Position numbers and translations under genes: made by a program. A DNA stretch of 64,000 nt from Cytophagaceae bacterium (GTDB taxonomy: Bacteria; Bacteroidota; Bacteroidia; Cytophagales; Flexibacteraceae). Numbering within the stretch: position 1 is the first letter of the stretch; the number at the start of each line of letters is the position of its first letter. Location: assembly GCA_027485575.1 (NCBI GenBank), contig JAIXQU010000101.1, positions 1-64,000 of the forward strand, given 5' to 3'. Positions 1 through 64,000 of the stretch are shown in pieces. The notes beneath the pieces were generated by a model that did no database searches, was not told where the DNA came from, and saw only the letters and a list, made by a program, of their open reading frames with translations.

Positions 1-1
1 C

Positions 2-250
2 CGAAACTTATTGCTATCCTGGAATTTAGATTTGTTACCCGAGATTTTTCAACAATATAAATTGCCCTTTTCCGTATTAATTTCAGGTTATATAGTACAT
101 TTTTCCCCCGGTTTTATTAAAACCATGTATACCCGGTGGATCCAAAAAATGCCAATTTGGTTGTTGTGCCTGGTTGCTGTTTGTACCGTTCTATTTGTTT
201 TTCAATTTAAGGAAGCCGAAAGCCAACCTTTTATTTATTTCCAATTTTAG
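2..250 (+). CDS. MBOAT family O-acyltransferase, C-terminal fragment (AlgI-like)
   Basis: Partial gene entering from the left edge; the frame is open from base 2, so the true start lies outside. The last 80 or so residues are hydrophobic and end in AESQPFIYFQF, an ending I associate with Bacteroidota membrane-bound O-acyltransferases related to alginate acetylase AlgI. The motif HFSPGFIKTMY and a final transmembrane segment (PIWLLCLVAVCTVLFVF) fit the C-terminal helices of that family. The catalytic histidine region is not in the window, so the assignment rests on the tail only. Its stop codon overlaps the stop of the convergent histidine kinase gene by 4 bases. Confidence 0.6.
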   Translation, partial: RNLLLSWNLDLLPEIFQQYKLPFSVLISGYIVHFSPGFIKTMYTRWIQKMPIWLLCLVAVCTVLFVFQFKEAESQPFIYFQF

Positions 251-2217
251 ATGTCATTAAAAGATTCTAAAACCGGGTTTATTTCTTTCAAAGCATCATG
301 ATATTGAGACTCGACGATTCTCATTTTTTCAATTACAATTTCAAGATTTTCATTTTGCTTGAGCATTCTTTCCATCAGGCTTAATGTGGTGGCAGTTTCC
401 TGCATACCCATGGCAGAAAATGTTGATACAAGCTTATGCACCAATTTAATCGCTGCCTGGCCATTCCTTTCTTCTAAAAATTTACTGGCAGAACTTATTT
501 CTTCGCAAATGTCATTTTTAAAAACACCTAAGATGTATTTAAAAGTCTCCTGGTCTTTTCCGAATTTCTCCTTGATAAATTCAAAATCCAAAGACTTGGA
601 AAGTTCATTTTTTTCTCCTGGCAAAGGTTTGAAGCTTATTTTTTCATCTTCGCTGGATGAAAACTTTCGAAGTACCCTGAAAAGGTCTTTTTGCTGGTAA
701 GGCTTGGTAATAAAATCATTCATACCCGCCTCCTTGGCCCTAATTTTTGTCTCTGTAAAGGCATCAGCGGTCAGCGCAACAATGGGTATCTGATTGGCCG
801 GGGATTTTAAAGTCTTTCTAACAAATCTGGCCACTTCAAATCCATCAATTTCAGGCATTTGCAGGTCCAAGAGTATTATGTCAAAAGTTCTTCTTTGGAG
901 TTTTGCAATGGCTTCAAAACCGTCGTTGGCCAACTCAACCGTAACTCCCCATGATGTCAAAATTTGCCTGGCCAGTAGCTGGTTAATTTTGTTGTCTTCG
1001 ACCAATAAAACTTTCAAGTCAACAAATTTTCCAAAATCTATTTCTTCAAACCCTTCCTCTTTTTCAAAATCCTTTTGGGTGGCTTTTAAATAGCTTAAAA
1101 AGAAAGTGAATGTTGTTCCTTTTCCAACCGTACTTTTTACACTTATTTCTCCAGCCTGCATTTCCACCAACCTTTTGGTGATGGAAAGACCTAGTCCTGT
1201 TCCCTGAGATTTGAATCTTTGATTGGAATGAACCTGAGTAAAACTGTTAAATATTGAATTTAGTTTATCTTTTGGTATGCCAATTCCTGTGTCAGAAACT
1301 TTAAATTCCAATACAATCTCAGTTTCATTTTCGCTGAGTATGTCGATGTTGAGTTTGATTTTTCCGGTTTGGGTAAATTTTATGCTATTGCCCAAAAGAT
1401 TTAATAAAATTTGAGAAAGTCTGACTGCATCTCCTTTCAAATATTTTGGAATCGATCCGGAAATCTGGATTTCATACAGGATGTTTTTTGCCAGCGCCGA
1501 AAGTGTAATACTTTTATTTAACTCTTCCAGAACCGAAAAAAAATCAAATGCCTGTATTTCAAAGGTAAATTTTCCGGCTTCGATTTTAGAAAAATCAAGA
1601 ATATCGTTGATAATGGTGAGTAGATTATTGGCTGAAAACCGAATGGCTTTAAGGTTTTCAGAAGAATTTTCATCTAATTTTTTATTGATTAGGAGTTCTG
1701 TAAGCCCAATGATTGCATTCATTGGAGTTCTAATCTCATGGCTCATACTGGAAAGAAATGCCGATTTGGCACGAGCATCTGCAAGTGCAGCCTCTTTGTC
1801 ATAACGCAGTTCGCTTTCTAAACTTATTTTTTTCGAGACATCCATGCCAACAACCGAAACGCCGATTTGAATTCCTTTTGCATTAAATACAGGACTAAAA
1901 ATAAATTCAAACCAGATTTTTTTCTTCTTGGAATTTCCGAATTCATGAACCACCGTTTCCTTCAGACCTGCAAGTGCCTTGTTTAGTGCGTCATTAAATA
2001 TTTTTTTATCCGTAGATTCAGATATGAGAAAAAGTGGATTTAGATTTAAATGTAGTTCATTGCCGTAACAATTTTGCATCATTTCTGCATGTGACTTATT
2101 GAAAAACAAGTAGTTACCCTGCGTGTCGAGGGAAAAGAATTGTTCATCCAGGGCGTTCAAAAATACCGGAATCAATTTGCTTTGGTCAAAAAACGGTTCT
2201 TTTTCTGAATCAGTCAT
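247..2217 (-). CDS. Hybrid sensor histidine kinase/response regulator with HPt domain
   Basis: A 656-residue one-piece phosphorelay. An N-terminal PAS-like region (about 15-130) is followed by a short coiled linker, a HisKA dimerisation domain with phospho-acceptor His160 in SMSHEIRTPMN, and a HATPase domain (N-box Asn277, DTGIGIP at 309-315, GTGLGL at 339-344). A receiver domain follows (acidic pocket LLVEDN at 404-409, phospho-acceptor Asp451, Lys505), then a C-terminal HPt domain with likely phospho-acceptor His594 (LVHKLVS). No transmembrane helices or signal peptide are visible, so it is probably a cytoplasmic sensor. The order supports a His-Asp-His relay that needs a separate output regulator, which is not encoded nearby. 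The signal is unknown. Confidence 0.93.
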   Translation of the reverse strand: MTDSEKEPFFDQSKLIPVFLNALDEQFFSLDTQGNYLFFNKSHAEMMQNCYGNELHLNLNPLFLISESTDKKIFNDALNKALAGLKETVVHEFGNSKKKKIWFEFIFSPVFNAKGIQIGVSVVGMDVSKKISLESELRYDKEAALADARAKSAFLSSMSHEIRTPMNAIIGLTELLINKKLDENSSENLKAIRFSANNLLTIINDILDFSKIEAGKFTFEIQAFDFFSVLEELNKSITLSALAKNILYEIQISGSIPKYLKGDAVRLSQILLNLLGNSIKFTQTGKIKLNIDILSENETEIVLEFKVSDTGIGIPKDKLNSIFNSFTQVHSNQRFKSQGTGLGLSITKRLVEMQAGEISVKSTVGKGTTFTFFLSYLKATQKDFEKEEGFEEIDFGKFVDLKVLLVEDNKINQLLARQILTSWGVTVELANDGFEAIAKLQRRTFDIILLDLQMPEIDGFEVARFVRKTLKSPANQIPIVALTADAFTETKIRAKEAGMNDFITKPYQQKDLFRVLRKFSSSEDEKISFKPLPGEKNELSKSLDFEFIKEKFGKDQETFKYILGVFKNDICEEISSASKFLEERNGQAAIKLVHKLVSTFSAMGMQETATTLSLMERMLKQNENLEIVIEKMRIVESQYHDALKEINPVLESFNDI

Positions 2218-2651
2218 TTCCTGTTTTTACTTGTGGGCTGATTACAAATTTGGGTTTACAGAAAATACAATTCCAATTTTTTTTTTCGACCCATGTCAGA
2301 TTTTGGATTTTGAGGACCAATTCGAATAAATTCCTTTCGTTATAACCATGATTTTTTTTTGAATTCAAATTTAAGTTCCTCAAATACAGAATAATAAATT
2401 TGATTTTTTCAAAATTTTATTGAATTGAACAAATGCAAGTTTCAATAAACAATATCGCCATATTGTTTAACCTTAACTGGTGTTTTGGAAATCAACTGGT
2501 TTTCGGTAAAACTTTAAATTTAGACTTTGGCAATAATCCTAAATTTTTAGAATACCAGATTACTCATTAATAATTAGAGGGTGAAGCACAAATTTTGCAC
2601 TATTTTTGCCATCCCATTTTGGCTTTCAGAGCCATTAATTAAAAAATAATA
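2218..2651. other. Intergenic region between divergent histidine kinase and secA
   Basis: A 434-base AT-rich stretch separates two divergent genes. It holds a TAnnTTTG box for secA near its right end. No open frame, repeat or RNA gene was recognised in the rest. Confidence 0.6.
2601..2608 (+). promoter_or_regulatory. Candidate secA minus-7 box (TATTTTTG)
   Basis: TATTTTTG matches the Bacteroidota TAnnTTTG consensus exactly and would start transcription about 40 bases before the secA ATG. I see no TTG at the expected minus-33 spacing, so support is moderate. Confidence 0.45.
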
Positions 2652-5600
2652 ATGCTAAATCTGCTCACAAAAGCTATTGCAGCTGTCTTTGGAACTAAAT
2701 CTGAAAAAGACCTCAAGGAGCTTTACCCATATGTTACCAGAATCAATGATGCCTGGCATAAGCTAACAAATATATCAAACGATCAACTTCGAAACAGGAC
2801 AATAGAATTAAAGGATTTTATTCAATCTGGATTAAAGTCTATTGATCAGCAAATCAATGATTTAAAATCCAAAATAGAAACCAGCCCCGATATATCCGTT
2901 ACTGAAAAGGAAGGCTATTTTGTTCAGATCGATAAACTTGAATTAGAAAGAAATCAAAGACTTGAAGTGCTGCTTTTGGAAATTTTACCAGAAGCATTTG
3001 CCGTGGTAAAAGAGACCGCAAGGCGATTTGCTACATCTGATGGAATCGAAGTAACAGCCAATGATTTTGATCGGGAACTTGCTCAAAATAGAGATAGCAT
3101 TAAAATCGATGGTTCAAAGGCTTTTTGGAGTTCAACCTGGAAAGTGGCCGGCAACGATGTCCGATGGGAAATGGTACACTATGATGTTCAGCTGATTGGG
3201 GGAACTGTTCTACACAGTGGAAAAATTTCAGAAATGGCAACTGGTGAAGGTAAAACCTTAGTTTCGACTCTTCCTGCCTATCTAAATGCCCTTGCCGGAA
3301 AAGGAGTTCATATTGTAACGGTGAACGATTACCTGGCAAAACGGGATTCTGAGTGGAATGGAACTTTGTTTGAGTTCCATGGGCTGAGGGTAGATTGTAT
3401 AGACAAGCATCAGCCTAATACTGAAGAAAGAAGGAATGCCTATCAGGCTGATATTACCTATGGAACCAATAACGAGTTTGGCTTTGATTATTTGAGGGAT
3501 AACATGGCCCACGACAAAGATGAATTGGTTCAAAGGAAATTGCACTTTGCCATGGTGGATGAAGTTGACTCCGTTTTGATTGATGACGCCAGAACGCCTT
3601 TGATCATATCCGGGCCCATGGCACAGGGAGACAGACAGGATTTTGAGTCCTTAAAACCAAGGGTTTCCAAACTGGTTGAAGCTCAAAAAGCACTGGTCCA
3701 AAAATTACTCATCGAATCAAAAAAACTAATTGGTGAAGGAAATGATAAAGATGGAGGACTGGCACTTTTCAGGGCACATCGAGGTCTGCCTAAATATAAG
3801 CCGCTAATCAAATATTTGTCAGAATCCGGAATGCGGGTAATACTCCAAAAAACAGAAAATCTGCATTTGGAAGACAACCAGAAAAGAATGCCGGAAGCAG
3901 ATAAAATTCTTTATTTCACCATCGACGAAAGAAACAACTCCATTGATCTCACAGAGCAGGGAATCGATTTTATTACCTCTTCCGGCGAAGATCCTCAGTT
4001 CTTTATTTTACCCGATGTTGGGGCCGCAATGGCCGCTATTGAAAACAATAAGGCACTTACTTCACAGCAAAAAATCGAAGAAAAGGATTCTTTAATCAGT
4101 GATTATTCAGAAAAGTCTCAAAGGATTCATACAATTCAGCAACTTCTCAAGGCTTATTGTCTTTTTGAAAAAGAGGTTGAGTACATCATTGTTGATGGGA
4201 AAGTAAAAATCGTAGATGAACAAACCGGTCGTATCATGGAAGGCCGCCGGTATTCTGATGGATTGCACCAGGCAATTGAGGCAAAAGAAAGTGTAAAAAT
4301 TGAGGATGCTACCCAGACTTACGCTACAGTCACACTTCAAAACTATTTCCGGATGTACCACAAGCTTTGTGGAATGACCGGAACAGCGGAAACAGAAGCG
4401 GGTGAGTTCTGGCAAATATATAAGTTGGATGTAGTCACCATTCCAACCAATAAAAAGGCAGTAAGAAAAGATTCTGAAGATAAGGTTTACAAAACCATTA
4501 GAGAGAAATTTAATGCGGTTGTAGAAGAAATTGAGATCTTAACCAAGGCCGACAGGCCAGTTTTGGTGGGTACCACTTCGGTAGAAATTTCTGAGCTTTT
4601 AAGCAGGATGCTTAAGCTAAGAAACATCAAACACCAGGTTTTGAATGCCAAGTACCACCAGAAAGAAGCAGAAATTGTAGCCGAAGCGGGTAAACCGGGA
4701 ACAGTAACCATTGCCACCAATATGGCTGGAAGGGGAACAGATATAAAACTAACTGAAATTTCAAGAAATGCCGGAGGTTTGGCCATTATTGGTACAGAAA
4801 GGCATGAATCCAGAAGGGTAGACAGGCAGTTAAGAGGAAGGTCCGGGCGACAGGGAGATCCGGGAAGTTCGCAATTCTTTGTAAGTCTCGAAGATGATTT
4901 GATGCGACTTTTTGGTTCTGACAGAATCAGTAAACTTATGGACAGGATGGGTTTTCAGGAGGGCGAAGTAATTCAACATTCCATGATCACCAACTCTATA
5001 GAAAGAGCCCAGAAAAAGGTTGAAGAAAACAATTTTGGTATCAGGAAAAGACTTTTGGAATATGATGATGTGATGAACTCACAAAGAGAGGTCATTTACA
5101 AAAGAAGAAGAAATGCCCTGATTGGCGACAGATTGGCCCTTGATATTCAGAACCTTATTTGGGATACTTGTTCTAATCTTGTAGAAAGCAATAAGGTTGG
5201 CCAGGTTGATTTTGAGAAATTCCAAATGGAATGTCAGCATAACTTCGCCTATATACCAGACATTCAGGAAGAAGCATTCAGGAATGAAAAGAAGGATGCA
5301 TTGGTTTCAAAACTGTTTGGCCAGGTTAACAAGATCTACAAAGAAAGATGTACGCTTATAAAAGAAGCTACGTTGCCGGTATTTAATCAAATCAATACAG
5401 AACAGGGAGGTAGAATAGAAAATGTAGTAGTCCCTGTTACGGATGGCAAGCGATTTATGCAAATGCCGGTTTCCTTGAAAAAAGTTCTTGAAAATAACGG
5501 TGAAGAACTCGTTAAAACCATTCAGCAACAAGGTTCTTTGGTTTTCATTGACCAGACCTGGAAAGAGCATCTGAGAGATATGGATGAGCTGAAGCAATCT

Positions 5601-6020
5601 GTTAACAATGCCGTTTATGAGCAGAAAGATCCACTTTTGGTGTACAAATTCGAGGCGTTGAAGCTATTCAAAACTTTTGTTTACAAAGTGAATGAAGATT
5701 TGGTTTCATTTATTTTAAAGGCAAATATCCATGCTGAAGAACAAGCACCAATACCACAAAGGGCACAAAGACCAGATCCAAAGCCAGTTTTAAGAGAGAG
5801 TAGAGCTCCTGAACCTGCCATGGCTGGAAATATGCCTCAGGGTCAATTTGAAGATGAACCCCAAATTCCAAAATCACAGCCAGTTAAGGTAGAAAAAGTT
5901 GCAAACAGGAATGAAAGGGTTTCTGTACGGTATTTCAATGGTGAGCTTAAGCGAGATGTTAAATACAAAACCGTTGAAGATGATATCCTTGCCAATCGTT
6001 GTGTGATAGTGGATATGTAA
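2652..6020 (+). CDS. secA: Preprotein translocase ATPase SecA
   Basis: Motor ATPase that drives unfolded preproteins through SecYEG. At 1122 residues it has the large size typical of Bacteroidota SecA. Walker A ATGEGKT is at residues 196-202 and the DEVD Walker B box at 303-306. The nucleotide-binding fold is interrupted by the preprotein cross-linking domain. The second motor half contains TNMAGRGTDIKL and the arginine-finger region GTERHESRRVDRQLRGRSGR. The proline-rich tail (from about residue 1030) ends in RCVIVDM and lacks the C-terminal cysteine/histidine zinc motif that binds SecB in many SecA proteins. The gene stands alone, behind its own candidate promoter. Confidence 0.98.
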   Translation: MLNLLTKAIAAVFGTKSEKDLKELYPYVTRINDAWHKLTNISNDQLRNRTIELKDFIQSGLKSIDQQINDLKSKIETSPDISVTEKEGYFVQIDKLELERNQRLEVLLLEILPEAFAVVKETARRFATSDGIEVTANDFDRELAQNRDSIKIDGSKAFWSSTWKVAGNDVRWEMVHYDVQLIGGTVLHSGKISEMATGEGKTLVSTLPAYLNALAGKGVHIVTVNDYLAKRDSEWNGTLFEFHGLRVDCIDKHQPNTEERRNAYQADITYGTNNEFGFDYLRDNMAHDKDELVQRKLHFAMVDEVDSVLIDDARTPLIISGPMAQGDRQDFESLKPRVSKLVEAQKALVQKLLIESKKLIGEGNDKDGGLALFRAHRGLPKYKPLIKYLSESGMRVILQKTENLHLEDNQKRMPEADKILYFTIDERNNSIDLTEQGIDFITSSGEDPQFFILPDVGAAMAAIENNKALTSQQKIEEKDSLISDYSEKSQRIHTIQQLLKAYCLFEKEVEYIIVDGKVKIVDEQTGRIMEGRRYSDGLHQAIEAKESVKIEDATQTYATVTLQNYFRMYHKLCGMTGTAETEAGEFWQIYKLDVVTIPTNKKAVRKDSEDKVYKTIREKFNAVVEEIEILTKADRPVLVGTTSVEISELLSRMLKLRNIKHQVLNAKYHQKEAEIVAEAGKPGTVTIATNMAGRGTDIKLTEISRNAGGLAIIGTERHESRRVDRQLRGRSGRQGDPGSSQFFVSLEDDLMRLFGSDRISKLMDRMGFQEGEVIQHSMITNSIERAQKKVEENNFGIRKRLLEYDDVMNSQREVIYKRRRNALIGDRLALDIQNLIWDTCSNLVESNKVGQVDFEKFQMECQHNFAYIPDIQEEAFRNEKKDALVSKLFGQVNKIYKERCTLIKEATLPVFNQINTEQGGRIENVVVPVTDGKRFMQMPVSLKKVLENNGEELVKTIQQQGSLVFIDQTWKEHLRDMDELKQSVNNAVYEQKDPLLVYKFEALKLFKTFVYKVNEDLVSFILKANIHAEEQAPIPQRAQRPDPKPVLRESRAPEPAMAGNMPQGQFEDEPQIPKSQPVKVEKVANRNERVSVRYFNGELKRDVKYKTVEDDILANRCVIVDM

Positions 6021-6172
6021 AACTTTTCAACTGAATTGGCCGCTGATTATCAGGTTATCGTATTTGGATTTTTTGTTCGACTTAATCAGATGAATGCCAA
6101 AAGACGTTAACCTGTTTGAAAGCAGAAACTGTATTTTAATTATTTGTTTCCTTTAAAGTAGTAGTTCTTCCA

Positions 6173-7606
6173 ATGATTCAGTATTTCAAATTAGGCTCAT
6201 GGGATAGACTTATTCTACTATTTGTTCTCTTTGGACTGATTCAATTTCCTTTTCTTTTTCTCAATAACCACCTTCTTTTGCCTGAGCTGCTCTGGTTAAG
6301 ATTGGGGGAAAGGTTATCTTCCGGGTGGAGATTGTATGCCCAGGCAATGGATGATACAGGTCCACTTTCAGCCTTAGTTTATGCAGGAATTGCAAGCATT
6401 AAAGGGGTAGATTTTTATATTTTCAGATACCTTGGGGCCATCTTAATTGTTATTCAGGCTTTTTGGCTCAACCAGATTGCCCAAAGATTTCAATTGATTA
6501 CGGAGCGGAATTTTTTAATCGCATTTTTTTATGTCATTTTCTCTCAAATTGGACCCGATGCAGCAACCCTCTCCCCAACACTTATGGCAAACACTTTTAT
6601 TATTGCTGCATATGGGAGGATCTTTAAACTAATCAGGTTTGGCCCGGATAACAATGATGTCATGTACCTCGGGTTGGTTATTGGATTGGCAACGCTTTGC
6701 TACCAGCCATCTGTTATTTTATTATTTCCATTTTACCTAAGTGCTTTATTTTTTTCTGGGCTAAGGCTGAACCAATATTTTATTATTCTGGTAGCGGTGG
6801 TAGTTCCCATTGCCGCAGTTTATTCTTTTTTTGTTTTGGGTGGGGGTGAATCTGAATTCTGGACTTGTTTTTTAAGTCCTTTCAGAATTCGTTTTTTACA
6901 AAGCTGGGTCGGTTGGGAGCTTATTTTAGGTTATGGTGGTTTAATGGTGCTGCTCTCATTACTTGGTTGGGCTTTGGCCAATCGAAGTTCAAGGGTAAAC
7001 TTTCAGTTATTGGGCTATTCCGTTTTCTTTTTTGGATTGGTTGGAAGTAGCTTCATGGTGTTTTTTGGGACCATCCAAACTACCTACCAACTATGTTTTT
7101 TAGTACCTCATGTGGCTTTTTTTATGGCCCAGTTTGTCAGTTTTTCTAAAAGTGTTTTGGTCCAGGAAATTTTAGTATTGTTTATTGTTTTTATAATGGT
7201 GGGTGGTTTTTTTGGAATGGCCGATCCCAGTTTTGGAAAACAAATCTTCAATCATCAACTCTTTGTCGGGGAGCCACCAAAAGGGTTTAAGGTAAATTTT
7301 GAAAACAGAAATCTGCTCCTTCTTTCCAATGATTTTCGGTATTACAAATACAACAAATCGGCCACAAGATTCTTCAAATTTTATATGTCTGGCCTCAATG
7401 AAAATCTAAGCCAAACCCACGAAGGGCTTATTTTTTGGTATCAATGCCTGGAAGAAAATCCTCCGGAATTAATCTATGATCCTTCCGGCCTAGTTCCGGC
7501 CCTGGCAGTGAGAATTCCAGAATTTGGGAAGTGCTACAGAGCTTCTTTTTATCCTAAATTGTATGAGGCCATTCCCGGTACCCGGTTTGGGCTTGGTGAA
7601 AAATAA
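6173..7606 (+). CDS. Multi-pass inner-membrane protein of unknown function (GT-C/DUF6427-like)
   Basis: A 477-residue protein with roughly ten hydrophobic segments in the first 360 residues (for example DRLILLFVLFGLIQFPFLFL and later VLVQEILVLFIVFIMVGG). A soluble domain of about 110 residues follows. The short charged loop after the first helix (RLGERLSSGWRLYAQAMDDTGPLS) resembles the first extracytoplasmic loop of GT-C-fold glycosyltransferases and of the Bacteroidota DUF6427 proteins, where an Asp often follows helix 1. That resemblance is by eye only. It lies 150 bases downstream of secA and runs toward hemF with 28 bases between stops. No enzymatic function can be assigned. Confidence 0.7.
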   Translation: MIQYFKLGSWDRLILLFVLFGLIQFPFLFLNNHLLLPELLWLRLGERLSSGWRLYAQAMDDTGPLSALVYAGIASIKGVDFYIFRYLGAILIVIQAFWLNQIAQRFQLITERNFLIAFFYVIFSQIGPDAATLSPTLMANTFIIAAYGRIFKLIRFGPDNNDVMYLGLVIGLATLCYQPSVILLFPFYLSALFFSGLRLNQYFIILVAVVVPIAAVYSFFVLGGGESEFWTCFLSPFRIRFLQSWVGWELILGYGGLMVLLSLLGWALANRSSRVNFQLLGYSVFFFGLVGSSFMVFFGTIQTTYQLCFLVPHVAFFMAQFVSFSKSVLVQEILVLFIVFIMVGGFFGMADPSFGKQIFNHQLFVGEPPKGFKVNFENRNLLLLSNDFRYYKYNKSATRFFKFYMSGLNENLSQTHEGLIFWYQCLEENPPELIYDPSGLVPALAVRIPEFGKCYRASFYPKLYEAIPGTRFGLGEK

Positions 7607-7634
7607 TTTACCAACCTTTACACATGGCGTGGAT

Positions 7635-8528
7635 CTAAATCCAGGTAATCCCCTTTCTGAAAAATTGCTGACTTTTCCATTCCTCCGTTTCTTCTTTGGG
7701 GAAATAGTTGGACTCCCATCTGGCAAGGGGTGGCATACTCATTAAAATGGACTCAGTCCGGCCATTGGTTTCCAACCCAAATTTAGTTCCGGCATCGTAA
7801 ACAAGGTTAAATTCCACATACCGGGACCTGCGGTGAAGCTGCCATTCCTTCTCTTTTTCTCCCCAGATTAGGTTTTTCCTTTTTGACATGAGCTGGGTAT
7901 AAATGGGCGCAAAAGCAGAACCTACAGATTGGGTGAGCAACCAGAGTTTATCAAATTGTTTATCATCAACAGCTTCCATCCGGTCATAGAAAATTCCCCC
8001 AATTCCTCTCGTTTCATTTCTATGGGGGATAAAAAAATAATTGTCAGCTGTTTCTTTAAATGTGTTATAGCTTTGATAATCAAAGCTTTCGCATGCGTTT
8101 TTTAAACTCTGATGGAAAAATCTCCCATCTTCTTCAAATACAAAAGCAGGGGTAAGGTCTATCCCGCCACCAAACCAGTTTTGGCCGTTTGAAAGTTCAA
8201 AATACCGCACATTCATATGAATGATAGGCACCCAGGGGTTTTCAGGATGGATGACAATGGAAACTCCGGTCGCAAAAAAATCTTTGGCTTCCGTCTTAAA
8301 ACTTTGTTGAATGGGTTTTGGCGTTTCTCCAAAAACTGCTGAAAAATTAACTCCTCCTTTTTCGATTACGTTGCCTCCAACAAGAAGTCTGGTTAAACCC
8401 CCTCCGCCGCCTGGTCTTTCCCATTTTTCAGACCCAAATTTGCCTTTTCCATCTTCTTTTTCAAGTTGCGAGATGATGTCAGATTGCAAATCCTGGAACC
8501 AGTCGGCTATTTTTTCTCTTTTTTCCAT
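7635..8528 (-). CDS. hemF: Oxygen-dependent coproporphyrinogen III oxidase
   Basis: Converts coproporphyrinogen III to protoporphyrinogen IX with O2, an aerobic step of haem synthesis in the cytoplasm. The 297-residue protein is full length and carries family signatures: WERPGGGGGLTRLL near the N-terminus, IHMNVRYFE, GGIDLTPAF, ETRGIGGIFYDR and the late block RRSRYVEFNLVYDAGTKFGL. This last block includes the ERRGRYVEFNL-type segment that defines the active site. The ATG chosen gives the normal length. It is divergently transcribed from def across 193 bases and convergent with the membrane protein upstream in the window. Confidence 0.97.
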   Translation of the reverse strand: MEKREKIADWFQDLQSDIISQLEKEDGKGKFGSEKWERPGGGGGLTRLLVGGNVIEKGGVNFSAVFGETPKPIQQSFKTEAKDFFATGVSIVIHPENPWVPIIHMNVRYFELSNGQNWFGGGIDLTPAFVFEEDGRFFHQSLKNACESFDYQSYNTFKETADNYFFIPHRNETRGIGGIFYDRMEAVDDKQFDKLWLLTQSVGSAFAPIYTQLMSKRKNLIWGEKEKEWQLHRRSRYVEFNLVYDAGTKFGLETNGRTESILMSMPPLARWESNYFPKEETEEWKSQQFFRKGITWI

Positions 8529-8698
8529 TAAAAATGTGAACTTAGGGCAAAGATTAAATGATCTCCAATCAAAGCCAATTTATTTGATTATTTAGGTCAG
8601 ATTTTTCTCATGATGAAAAATAATCAGTCTAACAGGCTGATAAAAAGTCTATTAAAGATATTGGTTTAAAAACTATTCGATATCCAACCCTAAGTATT

Positions 8699-8706
8699 TA
8701 CTTTTG
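8699..8706 (+). promoter_or_regulatory. Candidate def minus-7 box (TACTTTTG)
   Basis: TACTTTTG matches TAnnTTTG exactly and lies 15 bases before the def ATG, which implies a leader of about ten bases. No clear minus-33 TTG was found at standard spacing. Confidence 0.45.
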
Positions 8707-8721
8707 TATCAATATTAAGAG

Positions 8722-9282
8722 ATGATTTATCCCATTGTAGCACTTGGAAACCCTGTTTTGAAGGAACGGGCTTCGGAAATTGAACTTAACCATCCAGAGC
8801 TTAAAACACTTATCAATGACATGTTTGAAACCATGTACAATGCCAGCGGTGTTGGTTTGGCTGCTCCACAAATTGGTAAAAGCATCCGGCTTTTTGTAAT
8901 TGATGCAGAACCAATGGATGAGGAAAAGTTGAAAGGGGCGAAAATGGTATTCATCAATCCCTTACGGGTGGAAGAGGAAGGAGAACCCTGGCCCTATGAG
9001 GAAGGTTGCCTAAGTATTCCCGGAATAAGAGAGGCGGTGAAAAGACCCGAAAAAATCACCATTCAATACCATGATGAGACTGGAAATAGCCATAAAAGGA
9101 CATTTGAAGGAATGTTGGCAAGGGTTATCCAGCATGAATATGATCACCTTGAGGGTAAGCTCTTTATCGACTATCTTTCTCCCTTTAGAAAAAAATTGAT
9201 CCAAAATAAGCTAAACGATATTTTAAAGGCAAAAGCAAAAGCAGAATACCCCATTCGGTTTATTCCTCAAGGCAAAAGGTAG
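8722..9282 (+). CDS. def: Peptide deformylase
   Basis: Removes the formyl group from the N-terminal methionine of nascent proteins. All three signature motifs are present: GVGLAAPQIG (Gln50), EGCLSIPG (metal ligand Cys96) and QHEYDHLEG (ligands His138 and His142, catalytic Glu139). The 186-residue length is normal, with a basic C-terminal tail. It stands alone between hemF and the VOC gene. The candidate promoter box lies just upstream, which supports the ATG used. Confidence 0.98.
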   Translation: MIYPIVALGNPVLKERASEIELNHPELKTLINDMFETMYNASGVGLAAPQIGKSIRLFVIDAEPMDEEKLKGAKMVFINPLRVEEEGEPWPYEEGCLSIPGIREAVKRPEKITIQYHDETGNSHKRTFEGMLARVIQHEYDHLEGKLFIDYLSPFRKKLIQNKLNDILKAKAKAEYPIRFIPQGKR

Positions 9283-9484
9283 GCTTTCGGGATTTTTTTT
9301 GAGAGCCAAACCAATTTCAATCTTTTGTTTTAGCATACTAAAATCATATCTGCTTTTGAAATTGAAGTTCTCTGTAGGTGGGTTAGAGTTGCGTATTTAG
9401 GTACCCCTTTGTCGGAATTTTCCTTTTTGCTTTGCCAAATTCAAAATTATAGCCAGATTTGGCCTGACTTAATTATTTGATTTT

Positions 9485-9868
9485 ATGTTCAAAGCTTTAA
9501 CGCCCAATATTTTAGTAGCAGATGTTGAAGAAACTGTGTCTTTTTATACCCATTTGGGTTTTGAAAAAATTGCCCAGGTTCCTGAACATGGTAAGCCCCA
9601 ATGGGCAATGATAAAAGCAGGTGAAATCAGTATTATGATTCAGGACAAAAAATCTGCCGAAAGTGACTTGCCATTTAGGTATACCAATGGCCAAAATGGT
9701 GGAGTTTTGTTATATATGGATGTTGAGGATGTGGAAAAAATGAGAACTAGAATCGATGGTAAAGCTTTGATTATAAAAGATATACACTCCACTTTTTATG
9801 GGACCAATGAACTCATCATTGCCGATCCCGATCATTACCTACTCATTTTTGCAGAAGACAAAAAATAA
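9485..9868 (+). CDS. VOC (glyoxalase/bleomycin-resistance) superfamily protein
   Basis: A 127-residue single-module VOC protein with the typical opening LTPNILVADVEETVSFYTHLGFE and closing GTNELIIADPDHYLLIFAE, which form paired beta-alpha-beta-beta-beta units. His49-like and C-terminal Glu positions that often bind metal in the family are partly present, but the substrate cannot be predicted. Only 6 bases separate it from the S9 peptidase downstream, so the two are probably cotranscribed. Confidence 0.88.
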   Translation: MFKALTPNILVADVEETVSFYTHLGFEKIAQVPEHGKPQWAMIKAGEISIMIQDKKSAESDLPFRYTNGQNGGVLLYMDVEDVEKMRTRIDGKALIIKDIHSTFYGTNELIIADPDHYLLIFAEDKK

Positions 9869-9874
9869 AACAAG

Positions 9875-11923
9875 ATGAAACAGTTTTTCACAATTTTAAT
9901 GGCAATTCTCGTAATTACAGAAAGCCATTCACAGAATAAATTTAGGCCGGAAGATATTTGGAAGCTGGGCATGGTATCTGATCCACAAGCCTCACCAGAT
10001 GGCAAATCCATATTATTCGGAACAAAATATACTGACCTTGCAGAAAACAAAGGAAACAATGACCTCTATATTGTTAGTGCTGACGGTCAGGGGAATATAA
10101 AAATAACCAATTCAACTGCTTCAGAGTTCAATGCCAGATGGCGACCCGATGGGAAAAAAATAGGTTTCCTTATGGCTGATGGCGGGGCTCCTCAGTTTTT
10201 TGAAATTAATCCGGATGGATCAGGTCTTGAAAAACTATCTGCGGAAGCAGGTGGAATAGAAGGATTTGAATATTCTCCAAAAGGCGATAAAATTTTATTT
10301 TATAAATCAGTTCAGGTTCAAAATCAGGATGTTAAGTTATTTAAGGACTTGCCTAAAGCTTCGGGAAAAGTATATGATGGCTTAATGTACAGGCATTGGA
10401 CAGATTGGGCAGACGGAAGCTATAACCATGTTTTTTTTCAAGCCTATTCCAATAGTGAGCTGATTGGTAAGCCAATAGATATTATGGCGGGTGAGGCCTT
10501 TGATGCACCACTTAAACCAATGGGTGGAATTGAACAAATCACCTGGAGTCCAGATGGAAAAACTATTGCCTATACCTGCAGAAAGAAAAATGGAACAGCT
10601 GAGGCCATGAGTACAAACAGTGATATTTTTCTTTTTGATACAGATACAAAGCTCACCCGAAACATAAGTCTTGGTATGAATGGGTATGATGTGGAGCCAA
10701 GATTTTCTCCGGATGGAAAAAAAATTGCATGGCAATCTATGGAAAGAGATGGCTATGAAGCAGATAAAAACAGGTTGATGGTTAAGAATCTGTCAACGGG
10801 TGAGGTTACTGACGTGACCAGGGATTATGACATTGCCGTTGAGTCACTGGTTTGGAGCAGCAATAGCCAATTGATTTATTTTCAGGTTCAAACACAGGGA
10901 ACAGTTCAGATTTATGAATATGATTCCCGGGCGCCTGTAAACAAATCCATAGAACCCATTACCAAAGGGCAATTCAATTATACCTCCATTGGATTGTTCA
11001 AATCCGGAAAAAATGATTTCATTTTAGGAACAAAGCAAAGCATGAATGGGCCAAATGAAGTTTGGAAGTTGGACCCGATAGAAGAAAAGGAATACCAAAT
11101 CACAAAAATCAATGAGGAATTTCTTGCCGGGTTCAAACTTTGTAAGGTTGAGAAAAAAATGGTGAAAGCCACAGATGGAAAAGAGATTTTGACCTGGGTT
11201 GTTTATCCTCCAGATTTTAACCCATCCAATGTATATCCGGCCGTTTTATTTTGTCAGGGAGGGCCGCAGTCTATGGTGGGTCAGAGTTTTTCTACAAGAT
11301 GGAATTTCCAATTGATGGCAAGTCAAGGCTATGTGATGGTACTTCCAAACCGTCGGGGTTTGCCCGGTTTTGGCCAGGAGTGGAATGAACAAATCTCCGG
11401 TAAATGGGGAGACCAGGCAATGAAAGACCTTGTATCAGTCACCGACTGGATGAGCAGTGAACCCTATATAGATAAAAACAAACTGGCTGCTGTGGGCGCA
11501 AGCTTTGGGGGTTATTCTGTGTATTGGTTGGCAGGAAATCACCAAAAAAGGTTTAAAGCTTTTATTGCCCACTGTGGTGTTTTTAATCTTGAAAGTATGT
11601 ACGGCGCCACTGAGGAAACATGGTTTAGCAATTGGGACATGAAGGGACCTTACTGGCAGGAACCAAAGCCGGAAAGCTATACGAAATTTTCTCCCCATTT
11701 ATTTGTGAAAAACTGGGATACCCCCATGTTGGTAATTCACAATGAAAAAGACTTTAGGGTACCCTTAACAGAAGGGCTTCAGGCATTTTCTGCTGCACAA
11801 CTTAAAAATGTGCCAAGTCGGTTTCTCTATTTTCCGGACGAAGGCCATTGGGTGCTTAAGCCTCAAAATTCTGTTTTGTGGAACAGAGTTTTCTTTGATT
11901 GGTTGGGCAGGTATTTAAAGTAA
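9875..11923 (+). CDS. S9 family serine peptidase (dipeptidyl/acylaminoacyl peptidase type), exported
   Basis: A 682-residue protein with a signal peptide (MKQFFTILMAILVITESHSQ), a beta-propeller of PD40-type repeats (ASPDGKSILFGT, WRPDGKKIGFL, WSPDGKTIAYT, FSPDGKKIAWQS) and a C-terminal alpha/beta hydrolase domain. The nucleophile is Ser543 in GASFGGYS. Asp626 (NEKDFRVP) and His658 (DEGHWV) complete the triad. The propeller gates access of short peptides to the active site in this family, so a periplasmic role in peptide breakdown is likely. It follows the VOC gene by 6 bases. Confidence 0.95.
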   Translation: MKQFFTILMAILVITESHSQNKFRPEDIWKLGMVSDPQASPDGKSILFGTKYTDLAENKGNNDLYIVSADGQGNIKITNSTASEFNARWRPDGKKIGFLMADGGAPQFFEINPDGSGLEKLSAEAGGIEGFEYSPKGDKILFYKSVQVQNQDVKLFKDLPKASGKVYDGLMYRHWTDWADGSYNHVFFQAYSNSELIGKPIDIMAGEAFDAPLKPMGGIEQITWSPDGKTIAYTCRKKNGTAEAMSTNSDIFLFDTDTKLTRNISLGMNGYDVEPRFSPDGKKIAWQSMERDGYEADKNRLMVKNLSTGEVTDVTRDYDIAVESLVWSSNSQLIYFQVQTQGTVQIYEYDSRAPVNKSIEPITKGQFNYTSIGLFKSGKNDFILGTKQSMNGPNEVWKLDPIEEKEYQITKINEEFLAGFKLCKVEKKMVKATDGKEILTWVVYPPDFNPSNVYPAVLFCQGGPQSMVGQSFSTRWNFQLMASQGYVMVLPNRRGLPGFGQEWNEQISGKWGDQAMKDLVSVTDWMSSEPYIDKNKLAAVGASFGGYSVYWLAGNHQKRFKAFIAHCGVFNLESMYGATEETWFSNWDMKGPYWQEPKPESYTKFSPHLFVKNWDTPMLVIHNEKDFRVPLTEGLQAFSAAQLKNVPSRFLYFPDEGHWVLKPQNSVLWNRVFFDWLGRYLK

Positions 11924-11987
11924 AAGACTTTTCCATTGAAAAGATTGATTTTTCTACAATTGGCACAATTAATGCCCTGAGGGAACT

Positions 11988-12001
11988 ATTGTATATACAA
12001 T
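11988..12001. repeat. 14-bp perfect palindrome over the ABC transporter start codon
   Basis: ATTGTATATACAAT reads the same on both strands and includes the first two bases of the ATG at 12000. It could be an operator or simply AT-rich leader sequence. Confidence 0.35.
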
Positions 12002-13754
12002 GAAAATCCTTTTCAAATACCTTAATGTTCATCTCGGTTTAATTGTAATTGCGCTTCTTTTAGCCGCAATCAACCAGGTTTTTTCCATGATGGATCCTTA
12101 TCTGGTTGGAAAAATTGTAGATACCTATCTTACTAATTTTAGCAAATACTCAAAAGACGAATTTCTTTGGGGGGCCGGAAAACTTCTTTTAGGAATCATT
12201 GGGGTTGCATTTATTTCAAGAATCGCTAAAAATTTTCAGGATTATTATGTTAATGTGATAACGCAAAGGATAGGAGCGAAGATTTATTCTGATGGTCTTT
12301 CCCATTCATTGGAGTTGCCTTATCATGTCTTTGAAAATCAGAGAAGTGGAACAACATTAACCATTTTACAAAAGGTAAGGACAGATGTAGAGAAATTGAT
12401 AAATGCCTCTGTTAACATCATCTTCACCGCCACAGTAGCCATAGCTTTTGTATGTTTTTATGCTCTTCAGGTTCACTGGGCAATTATTCCTCTTTATGCT
12501 TCTACCATTCCATTGCTAGGCTCTGTTGTTTATTTTTTAGGGGGAAGAATCAAAAAAATTCAAAAGAAACTAGTCGCCCAATCCACAGAATTGGCAGGTT
12601 CCACAGTTGAATCTCTTCGAAACATAGAGCTAATAAAAGCACTGGGTTTAAGTCAGCAGGAAATAATCAGGCTGAACAAAACTACCGACAAAATACTTGC
12701 CCTTGAGCTGGAAAAGGTAAAGTATCTGAGGATGCTCAGCTTTGCTCAGGGAACAATGGTTAACCTTTTAAGGACAGGAATCATGTTTAGCCTTTTGTTT
12801 TTGGTTTTCAATCAGAAAATAACACCCGGGCAATTTATGACCCTTATTTTCTACTCGTTTGCAATTTTTAATCCATTGCAGGAAATGGGAAATATCATTA
12901 ATATCTTCAGGGAAAGTCAGGCCAGTCTGGAAAATTTTGAGAATATCATGAATACACCCAAGGAACCAAAACCTCTGGATGCCATTGAAATCCATGATGT
13001 TAAAAATATAAGTTTTAATAATGTATCATTCAGATATCTGGGTTCCAAAAATGATGCTTTAGAAAATATCAGCCTTAAAATGAACCAAGGCCAAACCATC
13101 GCATTTGTTGGGCCTTCCGGTTCTGGAAAATCGACTTTGATAAAGCTTCTGGTTGGCCTTTACCGCCCAATTGGTGGAACCATTTCTTATAATGGCTTTC
13201 CGATGGAAGAGTTGGCTTTGGAGGATCTCAGAACTCAGCTTGGTTTGGTGACTCAGGAAACCCATTTGTTTGCAGGCACCATTCGTGAAAATCTTTTATT
13301 TGTTAATCCGGATGCCAGTGAGGATGAGTTGTGGTCCGTTTTGAAAAAAGCATCCTGCGATAATCTGATGAAGAGGGCTCAGAATGGCTTGGATTCTCAT
13401 ATTGGTGAAGGAGGTGTAAAAGTATCAGGGGGCGAAAAGCAACGATTGGCCATCGCCCGGGCTTTGCTTCGAAATCCTAAAATATTAATTTTTGATGAAG
13501 CCACTTCTGCCTTAGATTCATTGACTGAAGAAGATATCATTCAAACCATAAAGTCTATTAGCGACCACAAGCAACATCTTGTAGTTATGGTTGCCCACCG
13601 TCTTTCAACCATTATGCATGCCGATAACATTTTTGTAATGGAGCACGGTAATATCCTTGAAGAAGGAACCCATAACGAATTGCTTGAGATGAAAGGTCTT
13701 TACTCCGCCATGTGGAGGCAGCAAATAGGGGAAAGAAGAAAGGTTCTGGTTTAG
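12000..13754 (+). CDS. ABC exporter, fused permease/ATPase (half-transporter)
   Basis: A 584-residue half-transporter of the MsbA/multidrug exporter type, expected to act as a homodimer in the inner membrane. The N-terminal half has about six transmembrane helices. The ATPase half has Walker A GPSGSGKST (371-379), a Q-loop in LGLVTQETHLF, the signature VSGGEKQRLAIARALL, Walker B ILIFDEATSALD and the H-loop VAHRLSTI. The 584-residue length is usual. The substrate cannot be read from the sequence; lipids, peptides and drugs are all possible. It is preceded by an S9 peptidase on the same strand, but 76 bases and a start-codon palindrome separate them. Confidence 0.95.
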   Translation: MKILFKYLNVHLGLIVIALLLAAINQVFSMMDPYLVGKIVDTYLTNFSKYSKDEFLWGAGKLLLGIIGVAFISRIAKNFQDYYVNVITQRIGAKIYSDGLSHSLELPYHVFENQRSGTTLTILQKVRTDVEKLINASVNIIFTATVAIAFVCFYALQVHWAIIPLYASTIPLLGSVVYFLGGRIKKIQKKLVAQSTELAGSTVESLRNIELIKALGLSQQEIIRLNKTTDKILALELEKVKYLRMLSFAQGTMVNLLRTGIMFSLLFLVFNQKITPGQFMTLIFYSFAIFNPLQEMGNIINIFRESQASLENFENIMNTPKEPKPLDAIEIHDVKNISFNNVSFRYLGSKNDALENISLKMNQGQTIAFVGPSGSGKSTLIKLLVGLYRPIGGTISYNGFPMEELALEDLRTQLGLVTQETHLFAGTIRENLLFVNPDASEDELWSVLKKASCDNLMKRAQNGLDSHIGEGGVKVSGGEKQRLAIARALLRNPKILIFDEATSALDSLTEEDIIQTIKSISDHKQHLVVMVAHRLSTIMHADNIFVMEHGNILEEGTHNELLEMKGLYSAMWRQQIGERRKVLV

Positions 13755-13909
13755 GATGTTTTTTTCTGACCGCTTAACCACCGAAAATTGATATCTACCG
13801 CTCAGGTGTACTATTTTCTTTTGGTCAGCCCACATTGATTTTCAGCCTTTTATCTCAATTATTGCTGGCTGAGTCTGTTCAAACTAAGATTTCTTCCTTT
13901 GTTGTAAAT

Positions 13910-13964
13910 AGCCTTTCCATAAGGCTGATAGGTCGGTTCTTTTGAAGAAAATAACTTATCAGCC
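13910..13964 (+). promoter_or_regulatory. Mutually exclusive hairpins just before a lipoprotein start codon
   Basis: Two inverted repeats share bases. AGCCTT/AAGGCT (13910-13915 with 13921-13926, 5-base loop) overlaps GGCTGATAGGT/ACTTATCAGCC (13923-13933 with 13954-13964, one G-U pair). The second ends at the base before the ATG at 13965. In RNA only one could form at a time, and the second would bury the start region. This is a structural reading without folding calculation. Confidence 0.4.
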
Positions 13965-14207
13965 ATGTTAAAAATAACTCAAAAAATAATCCTGCTGTCA
14001 AGCCTTGTAGTTCTTGCAAGTTCCTGTAGCCAATTGCCCGAGGATCCCCGTACATGGGAAAGCTTTAAATCTGAAAACATAAAAAAGAATGAAGTTCAGA
14101 TTAATCCAAAAACACCCGTTACTTCTTTTGAAGACCATGAAGGGCAGGTTTCGCATCCTGTAAATCCCAACAATCCAGAGGATAAAAAGGGGAAAAGTAC
14201 TTTTTAA
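13965..14207 (+). CDS. Small lipoprotein of unknown function
   Basis: An 80-residue protein with a basic start, a hydrophobic core and a clear lipobox (VVLASSC, Cys21), so it should be lipidated and sit on an envelope membrane. The mature part is about 60 residues, charged and proline/asparagine rich (for example HPVNPNNPEDKKGK), and probably unstructured. No domain was recognised. It lies alone, 210 bases after the ABC exporter, with a hairpin pair directly before its start. Confidence 0.75.
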   Translation: MLKITQKIILLSSLVVLASSCSQLPEDPRTWESFKSENIKKNEVQINPKTPVTSFEDHEGQVSHPVNPNNPEDKKGKSTF

Positions 14208-14438
14208 CCCGTAATTGCCATTGGGAAAGACCTGTTTGTCGATAGAAGCAGTTATTCAGAGCGTATACTGGTTCAAATCAGTGGTTTCGCTTCCTTTTCT
14301 TTTGTATCCGTAGCTCTACTACGAATTTAGAAAAAAAGGTGGTGATTTTTTGCAAACTTGTCTCGTACAACTTTAATGTCGGGGTTGTCCGCTCATAGCG
14401 AAGTCCTAATGACAAATCCGCGTTTAATTGCCAGTCTT

Positions 14439-14480
14439 TTCATCAGGATGAATCCAAATATTTCGAATCATTCTGATGAA
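14439..14480. terminator. Candidate bidirectional terminator hairpin
   Basis: TTCATCAGGATGA (14439-14451) pairs with TCATTCTGATGAA (14468-14480), a 13-bp stem with one G-T pair and a 16-base loop. It lies between the convergent lipoprotein and flavoprotein genes. Neither side has a long T run, so termination strength is uncertain. Confidence 0.4.
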
Positions 14481-14500
14481 GGATTCCATTTCAGGTTATT

Positions 14501-15985
14501 TTAAAGCTGGCTTTCATACCTGCCGGGAGAAAAAATCCGGTTAGGGTCAAGGGCATTTTTAAGTTTAGCCACCAGCTGCCAGTGTGGATTTTGGGGATCG
14601 ATGTAGTCGTGCATTGTTTTCACATCGAATCTGTAAAACCGGAAGCCTGAGTCGTAAAACCTCCGGATCATTTCATTGTTCGCTTTGTGGGCAAGGGCCA
14701 CCGCAGAAGCATCAGTTCTGTCAAAATAAATATTGATTACCGACTCGAGATATAAATCATTGAGTGGGTTAAGCGTAGCAGCAGGAATGATTCCAAAATC
14801 AGCTTCAATTGAATCTAATATTTGGGTAGCTTTTTCGATGTCTGGCCCGTTGGCCGGTAAAATTGGAAGGCAGCAAAGCATCCCGTATTTTCCAAGGTCA
14901 ATCTGCAGGTCTTTTCTATCAAGGGTGGCGCCTTCACTTTGGTACATGGCCCTTACAAAATAGTCGGTTGGCTTCCCGGTATGGCAGCCAAATACTTCGC
15001 CAAGATTTTGGCCTTTAGCTTCTTCCTTCGACAGAAAACCCATGGAATCGCAAATATTTTTGAAATACTCCGGAATTTCGGTTTCTAAAAAACGGACAAA
15101 GTTTTCAGACCCTTGGATCATGGCCATAGCCGTCCAGATGGTGCTATTTTCTTTGTTTTGGTTTTCGATTTTCATCCTTTTGTCATTTCCAATATGGGTG
15201 ACAGAATGAATGTATTTCCTTTGATATAAGTCGGCCAAAGTATCAACCAGAGTTGGCAAATGGGCTTGTTCTACTTTGATCCAGATCATTTTCTGAACCT
15301 CCTTTTTCGGGTAAAGATTGACGATCAATTTGGTCACAATTCCAAGGTTGGATTGAGAAAAAATACCCCTCCAATCAGGTCCCATACCAAAAGGAAAATA
15401 TTGGGCTGTCTCATTCGATTTTTCAAGATTCCAGAACCCAGACTTAACCCTGAGTCCATCGGCAAGTAAAACTTCCATTCCCCGGATATCCTCAATGCGG
15501 TGGGCCAAAAATCCGGAGCCTCTTTCCATACAATTTCCTAAAACAGATGACTGTGGCGCAGACCCGGTTACATTGACCATTAAACTGAGGTTTCTTTTTT
15601 CAATTTCTTCGGCCAATTCGCCTTGAGATACTCCAGGTTCCACAATGGCGAAATGAAATTTTTCATTAATTAATAAAATTTCATTTAAAGCACTAAGGTC
15701 CAATAAAATACAACCATCAACAACAGGCAGCTTTGAGCCTAAGCCCCAGTTAAGTCCTTTGCTATACGTGTATATGGGCGTTGAATTTTGATTGGCAATT
15801 TCAACAACCCCGTCCAGCATAGATTGACTTTTTATCCGGATTAAGCCCAAAACTTCAGGTGCCTCAAAATGGGAGGTGTTTTGAAGTAAATGGTTTAGTT
15901 CATCACCTTGAAAAACTATATTTTCAGTTCCGGTAATCGGAATAAACTTCTCAATGCCCGTATTGGATAAAGTTGAAGAATTCAC
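14501..15985 (-). CDS. FAD-binding oxidoreductase, vanillyl-alcohol oxidase/4-cresol dehydrogenase type
   Basis: A 494-residue flavoenzyme with an N-terminal PCMH-type FAD domain: YTYSKGLNWGLGSK, then LDLSALNEIL, VEPGVSQGELAEEI and GNCMERGSG. The C-terminal substrate domain ends ALDPNRIFSPGRY. This arrangement is that of vanillyl-alcohol oxidase and the flavoprotein subunit of 4-cresol dehydrogenase, which oxidise para-substituted phenols. No signal peptide is visible and no cytochrome partner is encoded nearby, so an oxidase or other acceptor is more likely than a cresol dehydrogenase complex. A methyltransferase gene lies 31 bases upstream on the same strand, which suggests a two-gene tailoring or catabolic unit. 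Substrate unknown. Confidence 0.85.
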   Translation of the reverse strand: MNSSTLSNTGIEKFIPITGTENIVFQGDELNHLLQNTSHFEAPEVLGLIRIKSQSMLDGVVEIANQNSTPIYTYSKGLNWGLGSKLPVVDGCILLDLSALNEILLINEKFHFAIVEPGVSQGELAEEIEKRNLSLMVNVTGSAPQSSVLGNCMERGSGFLAHRIEDIRGMEVLLADGLRVKSGFWNLEKSNETAQYFPFGMGPDWRGIFSQSNLGIVTKLIVNLYPKKEVQKMIWIKVEQAHLPTLVDTLADLYQRKYIHSVTHIGNDKRMKIENQNKENSTIWTAMAMIQGSENFVRFLETEIPEYFKNICDSMGFLSKEEAKGQNLGEVFGCHTGKPTDYFVRAMYQSEGATLDRKDLQIDLGKYGMLCCLPILPANGPDIEKATQILDSIEADFGIIPAATLNPLNDLYLESVINIYFDRTDASAVALAHKANNEMIRRFYDSGFRFYRFDVKTMHDYIDPQNPHWQLVAKLKNALDPNRIFSPGRYESQL

Positions 15986-16016
15986 AGAATAATTGGTTTA
16001 GAAAATCAGAAGAAAA

Positions 16017-16832
16017 TTAAATACCGACAACGGCCACAATAAAAGGACCGCCTGCCAGTTCAATGTTATCAGCCAAAAGCAAATCAGCTTCCAAACAGAG
16101 GTTTCTCACCCTTTCGTTTTCAAAAAACTGTTGCGGAAAAATAGAAGAAAGGGAAGGAAAGGTTGAAATGGCATGAATTCCAAAAAAACGTTCAAGTTCA
16201 GCTTTTATTTCTTTGACAGAATAGGCAACAACCGGAATCTGAAAATTTTGTCCGCCAAACTGGACTTCCAGCGTTTCTTCATTGTGGTTGAGGCGGGAAG
16301 AAATTGCAGGTGCCCAGCCAAGTTCGAGCTGATTGACAAAGGCTTGTGAATTATAAAATGAAAAAATAACCCTTCCGCCTGGTTTTAGAACTCTTTTAAT
16401 TTCAAGAAAAAAGTTGGCTGGGTTTAAAACAAAGGAGCCCATCCCGAAGGATGAATTAATAAAATCGACAGATTGATCCGCAAAAGGAAGGGGGTCTTGC
16501 TCCACATCCAGGGTCATAAAGACGGTGTTCTTTAAGCCTCTTTTTTTCTGGTTGATTTGGGCCTGTGCAGTCATTTCAGGTGCAAAATCCAAACCAAAAA
16601 CTTTTTCAAAATATCCGGCCAAAGTAAAGCTGTCTCTCCCGGTTCCACTTCCGAGTACTACGGCTACCTTTTTTTCTGGTATGTGGTCGATAGAGGCATG
16701 TATCAGGTCTTCCTCATACCTCATGTAAATTCCGGTGGCATGGTTAGAATTTTCATAAATGTCATCGTAAGTAGATGCGGCCGCAGCCGATAAACTTTTA
16801 TGAGACTCTTTTAATTGTAACCAGTTTTCCAT
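16017..16832 (-). CDS. Class I SAM-dependent methyltransferase
   Basis: A 271-residue Rossmann-fold methyltransferase. Motif I is VAVVLGSGTGRDS (GSGTGRD at 61-67), the acidic residue at the end of strand 2 is Asp82 in FGLDFAPEM, and a motif IV/post-I block is LPFADQSVDFINSSFGMGSF. The region EIKRVLKPGGRVIFSFYN is the usual post-motif helix and strand. The family resembles Methyltransf_11/25 small-molecule enzymes. It is the upstream partner of the VAO-type flavoprotein (31 bases between them), so the two probably act on the same, unknown, compound. Confidence 0.9.
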   Translation of the reverse strand: MENWLQLKESHKSLSAAAASTYDDIYENSNHATGIYMRYEEDLIHASIDHIPEKKVAVVLGSGTGRDSFTLAGYFEKVFGLDFAPEMTAQAQINQKKRGLKNTVFMTLDVEQDPLPFADQSVDFINSSFGMGSFVLNPANFFLEIKRVLKPGGRVIFSFYNSQAFVNQLELGWAPAISSRLNHNEETLEVQFGGQNFQIPVVAYSVKEIKAELERFFGIHAISTFPSLSSIFPQQFFENERVRNLCLEADLLLADNIELAGGPFIVAVVGI

Positions 16833-16883
16833 ATGTAAAGCCAGAAAAATAACATTGAAATCGTTAATTAAAACAAAAACAAA

Positions 16884-16910
16884 GGGCGAAAGTTATATTA
16901 ACCTTCGCCC
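16884..16910 (-). terminator. Intrinsic terminator of the DinB gene
   Basis: On the minus strand GGGCGAA and TTCGCCC frame an inner GTTA/TAAC pair, then a T-rich run follows. It lies 59 bases past the DinB stop and upstream of the methyltransferase start. Confidence 0.8.
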
Positions 16911-16968
16911 AAAAGATACTTTTCGCTAAAATTAATTTCTAAATATCTGGTTTACAGATACTAAATAA

Positions 16969-17547
16969 TTATTTTCCGGGATAAAGTTCAGATTGCATGC
17001 TTTCTACTATTTGCAGCGTGTGTCTGGTTGTGTGCCCGGAAACAAACAGAATTAATTGATAAATATCGATTGTTTCCAATCCTGGAAAGTAGGTAAAGTG
17101 GACTCTTAATTCTTCGTCTGTATTTTTTATCCATTCCATCATTTCTGACCTTTTTTCAAGGAAAGATTTGATCAGGTTTTCTTTATCTATTTTCTTTTCA
17201 AAAACCTCTTCCCATGGCTGGCCTTTTATTTTATAGCTTCTATCTTCCATTCCTGCATAGGAAGCCACATCTTTACCTTCGGCTTCTTTTCTTTTTTCAG
17301 GATTGGCAGGCTCAGAGAGCATTTTATCTATGGTCGGTTTGAAAAAATACAATTCAGTCTGTAGAAGATGGTCCGCACATTCAGCGATACTCCACTGCCC
17401 GGAAGCAGCCCTGAAATACCATTGGTCTTCAGTTAGATCCTTGATCGTCTCAATAAATTTGTTTGCCGTTCCTGTTAAATGTTGGATTGCAAAATCCTTT
17501 TCTGTTCCAGTGATTTGATAATCTTTGTTTTTCATGTAGTTGGTCAT
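16969..17547 (-). CDS. DinB family (DinB_2/DUF664-type) protein
   Basis: A 192-residue four-helix-bundle protein. The hallmark is ASGQWSIAECADHLLQTELYF in the second helix, with a later GHTTRHTLQI. The histidines of these two segments form the metal site in this superfamily, which includes thiol-dependent transferases. It starts at the first of several ATGs; the second, at residue 5, is also possible. It is followed by a strong terminator, so it is separate from the methyltransferase downstream. Function cannot be narrowed further. Confidence 0.85.
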   Translation of the reverse strand: MTNYMKNKDYQITGTEKDFAIQHLTGTANKFIETIKDLTEDQWYFRAASGQWSIAECADHLLQTELYFFKPTIDKMLSEPANPEKRKEAEGKDVASYAGMEDRSYKIKGQPWEEVFEKKIDKENLIKSFLEKRSEMMEWIKNTDEELRVHFTYFPGLETIDIYQLILFVSGHTTRHTLQIVESMQSELYPGK

Positions 17548-17567
17548 TCTGAGCTACAAAAATTTAC

Positions 17568-19055
17568 CTATTTCCATTTCCATTCATTACTAATTTGGAG
17601 TTTTTCTTTCAAGCCATGTCTGGTAAGCCAATTCGAAAGTTTCTTTTGGCCGAAGTGCCTGACTGGAATTCTATTTGCTCTTCCCAATTCCAAGGCGAGC
17701 ATGCTGTGTAAGGTTGCACTGGTAGTTAAATAGTAGGGTTGAATCAAATTAATATTGTCGCAATCTGCATGATAGCAATCGTAAATTGAATCTGGCATTG
17801 AAGAAATTGCACTAAAAACGGGAACTCCTTCCAGCATAAATGGCTGGTGATCGGAATGTAAGTCTGGTTCATTGATTAGGGTATTTTTGAAACCGGGCAT
17901 TATTTTCATTGCTTTTGTGCCAAAATCTTGCAGGATGTTGCCAAGCCCGGGCCAATCAAATGCATTGAATCCAACCGGATTTCCAACCATATCCAGGTTG
18001 ACCAAAAGCTTAATGTCCTTTATTTGGTCTTTGCTTTTCATGGTTTGAAGGATATGGCGTGATCCCAGGAGCCCAAGTTCTTCTCCCATTGTCCAGATAA
18101 ACAAAACATTTCGGTTTAAGTGACTGCGATACTGGTTTACTGCTCTGGCAATATCTAGTAAAGCAAATGATCCCAAACCATTATCTGTAGCACCAGTAGA
18201 AAGGTCCCAACTATCCAGGTGGGCAGTAAAAACGATGGTTTCTTTGGTTGGATTTTTGGCTTTTATGTATCCCAATACATTTCTGGCTTCGCCGGTTCTT
18301 TGTTCATTTTTGACCAAAAGGTCTGCCATTACTTTTTCAGTTTTGAGCCAATTCCGTAACATTTGTCCTTCATTTCCTGAGATACAAACTGCGGGGATAT
18401 CAACAACTTTACCTGTAAGACTTGCTGTTCCGGTAAGGATGTTGTCCTTTTTTGCCGGGTGTATAAAAATCACGGAGGAAGCCCCGTATTTCAATGCAAG
18501 TGAAATTTTTTCAGCCCTATGCAAATTTCTTCTCCCGCTATCTTTTTTTGTTAATCCAAGATTTAGCAAAAGGCAATTGCCTTTTATCTTTTCATTAATC
18601 TTTTGTAAGTCCTTTTCTAAACCATCTCCACCATCAACAATATGCCATAATCCAGTTGCCGAAGGTGTATTGGCCAAAGAAACAGCGTTTATTTTTAAAT
18701 AATTATCAGACCGGAATGGAACCAATTCTACTTTACAAATTTTTCTGTTCCACACCTGAATGGGGAACGGATCATAAGCCACTGAATCAAGGCCTGAGTC
18801 CACCAACTTTTCATAAACAAAGCTTTCTGCACTTCGGCCATTGAGGGTTCCGGTGAGTCGATGTCCAATTTTTTCGCCGGCCAGTTTAAGCCATTCATAA
18901 GACTTAGAATTCACTTTCAGCCATTCATTGACTTTAAGATGAAGGCTATCGTCACTTGTCCCATTTGAATTTTTAGAATAACCTTCCACGCAAAAGAAAC
19001 CACAGGAAACACAAACTAGGAAAGAAAAAAATGCCTGGAGATTTTTGGAATTCAC
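17568..19055 (-). CDS. M28 family zinc metallopeptidase with PA domain, exported
   Basis: A 495-residue exported aminopeptidase-like protein. An N-terminal signal peptide is followed by a protease-associated (PA) domain (about 130-255) and an M28 catalytic domain. Metal and catalytic residues in order are His279 (TAHLDSWD), Asp291 (GATDNGLG), Glu325/Glu326 (GEELGLLGSRH), Asp355 (VNLDMVG) and His429 (CYHADCDN). This matches a two-zinc aminopeptidase or carboxypeptidase. It probably digests peptides in the periplasm. It lies 20 bases upstream of the DinB start on the same strand. Confidence 0.95.
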   Translation of the reverse strand: MNSKNLQAFFSFLVCVSCGFFCVEGYSKNSNGTSDDSLHLKVNEWLKVNSKSYEWLKLAGEKIGHRLTGTLNGRSAESFVYEKLVDSGLDSVAYDPFPIQVWNRKICKVELVPFRSDNYLKINAVSLANTPSATGLWHIVDGGDGLEKDLQKINEKIKGNCLLLNLGLTKKDSGRRNLHRAEKISLALKYGASSVIFIHPAKKDNILTGTASLTGKVVDIPAVCISGNEGQMLRNWLKTEKVMADLLVKNEQRTGEARNVLGYIKAKNPTKETIVFTAHLDSWDLSTGATDNGLGSFALLDIARAVNQYRSHLNRNVLFIWTMGEELGLLGSRHILQTMKSKDQIKDIKLLVNLDMVGNPVGFNAFDWPGLGNILQDFGTKAMKIMPGFKNTLINEPDLHSDHQPFMLEGVPVFSAISSMPDSIYDCYHADCDNINLIQPYYLTTSATLHSMLALELGRANRIPVRHFGQKKLSNWLTRHGLKEKLQISNEWKWK

Positions 19056-19192
19056 GAATGGTAAATTTTAATAGTTGATTCAAAATTCAAATTAAACCTA
19101 TACGAACTGAAGTAAAAGATTTAATTAAAGGAAATACTTGTCAATGAGGCTGATTTTGGCTTTTTTTGCACTAAAATTCGTTCTTTAAAGGT

Positions 19193-20356
19193 ATGAGAAG
19201 GGTAATCAGGATAAAAGCCTTACAAGGTTTATACACCTATTTTAACAATAAAGCTGTTAATCTTGATGATATCCGTCAGAAGGTTTTTGATGGTTTGATA
19301 GAAAATCCAAATTTCTACAATGCCACCCAAAAGGATAAAATTGGCTTTCAAATGTTGCTTCCGGTTTTGTTGGATGAGGCATTTGAATCCAAATTGGTTG
19401 TATCTGAACTACCGGAAAACCAAAGGTGGCTTGGTATTTTATCTCAGCAGGCAGTTGCTGATTGGAACAATGAAAATCGAAAAGAATTTCAAAGAATACA
19501 GCAAGGCGTTCTTCAGGATATTCACAATCAAAATGCAACCGAGGTTTCATTTTGGTCATTGTTGTGTGCTTTAATTCAGTCTGTTACGGATGAAGAATTC
19601 AGGAAACAGGAAAGCTACCTAAACAACAGTCCTTCCCCTTCCCATGAGTTAAAAATATCGCATCATCCTTTTTATTCCATAATTAACCTGGCACTTCATC
19701 CTGAAACAGGTCCCCAACCGTTTGGTTTAAAGCCTTTTGGACATGAAGTTGTACATCGGATTTATAATGGCCATTTTAAGGAACTTGCTGAATATAAAGC
19801 CTACAAAGCCAAAAAGGACGTTACCGAACTGGAGCAGGAAGAAATTTGGAAGGTTTTGTATAGAAAACTTTTCAGGTCCGAAATCTTTAATGAGGTGATG
19901 TCTGAACTAGACATGCATTGGAGTGAAAACAGGATTTTGCTGGAGGTTTCTTTAAAATCCACTTTCAAGGAACTTGCCAGTGGAAATGTCCCGGTTTTTG
20001 TTTCCAAGAAGGAAGAGGAGGAAGAGTTTATTTCATTTTTTAACATTTTGCTAACAAGCACATTGGAAAATCTTGAAATAGACAATCAATTGATGCTTGA
20101 AGCCATTGACAATTGGGAGGCGGATAGAGTTGCCGTTTTGGATAAATGGATTATTCATCTAAGCATTAATGAGTTACGTCAATTTCCTCACATTCCTGTA
20201 AAGGTAACTATGAATGAGTACCTTGAAATTGCAAAAGCCTACAGCACCCCGGGATCCGCATCTTTTATCAATGGAGTTGTCGACAAGATTGCCTCTCTGA
20301 TGAAAGCAGAAGGAAAGATAAAAAAGTCGGCACGTGGATTGATGGATAATAAATAA
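19193..20356 (+). CDS. nusB: Transcription antitermination factor NusB (long Bacteroidota form)
   Basis: RNA-binding factor of rRNA antitermination, here 387 residues rather than about 140. The NusB fold is recognisable in the N-terminal RRVIRIKALQGLYTY and strongly in the C-terminal part: NWEADRVAVLDKWIIHLSINEL, MNEYLEIAKAYSTPGSASFINGVVDKIA. The middle (about 60-290) is a lineage-specific insertion. It is the first gene of a rightward operon: nusB, ytxH-like, DUF1573, yajC, ybbR, coaE, with spacings of 23, 12, an overlap, 6 and an overlap. Confidence 0.93.
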   Translation: MRRVIRIKALQGLYTYFNNKAVNLDDIRQKVFDGLIENPNFYNATQKDKIGFQMLLPVLLDEAFESKLVVSELPENQRWLGILSQQAVADWNNENRKEFQRIQQGVLQDIHNQNATEVSFWSLLCALIQSVTDEEFRKQESYLNNSPSPSHELKISHHPFYSIINLALHPETGPQPFGLKPFGHEVVHRIYNGHFKELAEYKAYKAKKDVTELEQEEIWKVLYRKLFRSEIFNEVMSELDMHWSENRILLEVSLKSTFKELASGNVPVFVSKKEEEEEFISFFNILLTSTLENLEIDNQLMLEAIDNWEADRVAVLDKWIIHLSINELRQFPHIPVKVTMNEYLEIAKAYSTPGSASFINGVVDKIASLMKAEGKIKKSARGLMDNK

Positions 20357-20379
20357 ATTGCAACCAAATTTTAAAAATA

Positions 20380-20691
20380 ATGAATAAGCCTGCTACCTTT
20401 TTTCTAACATTTCTGGCCGGTGTAGCAGCCGGAACCATTGTTGGAGTTCTCTACGCTCCTGATGAAGGAAAAAACACCAGAGATAAAATTAGTTTTCAAC
20501 TGGATAGATACAGAGAAAAACTTCTTGACATGCTTAACAATCTGAAGAACCAATCAGAATTGCCAACATCAGCAGCCAAATCTGAAGGAGAAAGAATTAT
20601 TTCTGACACCAAAGCAGAGGCAGAAAAATTGCTTAATGATGTTGAGGCTTTAATGGGCCAGATCAATCAAATTAAGGGTAAAGCAATTTAG
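20380..20691 (+). CDS. YtxH domain protein
   Basis: A 103-residue protein with one N-terminal transmembrane segment with small residues (FFLTFLAGVAAGTIVGVLYAPDEGK), the signature of YtxH/gas-vesicle-like proteins. An acidic/basic coiled-coil-rich tail follows. It is membrane anchored with the tail probably cytoplasmic. The function is unknown; YtxH proteins in Bacilli respond to stress. It is the second gene in the nusB operon. Confidence 0.85.
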   Translation: MNKPATFFLTFLAGVAAGTIVGVLYAPDEGKNTRDKISFQLDRYREKLLDMLNNLKNQSELPTSAAKSEGERIISDTKAEAEKLLNDVEALMGQINQIKGKAI

Positions 20692-20703
20692 AATCAGGTT
20701 TTT

Positions 20704-21168
20704 ATGATTGAAAAACATAGAATAGGGAATTTCCTTATTTTGTTTCTAGGTTTGGTTTTATTTGAAGCTTGTGATTCAAAGCCACAGGAAGGTCAAATTG
20801 AAAACCAGGGAGCTGGACAGGTGATTCCGGATGAAAAAAAGCCGGTTTTCAAATTTAAAGAAACCAGTTTTAATTTCGGAACAGCCAATGAAGGGGAGGA
20901 GATTACCCATGAATTTGAATTTACCAATGAAGGCAAATCAGATTTGCTGATCAGCAATGCAATCGCCTCATGTGGCTGCACCATTCCAGAATGGCCTAAA
21001 GAGCCCATCCCACCTGGAAAAGGGGGAAAAATAAAGGCAACATTCAATACGACCGGAAAATCGGGACAACAGCATAAAGTTATTACCATTACTGCAAATG
21101 TGAAATCCAAAAATGCAGAGTTGGTAATAGAAGGAGAAGTTTTTAAAAAGGAAGAAAAAAATAATTGA
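20704..21168 (+). CDS. DUF1573 domain lipoprotein
   Basis: A 154-residue lipoprotein with a lipobox ending at Cys (LFEACDS, about residue 24). A short linker is followed by one DUF1573 domain (KETSFNFGTANEGEEITHEFEFTN..., CGCTIPEWP, PPGKGGKIKATFNT). The fold is an immunoglobulin-like beta sandwich. The motif SCGCT is invariant in the family. The role is unknown. It belongs to the nusB operon and overlaps the YajC frame. Confidence 0.93.
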   Translation: MIEKHRIGNFLILFLGLVLFEACDSKPQEGQIENQGAGQVIPDEKKPVFKFKETSFNFGTANEGEEITHEFEFTNEGKSDLLISNAIASCGCTIPEWPKEPIPPGKGGKIKATFNTTGKSGQQHKVITITANVKSKNAELVIEGEVFKKEEKNN

Positions 21169-21494
21169 TAATCAACGTGTTAAATTTATTATTACAAGCA
21201 CAGGGAAGTAACTACACTTTTTTGTTGACCATGGGGGCGGTTTTTATCGTCATGTATTTTTTTATGGTCCGGCCTCAGCAAAAAAAGCAAAAAGACCAAA
21301 AGGTTTTTATTGAAGAATTAAAAAAAGGCGATTCAATAGTGACCATTGGTGGCCTTCATGGAAAGATACTTGAGATCGATGATTTGACAGTTGTTCTTGA
21401 AGTTGACAGAGGCTTCAAATTGAAATTTGATAGGTCTTCAATTTCTATGGAGGCAACAAAAAAAGTAAAGGATTCGGTGGTTTCTAATAGTTAA
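21165..21494 (+). CDS. yajC: Preprotein translocase subunit YajC
   Basis: Small SecDF-associated membrane protein. A single N-terminal transmembrane segment (FLLTMGAVFIVMYFFMV) is followed by the family signature RPQQKKQKDQ and the cytosolic beta domain (LKKGDSIVTIGGLHGKILEID). The frame opens with a TTG at 21165 that overlaps the DUF1573 stop; an in-frame GTG at 21177 would give MLNLLLQAQG and fits the usual start of the family better. Either leaves it translationally coupled to its neighbour. Confidence 0.93.
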   Translation: MIINVLNLLLQAQGSNYTFLLTMGAVFIVMYFFMVRPQQKKQKDQKVFIEELKKGDSIVTIGGLHGKILEIDDLTVVLEVDRGFKLKFDRSSISMEATKKVKDSVVSNS

Positions 21495-21500
21495 ATCGCT

Positions 21501-22481
21501 ATGAACCAGCTTGTAGGTTTTTTGCAGCACTTTTATCAATCTGCCGTCCGCAAAGACAAACATGACTGGGAAATCATTTTTTATTGCCTTGGGACGGCAA
21601 CTTTGTTTTGGTTCCTGAATGCGATGGGCAAGGTTTATCAACACCAAATTTCAGTGCCGGTAAAATATGCTTATGACCAAAAAAAAATAATTGCTGTGAG
21701 CAGCCTGCCTTCAGAAATTCAGGTTGAGGTCGAAGGAAGGGGCTGGGATTTGGCAAGACAAATTTGGGCTTTTGAGCCCACAAGCCTATCCGTATCCATA
21801 AGCAAACCAATTGAAAAACAATACCTTGTTCCCTCAGAATGGTTTCCAAAATTATCAGAAATAGTTTCTTCAGTAAAAGCAACAAGAGTAGTTACCGATA
21901 CTATCTTTTGCAGGTTTGACAAAAGGGAAAAAAAGCTGGTTGGCTTGTATGTGGATCTTCAGAATATTAAACTAAGACAAGGATTTCAGATTTCGAGCAC
22001 CATCCAGCTAACACCAAAATTTATTGAATTTGAAGGCGCCGCTTCTATCATAAAAAACCTACCCGCAATGCTGCCTATTAAGGTAGATGCCAGAAACATT
22101 AGTGAGTCTTTTGATCAAAATGTTCCAATTGATTTTTCTGAAGAATATCCCAAAAATCAATTACTGAACTACACCCAGGAAGCAGTAAATATAAAATTTT
22201 CAATTCGCCCTTCCCTGGAAGAAGAGTTGGAGGTAAATATTATTCCAAAAAATCAGGCAAGTCAACCGGGTTTGTATTTAAAAGAACGAAAGGTGCAACT
22301 AACCTTTCTGATTTCTGAAAAAGATAAGATTGCTTTAAAACCTGAGGAGTTTGAGGTAGTTGCTGATTTTCAAAGTTTTAATCCAGCAGATTCAACGGTT
22401 ATGGTTAACTTGAACAAATCTCCGAAGGCAGTTTCAGATGTCCAGATAAATATTAAAAAGACCCGTGTTTATGCACGATAA
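21501..22481 (+). CDS. YbbR-like domain protein (CdaR-type)
   Basis: A 326-residue protein with one N-terminal transmembrane segment (IIFYCLGTATLFWFLNAM) and then several YbbR beta-domain repeats (PVKYAYDQKKIIAVSSLP, VEVEGRGWDLARQI, VGLYVDLQNIKLRQGF, and late DVQINIKKTRVYAR). In Gram-positives the homologue CdaR binds and tunes the diadenylate cyclase CdaA. Here cdaA is about 10 kb away in the opposite orientation. It lies between yajC and coaE in the nusB operon. Confidence 0.85.
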   Translation: MNQLVGFLQHFYQSAVRKDKHDWEIIFYCLGTATLFWFLNAMGKVYQHQISVPVKYAYDQKKIIAVSSLPSEIQVEVEGRGWDLARQIWAFEPTSLSVSISKPIEKQYLVPSEWFPKLSEIVSSVKATRVVTDTIFCRFDKREKKLVGLYVDLQNIKLRQGFQISSTIQLTPKFIEFEGAASIIKNLPAMLPIKVDARNISESFDQNVPIDFSEEYPKNQLLNYTQEAVNIKFSIRPSLEEELEVNIIPKNQASQPGLYLKERKVQLTFLISEKDKIALKPEEFEVVADFQSFNPADSTVMVNLNKSPKAVSDVQINIKKTRVYAR

Positions 22482-23076
22482 GCAGCCTTATCAGGTAGGT
22501 TTAACCGGAGGCATCGGAAGTGGAAAATCTACGGTAGCCCGCGTGTTTCAGATTTTGGATGTGCCTGTTTATGAGTCAGATGAAGCAGCAAAGCTTGTAT
22601 ATTTTTTCCCGGAGGTTAGAGAATTGGTCATTGGTCTTTTGGGACCGGAAGCTTATCTATCAAAAACAGAATTGAACTCAAAATGGATAGGTAATACGGT
22701 TTATTCAGATCCTGGCCTGTTAAAATGTTTAAATGAAATAATTCATCCGGAAGTTGGGGAGCATTACCATCATTGGTTGTCTTTACAAACCAATCCGTAT
22801 GTTGTTAAGGTGGCAGCTTTAATATTTGAAGCCAATATTTATAAAAATATGGACTTTAATGTTCTGGTAACTGCTCCTTTGGATTTAAAAATTGAACGTG
22901 TTTTAAAGAGAGATCCACTCAGGGATAGGGAACAATTGGAAAAAATAATAAATAGTCAGCTGAGTGATGACGAGAAAAAAAAACTATCGGATTCGATAAT
23001 TCAAAACGACGATTCAATAAGCATCATTTCTCAGGTTTTGGAATTGCATAAAGTCATTTTAACCAAATGTTCTTAA
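22465..23076 (+). CDS. coaE: Dephospho-CoA kinase
   Basis: Phosphorylates the 3-hydroxyl of dephospho-CoA, the last step of CoA synthesis. The P-loop GLTGGIGSGKST starts near residue 12. The CoA-binding segments YESDEAAK, NEIIHPEV and VLVTAPLDLKIERVLKRD follow in order. The frame starts at GTG 22465; an ATG at 22471 is also in frame. Both lie inside the end of the YbbR gene, so coupling is likely. The 203-residue length is normal. Its TAA overlaps the stop of the convergent gene by 4 bases (TTAA). Confidence 0.96.
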   Translation: MFMHDKQPYQVGLTGGIGSGKSTVARVFQILDVPVYESDEAAKLVYFFPEVRELVIGLLGPEAYLSKTELNSKWIGNTVYSDPGLLKCLNEIIHPEVGEHYHHWLSLQTNPYVVKVAALIFEANIYKNMDFNVLVTAPLDLKIERVLKRDPLRDREQLEKIINSQLSDDEKKKLSDSIIQNDDSISIISQVLELHKVILTKCS

Positions 23077-23978
23077 TTTGATTCCTCCCGGTTTTCCATC
23101 ATAATGCCTTTAAAATGTTGGATTTGTTTTGGGCTTAATTCCGGGTTTTGAGAAAGTGAATTAATCATTGATTTCATAAAAACCCATGCATCATTTTTTC
23201 TTCCGCTTTTTAGAAGACAAAGGTATTTGTAGTACATAAATAAACCATTTCCCGGGAACCTATGGCAAAGCACCTCAGAATACCTGTAAGAAAGAGAATG
23301 CTTATTTTCATCTAAATAGATCTTCATCAGAAAGTAGTTTGCTTCAGTATTCAAATACCGGTTGTTACTTTCAGAGGCTTTCTCCAGGAAGGATATACCG
23401 TTTTCTTTATTTCCAGAAGGATATAATTTAAGATAAGGAATCAGAAGAGGATAAGAGTCTCCGGCATTCGCCCGATAATAATTGTATAGACCGGTAGTTA
23501 AAAAAAAGAACGGATACTTTGTTTCATTTCCAAAGCTTGCCTTTAAATAGCGGATACATTTTCTGATTCGGAAAAAGGCCTTGAAATAGTTCTCTGAAAG
23601 GATATCCATTCTAGAAAGATATCCATACATACTTATTGTTTTGAAAATCAAGGGAAAATCAGATTTTTTCCGGGCTTCTATCAGTTTTTCAGATTTATGT
23701 AGTTTGTTGTAGAACTGTTTCTTTAGGGATTCATCATTCAGGCCAGATACAATTTTCCACCACAAAATGTTTGATTCTAAGAGATTGACCTCAACAATGT
23801 CTCTTCCCTCTGCTTCAGTTGAAAAGATCTTTAAAAGGCTATCTGCACTTTTAAATTTAAAATTATAGCAATATTCAAAAATTTGGGTGGAGCGGTTACT
23901 CTGGTATTGTGCATTGCAAAGTGAGGTCCAACTCAAACCATAAAAAATAAATAAGAGTTTAATTTTTTGAATGATCAT
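23073..23978 (-). CDS. Exported TPR-like protein of unknown function
   Basis: A 301-residue protein with a signal peptide ending near SLCNAQYQS. The mature part is helical with weak TPR-type spacing (FKSADSLLKIF, FKAFFRIRKCIRYLKA, RYLNTEANYFLMKIYLDENKHSLSYRYSEVL), consistent with a tetratricopeptide solenoid. There is no catalytic motif. It is monocistronic between coaE and the TM2 gene. I do not recognise a named family. Confidence 0.7.
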   Translation of the reverse strand: MIIQKIKLLFIFYGLSWTSLCNAQYQSNRSTQIFEYCYNFKFKSADSLLKIFSTEAEGRDIVEVNLLESNILWWKIVSGLNDESLKKQFYNKLHKSEKLIEARKKSDFPLIFKTISMYGYLSRMDILSENYFKAFFRIRKCIRYLKASFGNETKYPFFFLTTGLYNYYRANAGDSYPLLIPYLKLYPSGNKENGISFLEKASESNNRYLNTEANYFLMKIYLDENKHSLSYRYSEVLCHRFPGNGLFMYYKYLCLLKSGRKNDAWVFMKSMINSLSQNPELSPKQIQHFKGIMMENREESN

Positions 23979-24374
23979 TGAGATGTTATGCGCTGCAAAA
24001 AAATACCGAGGTCATTTTTTTTAGAAAATTTATGTGTTAGCCTGGTTTTGAATCCTTGACAACGATTTTTTCACTTTTGGATAATAATTTTTATTGTGAA
24101 CCAAAGGAAAAGCAAAACTACTTATTTCTATTCATTTAATTGAAAACCTCTACCAGAGAATCATGGTGTAAATTTCAGTATATCAATTAGATAAGTTAAT
24201 TTGATTAAAGTAAAGGTTTTTATTATTGTTGTTTTTCTCCTGAAAAGAAATACTTGTTGATCTGGATTTGAGTATAAAAAATATCCGGTCGCTTCTTTTT
24301 TTTATTTTTTGTTATACGAAAGTTGGAAATTAATTTTTGTATCATATACATTTGTTAAAATTTAACAAAATCAA
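23979..24374. other. AT-rich intergenic region with TM2-gene promoter
   Basis: A 396-base AT-rich stretch between two divergent genes. Only the promoter and palindrome near 24323-24369 stand out. No open frame or structured RNA was recognised in the remaining 340 bases. Confidence 0.6.
24323..24369 (+). promoter_or_regulatory. Promoter of TM2 gene with overlapping 19-bp palindrome
   Basis: TTG (24323-24325), a 21-base spacer and TACATTTG (24347-24354) match the Bacteroidota promoter. A perfect palindrome, TTTGTTAAA-A-TTTAACAAA, spans 24351-24369. It overlaps the minus-7 box and the predicted start of transcription and could be a repressor site. Confidence 0.65.
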
Positions 24375-24791
24375 ATGAAAAAACTTATTCTTGGTCTAGC
24401 CTTAATCGGTGGGTTGTTTACCACCAATTTTGCATCTGCCTCGGCTTACAAAGCGGACGATGCTTCGATTGATGTCTTATTTGACAACTCAATTGACATA
24501 ACCACAACTGTTAACGAAATGGCACTTGGTTCCATGATGGCACCTCAATCTGTCACTGGGGACCAATCTGTCGGAGGATATCTTGTAAGGTCTTTCTTCT
24601 GCGGATTCATTGGTTTGCACAGAAGTTATATGGGTACTGGAGGTAAATCTGTTTGGTGGTGGTATTTCTGCGTTCCGGTTTTAGGAGGTGTTACAAACTG
24701 CTTCGATTTCTGGTGGGTAGTATTTAAGGGAGGTGAGGCAATGGAAAAATATAGAGATAATGGAAAATTAATGGTTTGGACTGGTAACTAA
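24375..24791 (+). CDS. TM2-domain-like membrane protein with signal peptide
   Basis: A 138-residue protein. A cleavable signal peptide (MKKLILGLALIGGLFTTNFASA) is followed by a polar stretch and then two hydrophobic helices of a TM2-type unit: YLVRSFFCGFIGLHRSYMG and WWYFCVPVLGGVTNCFDFWWVV. The Gly-x-x-Gly-x-His-Arg-x-Tyr motif between the helices is the TM2 hallmark. The C-terminus is short (GGEAMEKYRDNGKLMVW). A strong terminator follows directly. Its own promoter and operator-like palindrome suggest independent, regulated expression. The function is unknown. Confidence 0.8.
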   Translation: MKKLILGLALIGGLFTTNFASASAYKADDASIDVLFDNSIDITTTVNEMALGSMMAPQSVTGDQSVGGYLVRSFFCGFIGLHRSYMGTGGKSVWWWYFCVPVLGGVTNCFDFWWVVFKGGEAMEKYRDNGKLMVWTGN

Positions 24792-24812
24792 TATCCGCTT
24801 CATTCATTAAAC

Positions 24813-24841
24813 AAAAAAAGCACCTTTAAGGTGCTTTTTTT
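24813..24841. terminator. Bidirectional intrinsic terminator
   Basis: AAAAAAAGCACC, loop TTTAA, GGTGCTTTTTTT: a 12-bp perfect stem flanked by A and T runs, usable in both directions. It serves the TM2 gene (plus) and the four-gene envelope operon (minus), whose last stop codon lies inside the hairpin. Confidence 0.92.
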
Positions 24842-25734
24842 GTTTCCAGGAGATTCAAAATGAATTTTTTTCGGGAATCGTTAAATGTCCTAATTGAAGT
24901 GTAATTTCTTTTCTTTGCCAGAAATTCTGTTCTGTTTAGTCCACCCCCATAGAACTTTTGAAATAAACCGAAAGCCAAAGTTGCTCCAGTGAAGTAATAT
25001 TTATTATATATGCATAATCCGGTAAACCCAAGGGCTACCAGTTGAAGACCAACACTTAAAGTTCCTTCCCAAAAGTATCCACAATACAATTGCCCACTTC
25101 CAGGCAATAACATACTTAATTTCTTTGCATATTCTACGTTTTTAAGCGTGGGAATTTTTTTGGTTTCATACATTTCATTAACCTCATTGCAAAGTTTAGA
25201 AACCATTTCAGGATCTTTTTCTTTGAATTTAATATAGTCTTTCAGAACTGATTTTGCTTCTTCCCATTTTTGACTTTCGTTTAAGATTAATGCAAAAAGA
25301 GGATATGCTTTTATATAGATGCTCGTGTCTGGAATAAATCCTTTAGCCAAAATAATTTGCGACTCTGCCAATACGAAATCGCTGTTCAGATAAGCACAAA
25401 GGGCTGTTTTTGACCTTGCTGCAAAAGTTAGGCTGTCGCTTAATTCGCCATAGAATATCCGGGAAAGTACGTTTTGTGCGTTATCAAACTCTTTTCGGGC
25501 CAGGTAGCAATCTGCTTTTTTAATCAGGGCAGTAGTCTTGGTTATATTTTCAATAGCAAGAAAACTTACCTTTTCAAAATATAAACCTGCCAATTGGAAT
25601 TGGCCTGCCTTATACAAGCTATCCCCCTTTTTTTCAAGTCCACTTATGCCTGAATTAATTGCCGAAAATCCGCCGTAATGGAATATGCAGATCAAGCAAA
25701 ATGTTATTATGTATTTCATTGTTGGTGCGCTCAT
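24826..25734 (-). CDS. Exported TPR protein with C-terminal PGSG membrane hairpin (last gene of envelope operon)
   Basis: A 302-residue protein. Signal peptide MKYIITFCLICIFHYGGFSA follows an ATG at residue 6, which may be the true start. A helical TPR-like region (about 30-190; LYKAGQFQLAGLYFEKV, KADCYLARKEFDNAQNVL) is followed by two transmembrane segments that begin with LLPGSGQLYCGYFWEG (about 209-224). The PGxGqxYxG motif is also present at the corresponding place in the gene upstream, so the two are distant paralogues. The gene overlaps that one by 80 bases (65 if the internal ATG is used). Predicted to be anchored in the membrane by the C-terminus. Unknown function. Confidence 0.8.
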   Translation of the reverse strand: MSAPTMKYIITFCLICIFHYGGFSAINSGISGLEKKGDSLYKAGQFQLAGLYFEKVSFLAIENITKTTALIKKADCYLARKEFDNAQNVLSRIFYGELSDSLTFAARSKTALCAYLNSDFVLAESQIILAKGFIPDTSIYIKAYPLFALILNESQKWEEAKSVLKDYIKFKEKDPEMVSKLCNEVNEMYETKKIPTLKNVEYAKKLSMLLPGSGQLYCGYFWEGTLSVGLQLVALGFTGLCIYNKYYFTGATLAFGLFQKFYGGGLNRTEFLAKKRNYTSIRTFNDSRKKFILNLLETKKAP

Positions 25735-26578
25735 AAAAGGTTTTTACGCTTAGGGTGCTACCCCAAATATTTCCCACATAAAAGATTGTGAAAAAGCTGG
25801 CTGCAATTATAAAACCAGCACTTTTTGGACCTGAACGGTAATAGCTTTCTGCTCCTGCTATGGCAAAAAGAAATGTTGGAATCATTCCTGATATGGCCTG
25901 ACCTTTAAGTCCTGCATAGAATTTTCCTGTTCCGGGGACCACTGCAGAAAGCAATCCAGCGACATAGGGCGACTTTTTTTTATTCCGGACTATTTCATCT
26001 TTCCTTTTAAATAAATCCCGTTGTTCGTTTTCACAGGCAAAATTGTTGTACCTAAACTTATTACTCAAACTATCAAAGTCGTTTAACTTTCTTTTCAATA
26101 AGGCAGCACTTGATTGTTGAAACAGTTTTAATTCCTGATTCAATGAATCAGTGGGTTCAAAATTTAGAAGGAGTCTTTCTGCATCATCATATCTGCCTAA
26201 ATATATTTGTTCAAAAATCTGATAGAATTTGGATTTGACATAAAATGGAGATTCTGGTGAAATCTTTTCAAAGTATTTAATACTGCTATCCAATATCTTT
26301 GAATTATAATAAGCCCAGGCTGAATAATAATGGATGCTATCTTCCTGATTTTGATTAAGTGAAGCTATTTTTTTTGAATCATTCAATATCAGGATGGCAT
26401 CTTTATACTCCTTGTTTGTAATCAGATATTCTACAAATTGAAAGTCCAGCCCAGAAAAATTTATAGAATCATTCGTTGAGATTTGACTCAAGGCTGGCCT
26501 GGAAATAGAAAGAACAAAACAAGTAATACATAGGAAAAATCTATTTATGTTTTGATTTCCTTGTTTCATAAATTTCAA
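25655..26578 (-). CDS. Exported TPR protein with C-terminal PGTG membrane hairpin
   Basis: A 307-residue protein with a signal peptide (about 1-31, ending RPALSQ), TPR-like helices (FVEYLITNKEYKDAILIL, AWAYYNSKILDSSIKYFEK, IYLGRYDDAERLLL) and two or three transmembrane segments at about 207-275. These begin with SAVVPGTGKFYAGLKG. The layout and the PGxG motif match the downstream gene. An ATG at residue 4 is an alternative start. It overlaps the YidD-like gene by 38 bases and the next gene by 80 bases, indicating tight translational coupling. Confidence 0.8.
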   Translation of the reverse strand: MKFMKQGNQNINRFFLCITCFVLSISRPALSQISTNDSINFSGLDFQFVEYLITNKEYKDAILILNDSKKIASLNQNQEDSIHYYSAWAYYNSKILDSSIKYFEKISPESPFYVKSKFYQIFEQIYLGRYDDAERLLLNFEPTDSLNQELKLFQQSSAALLKRKLNDFDSLSNKFRYNNFACENEQRDLFKRKDEIVRNKKKSPYVAGLLSAVVPGTGKFYAGLKGQAISGMIPTFLFAIAGAESYYRSGPKSAGFIIAASFFTIFYVGNIWGSTLSVKTFYERTNNEIHNNILLDLHIPLRRIFGN

Positions 26579-26996
26579 TTGGGTCTATAATTTTCTTCTT
26601 ACTTGAAAAATCAATTTGTTTTAGATCGATTAATGTGAATTGGCTACATCGGGTAAGTCGGTCAGCAGTCAAAGAAATACCTTTTAAAAGGCCAAAATGC
26701 TGTATACACCGTTTGCTAAAGTTTGAGCAATTTATCTCATAAGGACAATCCACAGATATTTGGGGAGAAATGGCTTTTTGATAGAAAAAAAGTAATCCCC
26801 CAAAAGTTAATGAAATGGGATTGTATTTTACTAAAACGTTTCTGTTACTCGCGAAGAGATAGGTAACTTTTCTCCTGTCGAACTTTTTCTCTACAAAATT
26901 TTGGTCTTTTAGTAATTGAATTTCATCAATTTCATTTTGACCCTGGCACTCATTATCCAAAATCAAGAGAGAAAACAAAAGCAATAGGTATTTCAT
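26541..26996 (-). CDS. Secreted or membrane-tethered YidD-like protein
   Basis: A 151-residue protein whose middle (about 70-120) matches the YidD family: YQKAISPQIS, then four cysteines (Cys84, Cys90, Cys97, Cys117) set in CPYEINCSNFSKRCIQHFG and RLTRCSQF. YidD normally is about 70-85 residues, has no signal peptide and helps YidC membrane insertion from the inner face. Here a cleavable-looking signal peptide (MKYLLLLFSLLILDNECQGQ) and a 45-residue linker precede the domain, so the domain should be outside the cytoplasm or tethered. It is the second gene of the envelope operon; its ATG overlaps the stop of the LolA-like gene by one base. Confidence 0.8.
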   Translation of the reverse strand: MKYLLLLFSLLILDNECQGQNEIDEIQLLKDQNFVEKKFDRRKVTYLFASNRNVLVKYNPISLTFGGLLFFYQKAISPQISVDCPYEINCSNFSKRCIQHFGLLKGISLTADRLTRCSQFTLIDLKQIDFSSKKKIIDPIEIYETRKSKHK

Positions 26997-27775
26997 TAGC
27001 CTTTCTTTTTTATTTCATTCGGGTTTGGCTTTACGATTTTAGCTCCTGCTGGAATTTGAAAACCTGATAGTGATGGATCCACTTCTCCATTCAACTTAAT
27101 ATTGGTGTAAACTCTTTTGGTTATTACCGAGTCCTTTTCTCCAACGTATTCTATTTCAGTTACAGTCAAGGGAATTTTCGATTGGCCAATTTTTTGAAAG
27201 TTGCTGTAGTAGGTTTTGTGAATGGGCTTATTCTTTAAATCATAAAAGCCTAAAAAGATGGGAAGATAGTTTTCATGAACCAATTCAGCTTTAGAAATTC
27301 CATTGTCAATTTCACCATTCGGTACCCAATCTGTAATGACCATTTTGTTCTCAACCCTTGTTTTATTTAGTTTAAAACCAGTTGATGATAAGGCCAAATC
27401 ATTCATATTGCCCGAAAGAAAAATGAAAAAAAGACTTGACTTCGAGCTAAGGTCCTGGCCTTGCAAAAGTGTTACCTGGTTGGTTTTATAATTATATTCT
27501 TTAAACTCTCCATTTACATTCGTTATAGAGACCTTTTTTTGTGGAGATTTATATTTTGTAATCATAACACCTCCTGAAATTTTATAATATACTTCACTGG
27601 TTATCGTTACAGACTTTCCTTTATGAAGATTTTTAGAAACCAAATCCAGGCTTAGGCTTTCTATCATCTGGTATGGTGGTTTAAAGCCAAGGATAACCAA
27701 AAATAGGGCGCTCCAAGTTCCCAGAGTAATAATTAGGTTCTGTATTTTATTCATTATGAGCAAGTTAAGCGACAT
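26996..27775 (-). CDS. LolA-like outer-membrane lipoprotein carrier-type protein
   Basis: A 259-residue exported protein. A hydrophobic N-terminal segment (LIITLGTWSALFLVILGF) is followed by a beta-rich domain with the LolA/LolB-like progression VYYKISGGVMITKYKSPQKKVSITN, YNYKTNQVTLLQGQDL, PIFLGFYDLKNKPIHKTYYSNFQKIG and IPLTVTEIEY. This pattern (incomplete half-barrel strands and a hydrophobic lining) is that of periplasmic lipoprotein chaperones, though sequence conservation is low. The ATG at 27775 gives seven extra residues; MNKIQNL at 27754 fits a signal peptide better. First gene of the four-gene operon. Confidence 0.6.
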   Translation of the reverse strand: MSLNLLIMNKIQNLIITLGTWSALFLVILGFKPPYQMIESLSLDLVSKNLHKGKSVTITSEVYYKISGGVMITKYKSPQKKVSITNVNGEFKEYNYKTNQVTLLQGQDLSSKSSLFFIFLSGNMNDLALSSTGFKLNKTRVENKMVITDWVPNGEIDNGISKAELVHENYLPIFLGFYDLKNKPIHKTYYSNFQKIGQSKIPLTVTEIEYVGEKDSVITKRVYTNIKLNGEVDPSLSGFQIPAGAKIVKPNPNEIKKKG

Positions 27776-27807
27776 TTTAATATTAAATCAAAATTCTAAT
27801 CAGAAAC

Positions 27808-27815
27808 CAAAACTA
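27808..27815 (-). promoter_or_regulatory. Candidate promoter box of the LolA-like operon (TAGTTTTG)
   Basis: On the minus strand TAGTTTTG matches TAnnTTTG exactly, 33 bases before the first ATG of the operon and after the typA terminator. No minus-33 TTG was seen at normal spacing. Confidence 0.5.
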
Positions 27816-27851
27816 TCATTTTCTGAATTTGGTCCCAGTAGAATTTTAAAG

Positions 27852-27880
27852 AAAAAAACCGGATAAATTCCGGTTTTTTT
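27852..27880 (-). terminator. Intrinsic terminator of typA
   Basis: AAAAAAACCGGA, loop TAAAT, TCCGGTTTTTTT. A 12-bp perfect stem ending in a T run, directly after the typA stop on the minus strand. Confidence 0.9.
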
Positions 27881-27884
27881 TGTT

Positions 27885-29702
27885 TTAAGCATCTGCCATT
27901 TCGGCCTTATTTTCCATTCGTTTTCTCTCATTGGGATCGAGATATATTTTTCTCATCCGCATACTTTTGGGAGTAACCTCCAGGTATTCATCTTTTTGGA
28001 TGTATTCCATAGATTCTTCCAAAGAGAAGTTAATCTTTGGAGCAATTTTTACGTTGGTATCTGTTCCTGAAGCCCGCATGTTGGTTAACTGCTTTGCTTT
28101 TTGAAGGTTAAGCTCCAAATCATTTTGTCTGGTGTGCTCACCGATTACCTGACCAGCATAAATTTCTTCTCCCGGGTCAACAAAGAACCTGCCTCTATCC
28201 TGAAGTTTATCCAGTGTATAAGCCGTAGTAGGACCTGTTTCCATAGAAATCAACGAACCGTTAATTCTTCCGGCTATTGGCCCTTTAAACGGTGCATATG
28301 CCTTGAATCTATGTGTCATAATTGCCTCGCCTTGCGTTGAGTTAAGTACCTGGGTCCTTAATCCAATCAAACCTCTTGAGGGGATTTCAAATTCCAGATG
28401 CTGCAAATCACCTTTTGGTTCCATGATCAAAAGCTCACCTTTTCTTTGGGTGGCTAGTTCAATAACTTTTCCAGCAGTTTCGTTCGGTACATCAACTACC
28501 AAAACCTCAACAGGTTCATGTTTCTGACCATCAATTTCTTTAAAAAGCACCTGAGGTTGACCAACCTGTAATTCATAACCTTCTCTACGCATGGTTTCTA
28601 TCAGAATACTCAAGTGAAGGATTCCTCTTCCAAAAACAAGAAATTTGTCTTCGGAACTGGTATCCTGAATACGTAAAGCCAGATTCTTTTCAATTTCCTT
28701 ATACAATCGGTCCCGTAAGTGTCTGGATGTTACAAATTTACCTTCTTTCCCAAAAAATGGGGAGTTGTTTATAGTGAAAAGCATACTCATGGTAGGCTCA
28801 TCAATTGAAATTCTTGTTAAGACTTCCGGATTAAGGTTATCGGCCAGGGTGTCTCCAATTTCAAAACCTTCAATACCTGTAATCGCACAAATATCTCCTG
28901 CAACGACACTTTGAACTTTAACTTTTCCAAGACCTTCAAAAACATGAACTTCTTTTATTTTCACTTTTTTGAAAACACCATCGGCTTTGCAAAGTGAAAC
29001 AGTTTCACCTTCTGAAATGGTGCCTCTTGTTACTCGACCTATCGCGATTCTACCTACAAATGAATTGAAATCCAAGGAGGTGATTTGCATTTGAAGTGTT
29101 CCTTCTGCAATTTTTGGTGCCGGAATTTCTTCAATAATGGTATCAAAAAGGGCAATGATATTGTCTGTTTGCACTTTCCAATCGTAACTCATCCAACCTT
29201 GCTTGCTGGAACCATACAATGTTTTGAAATCTAGTTGGTGCTCTGTAGCGTCCAGGTTGAACATCAAATCAAATACCGCTTCATGCACTTCATCAGGTCG
29301 GCAATTGGGTTTGTCAACTTTGTTGATAACCACCACTGGCTTTAAACCGAGTTGCAATGCTTTGCTCAACACAAATCTGGTTTGGGGCATTGGACCTTCA
29401 AAAGCATCTACCAACAGCAAAACGCCATCCGACATTTTTAAAACCCTTTCCACTTCTCCTCCAAAATCGGCGTGACCTGGAGTGTCAATGATGTTGATTT
29501 TGGTGTCTTTGTATCTAACGGATACATTTTTTGAAACAATGGTAATTCCTCGTTCCCTTTCAAGGTCGTTGTTGTCGAGGATCAAATCTCCAAACTCCTG
29601 ATTTTCACGGAATATTTTGGATGCGTGGATGATTTTGTCTACCAGAGTAGTTTTGCCATGATCGACGTGGGCGATGATGGCGATGTTGCGAATTGCCTGC
29701 AT
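27885..29702 (-). CDS. typA: Translational GTPase TypA/BipA
   Basis: Ribosome-binding GTPase of the EF-G class that assists ribosome assembly and stress adaptation. G1 AHVDHGKTTL, G3 DTPGHADFGG and G4 NKVDKP are all present. A beta-barrel domain II (GRIAIGRVTRGTISEGETVSL), the EF-G-like domain (about 300-390) and the BipA-specific C-terminal domain (ETGPTTAYTLDKLQDRGRFFVDP) follow. The 605-residue length is normal. It has its own candidate promoter and terminator, so it is monocistronic. Confidence 0.98.
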   Translation of the reverse strand: MQAIRNIAIIAHVDHGKTTLVDKIIHASKIFRENQEFGDLILDNNDLERERGITIVSKNVSVRYKDTKINIIDTPGHADFGGEVERVLKMSDGVLLLVDAFEGPMPQTRFVLSKALQLGLKPVVVINKVDKPNCRPDEVHEAVFDLMFNLDATEHQLDFKTLYGSSKQGWMSYDWKVQTDNIIALFDTIIEEIPAPKIAEGTLQMQITSLDFNSFVGRIAIGRVTRGTISEGETVSLCKADGVFKKVKIKEVHVFEGLGKVKVQSVVAGDICAITGIEGFEIGDTLADNLNPEVLTRISIDEPTMSMLFTINNSPFFGKEGKFVTSRHLRDRLYKEIEKNLALRIQDTSSEDKFLVFGRGILHLSILIETMRREGYELQVGQPQVLFKEIDGQKHEPVEVLVVDVPNETAGKVIELATQRKGELLIMEPKGDLQHLEFEIPSRGLIGLRTQVLNSTQGEAIMTHRFKAYAPFKGPIAGRINGSLISMETGPTTAYTLDKLQDRGRFFVDPGEEIYAGQVIGEHTRQNDLELNLQKAKQLTNMRASGTDTNVKIAPKINFSLEESMEYIQKDEYLEVTPKSMRMRKIYLDPNERKRMENKAEMADA

Positions 29703-29719
29703 ATAGCTAAAAATGGCCG

Positions 29720-29727
29720 CAAAAGTA
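29720..29727 (-). promoter_or_regulatory. Candidate typA minus-7 box (TACTTTTG)
   Basis: TACTTTTG on the minus strand, 17 bases before the typA ATG, matches the Bacteroidota consensus. No minus-33 element was found at the standard spacing. Confidence 0.45.
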
Positions 29728-29794
29728 CGGTTATTTTCTTTAAGAAGTGTTTCTAAATTGTAAAATATTGATTTTGAGGAGATATATTAATAAA

Positions 29795-29821
29795 AAAGCC
29801 AACCCTTTTGAGGTTGGCTTT
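29795..29821 (-). terminator. Intrinsic terminator of nrdA
   Basis: On the minus strand AAAGCCAACC pairs with GGTTGGCTTT (loop of 7), followed by a T run. It lies 20 bases past the nrdA stop. Confidence 0.88.
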
Positions 29822-29840
29822 AGTTTCTCTTGTTAGAATT

Positions 29841-32207
29841 TTATGATCCACAAGCCTCGCAAGCCTCCGGATTATCCAGTGAACAAGCCATGGCGGCTAG
29901 TTTATCTTCGTCATTAACAATAGGTTCTAAAGCTACATCTGCTTGTTTTTCAACCGTAAATTTGATGGCATCTGCAGCAGCTTTCGTCCTCAGATAATAC
30001 ATTCCTGTTTTAAGTCCTTTCTTCCAGGCATAAAAATGCATCGAAGTCAATTTACCAAAATTTGGATCTTTGATGTGGATATTCAAACTCTGGCTTTGAC
30101 AAATGTACGCCCCTCTGTCAGCAGACATGTCCATGATTGTTTTCTGGCTTATCTCCCAAACAGTTTTGTATAGATCCTTGATGTTTTGAGGAATCTCAGC
30201 AATATTTTGGACCGATCCATTGGACTCAATGAGTTTGTTTTTCATTTTATCATTCCATAGGCCAAGGTCAACCAAGTCCTTCAAAAGATGTTTATTAACA
30301 ACAATAAACTCTCCTGATAGAACTCTCCGGGTGTAGATGTTGGACGTATAGGGTTCAAAACACTCATTGTTTCCAAGAATTTGAGAAGTACTGGCTGTCG
30401 GCATAGGTGCTACCAAAAGGGAGTTTCTAACGCCGTGTTTCTTCACCAATTTTCTCATTTCGTCCCAGTTCCATCTACCTGATTTTGGGGTAACTCCCCA
30501 CATATCAAACTGAAAAATTCCTTCAGAAATAGGTGAGCCTTTCCAGGTTTCATATGGACCCTCTTTTTTGGCTAACTCCATACTGGCTTCCATTGCACCA
30601 AAATAAATGGTTTCGTGGATGTCCTCATTCATTCTCTGAGCTTCTTCACTTTCAAATGGCATTCGAAGTTTGATGAAAGCATCTGCAAGTCCCTGAATTC
30701 CAATGCCTATTGGGCGATGTCTTAAGTTGGACCGCTCAGCCTCAGGTACTGGGTAGTAATTGATATCAATTATCTTGTTTAGATTTTTGGTTACTTGCTT
30801 TGTTACCTCCTTCAGCTTATTGTGGTCAAATTTGCCATTGACAATAAACTTTGGAAGAGCAATTGAGGCAAGGTTACAAACTGCAACTTCATCCGGGGAT
30901 GTATACTCCATAATCTCCGTGCATAGATTTGAAGATTTGATAGTTCCAAGATTTTTTTGATTGCTTTTTCGGTTTGCATGGTCCTTAAATAACATGTATG
31001 GAGTCCCGGTTTCAGTTTGTGATTCCAGGATTTCAAACCAAAGTTCTTGAGCCTTAATTACTTTTCTAGCTTTTCCTTCTCTTTCATATCTTTCATACAA
31101 GGCCTCAAATTCATCGCCATAGCAATCAGACAACCCTGGCGCTTCGTTTGGACAAAACAGAGACCACTCCTCATCTGCCTCAACCCTTTTCATGAAAAGA
31201 TCTGAAATCCAAAGGGCGTAAAATAAATCTCTTGCCCGCATTTCTTCTTTTCCATGATTTTTCTTCAATTGAAGAAAATCGATGACATCGGCATGCCATG
31301 GTTCAAGATAAATGGCAAAAGCACCTTTTCTTTTTCCTCCTCCCTGGTCAACATACCGTGCTGTGTCGTTAAACACTTTTAGCATTGGAATAATGCCATT
31401 TGAAGTTCCATTGGTTCCTTTAATATATGAACCTGTAGCTCTGATTCCGTGAACTGAAAGACCAATTCCACCTGCAGATTGAGATATCTTGGCACATTGT
31501 TTTAAGGTGTCATAGATGCCCTCAATGCTGTCCTCTTTTACTGTTAAAAGGAAGCAGGATGAAAGTTGTGCTTTGGGCGTACCTGCATTAAATAAGGTTG
31601 GAGTGGCATGGGTAAACCATCTTTCGCTTAGCAGATTGTATGTTTCGATTACTGAATCAATGTCTTCGTGGTGAATACCAACAGCAACACGCATTAACAT
31701 ATGCTGAGGTCTTTCCACTACTTTTCCATCTAACTTTAAAAGGTAGGAACGCTCTAAAGTTTTAAATCCAAAATAGTCATACCCAAAATCACGATCATAA
31801 ATAATTGTGCTGTCCAGAAGGGCGGCATTCTTTTTTACAACCTCATATACCTCTCTTGAAATCAGAGAAGCGTTTTCGCCAGTTTTTGGATCTACGTATT
31901 GATAGAGGAGCTTTATGGTATTTGAAAAAGATTTGCTGGTAGTTTTATGTAGATTAGAAATTGCAATTCTGGCCGCTAGAATTGCATAATCCGGATGTTT
32001 GGTCGTTAAAGATGCAGCGGTTTCAGCAGCAAGATTATCTAACTCAGTCGTATGAACTTTGTCAAATATTCCATCAATTACTTTTTTGGAAACTTCAATT
32101 GGAGTGACAAATCTTGTATCCAACCCGTAACTAAGTTTTTCTATTCTGGCTGTTACTTTGTCGAACCTGACGGTTTCCAGCCGGCCATCTCTTTTGATTA
32201 CTAACAT
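29841..32207 (-). CDS. nrdA: Ribonucleoside-diphosphate reductase, class Ia alpha subunit
   Basis: Reduces ribonucleotides to deoxyribonucleotides. The 788-residue protein opens with an ATP-cone ([25 protein letters not shown]), which suggests dATP feedback control. The catalytic barrel includes [10 protein letters not shown]-like [45 protein letters not shown] and [26 protein letters not shown]. The C-terminal redox pair is CEAC (Cys783, Cys786). The beta subunit (nrdB) is not adjacent and is not in this window. Own candidate promoter and terminator. Confidence 0.97.
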
Positions 32208-32329
32208 TCTTTTTCCTGTTGAATTTTTATATAGTGAATTGGTCTGACCTAATTCTGATGTATTTTTTTGAATACCCTTTTGTCATTCAAGCATTTAAAA
32301 ACCAAAGGCCATAATTGAATGAGGGAGGC

Positions 32330-32337
32330 CAAAAGTA
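32330..32337 (-). promoter_or_regulatory. Candidate nrdA minus-7 box (TACTTTTG)
   Basis: TACTTTTG on the minus strand, about 120 bases before the nrdA ATG. The long leader could carry regulation, but I see no NrdR-type box pair. Confidence 0.4.
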
Positions 32338-32453
32338 TAAAAAAATTAATACCATTCTAATATGTTTAAAAAAAAATTCATGTTTGATAATCAGGCATTT
32401 AGACTATTTTTATTAAATTGTTGCTATAACACAACATAAATCCTTTTTTTCGC

Positions 32454-33014
32454 ATGATGATTAGATTTCTCCTCCTCTCAATTCCAAAATTCTTATTGAT
32501 TTTTTCAATAATATTTTCGTGCAAACAGAAATTTTACAAAGCGGAAAATTCCGATAAACTCAGAATTGATAGCCTGGAAAATGAGATGCGCCTGGCCACA
32601 GAAAAGAATCCATCAGAGCCTGATTTAAAGCTTGCCATGTACCTGGCCCAGGCTTATCAAAATTATGATGTAAAGTATCCAACAGATTCTCTTTCTCCCA
32701 AATTTCTGTTTAAAGCCGGGCAGGTTATTGAAAATGTTTTTGAAGACAAGAGCCGGGCTGCAGAAATTTATTTTTCGATTTACAAGAAATATCCAAAATC
32801 TAAGGCTGCACCGTATGCATTATTCATGACCGGAAATCTCTTTCATACGGTTCATGATACTGTCCATTCGGTTGAGATGCTCAATTTTTTCATGGCTAAA
32901 TATCCTGACCATGAATTGAAAAAAGATGCAGCTTCTTTAATTGAAAGTTTTAATATGGTAGCAGATACAAGCTCCAGGCCAGTTAAGGAATTACCTATTA
33001 ATCCAATTCAATAG
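32454..33014 (+). CDS. TPR-type lipoprotein
   Basis: A 186-residue protein with a signal sequence ending in a lipobox (SIIFSC, Cys23). The mature part has TPR/BamD-like helices (LKLAMYLAQAYQNYDVKYPTD, KSRAAEIYFSIYKKYPKSKAAPYALFMTGNLFHTVHD, AEMLNFFMAKYPDHELKKDAASLIE-like). It resembles BamD-type outer-membrane assembly lipoproteins but has only two or three repeats. Divergent from nrdA. Unknown role; the stop lies 10 bases from the stop of cdaA. Confidence 0.75.
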   Translation: MMIRFLLLSIPKFLLIFSIIFSCKQKFYKAENSDKLRIDSLENEMRLATEKNPSEPDLKLAMYLAQAYQNYDVKYPTDSLSPKFLFKAGQVIENVFEDKSRAAEIYFSIYKKYPKSKAAPYALFMTGNLFHTVHDTVHSVEMLNFFMAKYPDHELKKDAASLIESFNMVADTSSRPVKELPINPIQ

Positions 33015-33024
33015 ATTCAGATTC

Positions 33025-33873
33025 TTAATTATTCATAAGCATTTCTGTCCCACTAATTTCCTCTTCAAAAGGTCTTAGAAGTGGTGCTGAAAGCATAGTT
33101 GTGAGCTTTTCCTTTAGGTCGTTCACATTTAAGTTATGCTCCAAAAGTCCGTCATGGGCAATGGACATTTGCCCGGTTTCTTCAGAAACAACCAAAACAA
33201 CTGCATCCGTCATTTCTGAAAGCCCTAAGGCGGAACGGTGCCTAAGGCCAAAGTTTGGTGGCAAGTCCTGATTTTCAGAAACAGGAAGAATGCAGCGTGC
33301 GGCCTTAATTCTGCCTTTGGCGATAATAACTGCGCCATCATGTAAGGGACTTGTTTTTACAAAAATGCTTTGCAAAAGTCTTTTTGAAAGAACCGCATCA
33401 ATTGAGTCACCCGTTTCAGCATAAAATTTCAATTCTGTACTTCTTGCGAAAACAATAAGTGCTCCTGAATGGCTCTGGCTTAAGGCTTTGGCAGCTTCAA
33501 TGACAGGTAAAAGTTGTAAATTATCCCGATTGGCAGAGCCTGAAAATATATTTCTAAAAAGGCCTTCCTCTGAAATGATGGAAGATTTTCCAATCAATAA
33601 AAGTATTTTTCTGATTTCCTGTTGAAATAAAATAAGGGCTGCCAATCCACCAACCCCTACAAACTGCCCTAAAATCCCACTCAGCATTTCCATGCCAAGA
33701 GAATTTACAATTTGGTAAATGACATAAATAGAAATGATGCCAATAAAAATTTTAAGGGCTACGGAACCCCTGATCAGCTTATAAATCTGGTACACCAAAT
33801 AGGCAACCAGCAGGATATCGATGAGGTCGATCCAGCGGAAGTTGAGGAATCCTATGGTGAGGCAAAAAGGCAT
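33025..33873 (-). CDS. cdaA: Diadenylate cyclase CdaA
   Basis: Makes the second messenger c-di-AMP from two ATP. Three N-terminal transmembrane helices (IDILLVAYLVYQIY, IFIGIISIYVIYQIV, GILGQFVGVGGLAALILF) are followed by the DisA_N cyclase domain. The catalytic DGA is at residues 179-181 (PLHDGAVII) and RHRSALGLSE at 211-220. Length 282 is normal. A YbbR-like (CdaR-type) gene lies about 10 kb upstream in the nusB operon, whereas many bacteria keep the two side by side. Confidence 0.96.
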   Translation of the reverse strand: MPFCLTIGFLNFRWIDLIDILLVAYLVYQIYKLIRGSVALKIFIGIISIYVIYQIVNSLGMEMLSGILGQFVGVGGLAALILFQQEIRKILLLIGKSSIISEEGLFRNIFSGSANRDNLQLLPVIEAAKALSQSHSGALIVFARSTELKFYAETGDSIDAVLSKRLLQSIFVKTSPLHDGAVIIAKGRIKAARCILPVSENQDLPPNFGLRHRSALGLSEMTDAVVLVVSEETGQMSIAHDGLLEHNLNVNDLKEKLTTMLSAPLLRPFEEEISGTEMLMNN

Positions 33874-34026
33874 GAATAAAATTTTCGGCTGAAACTAGAA
33901 AGAAAAATTCAGACGGCAGCAAATCCCGGGGTTGTTTCATTGGTTTTTTTGAAAAAATGACAATAAAGGACTCGATTTTTGCAAAAAATTTAAATTATTC
34001 GCCTCTTTCAGGTTTTATAAAATAAA

Positions 34027-34052
34027 AAGAGCCAATGGTCGGATTGGCTCTT
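34027..34052 (-). terminator. Orphan minus-strand intrinsic terminator
   Basis: AAGAGCCAAT pairs perfectly with ATTGGCTCTT across a 6-base loop. The T run is on the minus-strand side (TTTTTATTTTAT), so it ends a transcript moving left. No minus-strand gene ends here: cdaA starts further left and the tetR gene to the right is on the plus strand. Confidence 0.75.
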
Positions 34053-34055
34053 GGT

Positions 34056-34110
34056 TATTAAAAATAATGTTTGCGCAGACTTCAAACTTTTTGTCTTTTC
34101 AGACGTTATT
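34056..34110 (-). ncRNA. Possible small structured RNA upstream of tetR
   Basis: Between the orphan terminator and the tetR start, AATAATG and CGTTATT (with one G-T pair) can close an outer stem around TTTG/CAAA and GTCT-TTTC-AGAC hairpins. This arrangement, immediately before a minus-strand terminator, could be a short noncoding RNA. It was found by eye and is not proven; no promoter was pinned down. Confidence 0.25.
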
Positions 34111-34155
34111 AGGAGGCTGTCGTAAGCACGAGTTTTATTCTTTATTTTTTCCGGT

Positions 34156-34818
34156 ATGAAAACAAAATCTGCATCCAAATCCGAAATCGATGTTAAGACA
34201 AAAGTACAATCCGAATATCTGGATTTTGTATTGACAGAGGGCAAAAACCCTACGTCAGTTTACCTATTCGCCAAAAGCGTTGGGATGACTGAGGCTGAAT
34301 TCTACCAACACTACAATTCATTCGATGCAATTGCTGCTGACATCTGGGAAGGCTTGCTTCAAGGAACTATTGACCGCATAGAAGCTAGTGAGGAATATGT
34401 GGGATTTTCAGTTCGGGAGCGCATTTTGACGTTTTATTACACAATTATTGAAACGCTAAAGTCCCAACGAAGCTATGTTTCCTATTCTTCCAAAGGATGG
34501 TTTAAACCTGGAAGCCATTTGCCAGCCAAAAAAGCGGTTGAGAAAATATTGGAACCCTATTTTGAAAAACTGGTAAACCAGGGGTTTGAAACAGGAGAAT
34601 TGGCCGATAGGACTAAAATAAGCAATTATTACCAAAAGGCATTGATTGTCCAGTTTTGGTTCATTCTCGATTTTTGGTTGAAAGACGACAGCAAAGAATT
34701 TGAAGATACAGATGCAGCCATCGAAAAAGCAGTTAACCTTGGTTTGGACCTGATGCGAGAAAATACGCTTGACAAAGCATTTGATTTCGCTAAGTTTTTG
34801 ATTGGAAGAAGGAGGTAG
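34156..34818 (+). CDS. TetR family transcriptional regulator
   Basis: A 220-residue regulator. The N-terminal helix-turn-helix includes LTEGKNPTSVYLFAKSVGMTEAEFYQHYNSFDAIAADIW, the characteristic TetR recognition-helix region. The remainder is an all-helical ligand/dimer domain. The start ATG follows a T-rich stretch. It lies 213 bases upstream of an ABC1-family kinase on the same strand, so the kinase is a likely regulatory target or partner. Ligand unknown. Confidence 0.88.
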   Translation: MKTKSASKSEIDVKTKVQSEYLDFVLTEGKNPTSVYLFAKSVGMTEAEFYQHYNSFDAIAADIWEGLLQGTIDRIEASEEYVGFSVRERILTFYYTIIETLKSQRSYVSYSSKGWFKPGSHLPAKKAVEKILEPYFEKLVNQGFETGELADRTKISNYYQKALIVQFWFILDFWLKDDSKEFEDTDAAIEKAVNLGLDLMRENTLDKAFDFAKFLIGRRR

Positions 34819-34856
34819 ATTTTAGTTTAAATATCAGAGTTTAGAGTTGAATTTAC

Positions 34857-34894
34857 CGCAGAGTGCGGAGAGAATTTCGCAGAGAACCGCTGAG
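34857..34894 (+). repeat. CGCAGAG-type short repeats
   Basis: CGCAGAG occurs at 34857-34863 and 34878-34884, with CGCTGAG at 34888-34894. Such purine-rich short repeats are common in Bacteroidota intergenic DNA. Confidence 0.5.
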
Positions 34895-34909
34895 ATCTTT
34901 AAGTTTCCT

Positions 34910-35030
34910 AAACCTCAAAGAGGTGAAATTATTTTAGAAACACATTCGAATATGCATCAAACCCTGAAAGGGTGACATTATTAAGCAAGATACAATTCCG
35001 CATTAAACCTTAAAAGGACAACATTATTTC
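34910..35030 (+). repeat. Three-copy hairpin repeat upstream of the ABC1 kinase
   Basis: Three imperfect units of about 25 bases begin at 34910, 34959 and 35005, spaced 49 and 46 bases. Each starts AAACC and ends near CATTATT or AATTATT and contains a short inverted repeat: ACCTC/GAGGT, ACCCT/AGGGT and CCTT/AAGG. The arm sequences differ but keep pairing. The last unit ends one base before the ATG at 35032. Confidence 0.65.
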
Positions 35031-35031
35031 A

Positions 35032-36351
35032 ATGAAAGAACAAAACAGCATTCCAGTTTCGAAAGTGCAGAGGGCCACGGAGTTTTTAAAAACCGGAGCG
35101 CAGATTGGGGGAAATTATATTAAACATTATGCCAAAAAGATGGTCAATCCGGAGCTCACAAAAGACGGGCTTCACCAGGATAATGCTACAGATATTTACC
35201 AGTCTCTCAGTAAGTTAAAAGGTTCTGCCCTTAAGGTTGCCCAAATGATGAGTATGGACCGGTCCGTTTTGCCCAAAGCTTATGTAGACCAATTTCAAAT
35301 GAGCCAATACTCTGCACCGCCGCTTTCCGGACCGCTGGTTATCAAAACTTTTCAAAAGTATTTTGGCAAAAGCCCCAGCCAGATTTTTGATACTTTCAAA
35401 TTACAGGCAAGCAATGCCGCTTCCATAGGTCAGGTGCATGAAGCCACAAAAAATGGTAAAAAACTGGCGGTCAAAATTCAGTATCCCGGAGTGGCTGACA
35501 GCATTAGTTCTGACCTTAAAATGGTTAAACCCTTTGCCGTCCGACTGATGGGTTTGAACGAAGCGGATGTGGACAGATACATGGGCGAAGTGGAAGGTAA
35601 GCTTTTGGAAGAGACTGATTATGAGCTGGAAGTGCGTCGATCTCAGGAAATTTCAATGGCTTGTGGGCACATTCCCAATCTATTTTTTCCGGTTTATTAT
35701 CCTGAACTGAGCAGCAAACGGATTATCACCATGGATTGGCTGCCGGGCAAACATCTGAAGGAATTTTTAGAAACCAATCCTGGCCAGGAAGTCCGAAACA
35801 GCATTGGTCAGGCGCTTTGGGATTTTTACGAATTTCAAATTCATGAACTTCGCCAAATTCATGCAGACCCACATCCGGGTAATTTTATGATGCTTGAGGA
35901 TGGTCGCCTGGGGATCATTGATTTTGGTTGTGTAAAGGAGATTCCTGAGTTTTATTATTACAATTATTTTGCCCTCATCAACCCGGCCAATGTGAATGAC
36001 AAGGAAAGGGTGATGAAACTTTTTTATGCCCTTGAGTTTTTATATCCTTCAGACAGCGAGGCAGATGTGAAGTTTTATGTACCGCTTTTTACCAAAATGA
36101 TTGATATTTTAGGCGTGCCTTTCCGAACCGATGAATTTGATTTTGGCAATGACCAGTATTTTGATGGCATTTATAGTTTTGCTGAAGAGCTTGGCAATAT
36201 GAAAGAACTTCGGGAATCGAAAGTGGCCCGCGGCAGCAAGGACGGATTGTATGTAAACCGGACCTATTTTGGCTTATATTCAATGCTTAATCAGTTGAAA
36301 GCCAGAATTAACACCCATTCTGTATTTAAGGGTATGGTGGTAGAAATCTAG
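35032..36351 (+). CDS. ABC1/AarF/UbiB family atypical kinase
   Basis: A 439-residue protein-kinase-like protein. The family's KxGQ segment is here LKVAQMMSMD (Lys68, Gln71), a Gly-to-Ala variant. ASIGQVHEA is the alanine-rich loop, Lys148 in VKIQYPG the ATP lysine, HADPHPGNF (277-285) the catalytic loop and IIDFGC (DFG at 297-299) the metal site. Members support ubiquinone synthesis or lipid homeostasis; Bacteroidota use menaquinone, so the substrate is unclear. It lies behind tetR and the hairpin repeat. Its stop overlaps that of the next gene by 4 bases (CTAG). Confidence 0.93.
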   Translation: MKEQNSIPVSKVQRATEFLKTGAQIGGNYIKHYAKKMVNPELTKDGLHQDNATDIYQSLSKLKGSALKVAQMMSMDRSVLPKAYVDQFQMSQYSAPPLSGPLVIKTFQKYFGKSPSQIFDTFKLQASNAASIGQVHEATKNGKKLAVKIQYPGVADSISSDLKMVKPFAVRLMGLNEADVDRYMGEVEGKLLEETDYELEVRRSQEISMACGHIPNLFFPVYYPELSSKRIITMDWLPGKHLKEFLETNPGQEVRNSIGQALWDFYEFQIHELRQIHADPHPGNFMMLEDGRLGIIDFGCVKEIPEFYYYNYFALINPANVNDKERVMKLFYALEFLYPSDSEADVKFYVPLFTKMIDILGVPFRTDEFDFGNDQYFDGIYSFAEELGNMKELRESKVARGSKDGLYVNRTYFGLYSMLNQLKARINTHSVFKGMVVEI

Positions 36352-37421
36352 TCCTTCTTCAAAAATTTGTCCCTGAGGACCAGATTTTCTATATCAAAAG
36401 CAATTTCAAGAGATTCGCAATGAAACCTTATGTGGCTTAATCTGTTATGGGCAAATTTTTGCGCAAAATTCCCTTCAAATTCCAGGGTCAATGGCAAAAC
36501 AAAAAAATAAAACCTACCTGACTTTTCAGGTGTCCCCTGACTTGGTGGGGACGATTGAAATAACCAAAACCATGCGTTTTCCAACATCGTTTTCTCAGTT
36601 GAAAAAAGTGGATTCCTGAAAATTTCAATCATTTGGGATTTAATTTCTGGTTTAAAAAGTTCCAGTTCCGGTACTTCAAAACTACTCATCAATTTGGCCA
36701 GATGATAAATTATAATGGTACTATGGGGATAGTACGGCGATACTTTTTCAGGTTGAGATATGTGGTCTTTTCTTCCGAGCATCTGGGTCAAATAACGTAA
36801 TGAATTCACGAATTTCCGGTTTTTATTAAACTTATGTAAAAGATTAAAATAGAGGACGTTGGATATAACACAAGCATCGAATCCGAGTGGCATATCCTTG
36901 CAGAAAAAAGTGCACCAGGAATTTAGTTTTTTATAGATATCCGGGGTGTTTTTTATCCATTTTTTCATCCCATTGGCATAAGAATCAATGTGTTCCATGA
37001 GCCATGCAGATTCATTGAAGCTTATGTTTTGAAGTTGATAAATCATCACCGAGTCATCCACATCATCCGGTGGGCGGAAATAATCCCAACGGCCAAGAAG
37101 GTAGCCATTTGGGAAATGTCGGCCAGGATTGGTCTGCCAGAAATTATACCTGGGAAGTCCTTGCTTGTTTTGGAAAGGGGCCACTCCAAGGCATGCTTTT
37201 ACCCTGATTTCTTCCAGAATAATTTTCTCCTCCATCGTCAATAAGTGCTTAAGCCTGTCCAATGAGTGATAAAGCGTGGCAGTAAAATATGCCGAATAAT
37301 CTTCCCTTTTATAACCCAATGGATGTGAGCGTTCAGACGGAAACAGTCCTTTAAGTTTTGAAAATGACTGGTTCTGAATCATTTGCAGTTTGGTTAAAAG
37401 GAAAATGATATTTTCCCTCAT
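36348..37421 (-). CDS. Uncharacterised protein with DVDD motif (toroid-like candidate)
   Basis: A 357-residue soluble, aromatic-rich protein that I do not recognise. The most conserved-looking parts are YNFWQTNPGRHFPNGYLLG, then RPPDDVDDSVMIYQLQ (DVDD at 120-123), then FDACVISNVLYFNLL. PDDxDDT-like motifs followed by a later D-x-V-x-x-N-x-L occur in alpha/alpha-toroid proteins related to class II terpene cyclases, but QW motifs are not evident and the protein is short. It is 1 base from anmK (same strand), suggesting cotranscription. Function unknown. Confidence 0.6.
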   Translation of the reverse strand: MRENIIFLLTKLQMIQNQSFSKLKGLFPSERSHPLGYKREDYSAYFTATLYHSLDRLKHLLTMEEKIILEEIRVKACLGVAPFQNKQGLPRYNFWQTNPGRHFPNGYLLGRWDYFRPPDDVDDSVMIYQLQNISFNESAWLMEHIDSYANGMKKWIKNTPDIYKKLNSWCTFFCKDMPLGFDACVISNVLYFNLLHKFNKNRKFVNSLRYLTQMLGRKDHISQPEKVSPYYPHSTIIIYHLAKLMSSFEVPELELFKPEIKSQMIEIFRNPLFSTEKTMLENAWFWLFQSSPPSQGTPEKSGRFYFFVLPLTLEFEGNFAQKFAHNRLSHIRFHCESLEIAFDIENLVLRDKFLKKD

Positions 37422-37422
37422 C

Positions 37423-38523
37423 TTAAGACTTCAAGATTTGTGAAACTAAGCCTCCATTGTAAACCGCTCCAATGCATAAGTCAGAACTTGCCCCGGTTAC
37501 TTCACCAAAACAATTGATTTCTCCTAATAATCTTTTTAACCCCAGAAATGCAAAGCAGTAAGCCTCTTTGAAAGAAACCATCTGTGAATCCGGCACTTTT
37601 ATTGCCCAATTTCCAGAAAGCTCAGATTTTAATTTTTCTATCAAAAAGGAATTATAGGCTCCACCTCCGCTTATTAGAAGGCTTCCATTTTGCTTAACTG
37701 TTGAAATCGACTTTGCAATCTGTATGGCAATATGGATACCTGTGGTATGCAAGACATTCTCTGGCTGGCTGTTCCAATTTTCTAAAATTGGCTTCCAAAT
37801 CAATGCTACTTCCTCGTTTCCAAGGCTTTTGGGTTCTTTTTTCTGATAGAATTCTGCCTTATTTAATTCCTTTAATAATTCAGGGATTAAAGTCCCTTTT
37901 GCGGCCATTTTTCCGCCTTCGTCATAGGAAAACCCTTTCCAATTTGCAGCTTGATTCAGCAATTGGTTGCATGGAGAAATGTCGAAGCCTAAAAATGGAA
38001 TCTGTTTTGGAAATGAGACATTAGCGATTCCGCCTAAATTTAAACAGGCATCGAAATCTGAAAATAAGAACCGCTCAGCGCCAGGCACCAACGGCGCACC
38101 CTGGCCGCCATATCCAACATCTAAAGTCCGGAAATCAGAAACAACAGGAATGTCACATAGACCTGAAAGCAGGCCTCCATTTCCAATCTGGGTTGTATAA
38201 CCCGCTTTTGGATTGTGAAAAATGGTGTGGCCATGTGATGAAACAGCAATGGGTTGGTTACCAACATGTTCAATCATTGTTTTTACACAAGCAGCCGAAA
38301 ACCGGATGAATTTTGTGTCGGTTTCAACGAATTCTATTGCAGTGCTGTGGGGTAGATTTCGAAGGCTTTCTTCTAATTCAGGCGAAAAAGGAAATGTTTG
38401 GGCTTCCACAATTTTTCCTTGCCAAAAACCAGTTTCATTTTTTTGAAATTCGCAATACGCTACATCCAAACCATCGAGCGAGGAGCCAGACATGAGGCCA
38501 ATGATTTCCAGTTTTTGGTTCAT
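37423..38523 (-). CDS. anmK: Anhydro-N-acetylmuramic acid kinase
   Basis: Phosphorylates and cleaves 1,6-anhydro-MurNAc from recycled peptidoglycan to MurNAc-6-phosphate. The 366-residue protein has the family opening GLMSGSSLDGLDVAYCEF (GLMSGSSLDG at residues 9-18), with LNLGGIANVSF, GFDISPCNQLLNQ and LLISGGGAYNSFL further on. A minus-7-like box (TACCTTTG) ends 4 bases before its ATG, which would make the message nearly leaderless. The downstream gene of unknown function follows after 1 base. Confidence 0.97.
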   Translation of the reverse strand: MNQKLEIIGLMSGSSLDGLDVAYCEFQKNETGFWQGKIVEAQTFPFSPELEESLRNLPHSTAIEFVETDTKFIRFSAACVKTMIEHVGNQPIAVSSHGHTIFHNPKAGYTTQIGNGGLLSGLCDIPVVSDFRTLDVGYGGQGAPLVPGAERFLFSDFDACLNLGGIANVSFPKQIPFLGFDISPCNQLLNQAANWKGFSYDEGGKMAAKGTLIPELLKELNKAEFYQKKEPKSLGNEEVALIWKPILENWNSQPENVLHTTGIHIAIQIAKSISTVKQNGSLLISGGGAYNSFLIEKLKSELSGNWAIKVPDSQMVSFKEAYCFAFLGLKRLLGEINCFGEVTGASSDLCIGAVYNGGLVSQILKS

Positions 38524-38527
38524 GTTG

Positions 38528-38535
38528 CAAAGGTA
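38528..38535 (-). promoter_or_regulatory. Minus-7-like box immediately before anmK (TACCTTTG)
   Basis: TACCTTTG fits TAnnTTTG on the minus strand. At its usual spacing transcription would begin at or beside the anmK ATG. It may be chance, or a promoter giving a leaderless message. Confidence 0.35.
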
Positions 38536-38565
38536 GTGGGTTCTGATGAAAAGGAACCCAAAGCC

Positions 38566-38733
38566 TTAGTCCAAACCCACCATCACAAACCCACCCCAGT
38601 AATACGGATCCGGGTATTTGGCTTTCAGTTCTTTCCGGGCAGCGAAGAAGGCAGAATACTTTCGTTTTAGTATTTTCGCCAAAAACAACAAATTCCATTT
38701 TTTAAAAACAACAATTCTGTCAGTTATTATCTT
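38566..38733 (-). pseudogene. Remnant of a CHAT-domain protein, C-terminal end
   Basis: A 55-codon frame with no start codon and an upstream stop ends in AARKELKAKYPDPYYWGGF followed by VMVGLD. This is the typical last block of CHAT-domain (caspase-like peptidase) proteins, which in Bacteroidota are several hundred residues or more. Nothing of the catalytic His/Cys region is present. It lies 42 bases upstream of anmK and abuts a truncated sensor fragment in another frame, so it is deletion debris. Confidence 0.7.
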
Positions 38734-38992
38734 CTAACAAACACCTTATATAACTATTGCTGAGACTATTGCTATCATCTGGGTCGTGCTGATAAGTAAT
38801 ATAATTGTCTCCATCAAATCTTGACAAACCTCCTCTGGTAGCGATCCATAGAAAACCATCCCGATCAGTTAGTAAATCAATTACAAATGGGCTTGGAAGT
38901 TTAGCCGGGTCAAATTGGTGGAGAATCCGATTGTTTGATTGACCGAAACAATAATTTCCTAAAAATAAAAGAAGGGAAAATAAAACTTTCAC
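38720..38992 (-). pseudogene. N-terminal fragment of a reg_prop (two-component sensor) protein
   Basis: A 90-residue frame with a signal peptide (MKVLFSLLLFLGNYCFGQS) and the start of a propeller domain: LTDRDGFLWIATRGGLSRFDGD, then SLSNSYIRCLLEDNN and stop. These are reg_prop repeats found at the start of large (over 1000-residue) hybrid two-component sensors. The frame stops within the second repeat, exactly where the CHAT remnant begins, so it is truncated and probably not functional. Confidence 0.7.
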
Positions 38993-39190
38993 CCTAAATG
39001 ATTGGATATTTGAAATTCAAAAAAGGGCGAATCACTCTGGATTTCTTAAAAAAAGATCTACTATTCTCGTTTTTCAGGATTCTGAGTCAAATATAAACTC
39101 ATAAAAATTTCCGTTGATTTTATAGGATTACCTATGCTTTTGGACTTAGCCTTTACCAATAAAAAATCGCCGTATTCACGTAATACAAAT

Positions 39191-39235
39191 CGCAAAATTT
39201 TTATCGCAAAATTTTTATCACAAAACTTTTGTGAT
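39191..39235 (+). repeat. 14-bp direct repeats plus 19-bp palindrome upstream of ATPase gene
   Basis: CGCAAAATTTTTAT occurs twice in tandem (39191-39204, 39205-39218), then continues into a degenerate third copy that forms the perfect palindrome ATCACAAAA-C-TTTTGTGAT (39217-39235). The palindrome ends on the first base of a TAnnTTTG box. The layout suggests an operator. Confidence 0.6.
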
Positions 39236-39242
39236 ACTTTTG
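39235..39242 (+). promoter_or_regulatory. Candidate promoter box of ATPase gene (TACTTTTG)
   Basis: TACTTTTG fits TAnnTTTG, 15 bases before the ATG at 39258, directly after the palindrome. No minus-33 TTG was found; the repeats occupy that region. Confidence 0.5.
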
Positions 39243-39257
39243 GAGAAAATATAGGAC

Positions 39258-40373
39258 ATGGACGAGTACAATCCCTTCCCAATTAATGGATATATTGATT
39301 CTAATTTATTCTGTAACAGAAATTTAGAAACCAATAGAATTTCTGCAGACCTTAGAAATAACAGAAGTTGTACCATGTTTTCTCTTCGAAAAATGGGCAA
39401 AACAGCTTTAGTTTCACATATTTTTAAGCAAAATTCCGAACGAAATTCAATTTATTTAGACATTTTAGACACCCAAAATGTATCAGAATTAGCCGAAGTT
39501 CTTATAAAAGGCATACTTCCCGCAATAGAAAGTAAGCCACAAAAACTCCTTCGCTGGACTAAGGAAATTTTTTCACGGGTATCACCAATTATGGAATTTG
39601 ATCCCATTACCGGCCAACCTGGTTTGGGAATAAAGTTTGCTGGAGAGGATGCTGGAAAACGTTCATTGGAGGAGCTTTTTGCCTGGCTTTCAAAATGGGA
39701 TGGTGAGCTTTGGTTGGCCATAGATGAGTTTCAGCAAATAGTGCAATACCCAACCAAAGGGACAGAGGCGCAACTTCGGTCTTTTCTTCAATTTTGCCCT
39801 GCTCTAAAAATGATTTTTCTTGGTAGTCAGCAAGATATGCTGGTATCTATGTTTTCAGATTATGGGCGTCCCTTTTATCAAAGTAGTGATATGCTACAAT
39901 TATTGCCCATTCCCAAAGAGGAATATTTGCCTTTTATTGCCAGGCACATGGAAGCCGGAAAGCGAAATGTGGATATGTTAATCATTGACAACTGGTACGA
40001 CCGCCTTAAAGGCCACACTTTGTATATGCAACAGATGATGAACCACTTGTATGACGCAAAACCCAAAAAGTGGAAAAAATACGACTATGAAATGTTTTTT
40101 GCAAGCGTGGTTCAGCAACAGGAACACTATTTTATAACCTATCGAAACCTGCTTTCTGACATTCAATGGAAAGTACTGCAGGCAGTTGCGGCTGAGGGCT
40201 ACGTTGAAAAAGTGCAAAGCAAAGAATGGTTGATGAAACATAAACTTGGCACCAGCAGCACCATCGGGGCGGCCGTCAAAGTTTTAACTGAGCGGGAAAT
40301 GCTGGCAAAAGAAGCCAAAGGCTATCGTTTAATGAATCCCTTCTTTGAGTATTGGCTCAACTTTTTATACTGA
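39258..40373 (+). CDS. ATP-binding protein of the archaeal-ATPase (AAA, STAND-like) type
   Basis: A 371-residue protein with an N-terminal P-loop region FSLRKMGKTALVSHIFK (the first glycine of Walker A is replaced by Ser or Leu, GKT kept). Walker B is LWLAIDEFQQIVQYP and a sensor-1-like segment is LKMIFLGSQQDML. The C-terminus contains a winged-helix-like region (VLQAVAAEGYVEKVQSKEWLMKHKLGTSSTIGAAVKVLTEREML). This arrangement is that of the archaeal-type ATPases abundant in Bacteroidota genomes, often mobile or defence-associated. Role unknown. Confidence 0.8.
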   Translation: MDEYNPFPINGYIDSNLFCNRNLETNRISADLRNNRSCTMFSLRKMGKTALVSHIFKQNSERNSIYLDILDTQNVSELAEVLIKGILPAIESKPQKLLRWTKEIFSRVSPIMEFDPITGQPGLGIKFAGEDAGKRSLEELFAWLSKWDGELWLAIDEFQQIVQYPTKGTEAQLRSFLQFCPALKMIFLGSQQDMLVSMFSDYGRPFYQSSDMLQLLPIPKEEYLPFIARHMEAGKRNVDMLIIDNWYDRLKGHTLYMQQMMNHLYDAKPKKWKKYDYEMFFASVVQQQEHYFITYRNLLSDIQWKVLQAVAAEGYVEKVQSKEWLMKHKLGTSSTIGAAVKVLTEREMLAKEAKGYRLMNPFFEYWLNFLY

Positions 40374-40489
40374 AATTCAGGCTGTTAAATGCTGAATTGA
40401 TATTCGACACAGGTGAAATCCTGTTCAAAAGGAAAACTTTATAAACTTCAACATTTTCCTAAGTTTGCGAAATATAAAATCCTCACCCT

Positions 40490-41392
40490 TTGAACATATT
40501 CGGAATTCTTGGTGCTTTGTTAATTTGTGGTGTCTGGCTGGAATTTCTCCGACGGCTCGATGTTTTTGAGCCCGAAAAGTGGAAATACTCCATAATGGCA
40601 ACCTCCTTAGGCGCTTTGTTTACTGTATTTCTAATATTTGTGATTTCGCTCCCTGTCATCAGAGACATTCAGGCCAATGGGGATGAGGTTCATGATTTGT
40701 TGTTTTATATTTTTAGAGTTGGGTTGCTTGAAGAAATTGTAAAAATTATCCCCCTCTTCATCATGGTTTCTATTACCAAAGAAGTGGACGAACCTTATGA
40801 CGTTTTAAAGTTTGCCATGTGTAGTGCGCTCGGTTTTGCTACCCTGGAAAACATCATGTATTTCAACGAACATGGCAATGAGATAATAGACAAGCGTGCC
40901 TATATTTCTGTGGTGGGTCATCTATCATTTACCTGTTGTTTTGCCTATGGTTTTATCCGTAAGCAAATGTTTGGCAGGGGTTGGCAATGGTTGAATATTA
41001 TTTTATTTGGCTCATTATCAATTATTTTGCATGGCCTTTTTGATTTTTTCATTAGCACTTCCTATTTGTTTGTCCTCTTTATTATCCTGTCTTATTTTTT
41101 AGTGATTATGCTTCGGAATATGATAAACTCAGCATTGAATTTTTCTCCATTTTTTGACAAAGTGCATTCCCATAAAATTCAACTTGCCTTTAATTGGTTG
41201 CTGATAGGATTGATGGCAGTTTTTGGATTTGCGGTATTCTCTATTTTTCTGGAAAAAGGAGTAGATGGTGCGTATGATTTTTTTATTGGAAACATAATCT
41301 TGTCTGGTACGCTTATCTTTTTTCTGCCTGGCAGGCTTACCAAATTGGTGCTGGAGCGAAGAAACCGTGTTGACATCTTTACAAGAAAATAA
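40490..41392 (+). CDS. PrsW family intramembrane metalloprotease-like protein
   Basis: A 300-residue protein with about eight transmembrane helices. The three family motifs are LLEEIVK (Glu81, Glu82, Lys85), GFATLEN (Glu120, Asn121) with His144 in VVGHLSF, and HGLFDF (His181, Asp185). These match the PrsW/CAAX-protease-like fold, whose members cleave membrane-bound substrates such as anti-sigma factors. It starts at TTG; the reading M-NIFGILGALLI fits a first membrane helix. No anti-sigma gene is visible nearby. It stands alone between the ATPase and kdsA. Confidence 0.85.
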   Translation: MNIFGILGALLICGVWLEFLRRLDVFEPEKWKYSIMATSLGALFTVFLIFVISLPVIRDIQANGDEVHDLLFYIFRVGLLEEIVKIIPLFIMVSITKEVDEPYDVLKFAMCSALGFATLENIMYFNEHGNEIIDKRAYISVVGHLSFTCCFAYGFIRKQMFGRGWQWLNIILFGSLSIILHGLFDFFISTSYLFVLFIILSYFLVIMLRNMINSALNFSPFFDKVHSHKIQLAFNWLLIGLMAVFGFAVFSIFLEKGVDGAYDFFIGNIILSGTLIFFLPGRLTKLVLERRNRVDIFTRK

Positions 41393-41417
41393 GCCTTAAA
41401 TCCGCTTTCTTTGTGCC

Positions 41418-42194
41418 ATGAATTCTGAAAACGAAATCAAAAAACCATTTTTTATTCTAGGGCCCTGTGTCATTCAGTCCTGGGAATTGCTCGAAATCAT
41501 TGCCAAGGAGTTGAAACGGCTTCAGGAAAAATTTGGGATAACCATTTATTTTAAAGCATCTTACGACAAAGCCAACCGGACTTCGGTAGAAGGCTTCCGG
41601 GGCTTGGGAATGGAGAAAGGTTTGGAGATGCTCAGCCAGATTAAAACCGATTATGGCTTTCCTGTTTTGACCGATATCCACGAAAGTTATCAGGCTGAAA
41701 TAGCCGCTAAATATGTAGATGTGCTTCAAATTCCAGCTTTTCTTTGTCGCCAAACTGATTTATTGGTGGCTGCAGGGAAAACCGGAAAAATTATAAACAT
41801 AAAAAAGGCACAGTTTCTCTCAGGCCAGGACATGAAATATCCCGTTGATAAAGTTTTATCGACTGGAAATCAAAATGTTTGGCTGACAGAAAGAGGAACC
41901 ATGTTTGGGTATAACAACCTGGTGGTAGATTTTAGAAATCTGCCCGATATGGCCCAATTTGGATTTCCGGTTGTAATGGATTGCACACATTCCGTGCAAA
42001 GGCCAGGTGGCGGTGGCGGTAAAACTACTGGAAACCGGGAGTTTGTGCCTGCTATGGCTTTGGCTGCCAAAGCATTCGGAGCGAACGGTTATTTTCTTGA
42101 AGTTCATCCGGACCCTGATTCTGCCCCGAGCGATGGTCCCAATATGATGTATCTGAATGATTTGGAAGGTCTTTTGGTTAAGATTTTAGCATAA
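41418..42194 (+). CDS. kdsA: 3-deoxy-8-phosphooctulonate synthase (Kdo-8-P synthase)
   Basis: Condenses arabinose-5-phosphate with PEP to Kdo-8-phosphate for LPS inner core. Family blocks are present: ILGPCVIQS, YFKASYDKANRTS, GLEMLSQIKTDYGFPVLTDIHE, LQIPAFLCRQTDLL, TERGTMFGYNNLVVDFRNL and VMDCTHSVQRPGGGGGKTTG. The length, 258, is slightly short of the usual 280 but complete. It is followed after 4 bases by kdsD, which makes its substrate, so the two are an operon. Confidence 0.98.
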   Translation: MNSENEIKKPFFILGPCVIQSWELLEIIAKELKRLQEKFGITIYFKASYDKANRTSVEGFRGLGMEKGLEMLSQIKTDYGFPVLTDIHESYQAEIAAKYVDVLQIPAFLCRQTDLLVAAGKTGKIINIKKAQFLSGQDMKYPVDKVLSTGNQNVWLTERGTMFGYNNLVVDFRNLPDMAQFGFPVVMDCTHSVQRPGGGGGKTTGNREFVPAMALAAKAFGANGYFLEVHPDPDSAPSDGPNMMYLNDLEGLLVKILA

Positions 42195-42198
42195 AACT

Positions 42199-43152
42199 TT
42201 GAGCCAGCTTTTAAACATATTTGACACCCAGATTGCTGCCCTTCAGCGGACCAAATCCTTGATAGGTAGTCAATTGGAATCGGCGTTGGAGATTCTTAAA
42301 TCGTGCGATGGTAAAATCATATTGACCGGAATTGGAAAATCAGGAATCATCGCTCATAAAATTTCATCAACTTTAGCCAGTACGGGTAGCCCCTCCGTTT
42401 TTATCAATGCCAACGAGGCACTTCATGGGGATTTAGGAATAATTTCAGCCGGAGATGTAGTCATTATGCTTTCAAAAAGTGGGACTACAGCCGAGCTCAT
42501 AAAAATGCTACCCAAAATCAAATCGAAGGGAATAAAAACCATTGGTGTTTTTGGGAAAACAGATACCCGATTGGCAAGCAATCTCGATCTGGTGATAGAT
42601 GCTTCGGTGGAAGAGGAAGGAAGTCCATTTAATCTTGCACCTATGGCAAGCACTACAGTTTCACTTGTGATTGGCGATGCTTTATCGTCTGCATTAATGC
42701 AATCCAAAGGGTTGAATGAGAGCGATTTCGCTTCAAACCACCCCGCCGGGCAATTGGGTAGAAACCTTCTTCTGAAAGCCTCCGATATCATGCACGAAGG
42801 GGATAAAATGCCAGTTTGCAGACCTGAAAATTCTATAAAGGAAGCCATAGTAAATTTGACAAAAAAGAATTTGGGAGGGCTCTGTGTCGTTACAGAAAAT
42901 GGTGAATTTGCCGGCTTTGTGACTGACGGGGATATTCGTAAGTATTTATCTACCCAGGATGATTTGCTAACGCCAGTGTCAGAAATTATGACCAGACGGC
43001 CAATTAATGCAACCCCGGAAATGACACTTGCCCAATTACTTGACTTGATGGAAAGTCCAAAAAGGCAAATTTATGTAGCTCCGGTTTTAGACCCGGTTTC
43101 CGGAAAAGCGCTGGGAATTGTAAGGATGCACGATATTTTGAATGAGGGTTAG
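42199..43152 (+). CDS. kdsD: Arabinose-5-phosphate isomerase (SIS plus two CBS domains)
   Basis: Interconverts ribulose-5-phosphate and arabinose-5-phosphate, feeding kdsA. A SIS domain (ILTGIGKSGIIAHKISSTLASTGSPSVFINANEALHGDLG, MLSKSGTTAELIKML, NHPAGQLGRNLL) is followed by a CBS pair (about 195-317) ending RMHDILNEG. The start is TTG (42199), preceded by a 4-base gap from kdsA. 317 residues is normal. Its stop overlaps that of the convergent glycosyltransferase by 4 bases. Confidence 0.96.
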   Translation: MSQLLNIFDTQIAALQRTKSLIGSQLESALEILKSCDGKIILTGIGKSGIIAHKISSTLASTGSPSVFINANEALHGDLGIISAGDVVIMLSKSGTTAELIKMLPKIKSKGIKTIGVFGKTDTRLASNLDLVIDASVEEEGSPFNLAPMASTTVSLVIGDALSSALMQSKGLNESDFASNHPAGQLGRNLLLKASDIMHEGDKMPVCRPENSIKEAIVNLTKKNLGGLCVVTENGEFAGFVTDGDIRKYLSTQDDLLTPVSEIMTRRPINATPEMTLAQLLDLMESPKRQIYVAPVLDPVSGKALGIVRMHDILNEG

Positions 43153-44129
43153 AATTTAGGTAAAATTCTTGACAACCAAAGTTTAAAACCCGAACCAACA
43201 GGTTGCCCATTCCTGGATTTTAAACTCACCAGACTCCTGGCATATATTTCATTAAATGTTCTAAGCCATGATTTAACTGAAATTGGTTTGAGTTTAATAG
43301 TCAAAGAAATTGCTTCCAATAATGGCATTGTATAATTCAGATTTTCAATTTGAAGTCTAAACCAAATGATTTGTTCACCAAAAAGAGTTGGTGTTATTTT
43401 TCCCTTGTATCTTGTATTAAACCAAATGATAAAATCTGAGGCGGCCTCCAGTTTGGTAGCTATAAACGGCCCGGCCTGACTTGAAATATTAACTTCGCTC
43501 ATTCTCCAAAAAACCTTTGCTTCATCTACATAGGCAATTTTTTCCGGACTTGAAAATGCAATCCATGAGGCATCATCTGCGCACCAGGCAGAGGGAAAAT
43601 TTATAAAGCCACCCTCTCTTTCAAATACTTTTCTGGAAAAAATAAATTCCACAGCTGAATTTAAAAGCTTTCTTTCAAACCTTCTTTTCCCAAATTCAAA
43701 TCCATCAATATCCGAAAATTCTGTGTTATTGGAATCGGTTATTTCTGAGAATTGATTGATAACTGAAAAATTGAACTTAAAAACATTGGCATTTTTATTG
43801 TTTTCCAATGCTTTATAAAAAGAGGAAACACAATTTTCATCCAATTCATCATCATCAGAAAATAACCAAAGCCAGGGCTCTGAACTGAGATTTACACAAC
43901 GGTTCCAATGTCCGACAAGATTAGATTGGCCAAGGTTGTTTTCGAATTTCTTGTAAATCCACCCATTTTTTTTGACGAATGGTTCAGCAATTTCCAAAAG
44001 ATTATTTGGGCTTGCGTCATCTCCGATATAAACCTTAAATCTGTTATCCGATTGTTTTTCAATAGATTGTAAGGCCTTGAAAAGAAAATCCGGTTTGTAT
44101 GCAGGGATAATAATGGCAAGTTGTTGCAT
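43149..44129 (-). CDS. Glycosyltransferase, GT2-like (last gene of cluster)
   Basis: A 326-residue GT-A fold transferase. LAIIIPAYKPDFLFKALQSIEKQSDNRF is the opening and YIGDDASPNN the nucleotide-sugar strand; WLWLFSDDDELD contains the DxD metal motif. A helical tail ends in SRILPKF. It is the leftmost and last of six minus-strand envelope-sugar genes (five glycosyltransferases and one methyltransferase) and overlaps the stop of kdsD by 4 bases. Probably adds a sugar to LPS or a related glycan. Acceptor unknown. Confidence 0.85.
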   Translation of the reverse strand: MQQLAIIIPAYKPDFLFKALQSIEKQSDNRFKVYIGDDASPNNLLEIAEPFVKKNGWIYKKFENNLGQSNLVGHWNRCVNLSSEPWLWLFSDDDELDENCVSSFYKALENNKNANVFKFNFSVINQFSEITDSNNTEFSDIDGFEFGKRRFERKLLNSAVEFIFSRKVFEREGGFINFPSAWCADDASWIAFSSPEKIAYVDEAKVFWRMSEVNISSQAGPFIATKLEAASDFIIWFNTRYKGKITPTLFGEQIIWFRLQIENLNYTMPLLEAISLTIKLKPISVKSWLRTFNEIYARSLVSLKSRNGQPVGSGFKLWLSRILPKF

Positions 44130-44138
44130 ATCTGAAGC

Positions 44139-44858
44139 CTACATTTTTTCCCAATCGGTTAAAGGGCCTAACCAGGATGTTTCACCATGTGTGCTCAATC
44201 CCGGAATAGATGATACCAGAATACGCTTTTTGCCAAAATTTGTGTTTTCCCAGGAACCAATTCCCTGCAATTTTTGAAATGCCCCAAAGTCATTGGGAAA
44301 ACCTTGAGATGTAAACTCCCACCAAACCTCCTTGTCAGCTATTAAGGTAGAAACTTTGGCGGCAAAGGTCATGGTCGTGGAATTGGTTTGTTTCCAGTGG
44401 GAAGTTTTGGTTAGCCAAACCCTGGTTTGTTCCGAATCATTTTCAATATATGGGTTAGGACCACCTTTGGAGTGGCTCATGTATTTATCCGGATGATCGT
44501 ACAAAGTGGCATAGTCAGCAAACTGTAAGGCTTCATACAAAGCTTCTTCAGATTTTTCTTTGTGCAAATAGTCATCCTCTAATAAATAAACCAATTCCTC
44601 AGCCTGAAAATTTTCAATGGCGAATTGAACCACATGCCGCCAGCTCATTGCATTGCCAAGTTTAATTTCAATAGGTTTTAGACCCAAACCAATCACCATA
44701 TGTAGAGTTTCAATTCCACAATTGTCTGCAAAAACAAAGAAATTCTCTTTTCCAAAGGTTGAAATGGCATTTTCTAAACAATGCTTTTTCGTGGCATTAT
44801 TTAGCTTTACTTTTGGATTTCCACCGTCAGATATCCGATATAATACCTTTATTGCCAA
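44139..44858 (-). CDS. Glycosyltransferase-like protein
   Basis: A 239-residue protein. YLLEDDYLHKEKSEEALYEAL provides a GT-A style acidic motif (EDD), and the N-terminal FFVFADNCGIETLHMVIGLG fits a Rossmann-type start. It lacks the canonical GT2 opening. The gene abuts its neighbour (44859) with no spacer, and is 9 bases from the next. Acceptor and donor unknown. Confidence 0.7.
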   Translation of the reverse strand: MAIKVLYRISDGGNPKVKLNNATKKHCLENAISTFGKENFFVFADNCGIETLHMVIGLGLKPIEIKLGNAMSWRHVVQFAIENFQAEELVYLLEDDYLHKEKSEEALYEALQFADYATLYDHPDKYMSHSKGGPNPYIENDSEQTRVWLTKTSHWKQTNSTTMTFAAKVSTLIADKEVWWEFTSQGFPNDFGAFQKLQGIGSWENTNFGKKRILVSSIPGLSTHGETSWLGPLTDWEKM

Positions 44859-45668
44859 TTAGTTGGTTGGTTTAATAAATGGATCCACGGTCCTGTATTT
44901 GTAACCATGCACAAAATCTACACCCTTAAAGCCATTGGCAAATTCGTCTTTAACCAATTGAACCCAATCCCGTTCGTGGCTATGCCCCCAGGTGCTTACT
45001 TTTTTGATCATTTCTTCCTCAGATCTGACCCAGGAATAATGATGAATTAAAGGTTGATTGTCTGTTCCAAGCACCATTCTTGCTTTAGGTTCAACTATGT
45101 CCCTAAAACTTTTGTCCCTATCCAGGAAATCCATAATCATTTCTTCTGTTAGCAGGTTTTTTCTGGCGATGACAGCTGAATCTTCAAATGTTTCAGATTG
45201 ATAGGCTATGTCTCTGAAATAGTAATAGTTGGCTAGTTTAATCACATTCATTTTTGACAACGGAAACTTGCTCAAAAAATCTTTAAACCGGTCTCCATCA
45301 ACTACTTCATCGGCATCTAGAAACAAGATAAAATCAGTGTCCGGGCTTGATTTTTTCCAGCCAACCACCCGGGCATAAGTTACCCAATGTTGGGGTAAAA
45401 CATCCAGTTTGGGGTCATAGGGAAAGAATTCAAATTTAGCACCCGGATTTTCCTTTATTGTCTTTTCTAATAAGGCTTTGTTTTCCAAACTACCATCATA
45501 AAAATGGTCAGTATATGGCACAATAACTTCAAATGAAAACTTAAGTGCTTCCTGGATACATGCGCCAATAAACTTGTAGTCATTGGTACAATAGTTAATG
45601 AGGGTTGTAATCTTAACAGGCGTTTGTTTTCCTGTTATTTTTTCTTTAAGTTTATTTAAAAGGCTCAT
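44859..45668 (-). CDS. Glycosyltransferase family protein
   Basis: A 269-residue GT-A-like protein. ITTLINYCTNDYKFIGACIQEAL is the opening, FILFLDADEVVDGDRF carries the DxD motif, and the C-terminus includes HHYSWVRSEEEMIKKVSTWGHSHERDW, as in family 2-like transferases. Its start overlaps the stop of the upstream gene by 4 bases, so the two are translationally coupled. Confidence 0.8.
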   Translation of the reverse strand: MSLLNKLKEKITGKQTPVKITTLINYCTNDYKFIGACIQEALKFSFEVIVPYTDHFYDGSLENKALLEKTIKENPGAKFEFFPYDPKLDVLPQHWVTYARVVGWKKSSPDTDFILFLDADEVVDGDRFKDFLSKFPLSKMNVIKLANYYYFRDIAYQSETFEDSAVIARKNLLTEEMIMDFLDRDKSFRDIVEPKARMVLGTDNQPLIHHYSWVRSEEEMIKKVSTWGHSHERDWVQLVKDEFANGFKGVDFVHGYKYRTVDPFIKPTN

Positions 45669-46459
45669 TCAGAAAGTTTTGGAAAAAATTTTCTCCATTT
45701 GAGTGTCACATACCAATTCAACTTTAACCACCGGACTTCCATTTTTTGGGCAAAGTTGAGCTTTTCAAAATAAAAATCCCTAAGTCCCTGACTTCTTAAA
45801 TACGACTGATTTCCTATTTGGTCCTGGCTGGTTTTGGCATCCGGCAAAAGTCGGAAATTTCCCCATGTTTCATTCACATAGTGAAAAGGAATACCGGCAA
45901 CAGCCGATTTTAAAATGAAATCATAATCCATCGCAAAGTGTTCTTTTTCAGGAAAGTATCCTATCTTCTCATGGATTGATTTTGGATAAAAATAAGCAGA
46001 AGGATTAAAGGGCCATTCGCACAAATCTGCAATCAATAAAGGCAAAGTCATATTGGAAGGCATATTCAGATTTCTTAGATTTCCGTCCGGGTTCCAGATA
46101 TTGAGGTTTCCAACCAGGATTTTTTCTTCATTTTCATTCGTTTTAATCCGATTCAAAACTGAATTTAAGGCGCCTTTTTCATAAAAATCATCAACGTTTA
46201 AAAAACTGATCCAGTTGCCTTTAGCCATCTGTATGCCCTTGTTCATGGCATCACTTTGTCCATTATCTTTTTCAGAAATCCATTGTACATGGCTAAATTT
46301 TTCTGCCATTTCTTTTAGAATTTCTAAGGTTCCATCCTTACTTCCGCCATCTATAACTATATGTTCTATTCCATCCTGCCATTGGGATGAAACATTTTCC
46401 AAACATGATTTTAGAAATGCAGACCCATTATAAACTGGGGTAATGATTGTAAGAACCAA
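45665..46459 (-). CDS. Glycosyltransferase family 2
   Basis: A 264-residue GT2 enzyme. TIITPVYNGSAFLKSCLENV, DGGSKDGTLEIL, SEKDNGQSDAMNKGIQMAKG and FLNVDDFYEKG (DxD-like) appear in order. It is clearly a paralogue of the gene at 47323-48159, sharing the same four blocks and WPFNPSAYFYPKSIHEK against WPYNPAAYFYHKSLHEK. Sits between the methyltransferase and the gene at 44859. Confidence 0.92.
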   Translation of the reverse strand: MVLTIITPVYNGSAFLKSCLENVSSQWQDGIEHIVIDGGSKDGTLEILKEMAEKFSHVQWISEKDNGQSDAMNKGIQMAKGNWISFLNVDDFYEKGALNSVLNRIKTNENEEKILVGNLNIWNPDGNLRNLNMPSNMTLPLLIADLCEWPFNPSAYFYPKSIHEKIGYFPEKEHFAMDYDFILKSAVAGIPFHYVNETWGNFRLLPDAKTSQDQIGNQSYLRSQGLRDFYFEKLNFAQKMEVRWLKLNWYVTLKWRKFFPKLSE

Positions 46460-46480
46460 CTTGAAAATAGGTTTAAAAGC

Positions 46481-47236
46481 CTAAATCCACTCTACAAGTC
46501 CGGTCCCTGACCAATGTCCAAAAGAGGAAATATCCAACTTTGGATGTTTAATGTCTCTCCAAATCGGAGTCATGATAGTAAACCGGATGTCGTCAAACAT
46601 AATTATAGGTTTGTTTTTAAACTTTACCCGGTCGAAAAGAGCGATAAAGGCTCTTTCCATGACACCATCTTTTGCAGCGTCTGCAAATATAAAATCTACA
46701 TTTTCAAGGATATCCATTTGGCTTTCGGCCATTTTTGGATCTGCCAGATCTACAATTCTCTGTTCCATTTTTTCATCAAAATCGGAAGCTTTAAGTCCAC
46801 AATTTGGAATTTGATCAAAAGGAATGATATCGTAAGTATATATCTTGGAACCTTCAGGCAAAGTAGATTTCATTGCCATACAACCAGCACCCTGGTAGGT
46901 GCCAATTTCTAGAACAATTTTTGGTTTGATAACCTCCATTAACGCAGCCAATAACTTATAATGTTCACCAGGATAGGTGTTTATATACGTCTGGAGTTCT
47001 GGATAGAATGCCTTGGAAACAGGTTCAAGATTGATAGAAAAAGCTTTTTTACTTGCTTCTAATCCTATATCAATGAGCCTTTGGCTTGGCTGAAAAGGTT
47101 CATCATCAAGTGACAATAAATAGGAGGGCAGGTAATGTCTAACCCTTTGGTTAAGATAACTTTCAACCTCCTTTGTTTCTATTGTTTGAGGATTACTCAC
47201 TTCATTATTTGATTTCAAAAAAGAAAAAAGGCTCAT
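46481..47236 (-). CDS. SAM-dependent methyltransferase (class I, small O-methyltransferase-like)
   Basis: A 251-residue methyltransferase with motif I IVLEIGTYQGAGCMAM and an acidic motif around YTYDIIPFD, plus VDFIFADAAKDG and PIIMFDDIRF (DD ligand, as in Mg-dependent O-methyltransferases). It ends in SGTGLVEWI. It lies between two GT2 paralogues, so it probably methylates a sugar or an acyl group of the cell-surface glycan. Confidence 0.8.
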   Translation of the reverse strand: MSLFSFLKSNNEVSNPQTIETKEVESYLNQRVRHYLPSYLLSLDDEPFQPSQRLIDIGLEASKKAFSINLEPVSKAFYPELQTYINTYPGEHYKLLAALMEVIKPKIVLEIGTYQGAGCMAMKSTLPEGSKIYTYDIIPFDQIPNCGLKASDFDEKMEQRIVDLADPKMAESQMDILENVDFIFADAAKDGVMERAFIALFDRVKFKNKPIIMFDDIRFTIMTPIWRDIKHPKLDISSFGHWSGTGLVEWI

Positions 47237-47322
47237 TTGTTTTTTGTTGTTTTCGGTGCAAAGGACAGGTTTTCAATTCAAAATGGCAAACGCTATTCAA
47301 ACAGGAGATTTAACGGATTCTT

Positions 47323-48159
47323 TTAGGCTTGCCGGAACAATGATTTAATTTTGTTTTTAATTTTTCTGGACGTAGAAATCGCCTTTGGTTTTTCTGGTAA
47401 TAGCATGGGCTTATTTTCAGATAAAATGGATGCTAAAAGAGTCAATTGACCTTCATTAAACCCCTCGATTGCCTTCTTTCTTACTATTTCTCCTGCCTCA
47501 AAAGCTGTTTCCAGGGTTTCCTGATGTGCATTTTGGGTTTTAGAATCTGTTACCATCACAAAGTTTCCCCAAATCTCATCAACATGTTTTAAGTCAATAT
47601 ATTGAGCAGCTTCCATAATAAACTCATAATCCATGCAAAAATGATTTTGGGTATTGTAGAGTCCGGTCTTTTCATGAAGGCTTTTGTGGTAAAAATATGC
47701 AGCTGGATTGTATGGCCACTCAAAACAATTAGAAACCAACTCAACCAAAGAAATTCTGTTTGGTTTATTGAAATGTTTTAAACTGCCATCCGCATTCCAG
47801 ATATTGAGGTTTCCACAAACAAAAGATGGCTCAGGTAAATCTTTAAATATTTCCAGAATACGATTGAAAACTCCAGGCTCATAGAAATCATCCACATTCA
47901 GAAAGCTGATAATTTCTCCTTTGGCTGCAGCAATTCCCTTGTTCATCGCATCGCTTTGGCCTTTGTCTTTTTCAGAAATCAGCCTGATATGGGGGTGATT
48001 TTCAGCGAATTCTTTTACAATTTCCTGGGTTCCATCTGTACTTAACCCATCCATTATCAAATGCTCAACAGAATCGCAATTCTGGTTTATTACATTCTCT
48101 ATGCATTGCCTGATGTACTTGGCTCCATTAAAAACTGGAGTAATGATGGTAATCTGCAT
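47323..48159 (-). CDS. Glycosyltransferase family 2 (first gene of cluster)
   Basis: A 278-residue GT2 enzyme: TIITPVFNGAKYIRQCIENV, DGLSTDGTQEIV, SEKDKGQSDAMNKGIAAAKG, SFLNVDDFYEPG. The basic C-terminal tail (SRKIKNKIKSLFRQA) may bind the membrane. Paralogue of the gene at 45665-46459. It is the promoter-proximal gene of the minus-strand glycan cluster. Substrate unknown. Confidence 0.92.
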   Translation of the reverse strand: MQITIITPVFNGAKYIRQCIENVINQNCDSVEHLIMDGLSTDGTQEIVKEFAENHPHIRLISEKDKGQSDAMNKGIAAAKGEIISFLNVDDFYEPGVFNRILEIFKDLPEPSFVCGNLNIWNADGSLKHFNKPNRISLVELVSNCFEWPYNPAAYFYHKSLHEKTGLYNTQNHFCMDYEFIMEAAQYIDLKHVDEIWGNFVMVTDSKTQNAHQETLETAFEAGEIVRKKAIEGFNEGQLTLLASILSENKPMLLPEKPKAISTSRKIKNKIKSLFRQA

Positions 48160-48288
48160 TCTGGCTGCAAATCTATGAATTGTATGTCAAAAAAAACTGA
48201 ATTTGGGTTTCAGGACTTGCAAATCGGTCCTCGGTTTTTCTAGTTTTTAACTTTGATGAATTCAGAAACAATATTTTGGAATCATTTA

Positions 48289-48322
48289 TTGGGCTTTCAG
48301 AAACCGCAATTCATTATGTTTG
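48289..48322 (+). promoter_or_regulatory. Promoter of pgk (TTG - 23 bases - TATGTTTG)
   Basis: TTG at 48289-48291 and TATGTTTG at 48315-48322 form a Bacteroidota-type promoter. Its position supports the downstream ATG at 48340 as the pgk start. Confidence 0.65.
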
Positions 48323-48339
48323 CAATCCAATTCTTTATC

Positions 48340-49527
48340 ATGAAAAACATCAATTCTCTTTCATTTTCTGGCAAAAAAGCCTTGGTCCGTGTTGACTTTA
48401 ATGTTCCGCTTAATTCAAATTTTGAAGTTACAGATGACACCAGACTAAATGCAACTTTACCTACAATTCAGAAAATATTGTCAGATGGAGGTTCGGTAAT
48501 TTTGATGTCTCATTTGGGTCGGCCAAAAGATGGGCCGGTTGATAAGTATTCGCTTCGCCATATAATTCCAAATCTTGAAAAATTATTCGGACGACCAGTA
48601 CAATTTGCCAACGATTGTATTGGAAATGAAGCTGTTGAAAAATCGAATGCATTAAAAGCTGGCGAAATTTTGCTTCTGGAAAATCTAAGATTCTACAAAG
48701 AGGAAGAAAAAGGTGATGTGGCCTTTGCGGAAAAACTTTCAAAACTTGGCAATGTATATGTAAACGATGCCTTTGGTACGGCGCATAGGGCGCATGCATC
48801 CACTGCAATTATAGCCCAGTTTTTTACAGAAAAATGTGCTGGTGTTGTCATGCAATCTGAGCTTGACAATGCAAAAAAGGTATTGGATGCCGCAGAGAAA
48901 CCCTATGTAGCCATCATGGGTGGAGCCAAAATTTCAGATAAGATTTTGATTATTGAAAAGCTTTTGGACAAAGTGGATACCCTGATTATTGGGGGAGGAA
49001 TGGCATACACCTTTTTCAAAGCGCAAGGTGGTAATATCGGAAACTCACTCCTAGAGGCTGACAAACAAGAGCTTGCATTAACCATCATTGAAAAGGCTAA
49101 GGCAAAAGGGGTTCAAATTTTGTTGCCACCGGATTCTATAGTTGCAGATGCATTTTCAAACGAAGCCAATACCAAAGTTTGCGACAATACCGATATTCCT
49201 GAAGGATTTATGGGACTTGATATTGGTCCAAAAGCGATTGAAGTTTTTTCCAAGGTTTTGATAGGCGCAAAAACCATTTTATGGAATGGTCCAATGGGCG
49301 TTTTTGAAATGTCAAACTTTGCAAAAGGAACTGAAACAATAGCCCATGCAGTGGTGGATGCTACGAAAAATGGAGGATATTCCTTAATTGGAGGTGGTGA
49401 CTCGGCAGCAGCGGTTAACCAGCTTGGTTATGGCGACTTGGTTTCCTATGTTTCTACAGGAGGAGGGGCTCTTTTGGAATATATGGAAGGAAAAATCCTG
49501 CCCGGTGTCGCGGCTTTGGAAGCATAA
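48340..49527 (+). CDS. pgk: Phosphoglycerate kinase
   Basis: Transfers phosphate from 1,3-bisphosphoglycerate to ADP in glycolysis. The chosen ATG gives 395 residues and the conserved opening [14 protein letters not shown]; the frame is open further up to 48253, but that start is upstream of the promoter and adds non-family residues. [58 protein letters not shown] and GGGDSAAAV are in order. Terminal [15 protein letters not shown] is complete. Confidence 0.97.
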
Positions 49528-49849
49528 GCCAATTTGCTTTTAATCTTTTCCGCAGGGAGACCGGATGTTTGCATATTTTGTGCGACGATAACTATGTGGT
49601 AATTTATTTTGCGAAAAAATTTTAATTGTTGAACTGATATTTTCAACGGGAGACTCTTCAATTCATTCCACAAAAAATATATTGCTTAAAGGTTTTTCTA
49701 GCCGCATCCATAAAATTGTCAAACCATGATGGAACGGATTTTTTGAACAGTGTCTTCCTGATGACCAATCCAACTCTATGTCTCAGAACAAGATATAATT
49801 CCCAAAACGGGAGTTTGGAAATTATTCTGATGAAAAATACTTAAGAATC
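49528..49849. other. Intergenic region between pgk and GWxTD gene, with an orphan open frame
   Basis: 322 bases between convergent genes. Besides the start-less open frame at 49658-49840 (listed separately) nothing clear is present: no strong terminator and no RNA. Confidence 0.5.
49658..49840 (-). pseudogene. Orphan open frame, possible gene remnant
   Basis: A 60-codon frame without a normal start codon, bounded upstream by a TAA, reads ISKLPFWELYLVLRHRVGL..., KTLFKKSVPSWFDNFMD, KTFKQYIFCGMN and stop. It is in the same frame as, and just behind, the GWxTD gene. The composition is protein-like, but I cannot name a family. It could be the end of a deleted gene or chance. Confidence 0.3.
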
Positions 49850-51367
49850 CTACCTGAATTTTTTAGAGTCTGACTGGTCGTACCGGTCATTGGGGTCAAG
49901 GCGGTCATAGTTATAGGTAGCGTTGGTCTCCACAGCTTTTCTCCATTCTCTGTTCCTAACTTCGCCAATTCCGGTACTATGTAAAAGCCGGTAATTATCA
50001 TTCCCCCTGTTTTCCTGTACGAAAGCGAAAATGACATCCGTTTGTTTGATTGGTTTTTGCAATGAATAATAATACCAAACCTCATAAGGTACTGTATTTA
50101 AATTTTGCATGGCTTTTCTAAATCTGTCAGAATATTCATTCTCAATCATGTTTGGCTGGCCATATTGCAGAAAAACACGTCCTCTATCCGTTTGGTAAGC
50201 GGGCATTGTCTTTGTAGAATACCTTTTCCCGGCAATGGCAACAAGTGTCCGGTAGTCATTAAATACTTTCAGTGTATTTTCCTTATCCTTTTTGGAAAAA
50301 TAACTTAACAGATAATTCCGTAGCTCCGTATCCGAACCTTTTTTTCTTAGAAAATCAATGGATGTTTGTTCGGAGGCAGTTGCCGAAGGTTGTAAGCTGG
50401 CTACCAAATGGCGGCATTCTTCAGTACTTATTTTGGCAACTTCTTCCTCCATGGTTCCGTCCAATACCAATGGTGTTTCCAACAGGTCTGATTTAATGGA
50501 AGGATTACTTTTTTGAATATTTTTTTGCACCCTTGCCAATATCTTTCCTCCGGAATCAATCAGGTCCCACATGAGTAGATAGTTACCTGTTGGCAGATTT
50601 TTTATGTTGATATCAAATTTGGTTGCAATTACTTCCTTGCTTTTTATTCGTTTGATACTCCCAAATTCATCCATGCTTTTTGCTTTTGTAGCTTCAATCA
50701 ACCTAAGCCGGCTTACCAGGCCTGATCCACCTGGATATGACAGATGGGTTCCTGTGCATTCCGCATACATTGAAAGCACGGTATCAGATACTGCATAAAA
50801 ATTGGAAAGTCTGTAAACCTCAGGTTTTTGGTCAAAGATGGATTTCTGAACAACAAATTTTCCTTCATTGAGCAATAAAATGTCACTCATTTTGGAGCTC
50901 ATTTTCTGATTTGAAGAATTAGTCTTTTCATTAAACCCAGGCATAACGATTTGAATGACTGCTTTTTCCCTACTTGTATCTTTTGATAAAAGGTCAAAAG
51001 CGAGAAGTTCAAGATTGAATTTACCCTCAGGAAGAGGTATCATTTTGGTCGAAGTGAAATACTGTTTTAATTGATTGCTATCGGCAAATTCCGGACTCTG
51101 AAAATCAATTTTTTCAGCAAAATAGTTTTTTAATGAGTCGTTCACAACAATGGCAAATGTGGCGGTTGACTGATAATTTTTGTTTGCCAGTTTTTGAAAG
51201 GAAAGGCTTCGACCGTCTATTCCAATTACCAAAAATAATCTTCCTGCACCAACTTGTGAAGGAAAACAGGCATATTCAATTGTCGCTGATACTTTTGCAA
51301 AACCAGATATTATCTGGCTCATTACAAGGACAATACAGCAAATCAGCAAACAAAAACTCTTTTTCAT
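49850..51367 (-). CDS. GWxTD domain-containing exported protein
   Basis: A 505-residue protein with a signal peptide (KKSFCLLICCIVLVMSQIISGFA). A beta-rich N-terminal part is followed by the C-terminal GWxTD-type domain: YQTDRGRVFLQYGQPNMIENEYS, PYEVWYYYSL, ending YNYDRLDPNDRYDQSD. The family is almost restricted to Bacteroidota and Acidobacteriota and is of unknown function. A minus-7-like box (TACCTTTG, 51393-51400 on the minus strand) precedes it. Divergent from the small-protein operon. Confidence 0.88.
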   Translation of the reverse strand: MKKSFCLLICCIVLVMSQIISGFAKVSATIEYACFPSQVGAGRLFLVIGIDGRSLSFQKLANKNYQSTATFAIVVNDSLKNYFAEKIDFQSPEFADSNQLKQYFTSTKMIPLPEGKFNLELLAFDLLSKDTSREKAVIQIVMPGFNEKTNSSNQKMSSKMSDILLLNEGKFVVQKSIFDQKPEVYRLSNFYAVSDTVLSMYAECTGTHLSYPGGSGLVSRLRLIEATKAKSMDEFGSIKRIKSKEVIATKFDINIKNLPTGNYLLMWDLIDSGGKILARVQKNIQKSNPSIKSDLLETPLVLDGTMEEEVAKISTEECRHLVASLQPSATASEQTSIDFLRKKGSDTELRNYLLSYFSKKDKENTLKVFNDYRTLVAIAGKRYSTKTMPAYQTDRGRVFLQYGQPNMIENEYSDRFRKAMQNLNTVPYEVWYYYSLQKPIKQTDVIFAFVQENRGNDNYRLLHSTGIGEVRNREWRKAVETNATYNYDRLDPNDRYDQSDSKKFR

Positions 51368-51392
51368 GGCATTTCAGGATGGAGTAGAAATT

Positions 51393-51400
51393 CAAAGGTA
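51393..51400 (-). promoter_or_regulatory. Candidate GWxTD-gene minus-7 box (TACCTTTG)
   Basis: Exact TAnnTTTG match on the minus strand, 25 bases before the ATG. No clear minus-33 TTG. Confidence 0.4.
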
Positions 51401-51474
51401 ATAGATTGAATGCTGAAATTTGCTTGAACTTTATTCCATGCTTTCTGTTTATTTTGTATTCAATCAAAAAAAGT

Positions 51475-51681
51475 ATGAGTTCTGATAGCCAGCCAAAAAG
51501 CAAGCCAACTGTAAAAGACTATTTCGCAGTTTCTGAAGTATTTGGATATTTTTTTAGAAAGCCGGATCCTTCAAGACCTAAAAATTTCAATATCAGGGCA
51601 ATGCATACGATTAACAAAATCAGCATACTGATGTTTTTGGTAGGGACTGTCATGTTTATTTTTAAGATGTGGCTTAGATGA
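51475..51681 (+). CDS. Small membrane protein, DUF6728-like
   Basis: A 68-residue protein (ATG at 51475; the frame is open to 51406 but MSSDSQPKS is the more natural start). VKDYFAVSEVFGYFFRKPD is followed by a C-terminal transmembrane helix ISILMFLVGTVMFIFKMWL. It resembles a small Bacteroidota DUF6728 protein that I recall by name only. Its stop overlaps the start of the next gene by 4 bases. Confidence 0.65.
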   Translation: MSSDSQPKSKPTVKDYFAVSEVFGYFFRKPDPSRPKNFNIRAMHTINKISILMFLVGTVMFIFKMWLR

Positions 51682-52025
51682 ATCTGGAGGAAATCCGAAA
51701 TCATTGCATTCAAAAAATTGCAGTTACAGAGGAGTTTCCTTTTGACAATGAGACCTTGGTTTTCAAAGTTGCTGGTAAGGCATTTTTGCTCACAAATATC
51801 TCTAACCCATTAAGCATCAATCTGAAATGTGACCCTGAAATTGCCGTTGAGCTTCGGGAAAAATACGACACCATTCTTCCGGGTTATCACATGAACAAAA
51901 AGCATTGGAATACTGTAATGCTTAAAGGACACTATGGCAAAAAGGAAATTTTGGAATGGATTGACCATTCTTATAAATTGGTCTTCAGTGGTTTATCGGC
52001 AAAGGTTCGGCAAAGTCTTATATAA
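51678..52025 (+). CDS. MmcQ/YjbR family protein
   Basis: A 115-residue CyaY-like-fold protein of the YjbR group: EEFPFDNETLVFKVAGKAFLL, then SINLKCDPEIAVELREKYDTILPGYHMNKKHWNTVML, ending DHSYKLVFSGLSAKVRQSL. The family has a DNA-binding-like surface in known structures but no firmly known role. Overlaps the small membrane protein by 4 bases. Confidence 0.93.
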   Translation: MNLEEIRNHCIQKIAVTEEFPFDNETLVFKVAGKAFLLTNISNPLSINLKCDPEIAVELREKYDTILPGYHMNKKHWNTVMLKGHYGKKEILEWIDHSYKLVFSGLSAKVRQSLI

Positions 52026-52132
52026 AAAAGCCTACTTGATTAAGAGTTAATTCTCTTATCACACCAGCACTTTGGATAAAAAACTTGAATTTAACACCAG
52101 AAGAAATTATCTTTGATTCTTAATAGTAGCAA

Positions 52133-52348
52133 ATGAGCGATTTGATATTAAAATTTGAAATGCTCTCTGAGTCAGGCAAAATGGAGTTGCTTCAATATTT
52201 GGAAAACCTTTTGAAAAGGCAATCTAAGTCAAAAATAGAAGTATATTTTGATGCAAAAATATCCAAAGACATTCAGGAAGGAAAGCTGCAAGATTTTGCC
52301 GAGAAAGCTACACTTGATTTCAAAAAAGGTCATTACAAATCCCTTTGA
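52133..52348 (+). CDS. Putative antitoxin of a type II toxin-antitoxin pair
   Basis: A 71-residue acidic and basic helical protein (MSDLILKFEMLSESGKMELLQYLENLLKRQ...) with no recognised DNA-binding fold. It is placed and sized like an antitoxin, and its stop codon overlaps the TTG start of the downstream RelE/ParE-like protein by 3 bases. The identification depends on that partner. Confidence 0.65.
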   Translation: MSDLILKFEMLSESGKMELLQYLENLLKRQSKSKIEVYFDAKISKDIQEGKLQDFAEKATLDFKKGHYKSL

Positions 52349-52599
52349 ATCATTTTACAGTTCCTGATTTTTGGGAAGCCTATAACAAGCTTCCAAAAAA
52401 GATTCAAAAACTATCGGATAAAAACTTTGCGCTTTTAAAGGAAAACCCAAAACATCCTTCACTCCATTTTAAACAAATTGGCAGATTCTGGTCAGCCAGG
52501 ATTGGACTAAAATACAGGGCTTTGGCAATTGAAATACAAGAAGGCTTGCTATGGTTTTGGATAGGTGACCATGAGGATTATGATAATTTAGTTAAATAA
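52345..52599 (+). CDS. RelE/ParE-superfamily toxin-like protein
   Basis: An 84-residue protein with the RelE/ParE pattern: FWEAYNKLPKKIQKLSDKNFALLKENPKHPSLHFKQIG, then RFWSARIGLKYRALAIEIQEGLLWFWIGDHEDYDNL, the typical arginine-containing beta-sheet and final DHxxYD. The TTG start overlaps the antitoxin stop. Such toxins cleave mRNA on the ribosome or poison gyrase; which applies here is not visible. Confidence 0.82.
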   Translation: MNHFTVPDFWEAYNKLPKKIQKLSDKNFALLKENPKHPSLHFKQIGRFWSARIGLKYRALAIEIQEGLLWFWIGDHEDYDNLVK

Positions 52600-52732
52600 A
52601 TGAAGTCGTTTTGCCTTTCAAAGATCTTTTAAAATCTTTTACAATTTGACTGAACTTGGGCCAGACCTAATTTCAATTTCCTTTTTTATCCTACTACCTT
52701 AACTCCTGCCTTCTTTTCGTTTCTTTTGCACT

Positions 52733-53743
52733 GTGAAAGTATTGGTGCTGCGCTTTTCTTCAATCGGGGATATTGTTTTGACTTCTCCTGTCCTTCGCTG
52801 CCTCAAAGAGCAGGTCAACGGGATTGAGATTCACTTTCTTACCAAGAAAAAGTTTTTCGGCTTGCTGGAACACAATCCCAGAATTTCCAGAATTTTCACC
52901 TTTGACGGCTCCCTTTCTGTAATCCTCCCAAAGCTAAAAGCCGAAAATTATGATTTGATAATTGACCTTCATAACAACCTTAGGTCCAATTATTTGAAGC
53001 TCAGATTGGGAAAACCTGCTTTTGCTTTTGACAAATTAAACCTGCAAAAATGGCTTTTGGTAAACCTCAAAAAGGACTTTATGCCGAACGTTCATATTGT
53101 GGAACGCTATCTGGAAACCGTAAAAAAACTTGGAGTAAAAAACGACGAAAAAGGTCTTGAATTTTTTCCCTGCGATTGCGAAAAGGTTGATGAATCCGAG
53201 TTTCCGTCCGAAATAAAAGGTTTGCCTTATGCCATACTTTCCATCGGTGGAACACATTTTACAAAAAAAATGCCTGTTTCAAAATGGATAGAATTGGCCT
53301 CTCAAGTCGCTCTCCCTTTGGTTATTGTGGGCGGTAAGGAGGATTTATATGTGGCAAATCAATTAGAAATTGAATTAAAAAAACAAGCCGGAAAAGTCTG
53401 GAATACCTGTGGTAAATTTACCATTGGGGGTTCTGCCCATTTGATTAAAAATTCTGCTTTGGTTTTGACCCATGATACTGGCATGATGCACATTGCGGCA
53501 GCTTTTCAAATTCCAACAGTCGCCATTTGGGGAAATACAACACCAAAATTGGGCATGTTTCCTTACAGGACCGAGCATATCAATTTGGAAGTGAACAATT
53601 TGGACTGTCGGCCATGTTCCAAAATTGGTTTTTCTGCCTGTCCAAAATCACATTTTGATTGCATGGTGAAACAGGATTTTAGCTACAAGCCATTGCAGAA
53701 GTTTATTGCCCAAGCCATCAAAATATCCGTAGCAAATGGCTGA
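52733..53743 (+). CDS. Glycosyltransferase family 9 (heptosyltransferase-like)
   Basis: A 336-residue GT-B enzyme of the ADP-heptose:LPS heptosyltransferase family. VLRFSSIGDIVLTSPVLRCLKE is the family opening, DLIIDLHNNLRS follows, and VLTHDTGMMHIAAAFQIPTVAIWGNTTP is the donor-binding block. The start is GTG at 52733. Its end overlaps priA by 8 bases, so the two are translationally linked despite unrelated roles. Likely acts in LPS core building, though the sugar cannot be told. Confidence 0.93.
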   Translation: MKVLVLRFSSIGDIVLTSPVLRCLKEQVNGIEIHFLTKKKFFGLLEHNPRISRIFTFDGSLSVILPKLKAENYDLIIDLHNNLRSNYLKLRLGKPAFAFDKLNLQKWLLVNLKKDFMPNVHIVERYLETVKKLGVKNDEKGLEFFPCDCEKVDESEFPSEIKGLPYAILSIGGTHFTKKMPVSKWIELASQVALPLVIVGGKEDLYVANQLEIELKKQAGKVWNTCGKFTIGGSAHLIKNSALVLTHDTGMMHIAAAFQIPTVAIWGNTTPKLGMFPYRTEHINLEVNNLDCRPCSKIGFSACPKSHFDCMVKQDFSYKPLQKFIAQAIKISVANG

Positions 53744-56222
53744 AATTGAAGGCATTGCAGGTCAGGAATATCTTCTTGATGTTTGGCTGCCTTTGGCTTT
53801 GCCCAAAAGTTTAACCTACAAATATGTATCCAATGAAGAACCACTTCCTGGAATGCGAGTGGTTGTCCCATTAAAAGGAAAAAAGCTTTACACTGGATTT
53901 ATTTGGAAGGTACATAGCTTACTTCCAACTACTTATGAGGTCAAACATTTGCTGGAAGTAGTTGACCAATCACCATTTTTGACTGATAGCCGGATGCGAT
54001 ACCTGGAGTGGATGTCCAGCTATTATTGCTGCACTTTGGGTGAAGTTTTGGCGGCCGCTGTTCCCTCTCCATTCCGCTTAAGTTCAGAGTCTTATATACA
54101 AATTCATCCTGATTTTGCGTGGCAAAAAGAAGACTGGGAAAGTGAAGAACATTGGATTTTTGCTTCTCTGCAAAAGAACCCAAAAATGCCGCTTTCAGAG
54201 CTTTTGAAAGCATTGGGGAATATGAGCCGGTGGATGAAAAAAATCCGGCAGTGGCAGGTAGAATCCAAAATCCTCATTTTTGATGAGCTAATGGACCGAT
54301 ATCGTCCACGAATGGAAACCTTCATTTCCCTAAATCCCAATTTCAGAACGGATGATGCATTAGATGCCTTATTTGCGGAATTTACAGATAAGCCTCAGGA
54401 AGAATCGCTTATGCTGAAATTTCTGAGCAAAACGCGGTTTGGCCAATTGGGCAATCAGGGCTGGCACATCAACAAGGAGAGTTTTCCAATCACTGAAAAT
54501 GAAAAGAAAACCCTTGCAAAACTCACAAAAAAAGGCATTCTTCAAATTGAAAAAACCAAGTTAGACCCCTATGCAGGTTTGGTTTCAAAGGAATTTGTGA
54601 GGCCAAAATTATCGCCAGCCCAAAGCCAGGCAATTCTGGAAATAGAGGAAGGCCATGAAGAAGAAAAAGTGGTTTTATTGATGGGTGTCACAGGTAGCGG
54701 TAAGACGGAAATCTACATTCACCTGATTACCAATTACCTGGAGCAAGGCAAGCAATGTCTTTTAATGTTACCGGAAATTGCAATTTCGGTACAAATGGTC
54801 AGCCGTTTGAAACAGATTTTTGGTGAAGACCTTGGGGTTTATCATTCAAAAGCCACGCTTCCTGAACGCATGGAAGTCTGGGAAGGTGTGCAATCCGGAA
54901 AGCTAAAACTGGTGGTTGGCGTCCGTTCTTCCGTTTTTTTGCCTTTTCAAAATTTGGGACTATTGATTGCAGACGAAGAGCACGATTCTTCTTACAAACA
55001 AGCAGAACCCGCACCCAGATATCATGGGCGTGATGCAGGAATTTTCCTGGCACATCAACATAAGGCCAAAGTTTTGTTGGGTTCTGCAACGCCATCTACC
55101 GAAAGTTATTTCAAGGCAAAATATGGAAAATGGCGATTGGTCAAACTTTTAGAACGTTTTGGTGGAGCCAATTTGCCCGACATTCAATATGTCGATATGA
55201 AGTTGGCAGAGCGGACTTTGCAGGTCAAACTGGATTTTTCAACTGCCGTGGTTGACCATTTGGCCATAACCAAAGTTGCTGGAAAACAGTCTATTGTGTT
55301 TCAGAATCGCCGTGGTTATGCGCCTTATATGCAATGCAAAGATTGTGGCTGGATTCCCTATTGTCCTTCCTGCGATGTTTCTTTGACCTATCACCAGGCA
55401 AAGCGTTCACTCAATTGCCATTATTGCGGCCACCAGGTTGATGTGCCCCGCCAATGTTTGGCTTGCGGTTCGGTGCAATTGCAGACTTCTGGCTATGGAA
55501 CTGAGAAGTTGGAAGAATCTTTGATGATGCTTTTACCTGATCTGCGCATTGCCAGAATGGACCAGGACACTACCCAAAGCAGGAAAAGTTTTGAACAATT
55601 GCTGGCCAGAATGAGGAACCAGGATTTGGATGTTTTACTTGGTACACAAATGGTTACCAAAGGTTTGGATTTTGAAAACGTAACCTTTGTTGCTGTTTTT
55701 GATGTGGATAGGGTTTTGCATTATCCTGATTTTAGGGCCAATGAAAGGACGTTTCAATTGCTTAGCCAGATTTCGGGTAGGGCAGGTCGCAGGCAGGAAA
55801 AAGGACTTGTGATGATTCAAACCAATAAGCCCTATCACCCAATTTATGCCATGATTGCCAAGGGCGAAAACATCCTTTTTTATGAGCAGGAAATTCTGCA
55901 CCGCCGTGATTTTAACTTTCCGCCTTTTGCCCATCTGATAAAGGTTACGTCCAGACATGTAAAACAAGAAATCACCCAAAAAGCCATTGAAGTTTTAGCC
56001 AGTTATCTTCGCCGGAAATTGGGAACAGATATGGTTTTGGGCCCGGAAGAGCCGATTATTGCCAGGCTTCGTAACCAGTTTATTTTCAATCTGATGCTTA
56101 AGATTCCACTCAATGTTTCAGCCCAAAAGGTGAAAGAAATCCTGGCTGCTGAACTCAAAATGGTTCAAACCGAAAAAGAACTATCCGGTGTGCAGTGGAT
56201 TGTGGATGTGGACCCTGTGTAG
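53736..56222 (+). CDS. priA: Primosomal protein N' (PriA helicase)
   Basis: Restarts stalled replication forks; a 3'-to-5' superfamily 2 helicase. 828 residues. An N-terminal fork-binding (3'BD and winged-helix) part precedes the motor with Walker A GVTGSGKT (317-324) and DEEH (413-416). The zinc-binding insert has eight cysteines (CKDCGWIPYCPSC, CHYCGHQVDVPRQCLAC). LLGTQMVTKGLDFENVTFV and QISGRAGRRQEKG are motifs V and VI. All motifs intact. It overlaps the heptosyltransferase gene by 8 bases. Confidence 0.98.
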   Translation: MAEIEGIAGQEYLLDVWLPLALPKSLTYKYVSNEEPLPGMRVVVPLKGKKLYTGFIWKVHSLLPTTYEVKHLLEVVDQSPFLTDSRMRYLEWMSSYYCCTLGEVLAAAVPSPFRLSSESYIQIHPDFAWQKEDWESEEHWIFASLQKNPKMPLSELLKALGNMSRWMKKIRQWQVESKILIFDELMDRYRPRMETFISLNPNFRTDDALDALFAEFTDKPQEESLMLKFLSKTRFGQLGNQGWHINKESFPITENEKKTLAKLTKKGILQIEKTKLDPYAGLVSKEFVRPKLSPAQSQAILEIEEGHEEEKVVLLMGVTGSGKTEIYIHLITNYLEQGKQCLLMLPEIAISVQMVSRLKQIFGEDLGVYHSKATLPERMEVWEGVQSGKLKLVVGVRSSVFLPFQNLGLLIADEEHDSSYKQAEPAPRYHGRDAGIFLAHQHKAKVLLGSATPSTESYFKAKYGKWRLVKLLERFGGANLPDIQYVDMKLAERTLQVKLDFSTAVVDHLAITKVAGKQSIVFQNRRGYAPYMQCKDCGWIPYCPSCDVSLTYHQAKRSLNCHYCGHQVDVPRQCLACGSVQLQTSGYGTEKLEESLMMLLPDLRIARMDQDTTQSRKSFEQLLARMRNQDLDVLLGTQMVTKGLDFENVTFVAVFDVDRVLHYPDFRANERTFQLLSQISGRAGRRQEKGLVMIQTNKPYHPIYAMIAKGENILFYEQEILHRRDFNFPPFAHLIKVTSRHVKQEITQKAIEVLASYLRRKLGTDMVLGPEEPIIARLRNQFIFNLMLKIPLNVSAQKVKEILAAELKMVQTEKELSGVQWIVDVDPV

Positions 56223-56330
56223 CAAAGGTTTAATACAGGTCTATAACTACGGGTAGGCCCCTTTTTGAATTGGGATGGCTTACTGGATACCATTCATAAA
56301 AAATACCCCAAACTATATTATTTTAAAAAA

Positions 56331-56338
56331 TACCTTTG
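56331..56338 (+). promoter_or_regulatory. Candidate minus-7 box of the S9 lipoprotein gene (TACCTTTG)
   Basis: Exact TAnnTTTG match 24 bases before the ATG at 56362. No minus-33 TTG at standard spacing. Confidence 0.45.
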
Positions 56339-56361
56339 GAAATTGATACATCTTTCAAATT

Positions 56362-58509
56362 ATGAAATTCAATTCCTGCCTTTTAATAGTGCTTTCACTT
56401 TCCTGTCTTTTTTCATGTGGCGAAAAAAAAGAGACCAATTCTAAAAAAATGATTACCCAAGCTGATTTTCCAAACTTTCCGATTGCTGAGAAAATTCCAA
56501 AAACTTTTGATGATTTTGGGACAAGCCGCGTTGATGATTATTACTGGATTAGAAGTCCAAAAGACCAGAAAACGCTGGACTACGTCAATGCTGAAAATGC
56601 CTATAAGGATACGGTGATGGCACACACCAAGCCACTTCAGGAGAAATTATTTTCAGAGTTAAAATCAAGAATCAAGGAAGAAGACCAATCGGTTCCTTAT
56701 TTCGAGAACGGCTATTTTTATTATGGCAGAACTGAAACTGGAAAACAATATAGCGTGTTGTGCCGAAGGAAAACCACGATGGATTCTCCTGAAGAAATTA
56801 TAATGGATTTTAACAAAGAATCTGAAGGCAAACCAACTTTCATTGTTGGCCAATCAGAAGTAAGTCCTGATGGCAACATATTGGCATATAGTTACAATCT
56901 GACGGGTTCCTCGGTTGAAACCGATCTATATTTTAAGGATTTGAAGACGGGTCAGATGTTGCCGGATGTGATCAAGGGAATTCAGGGAGTTGAATGGGCC
57001 AATGACAACAAAACAATTTTTTATGCCACAGCCAATGCTGCTTTGCGGGCTGACAAAGTTTTTATGCATCAATTGGGTCAAAAATCTGCTGATAATCAAA
57101 TTTTTATAGAGCCCAATGAACTTTTTAATGTTCGATTAAGAAAAACCAGAAGTCAGGCATTTATTCAAATTGTATCTGAGAGCTTTACAACCACAGATTT
57201 GCATTTGATTGATGCCAATAAGCCAGATGTAAAACCAATTCTTTTTACACCAAAAATTCAGGATGTAGAATATAATGTGGATCACCATACCGGTAAGTTT
57301 TTTGTTTTGGAACGAGACAAAGAACACAAGAATCGAAGGGTTTATGAGGTGCCATTAAAGGGGTTTGAGAACAGAAAAAATTGGAAAGAAATCATTGCCC
57401 ATCAGGCGGATACGAAGATTGAAAATATTAATGTTTTTGAGAAGTTTCTGGTTTATGTTACTAAAAAACAAGGACTTAAATCAATCCAGGCAAGAAACCT
57501 CACAACTGGAGAAATCAAAACGGTATCTTTTCCAGAGCCGGTTTATGTAATTGGGTCAGGAGCCAATCCGAACTATACAGCCACTAAGTTCAGATATAGT
57601 TATAGTTCGCTTAACAGGCCGCAATCTACTTTTGACTATGACCTTTTGGAAGACAAAAGCATAAAACTTAAAGAGCAGGAAATTCCTGGCGGCTTCAATG
57701 CCGAAAACTATACGGTTGAACGGATTTGGGCCAAAGCAAAAGACGGAAAGGAAGTTCCGATGGCAGTTATTTATAAAAAGGATTTACAGAAAAACGGAAA
57801 AAATCCAGCTTTGCTATATTCTTATGGATCTTACGGTTATCCTACAGAGGCTAATTTTAGTTCCAGTATTTTTAGTTTGGTAGATAGAGGTTTTGTGTAT
57901 GCGCTTGCCTCGATTCGTGGGGGAGATGACCTAGGTGAGGAATGGTATGAGGATGGAAAACTGCAAAACAAGAAAAACAGTTTCACGGATTTCATTGCAT
58001 GTGCGGAGCATCTGATTGATCAAAAATACACGCAACCATCCAAACTCGCTATTATGGGAGGTAGTGCAGGCGGCTTGTTGATGGGTGCCGTAGTCAATAT
58101 GCGTCCTGAGTTGTTTCAGGCAGTTTTGGCCCTGGTCCCATTTGTGGATGTTATCAATACAATGCAGGATAAAACCTTGCCGCTCACCACGCAGGAGTAT
58201 GAGCAATGGGGCGATCCCGCTGTAAAATCAGATTTTGAATACATGAAAAGCTACTCGCCTTATGATAACATCGAAAAGAAGAATTACCCAAATATTCTGG
58301 CTACGGGTGGTTTAAATGATTCACAGGTTGGCTTTCATGAACCAACAAAATGGGTGGCCAAACTTAGGGCAATGAAAACAGATCAAAACCTTGTTTTACT
58401 TCAAATTAACATGAAATCAGGACATGGTGGGGCTTCAGGGCGGTTCGATAAACTGAAAGATACTGCATTTTACTATGCCTTTGCTTTGGATAGATTGGGG
58501 GTAGAATAA
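56362..58509 (+). CDS. S9 family peptidase lipoprotein (oligopeptidase B-like)
   Basis: A 715-residue prolyl-oligopeptidase-fold enzyme. A lipoprotein signal (LSLSCLFSCGEK, Cys19) places it on an envelope membrane. The N-terminal segment DDYYWIRSPKDQKTLDYVNAENAYKD is characteristic of oligopeptidase B, which cleaves after basic residues. The propeller (about 130-430) precedes the hydrolase domain with Ser568 (GGSAGGLLMG), Asp653 (GLNDSQVG) and His688 (SGHGG). Likely digests short peptides in the periplasm or at the surface. Monocistronic. Confidence 0.95.
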   Translation: MKFNSCLLIVLSLSCLFSCGEKKETNSKKMITQADFPNFPIAEKIPKTFDDFGTSRVDDYYWIRSPKDQKTLDYVNAENAYKDTVMAHTKPLQEKLFSELKSRIKEEDQSVPYFENGYFYYGRTETGKQYSVLCRRKTTMDSPEEIIMDFNKESEGKPTFIVGQSEVSPDGNILAYSYNLTGSSVETDLYFKDLKTGQMLPDVIKGIQGVEWANDNKTIFYATANAALRADKVFMHQLGQKSADNQIFIEPNELFNVRLRKTRSQAFIQIVSESFTTTDLHLIDANKPDVKPILFTPKIQDVEYNVDHHTGKFFVLERDKEHKNRRVYEVPLKGFENRKNWKEIIAHQADTKIENINVFEKFLVYVTKKQGLKSIQARNLTTGEIKTVSFPEPVYVIGSGANPNYTATKFRYSYSSLNRPQSTFDYDLLEDKSIKLKEQEIPGGFNAENYTVERIWAKAKDGKEVPMAVIYKKDLQKNGKNPALLYSYGSYGYPTEANFSSSIFSLVDRGFVYALASIRGGDDLGEEWYEDGKLQNKKNSFTDFIACAEHLIDQKYTQPSKLAIMGGSAGGLLMGAVVNMRPELFQAVLALVPFVDVINTMQDKTLPLTTQEYEQWGDPAVKSDFEYMKSYSPYDNIEKKNYPNILATGGLNDSQVGFHEPTKWVAKLRAMKTDQNLVLLQINMKSGHGGASGRFDKLKDTAFYYAFALDRLGVE

Positions 58510-58575
58510 AATTTGGTAGGATAGATTTGAACTAAAACACCTGATTTATCAAATAATTCCTACTTTTTTGCATGC

Positions 58576-59463
58576 ATGAAAAAGAAATCGCTCGGTAAAA
58601 CAGGTAGTTCATGGACTGTAATTTTTACAATCGGACTGGCTCTTTTTAACCTGGGTGTTTTTGGTTTGATTTTGCTTTTTGGAAATCAGATGTCAAAGAT
58701 AATAAGGCAAAATTTTGAAATTCAGGTGTTTATGAATCAAGATTTTGATTTGGGATCTGTTAAAGAGTTTCAAAAAAAATTGGCTTCCGAACCCTTTGTG
58801 GCCAGGAATAAAAACGGCCTTCCATCAATAAACTATATAAGTAAAGAAGAAGCAGGACAACGTTTTATGGTAGAAACAGGAGAGGATTTTTCTCAATTTT
58901 TGGGCGAAAATCCACTTCGGGATGCATTTTCCATCAAGGTATCAGAAAGGTATTTGAGTCCTGAAAAATTGAAGGAAATAAAAACAACATTGACTGCAAT
59001 ACCTGGAGTATTTGAGGTGGTTTATGTTGAAAGTTTGATAGATTCAATTCAGGAAAACATTCAGAAAATAACTTTAATTTTTTCTGCCATCGCCTTTTTG
59101 CTGGTTTTTACGGCGGTTTGGTTAATTCGAAATACCATCCGACTTTCAATTTATTCCCAAAGATTCTTAATCAGAACTATGTCTTTGGTTGGGGCTAATA
59201 ACTGGTTTATTCAAAAACCTTTTGTCTGGAATATGCTCCTTCAAGGATTTATTGGGGGCCTTTTGTCAGGAATTTGCCTACTTCTTGGCCTTCATTTTGT
59301 GAAAGACTATTACCCACCGATTCAGATGGTGCTGGTTCCTGAAGAGATAGGTTTTTTGATTGTTATACTGTTGATATCCGGAGGATTTCTGGGCGGTTTA
59401 ACCTCCTGGTTATCAATTAGAAAATATATAAATAAAAACCTGGATCAGTTACATATCTATTAG
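58576..59463 (+). CDS. ftsX: Cell-division permease-like protein FtsX
   Basis: A 295-residue four-helix membrane protein of the FtsEX complex that controls septal peptidoglycan hydrolysis. One N-terminal helix, a periplasmic domain (FEIQVFMNQDFDLGSVKEFQKKL, INYISKEEAGQRFMVETGEDFSQFLGENPLRDAFSIKV) and three C-terminal helices (IFSAIAFLLVFTAVWLIRNTIRLSIYSQRFLIRTMSLVGA). ftsE is not adjacent. The nearby hairpin (59484-59503) closes transcription. Confidence 0.93.
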   Translation: MKKKSLGKTGSSWTVIFTIGLALFNLGVFGLILLFGNQMSKIIRQNFEIQVFMNQDFDLGSVKEFQKKLASEPFVARNKNGLPSINYISKEEAGQRFMVETGEDFSQFLGENPLRDAFSIKVSERYLSPEKLKEIKTTLTAIPGVFEVVYVESLIDSIQENIQKITLIFSAIAFLLVFTAVWLIRNTIRLSIYSQRFLIRTMSLVGANNWFIQKPFVWNMLLQGFIGGLLSGICLLLGLHFVKDYYPPIQMVLVPEEIGFLIVILLISGGFLGGLTSWLSIRKYINKNLDQLHIY

Positions 59464-59480
59464 AATTTGAAAAGGCAAAA

Positions 59481-59507
59481 AAATACCAGAAGTTGCTCTG
59501 GTACTTT
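59481..59507. terminator. Intrinsic terminator between ftsX and the convergent beta-barrel gene
   Basis: TACCAGA and TCTGGTA (59484-59490, 59497-59503) with a 6-base loop, extended by AAA/TTT-like flanks (AAATACC, GGTACTTTT), serving both convergent genes. Confidence 0.75.
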
Positions 59508-59516
59508 TCTTTTGAC

Positions 59517-60086
59517 TTAAAAGGCGTAGCCTATTTGAAATGTACTGGCAAAGAAAGAACCTGGTCCAGTTGTGTACCAAATGAGTCCGGATATATCATA
59601 GTCATTGTTGATATTGTAGCTTTTGAAGCCAATGTTCAAATCTATAACAAAGCTTTTTTTCTCCCCGATCAAAAACTGGTAACCCAATGCACCACCATAA
59701 CCAATACCTGAGATATTAAATTTGCCATCTGTAACAGGATTTCCATCTATATCTGTATAGTCTAGAGCTGGTGATTTATGGTTATAGTAACCAAAAAATG
59801 GCTGCAGATAAAAACCCTCTGGTGCTACACTTCCTAAATAAAAACGTGCAAAAGGAGCTAACTGAAAACCAGGATAAATACCATAATAATAAGATAGTTG
59901 AGCACCAGTTGAAAACCACTTTGCCAAAGCGAACTCTCCTTTCACTCTGAATTTTGAAAGTAAACCCAGGGGCGCCCCGGTTATTACACCTTTTTTTCCG
60001 TGTTCATCCGCTACACCGGAATATGCGTTTTGACCAAAAATTGTAGCTGCAAGCAGCGCTGATAAAATAAAGACTTTGATGTTCAT
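59517..60086 (-). CDS. Outer-membrane beta-barrel protein
   Basis: A 189-residue protein with a signal peptide (MNIKVFILSALLAATIFGQNAYS). Its strands alternate aromatic and polar residues, and the C-terminus ends in phenylalanine (STFQIGYAF), typical of outer-membrane porin-like barrels of the OmpW/DUF3575 kind. The clearest strands are GAQLSYYYGIYPGFQLAPFARFYLGS and GYQFLIGEKKSFVIDLNIGFKSYNI. It is not large enough for a TonB-dependent receptor. Divergent spacing of 588 bases follows upstream. Confidence 0.8.
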   Translation of the reverse strand: MNIKVFILSALLAATIFGQNAYSGVADEHGKKGVITGAPLGLLSKFRVKGEFALAKWFSTGAQLSYYYGIYPGFQLAPFARFYLGSVAPEGFYLQPFFGYYNHKSPALDYTDIDGNPVTDGKFNISGIGYGGALGYQFLIGEKKSFVIDLNIGFKSYNINNDYDISGLIWYTTGPGSFFASTFQIGYAF

Positions 60087-60389
60087 AAATTATTTATTTT
60101 TTGGCAAGAAAATAAAAATTATTTATGAAGTAGATATTTCTTTGCTATTTCTTCATTTGATGACTATGCTATAGTTTACGCCTAGGGAGTATTAAAGAAA
60201 AATTTATGGTATCGATATTCGTTTTTTTAGGTTTATCTACCTTTGGAGATGGATTAATGATCAGTACATTTAGTGATATATCGTCAAAATTTCAATTTAC
60301 AATAATTTCCTTTTAAATTTTTTTATGTTGATATTCAAGATTTTAAAAAATATTTTTGGCTATTAGGGCAGGGTTTGTTTTTTGAAAAA

Positions 60390-60407
60390 AAGTATTGTGC
60401 AATACTT
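60390..60407. repeat. 18-bp inverted repeat in intergenic DNA
   Basis: AAGTATTG and CAATACTT face each other across TG. It could be a regulator site for the beta-barrel gene 300 bases further on, or chance in AT-rich DNA. Confidence 0.35.
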
Positions 60408-60444
60408 CGGTTCCCTTAATGCTTGAACTCAGTTTTAGCAATTC

Positions 60445-60606
60445 TTAAAAAGCAAAAACAGTTTTATTTCTGGCTTCGCTTTCAAAATTTTTGATAGGAA
60501 ATTTTTAGGTGCTAAACCTTGACTCATCTTCTGGCTTGATTTCCTTTTTGAGTTCGACAAACAGAAAATTCTCTATCACATGGTTTTCCCAATGGAAATT
60601 TCTGGT
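60445..60606 (-). pseudogene. Possible decayed coding remnant
   Basis: On the minus strand the frame reads IENFLFVELKKEIKPEDE..., a stop at 60505-60507, then KFPIKNFESEARNKTVFAF and a stop. Both halves look protein-like and share a frame, suggesting a dead gene fragment. Too short to identify. Confidence 0.25.
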
Positions 60607-60624
60607 TTAAAGTGTCCCAAAAAT

Positions 60625-60655
60625 AAAATAGCCCGGAGTAAAACCGGGCTATTTT
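60625..60655 (-). terminator. Intrinsic terminator of the zinc-ribbon/Nif3 operon
   Basis: AAAATAGCCCGG and CCGGGCTATTTT (12-bp perfect stem, 7-base loop), with a T run on the minus strand, 20 bases past the zinc-ribbon gene. Confidence 0.9.
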
Positions 60656-60674
60656 GTATATCTTAACTTAAGAA

Positions 60675-61439
60675 TCAGGCTTTTGTCTTGGTTGGAGCAA
60701 CTAACTCCTCAATAACTTCGACGTCAGCAAGGACCCTTCCGCAATGTTCACAAACTATAATTTTCTTTTTTTCCCTGATATCAGCTTGCCTCTGAGGTGG
60801 AACCTGGTTGAAACACCCACCACAAGCACCTCTTCGAACTTTTACCACAGCCAGGCCATTGATTGAGTTTTGTCTGATTCGGTTGTAGCTATACATGAGT
60901 CTTTCCTCAATTTTTGCTTCAGCAGTTTCTCTTCCCACCCTTAGCTTTTTCTCTTCTTCAGTACTTTCAGATACAATTGAATCCAATTCAGCTTTTTTGG
61001 CTTCCAAATCTCCTTTTCTACCAAGCATTCTGCTTTCAATATCGGAAATTTCAATATTTTTCTTTTCTACTCGAAACAGAGTTTCTCTGTTTTTCTTTTC
61101 AAAAAGTTGAATGTCAAGTTCTTGAGACTCAATCTCTTTAGAAATTGCTTCAAATTCCCGGTTGTTTCTGACATTGTTTTGCTGCTCCTGATATTTCTTG
61201 ATAAGCTTTTCAGAATCCTTCATTCCAGCTTTGCCTTTAACAACTTCCTGGTTTAATTCTTCTATTTCAGCTTTGAATTTCCCTATCCGGGTTTCATAAC
61301 CTGCAAGTTCATCTTCAAGGTCCCTAACCTCTTCTGGAAGGTCACCTCTGATTTTTAGTAACTCATCTATTTGAGAATCAATCTTTTGAAGAGCCATTAA
61401 GGCATCTAGTTTCTGAGAAACGGTACTTTCTGTTGACAT
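60675..61439 (-). CDS. C4-type zinc-ribbon coiled-coil protein (CT398-like)
   Basis: A 254-residue protein with a long coiled coil (about 10-185, rich in Glu, Lys, Ile, Leu) and a C-terminal zinc ribbon of four cysteines (RRGACGGCFNQVPP and VCEHCGRVL). The family pairs with Nif3-type genes in many bacteria, as here: nif3-like lies 3 bases upstream. Proposed roles in rRNA or export remain unsettled. The operon ends in a strong terminator. Confidence 0.9.
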   Translation of the reverse strand: MSTESTVSQKLDALMALQKIDSQIDELLKIRGDLPEEVRDLEDELAGYETRIGKFKAEIEELNQEVVKGKAGMKDSEKLIKKYQEQQNNVRNNREFEAISKEIESQELDIQLFEKKNRETLFRVEKKNIEISDIESRMLGRKGDLEAKKAELDSIVSESTEEEKKLRVGRETAEAKIEERLMYSYNRIRQNSINGLAVVKVRRGACGGCFNQVPPQRQADIREKKKIIVCEHCGRVLADVEVIEELVAPTKTKA

Positions 61440-61442
61440 TTT

Positions 61443-62537
61443 TTAAGCGTAGAAAACTGGATTTGTCTTTGTTTTCGACAAAAGGACCGCAATATTAGGA
61501 AATTCATTTGATAATTTCTCCATTATTAATTCAGAAGTAAATTGTTCAGACTCGTAGTGGCCAATATCCATCAAGGTGATTTTTCCCTCAGCATCAAAAA
61601 ATTCATGGTATTTGATGTCTGAAGTAATGAAAACGTCGGCATCGGCTTGTTTGGCATTGTTGAGAAGAAAGTACCCTGAGCCGCCACAAAGGGCAACCTT
61701 CTCTACCATTTCTTTTGAAGACTGTGTGTACTTAAAGGTTGTGAGGTCAAACTGCTTTTTTACCAAATCCATAAATTCCTGTTTGGGAATGGGCTTTGCC
61801 AGATTGCCTACCATTCCCGAACCTACCTCCTGCCATTCATTATCCAATTCTACAAAACCGTAAGAAACCTCTTCGTAAGGATGTGACTCGATTAATGCAG
61901 TTAATACCTTGTTTTTTAAAAACTTAGGCAATATTACTTCTATTTTCCATTCTGATAATTCTTCCAGTATGCCATTTTTTCCAATGCTTGGATTGGCTTT
62001 ATGGTTAGGTAAAAAGCGGCCTTTTCCCTCTGTGGAAAAGCTGCATTGGTTATAATTTCCTATTTCACCCGCTCCAGCCTTATGAACTGCCTCTACCACC
62101 TTTTCCTTGTATTCAAAAGGAACATAAAAGTAAAGTTGAACTAGTTTTCCCTCGGTTGGTTTCAAGATTCGAATATCTTCAAGAGCCAATCTGCTGGCCA
62201 TTTTTGCATTTACACCTGTTTGAATGGAGTCAAGATTGGTGTGTAATCCAAAAATTCCGATTTGGTTTATCAAGGCATTTTCAATCGTTCTTGCCACATA
62301 ATTTTGGCCATTAAGCCGCTTTAACCCTTTGAAAAGTATTGGATGATGGCTCACAATTAATTCACAGCCTGATTTTTTTGCTTCCTCCACCACATCTTCT
62401 GTGGTATCAAGCGAAACCAAAATCCTTGAAACGTCCCTTTCTTTTCTACCAACCAATAAACCAACATTGTCATAATCCTCCGCTAAAGATGGGTTTGCCC
62501 AGCCGTCCAGGAAGGAAATTATATTCGAAATTTGCAT
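61443..62537 (-). CDS. Nif3-like dinuclear metal-centre protein (YbgI/YqfO type)
   Basis: A 364-residue metal-binding protein. Opening DGWANPSLAEDYDNVGLLVG and VSHHPILFKGLKRL contain ligands of the metal pair; YHEFFDAEGKITLMDIGHYESE (His, Glu) is the C-terminal ligand block. The extra middle domain (about 130-240) is the PII-like insert of the longer YqfO subgroup. GTP cyclohydrolase activity has been suggested for relatives; the in vivo role is unclear. 3 bases from the zinc-ribbon gene. Confidence 0.95.
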   Translation of the reverse strand: MQISNIISFLDGWANPSLAEDYDNVGLLVGRKERDVSRILVSLDTTEDVVEEAKKSGCELIVSHHPILFKGLKRLNGQNYVARTIENALINQIGIFGLHTNLDSIQTGVNAKMASRLALEDIRILKPTEGKLVQLYFYVPFEYKEKVVEAVHKAGAGEIGNYNQCSFSTEGKGRFLPNHKANPSIGKNGILEELSEWKIEVILPKFLKNKVLTALIESHPYEEVSYGFVELDNEWQEVGSGMVGNLAKPIPKQEFMDLVKKQFDLTTFKYTQSSKEMVEKVALCGGSGYFLLNNAKQADADVFITSDIKYHEFFDAEGKITLMDIGHYESEQFTSELIMEKLSNEFPNIAVLLSKTKTNPVFYA

Positions 62538-62597
62538 TGAAGGAAAATAGATTTAATTTTTTAAACGGAATATAAATGATTGAATGAAAACGGTTTA

Positions 62598-63353
62598 CTA
62601 TGATTTTCTATTAAAAACAGTAGCTGAAGCCTGCGCAAGTGGCATCAGGAGAACTTCAGCAATGTTTACATGTTTTGGCGCTTGAATCATATAAACGATT
62701 ACCTCGGCAACATCCTTTCCTGTTAATGGTTCCACACCTTTATACACTTGTTTGGCTCTTTCTGCATCACCTTTAAACCTGACCAACGAAAATTCAGTCT
62801 CCACCATTCCCGGCTTAATTTCACTTACTTTTATTCCCTCCTGATTCAGGTCGATCCTCAGGCATTCCGTAATCATTGAAACTGCTGACTTGGAAGCACA
62901 ATACAAGGATCCTTTGGGATAGGCTTGTTGTCCTGCAATGCTGCTCACATTAATTATATGCCCGGATTTATTATTCAGCATTCCAGGCAAAACGGCCTCC
63001 GTAACGGCTACAAGTCCTTTAATATTGATGTCAATCATTGCCTCCCAATCTTCCCATTTTCCATCCTGGAACAGGTCCATACCATGCGCATTTCCGGCAT
63101 TATTGACCAGCACATCAATCTTTTTCCAATCTTCAGGCAATCCATCAATATTGGACCGGATTTCCGCTCTCTTTCTCACATCAAAGCAAAGGGTGTAAAT
63201 TCTTTCATTATTAAATTCAGTTTGTAATGCCTTAAGCTTTTCCTCCCTGCGACCGGTCGCAATGATGAAATACCCATTTGAATGGAGAATTCTTGCGGTT
63301 TCAAGGCCGATTCCAGAAGTGGCTCCTGTTATTAAAACTATTCTTTTGTCCAT
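62598..63353 (-). CDS. Short-chain dehydrogenase/reductase (SDR), YdfG-like
   Basis: A 251-residue classical SDR. NAD(P) site ITGATSGIGLETARIL, then NNAGNAHGM, catalytic Ser in NVSSIAGQQAYP and YCASKSAV (Tyr and Lys). ATGRREEKL suggests NADP preference (basic residues after strand 2). The start used is MDKRIVL at 63353; a longer frame to 63380 is less likely. The family resembles YdfG, which reduces short 3-hydroxy acids or amino acids. Confidence 0.93.
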   Translation of the reverse strand: MDKRIVLITGATSGIGLETARILHSNGYFIIATGRREEKLKALQTEFNNERIYTLCFDVRKRAEIRSNIDGLPEDWKKIDVLVNNAGNAHGMDLFQDGKWEDWEAMIDINIKGLVAVTEAVLPGMLNNKSGHIINVSSIAGQQAYPKGSLYCASKSAVSMITECLRIDLNQEGIKVSEIKPGMVETEFSLVRFKGDAERAKQVYKGVEPLTGKDVAEVIVYMIQAPKHVNIAEVLLMPLAQASATVFNRKS

Positions 63354-63484
63354 GAAATTTAAAAATGAATTGGCTTGCAAATTTGGTCAATTAAAAGAAA
63401 TAACAATTTACCTCTTGGTAATATTCTAATCTTTACTTTTACAGTTGAAAAAGAAAAGGATAGAATTTAAAATCATATATCTTA

Positions 63485-64000
63485 TTGGTAGAAAAGACAA
63501 TAACTCTTGAAAATGTTTCACTTGTTGATTTTTTGGGAGTCGAAAACAAGAATCTTAAGGAAATTTCACAGGCATTTCCTGAAAGTAAAATCATAAGCAG
63601 AGGAAATGAAATCCGTATCAGAGGAACTGGTGCTGAGATAATTAAAATTTCAGATATTTTGACAAGTCTGTTGGAGTATTACAACCAATATGGAAAGATC
63701 TCCGAAGAAAAGATTAAGTCACTAATCAAACAAGATCAGTTGGCCACCGAGGTTGAAGGCCAGGAAGATGTCATCGTTTATTCTGCCAAAGGGTTTCCTG
63801 TAAAAGCCAGGACCCCTAATCAACGAAGAATGGTTGAGGCCTCGCAAAAGCACGATATGGTTTTTGCCACTGGCCCGGCTGGGACAGGGAAGACCTATAC
63901 TGCGGTAGCAATTGCGGTCCGGGCTTTAAAAAACAAAGAAGTTAAGAAAATAATCATCACACGGCCTGCCGTAGAAGCGGGTGAAAACCTTGGATTTCTT
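63485..64000 (+). CDS. phoH: PhoH family ATPase, N-terminal part (runs off the right edge)
   Basis: The first 172 codons, cut by the window end. It starts at TTG (LVEKTITLENVSLVDFLG). An N-terminal KH-like domain (SKIISRGNEIRIRGTG) is followed by the PhoH P-loop ATPase: ARTPNQRRMVEASQKHDMVFATGPAGTGKT, then IIITRPAVEAGENLGFL. Walker A is GPAGTGKT. PhoH proteins have RNA-helicase-like roles in RNA metabolism and phosphate stress. Divergent from the SDR gene across 131 bases. Confidence 0.93.
   Translation, partial: MVEKTITLENVSLVDFLGVENKNLKEISQAFPESKIISRGNEIRIRGTGAEIIKISDILTSLLEYYNQYGKISEEKIKSLIKQDQLATEVEGQEDVIVYSAKGFPVKARTPNQRRMVEASQKHDMVFATGPAGTGKTYTAVAIAVRALKNKEVKKIIITRPAVEAGENLGFL

Follow-up and report, generated by a model that had tools for sequence, protein, structure and literature searches.

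Within the window analysed here, that is, the whole 64,000-nucleotide stretch of Cytophagaceae bacterium DNA (positions 1 to 64,000 of contig JAIXQU010000101.1), a tight run of minus-strand genes raises the question of what a LolA-like protein, an exported YidD-like protein and two TPR proteins might do together. A first-pass annotation, made from the letters alone, had read these genes as a self-contained envelope operon, possibly an envelope-assembly or lipoprotein-handling machine. The four open reading frames are indeed found, at 26996..27775 (LolA-fold protein), 26541..26996 (YidD-like protein, hereafter YidD*), 25655..26578 (TPR1) and 24826..25734 (TPR2), all on the minus strand, and the overlaps of 1, 38 and 80 bases given for them are reproduced with the longest starts. 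The LolA-like and YidD* frames share the single base; the likelier ATG codons at 26569 for TPR1 and, as an alternative start, at 25719 for TPR2 give overlaps of 29 and 65 bases for the other two pairs, and the likely start of the LolA-fold protein is the ATG at 27754. Export signals were assessed from the hydropathy of the N-termini, and a hydrophobic N-terminal segment is present in each of the four proteins and in most of their relatives, in line with the signal sequences assigned to all of them. The four-gene operon is confirmed as real.

The terminators proposed as borders of the operon are real. A strong two-way terminator hairpin, common to the operon and to the TM2 gene that faces it, lies over the TPR2 stop codon (24812..24842) and folds at -21.4 and -20.8 kcal/mol, one value per strand. 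On the other side, the typA terminator (27852..27881, minus strand), a hairpin ACCGGAATTTATCCGGT with a T run, parts the operon from typA. The promoter-like box of the TAnnTTTG type, TAGTTTTG (27808..27815, read 27815-27808 on the minus strand), is present as described, but it carries little weight as the operon's own promoter because the window has many such motifs: there are 36-42 per strand, and the chance of meeting one in the 109-base gap is about 7%. A scan for sigma-70 promoters gave results no better than those from shuffled sequences.

YidD is present in most bacteria, and the YidD-like assignment of the second gene holds, with PF01809 matched at 50.1 bits (cut-off 27), TIGR00278 at 58.2 bits (cut-off 40) and a YidD family match in 23/23 relatives. 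The cysteines C84, C90 and C117 are invariant in the alignment (n=23); the third of them is gone in relatives from another class (loci L070-L087). Unlike the cytoplasmic YidD, which has no export signal, the YidD* relatives carry a hydrophobic N-terminal segment in 42 of 45 cases, as judged from hydropathy only. The YidD tree unites the canonical copies in one clade, supported at 100/99, and the exported copies all fall outside it; the apparent exception, a long copy adjoining a LolA gene in L038, is labelled "canonical" only because its locus is without TPR1. The genome of the window has a canonical YidD as well as YidD*. On sequence grounds, YidD* is a branch distinct from the ordinary YidD. 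Searched by sequence against solved structures, YidD* gave no meaningful match. As for function, a review (PMC8082313) refers to Yu et al. 2011 and enters YidD as a putative membrane protein insertion efficiency factor, on the evidence of in vitro transport and cross-linking.

The LolA-like identity of the first protein stands for the predicted fold but not for the sequence. The AlphaFold2 model has a mean pLDDT of 90, and its top Foldseek match is the LolA of P. aeruginosa (2w7q; E 2.6e-12, probability 1.00), with P. gingivalis LolA3 and LolB also among the matches. By sequence, the protein reaches 17.5 bits against the Pfam LolA_like cut-off of 30, and LolA_like is matched by 8 of 19 relatives (best 7.9e-6); PF03548 has no match anywhere in the window's genome. 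No arginine is invariant in its alignment (A9), the position of the beta2-beta3 loop, where a conserved arginine is expected in LolA, being judged by eye. Besides it, the genome encodes a LolA_2 protein and a DUF4292 protein; because of the former, the LolA-like protein was no longer considered the sole lipoprotein carrier of the cell. An upstream ORF in L049, at one stage read as LolA, is a different protein and was removed from the LolA alignment.

For TPR1 and TPR2, the TPR matches of the window copies fall below the Pfam cut-offs, and the matches of relatives are weak; those of TPR2 match several TPR families (best 6.8e-7), and 10 of 21 also show a weak match to DUF5683. The C-terminal PGxG membrane hairpin attributed to both proteins is borne out: the PG-x-G core is invariant or nearly so across the relatives of both, and the TPR1 alignment contains the invariant residues P215, G216, G218 and Y221. 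The hydropathy profiles of both proteins consist of an N-terminal segment plus C-terminal segments. In the hairpin tree TPR1 and TPR2 fall into two distinct clades, with supports of 91/91 and 99/96, the latter for the TPR2 clade. Since each clade has rows from different classes, the duplication is old, and TPR2 is an ancient paralogue of TPR1. A few extra TPR2-like copies lie away from the cassette in cassette-bearing genomes (e.g., G006:C7 and G029:C22); one off-cassette copy, at G012:C1:52503-53051, has four in-frame stops and is apparently decayed.

A direct connection between the two kinds of protein is provided by a natural fusion in genome G297 (L067:5899-7101, plus strand), where a single ORF encodes a 400-residue exported protein with a signal-like N-terminus, a YidD domain, a TPR-like region and a PGxG hairpin. 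That YidD* and the TPR proteins act together where they are separate is well supported by this fusion. Its structural model has a pLDDT of 72 and a pTM of 0.48; the packing of the YidD and TPR parts in it is not confident, and the model has no fold match below 1e-3.

Conservation of the cassette within the window's order was followed by whole-genome profile searches in 192 genomes, which replaced a scan of named genome contigs with YidD* alone that had returned two loci only; loci were read as stretches of about 12 kb. Strong TPR1 matches occur in 21 of the 192 genomes and TPR2 matches in the identical 21, these being counts of related, not independent, genomes. The LolA-like profile is found at 16 places in 15 genomes, all of them among these 21, and every place lies within a cassette locus. 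Many genomes whose flanking genes differ share the order LolA-YidD*-TPR1-TPR2, frequently with ATGA overlaps of 4 bases; some divergent loci consist of just YidD*-TPR1-TPR2. The homologues are therefore not scattered singly, and the gene order holds across families and classes. Both cassette types are present in genome G006 (L037 and L038), L038 having only LolA and YidD* in the stretch that was read.

The operon is not, however, self-contained as first described, because a gene on the facing strand belongs to the set. This fifth member (24375..24791, plus strand) encodes an exported TM2-domain protein, identified from its relatives, 16 of 22 of which match PF05154 (best 1.6e-13); the window's own copy scores 16.7 bits against a cut-off of 27.9. 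Near full-length matches to the facing gene occur in 19 of the 192 order genomes, and 17 of these 19 have the cassette adjoining, a co-occurrence with a hypergeometric probability of about 1e-18, in which the kinship of the genomes is not corrected for. In nearly all window-type loci the TM2-domain gene faces the operon right after TPR2. Loci of a second type (L040, L060) have a TM2-type gene on the strand of LolA and upstream of it; the linkage thus outlasts rearrangement. The L048 region has five TM2-type copies around the cassette besides the usual one, and L060 has three. This persistent linkage, together with the several copies around cassettes, suggests that the TM2 proteins may be clients or subunits.

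Other small exported neighbours are seen as well. In L048, TM2-type small exported proteins surround the cassette (1812-5213 and 8509-9021), which suggests a growing family of clients or subunits. The slot upstream of LolA is occupied in L065 (7114-7515) and L066 (1456-1869) by a small exported Cys-containing two-TM protein, similar in layout and with no match to the TM2-type profile. In the window itself, an exported helical protein with no Pfam match is encoded at 23073..23978 (minus strand); in L033 a relative is the gene immediately upstream of LolA, and others are near the cassette in L048 and L052. This protein may be a lineage-specific sixth member.

In the wider sample of 392 genomes of the phylum, TPR1 served as the specific marker, because the YidD profile alone could not split exported from canonical copies. 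TPR1 is found in 47 of these genomes, including 26/26 of family f36 and 11/13 of family f54, both outside the window's class; among the matches listed, none falls in families f23-f31 of the window's class. The f36/f54-type loci that were read contain YidD*-TPR1-TPR2 without LolA or TM2. Two genomes outside the window's class (G300 and G323) have the complete LolA-YidD*-TPR1-TPR2 order; single-TPR forms occur in L081, L082 and L083. In loci L070-L087, from another class, the core lies within a conserved neighbourhood: upstream of it is an acyl-CoA dehydrogenase-like gene, and downstream are LemA-like and TPM-like genes, all named by eye. The YidD and hairpin trees are built on about 80-106 columns and leave many branchings unresolved; members of the window's family do not group together in them, an indication of paralogous cassettes, losses or transfer.

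The existence of the module is well shown, whereas for its mechanism we infer a physical complex, the membrane face on which it works, the identity of its clients and its activity. The export-type N-termini, the hairpins and the fusion suggest a periplasm-facing complex at the inner membrane, and the probable periplasmic placement follows from the hydrophobic N-termini. That an inner-membrane-anchored periplasmic complex helps to place membrane or lipid-bearing clients has, in our estimate, a little less than an even chance of being correct. Such a complex would sit on the periplasmic face of the inner membrane, with TPR1 and TPR2 as anchors and docking surfaces: their C-terminal hairpins would hold them in the membrane, and their TPR-like domains would be shown to the periplasm. 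YidD*, as the acting domain and periplasmic counterpart of cytoplasmic YidD, would dock on TPR1/TPR2 and act on membrane-embedded clients from the periplasmic side. In the window's taxonomic order, a dedicated LolA-fold carrier, which could shield a lipid or acylated segment, would bind a hydrophobic or lipidated part or hand it on, and the small exported TM2-hairpin proteins would be the most likely clients or accessory subunits. LolA and TM2 are absent from most of the wider core and therefore cannot define the core activity; for the same reason, the lipoprotein handling suggested at first is one possibility only. The broader proposal of a phylum-wide periplasmic membrane-assembly machine, in which exported YidD and hairpin-anchored TPR proteins act externally on small exported hairpin proteins, is put forward tentatively, as possible rather than probable.

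Specialised lipid transport would explain the same genes differently: the LolA-fold protein would take a non-lipoprotein lipid away from the inner membrane, loaded at a station that YidD* and the TPR/hairpin proteins would form. The modelled LolA fold, with its predicted hydrophobic cleft, is consistent with this, and the separate LolA_2 and DUF4292 proteins of the genome would free the LolA-like protein from general lipoprotein transport. However, neither a lipid biosynthesis gene nor a LolB-like receptor is regularly linked, and the core exists in another class without LolA, which leaves this explanation rather unlikely. RseB is also among the fold matches of the LolA-like protein and gives rise to a further explanation, envelope stress or quality control, where the TPR/hairpin proteins would sense or sequester misinserted membrane proteins and the LolA-fold protein would be an RseB-like sensor. 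Since the RseB matches are far weaker than those to LolA, and sigma or anti-sigma genes are not regularly linked in the loci read by eye, this role is improbable.

It could also be argued that the genes are merely co-expressed and co-inherited and form no machine, given that in one class the core belongs to a larger conserved neighbourhood whose other genes, such as an acyl-CoA dehydrogenase and a LemA-like gene by the names read from their sequences, seem unrelated. Against this stand the natural YidD-TPR fusion, the persistence of the linkage despite different surroundings and the rearrangement of the TM2 gene, and the retention of both TPR paralogues since ancient times, so that simple co-inheritance appears very improbable.

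The reading as a previously unrecognised envelope operon agrees with the literature covered: no description of YidD together with LolA, TPR proteins, or lipoprotein or signal peptide terms was found in open-access sources, one elsewhere being possible. PMC11885536 and PMC13103446, which describe LolA1/LolB1, the flexirubin LolA2/LolB2 and LolA3 of Bacteroidota, make no mention of YidD. The periplasmic complex proposed above would put a version of YidD across the membrane, regularly accompanied by the same TPR partners and once fused to one of them, which opens a new approach to the binding partners of the YidD domain; a dedicated LolA-fold protein is also added to those of the Lol and flexirubin contexts known so far. 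The small size of the cassette makes it feasible to delete it or express it whole.

Compared with the LolA, LolA2 and LolA3 of Bacteroidota, the LolA-like protein has the same predicted fold and a likely periplasmic location, but its sequence lies below the LolA cut-offs and it is tied to a cassette that has no LolB partner. The flexirubin-locus LolA2-LolB2 pair likewise represents a LolA paralogue dedicated to a single locus; the cassette differs in having other partners and in being without pigment genes and LolB. With the membrane hairpin proteins of the TM2 (PF05154) and DUF5683 families, TPR1 and TPR2 share the PG-x-G hairpin, and the facing gene shares the TM2 domain; TPR1 and TPR2 differ in an extra exported TPR-like domain, and their matches are weak. 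Finally, YidD* has the domain of YidD (PF01809, TIGR00278), with the C-x5-C motif and third Cys, the conserved Tyr/Ser and the GxxKG motifs. It differs in its length of about 150 residues, its hydrophobic export-type N-terminus, its own branch and its position, which is not beside rnpA or yidC, and it coexists with the canonical copy in the same genome.
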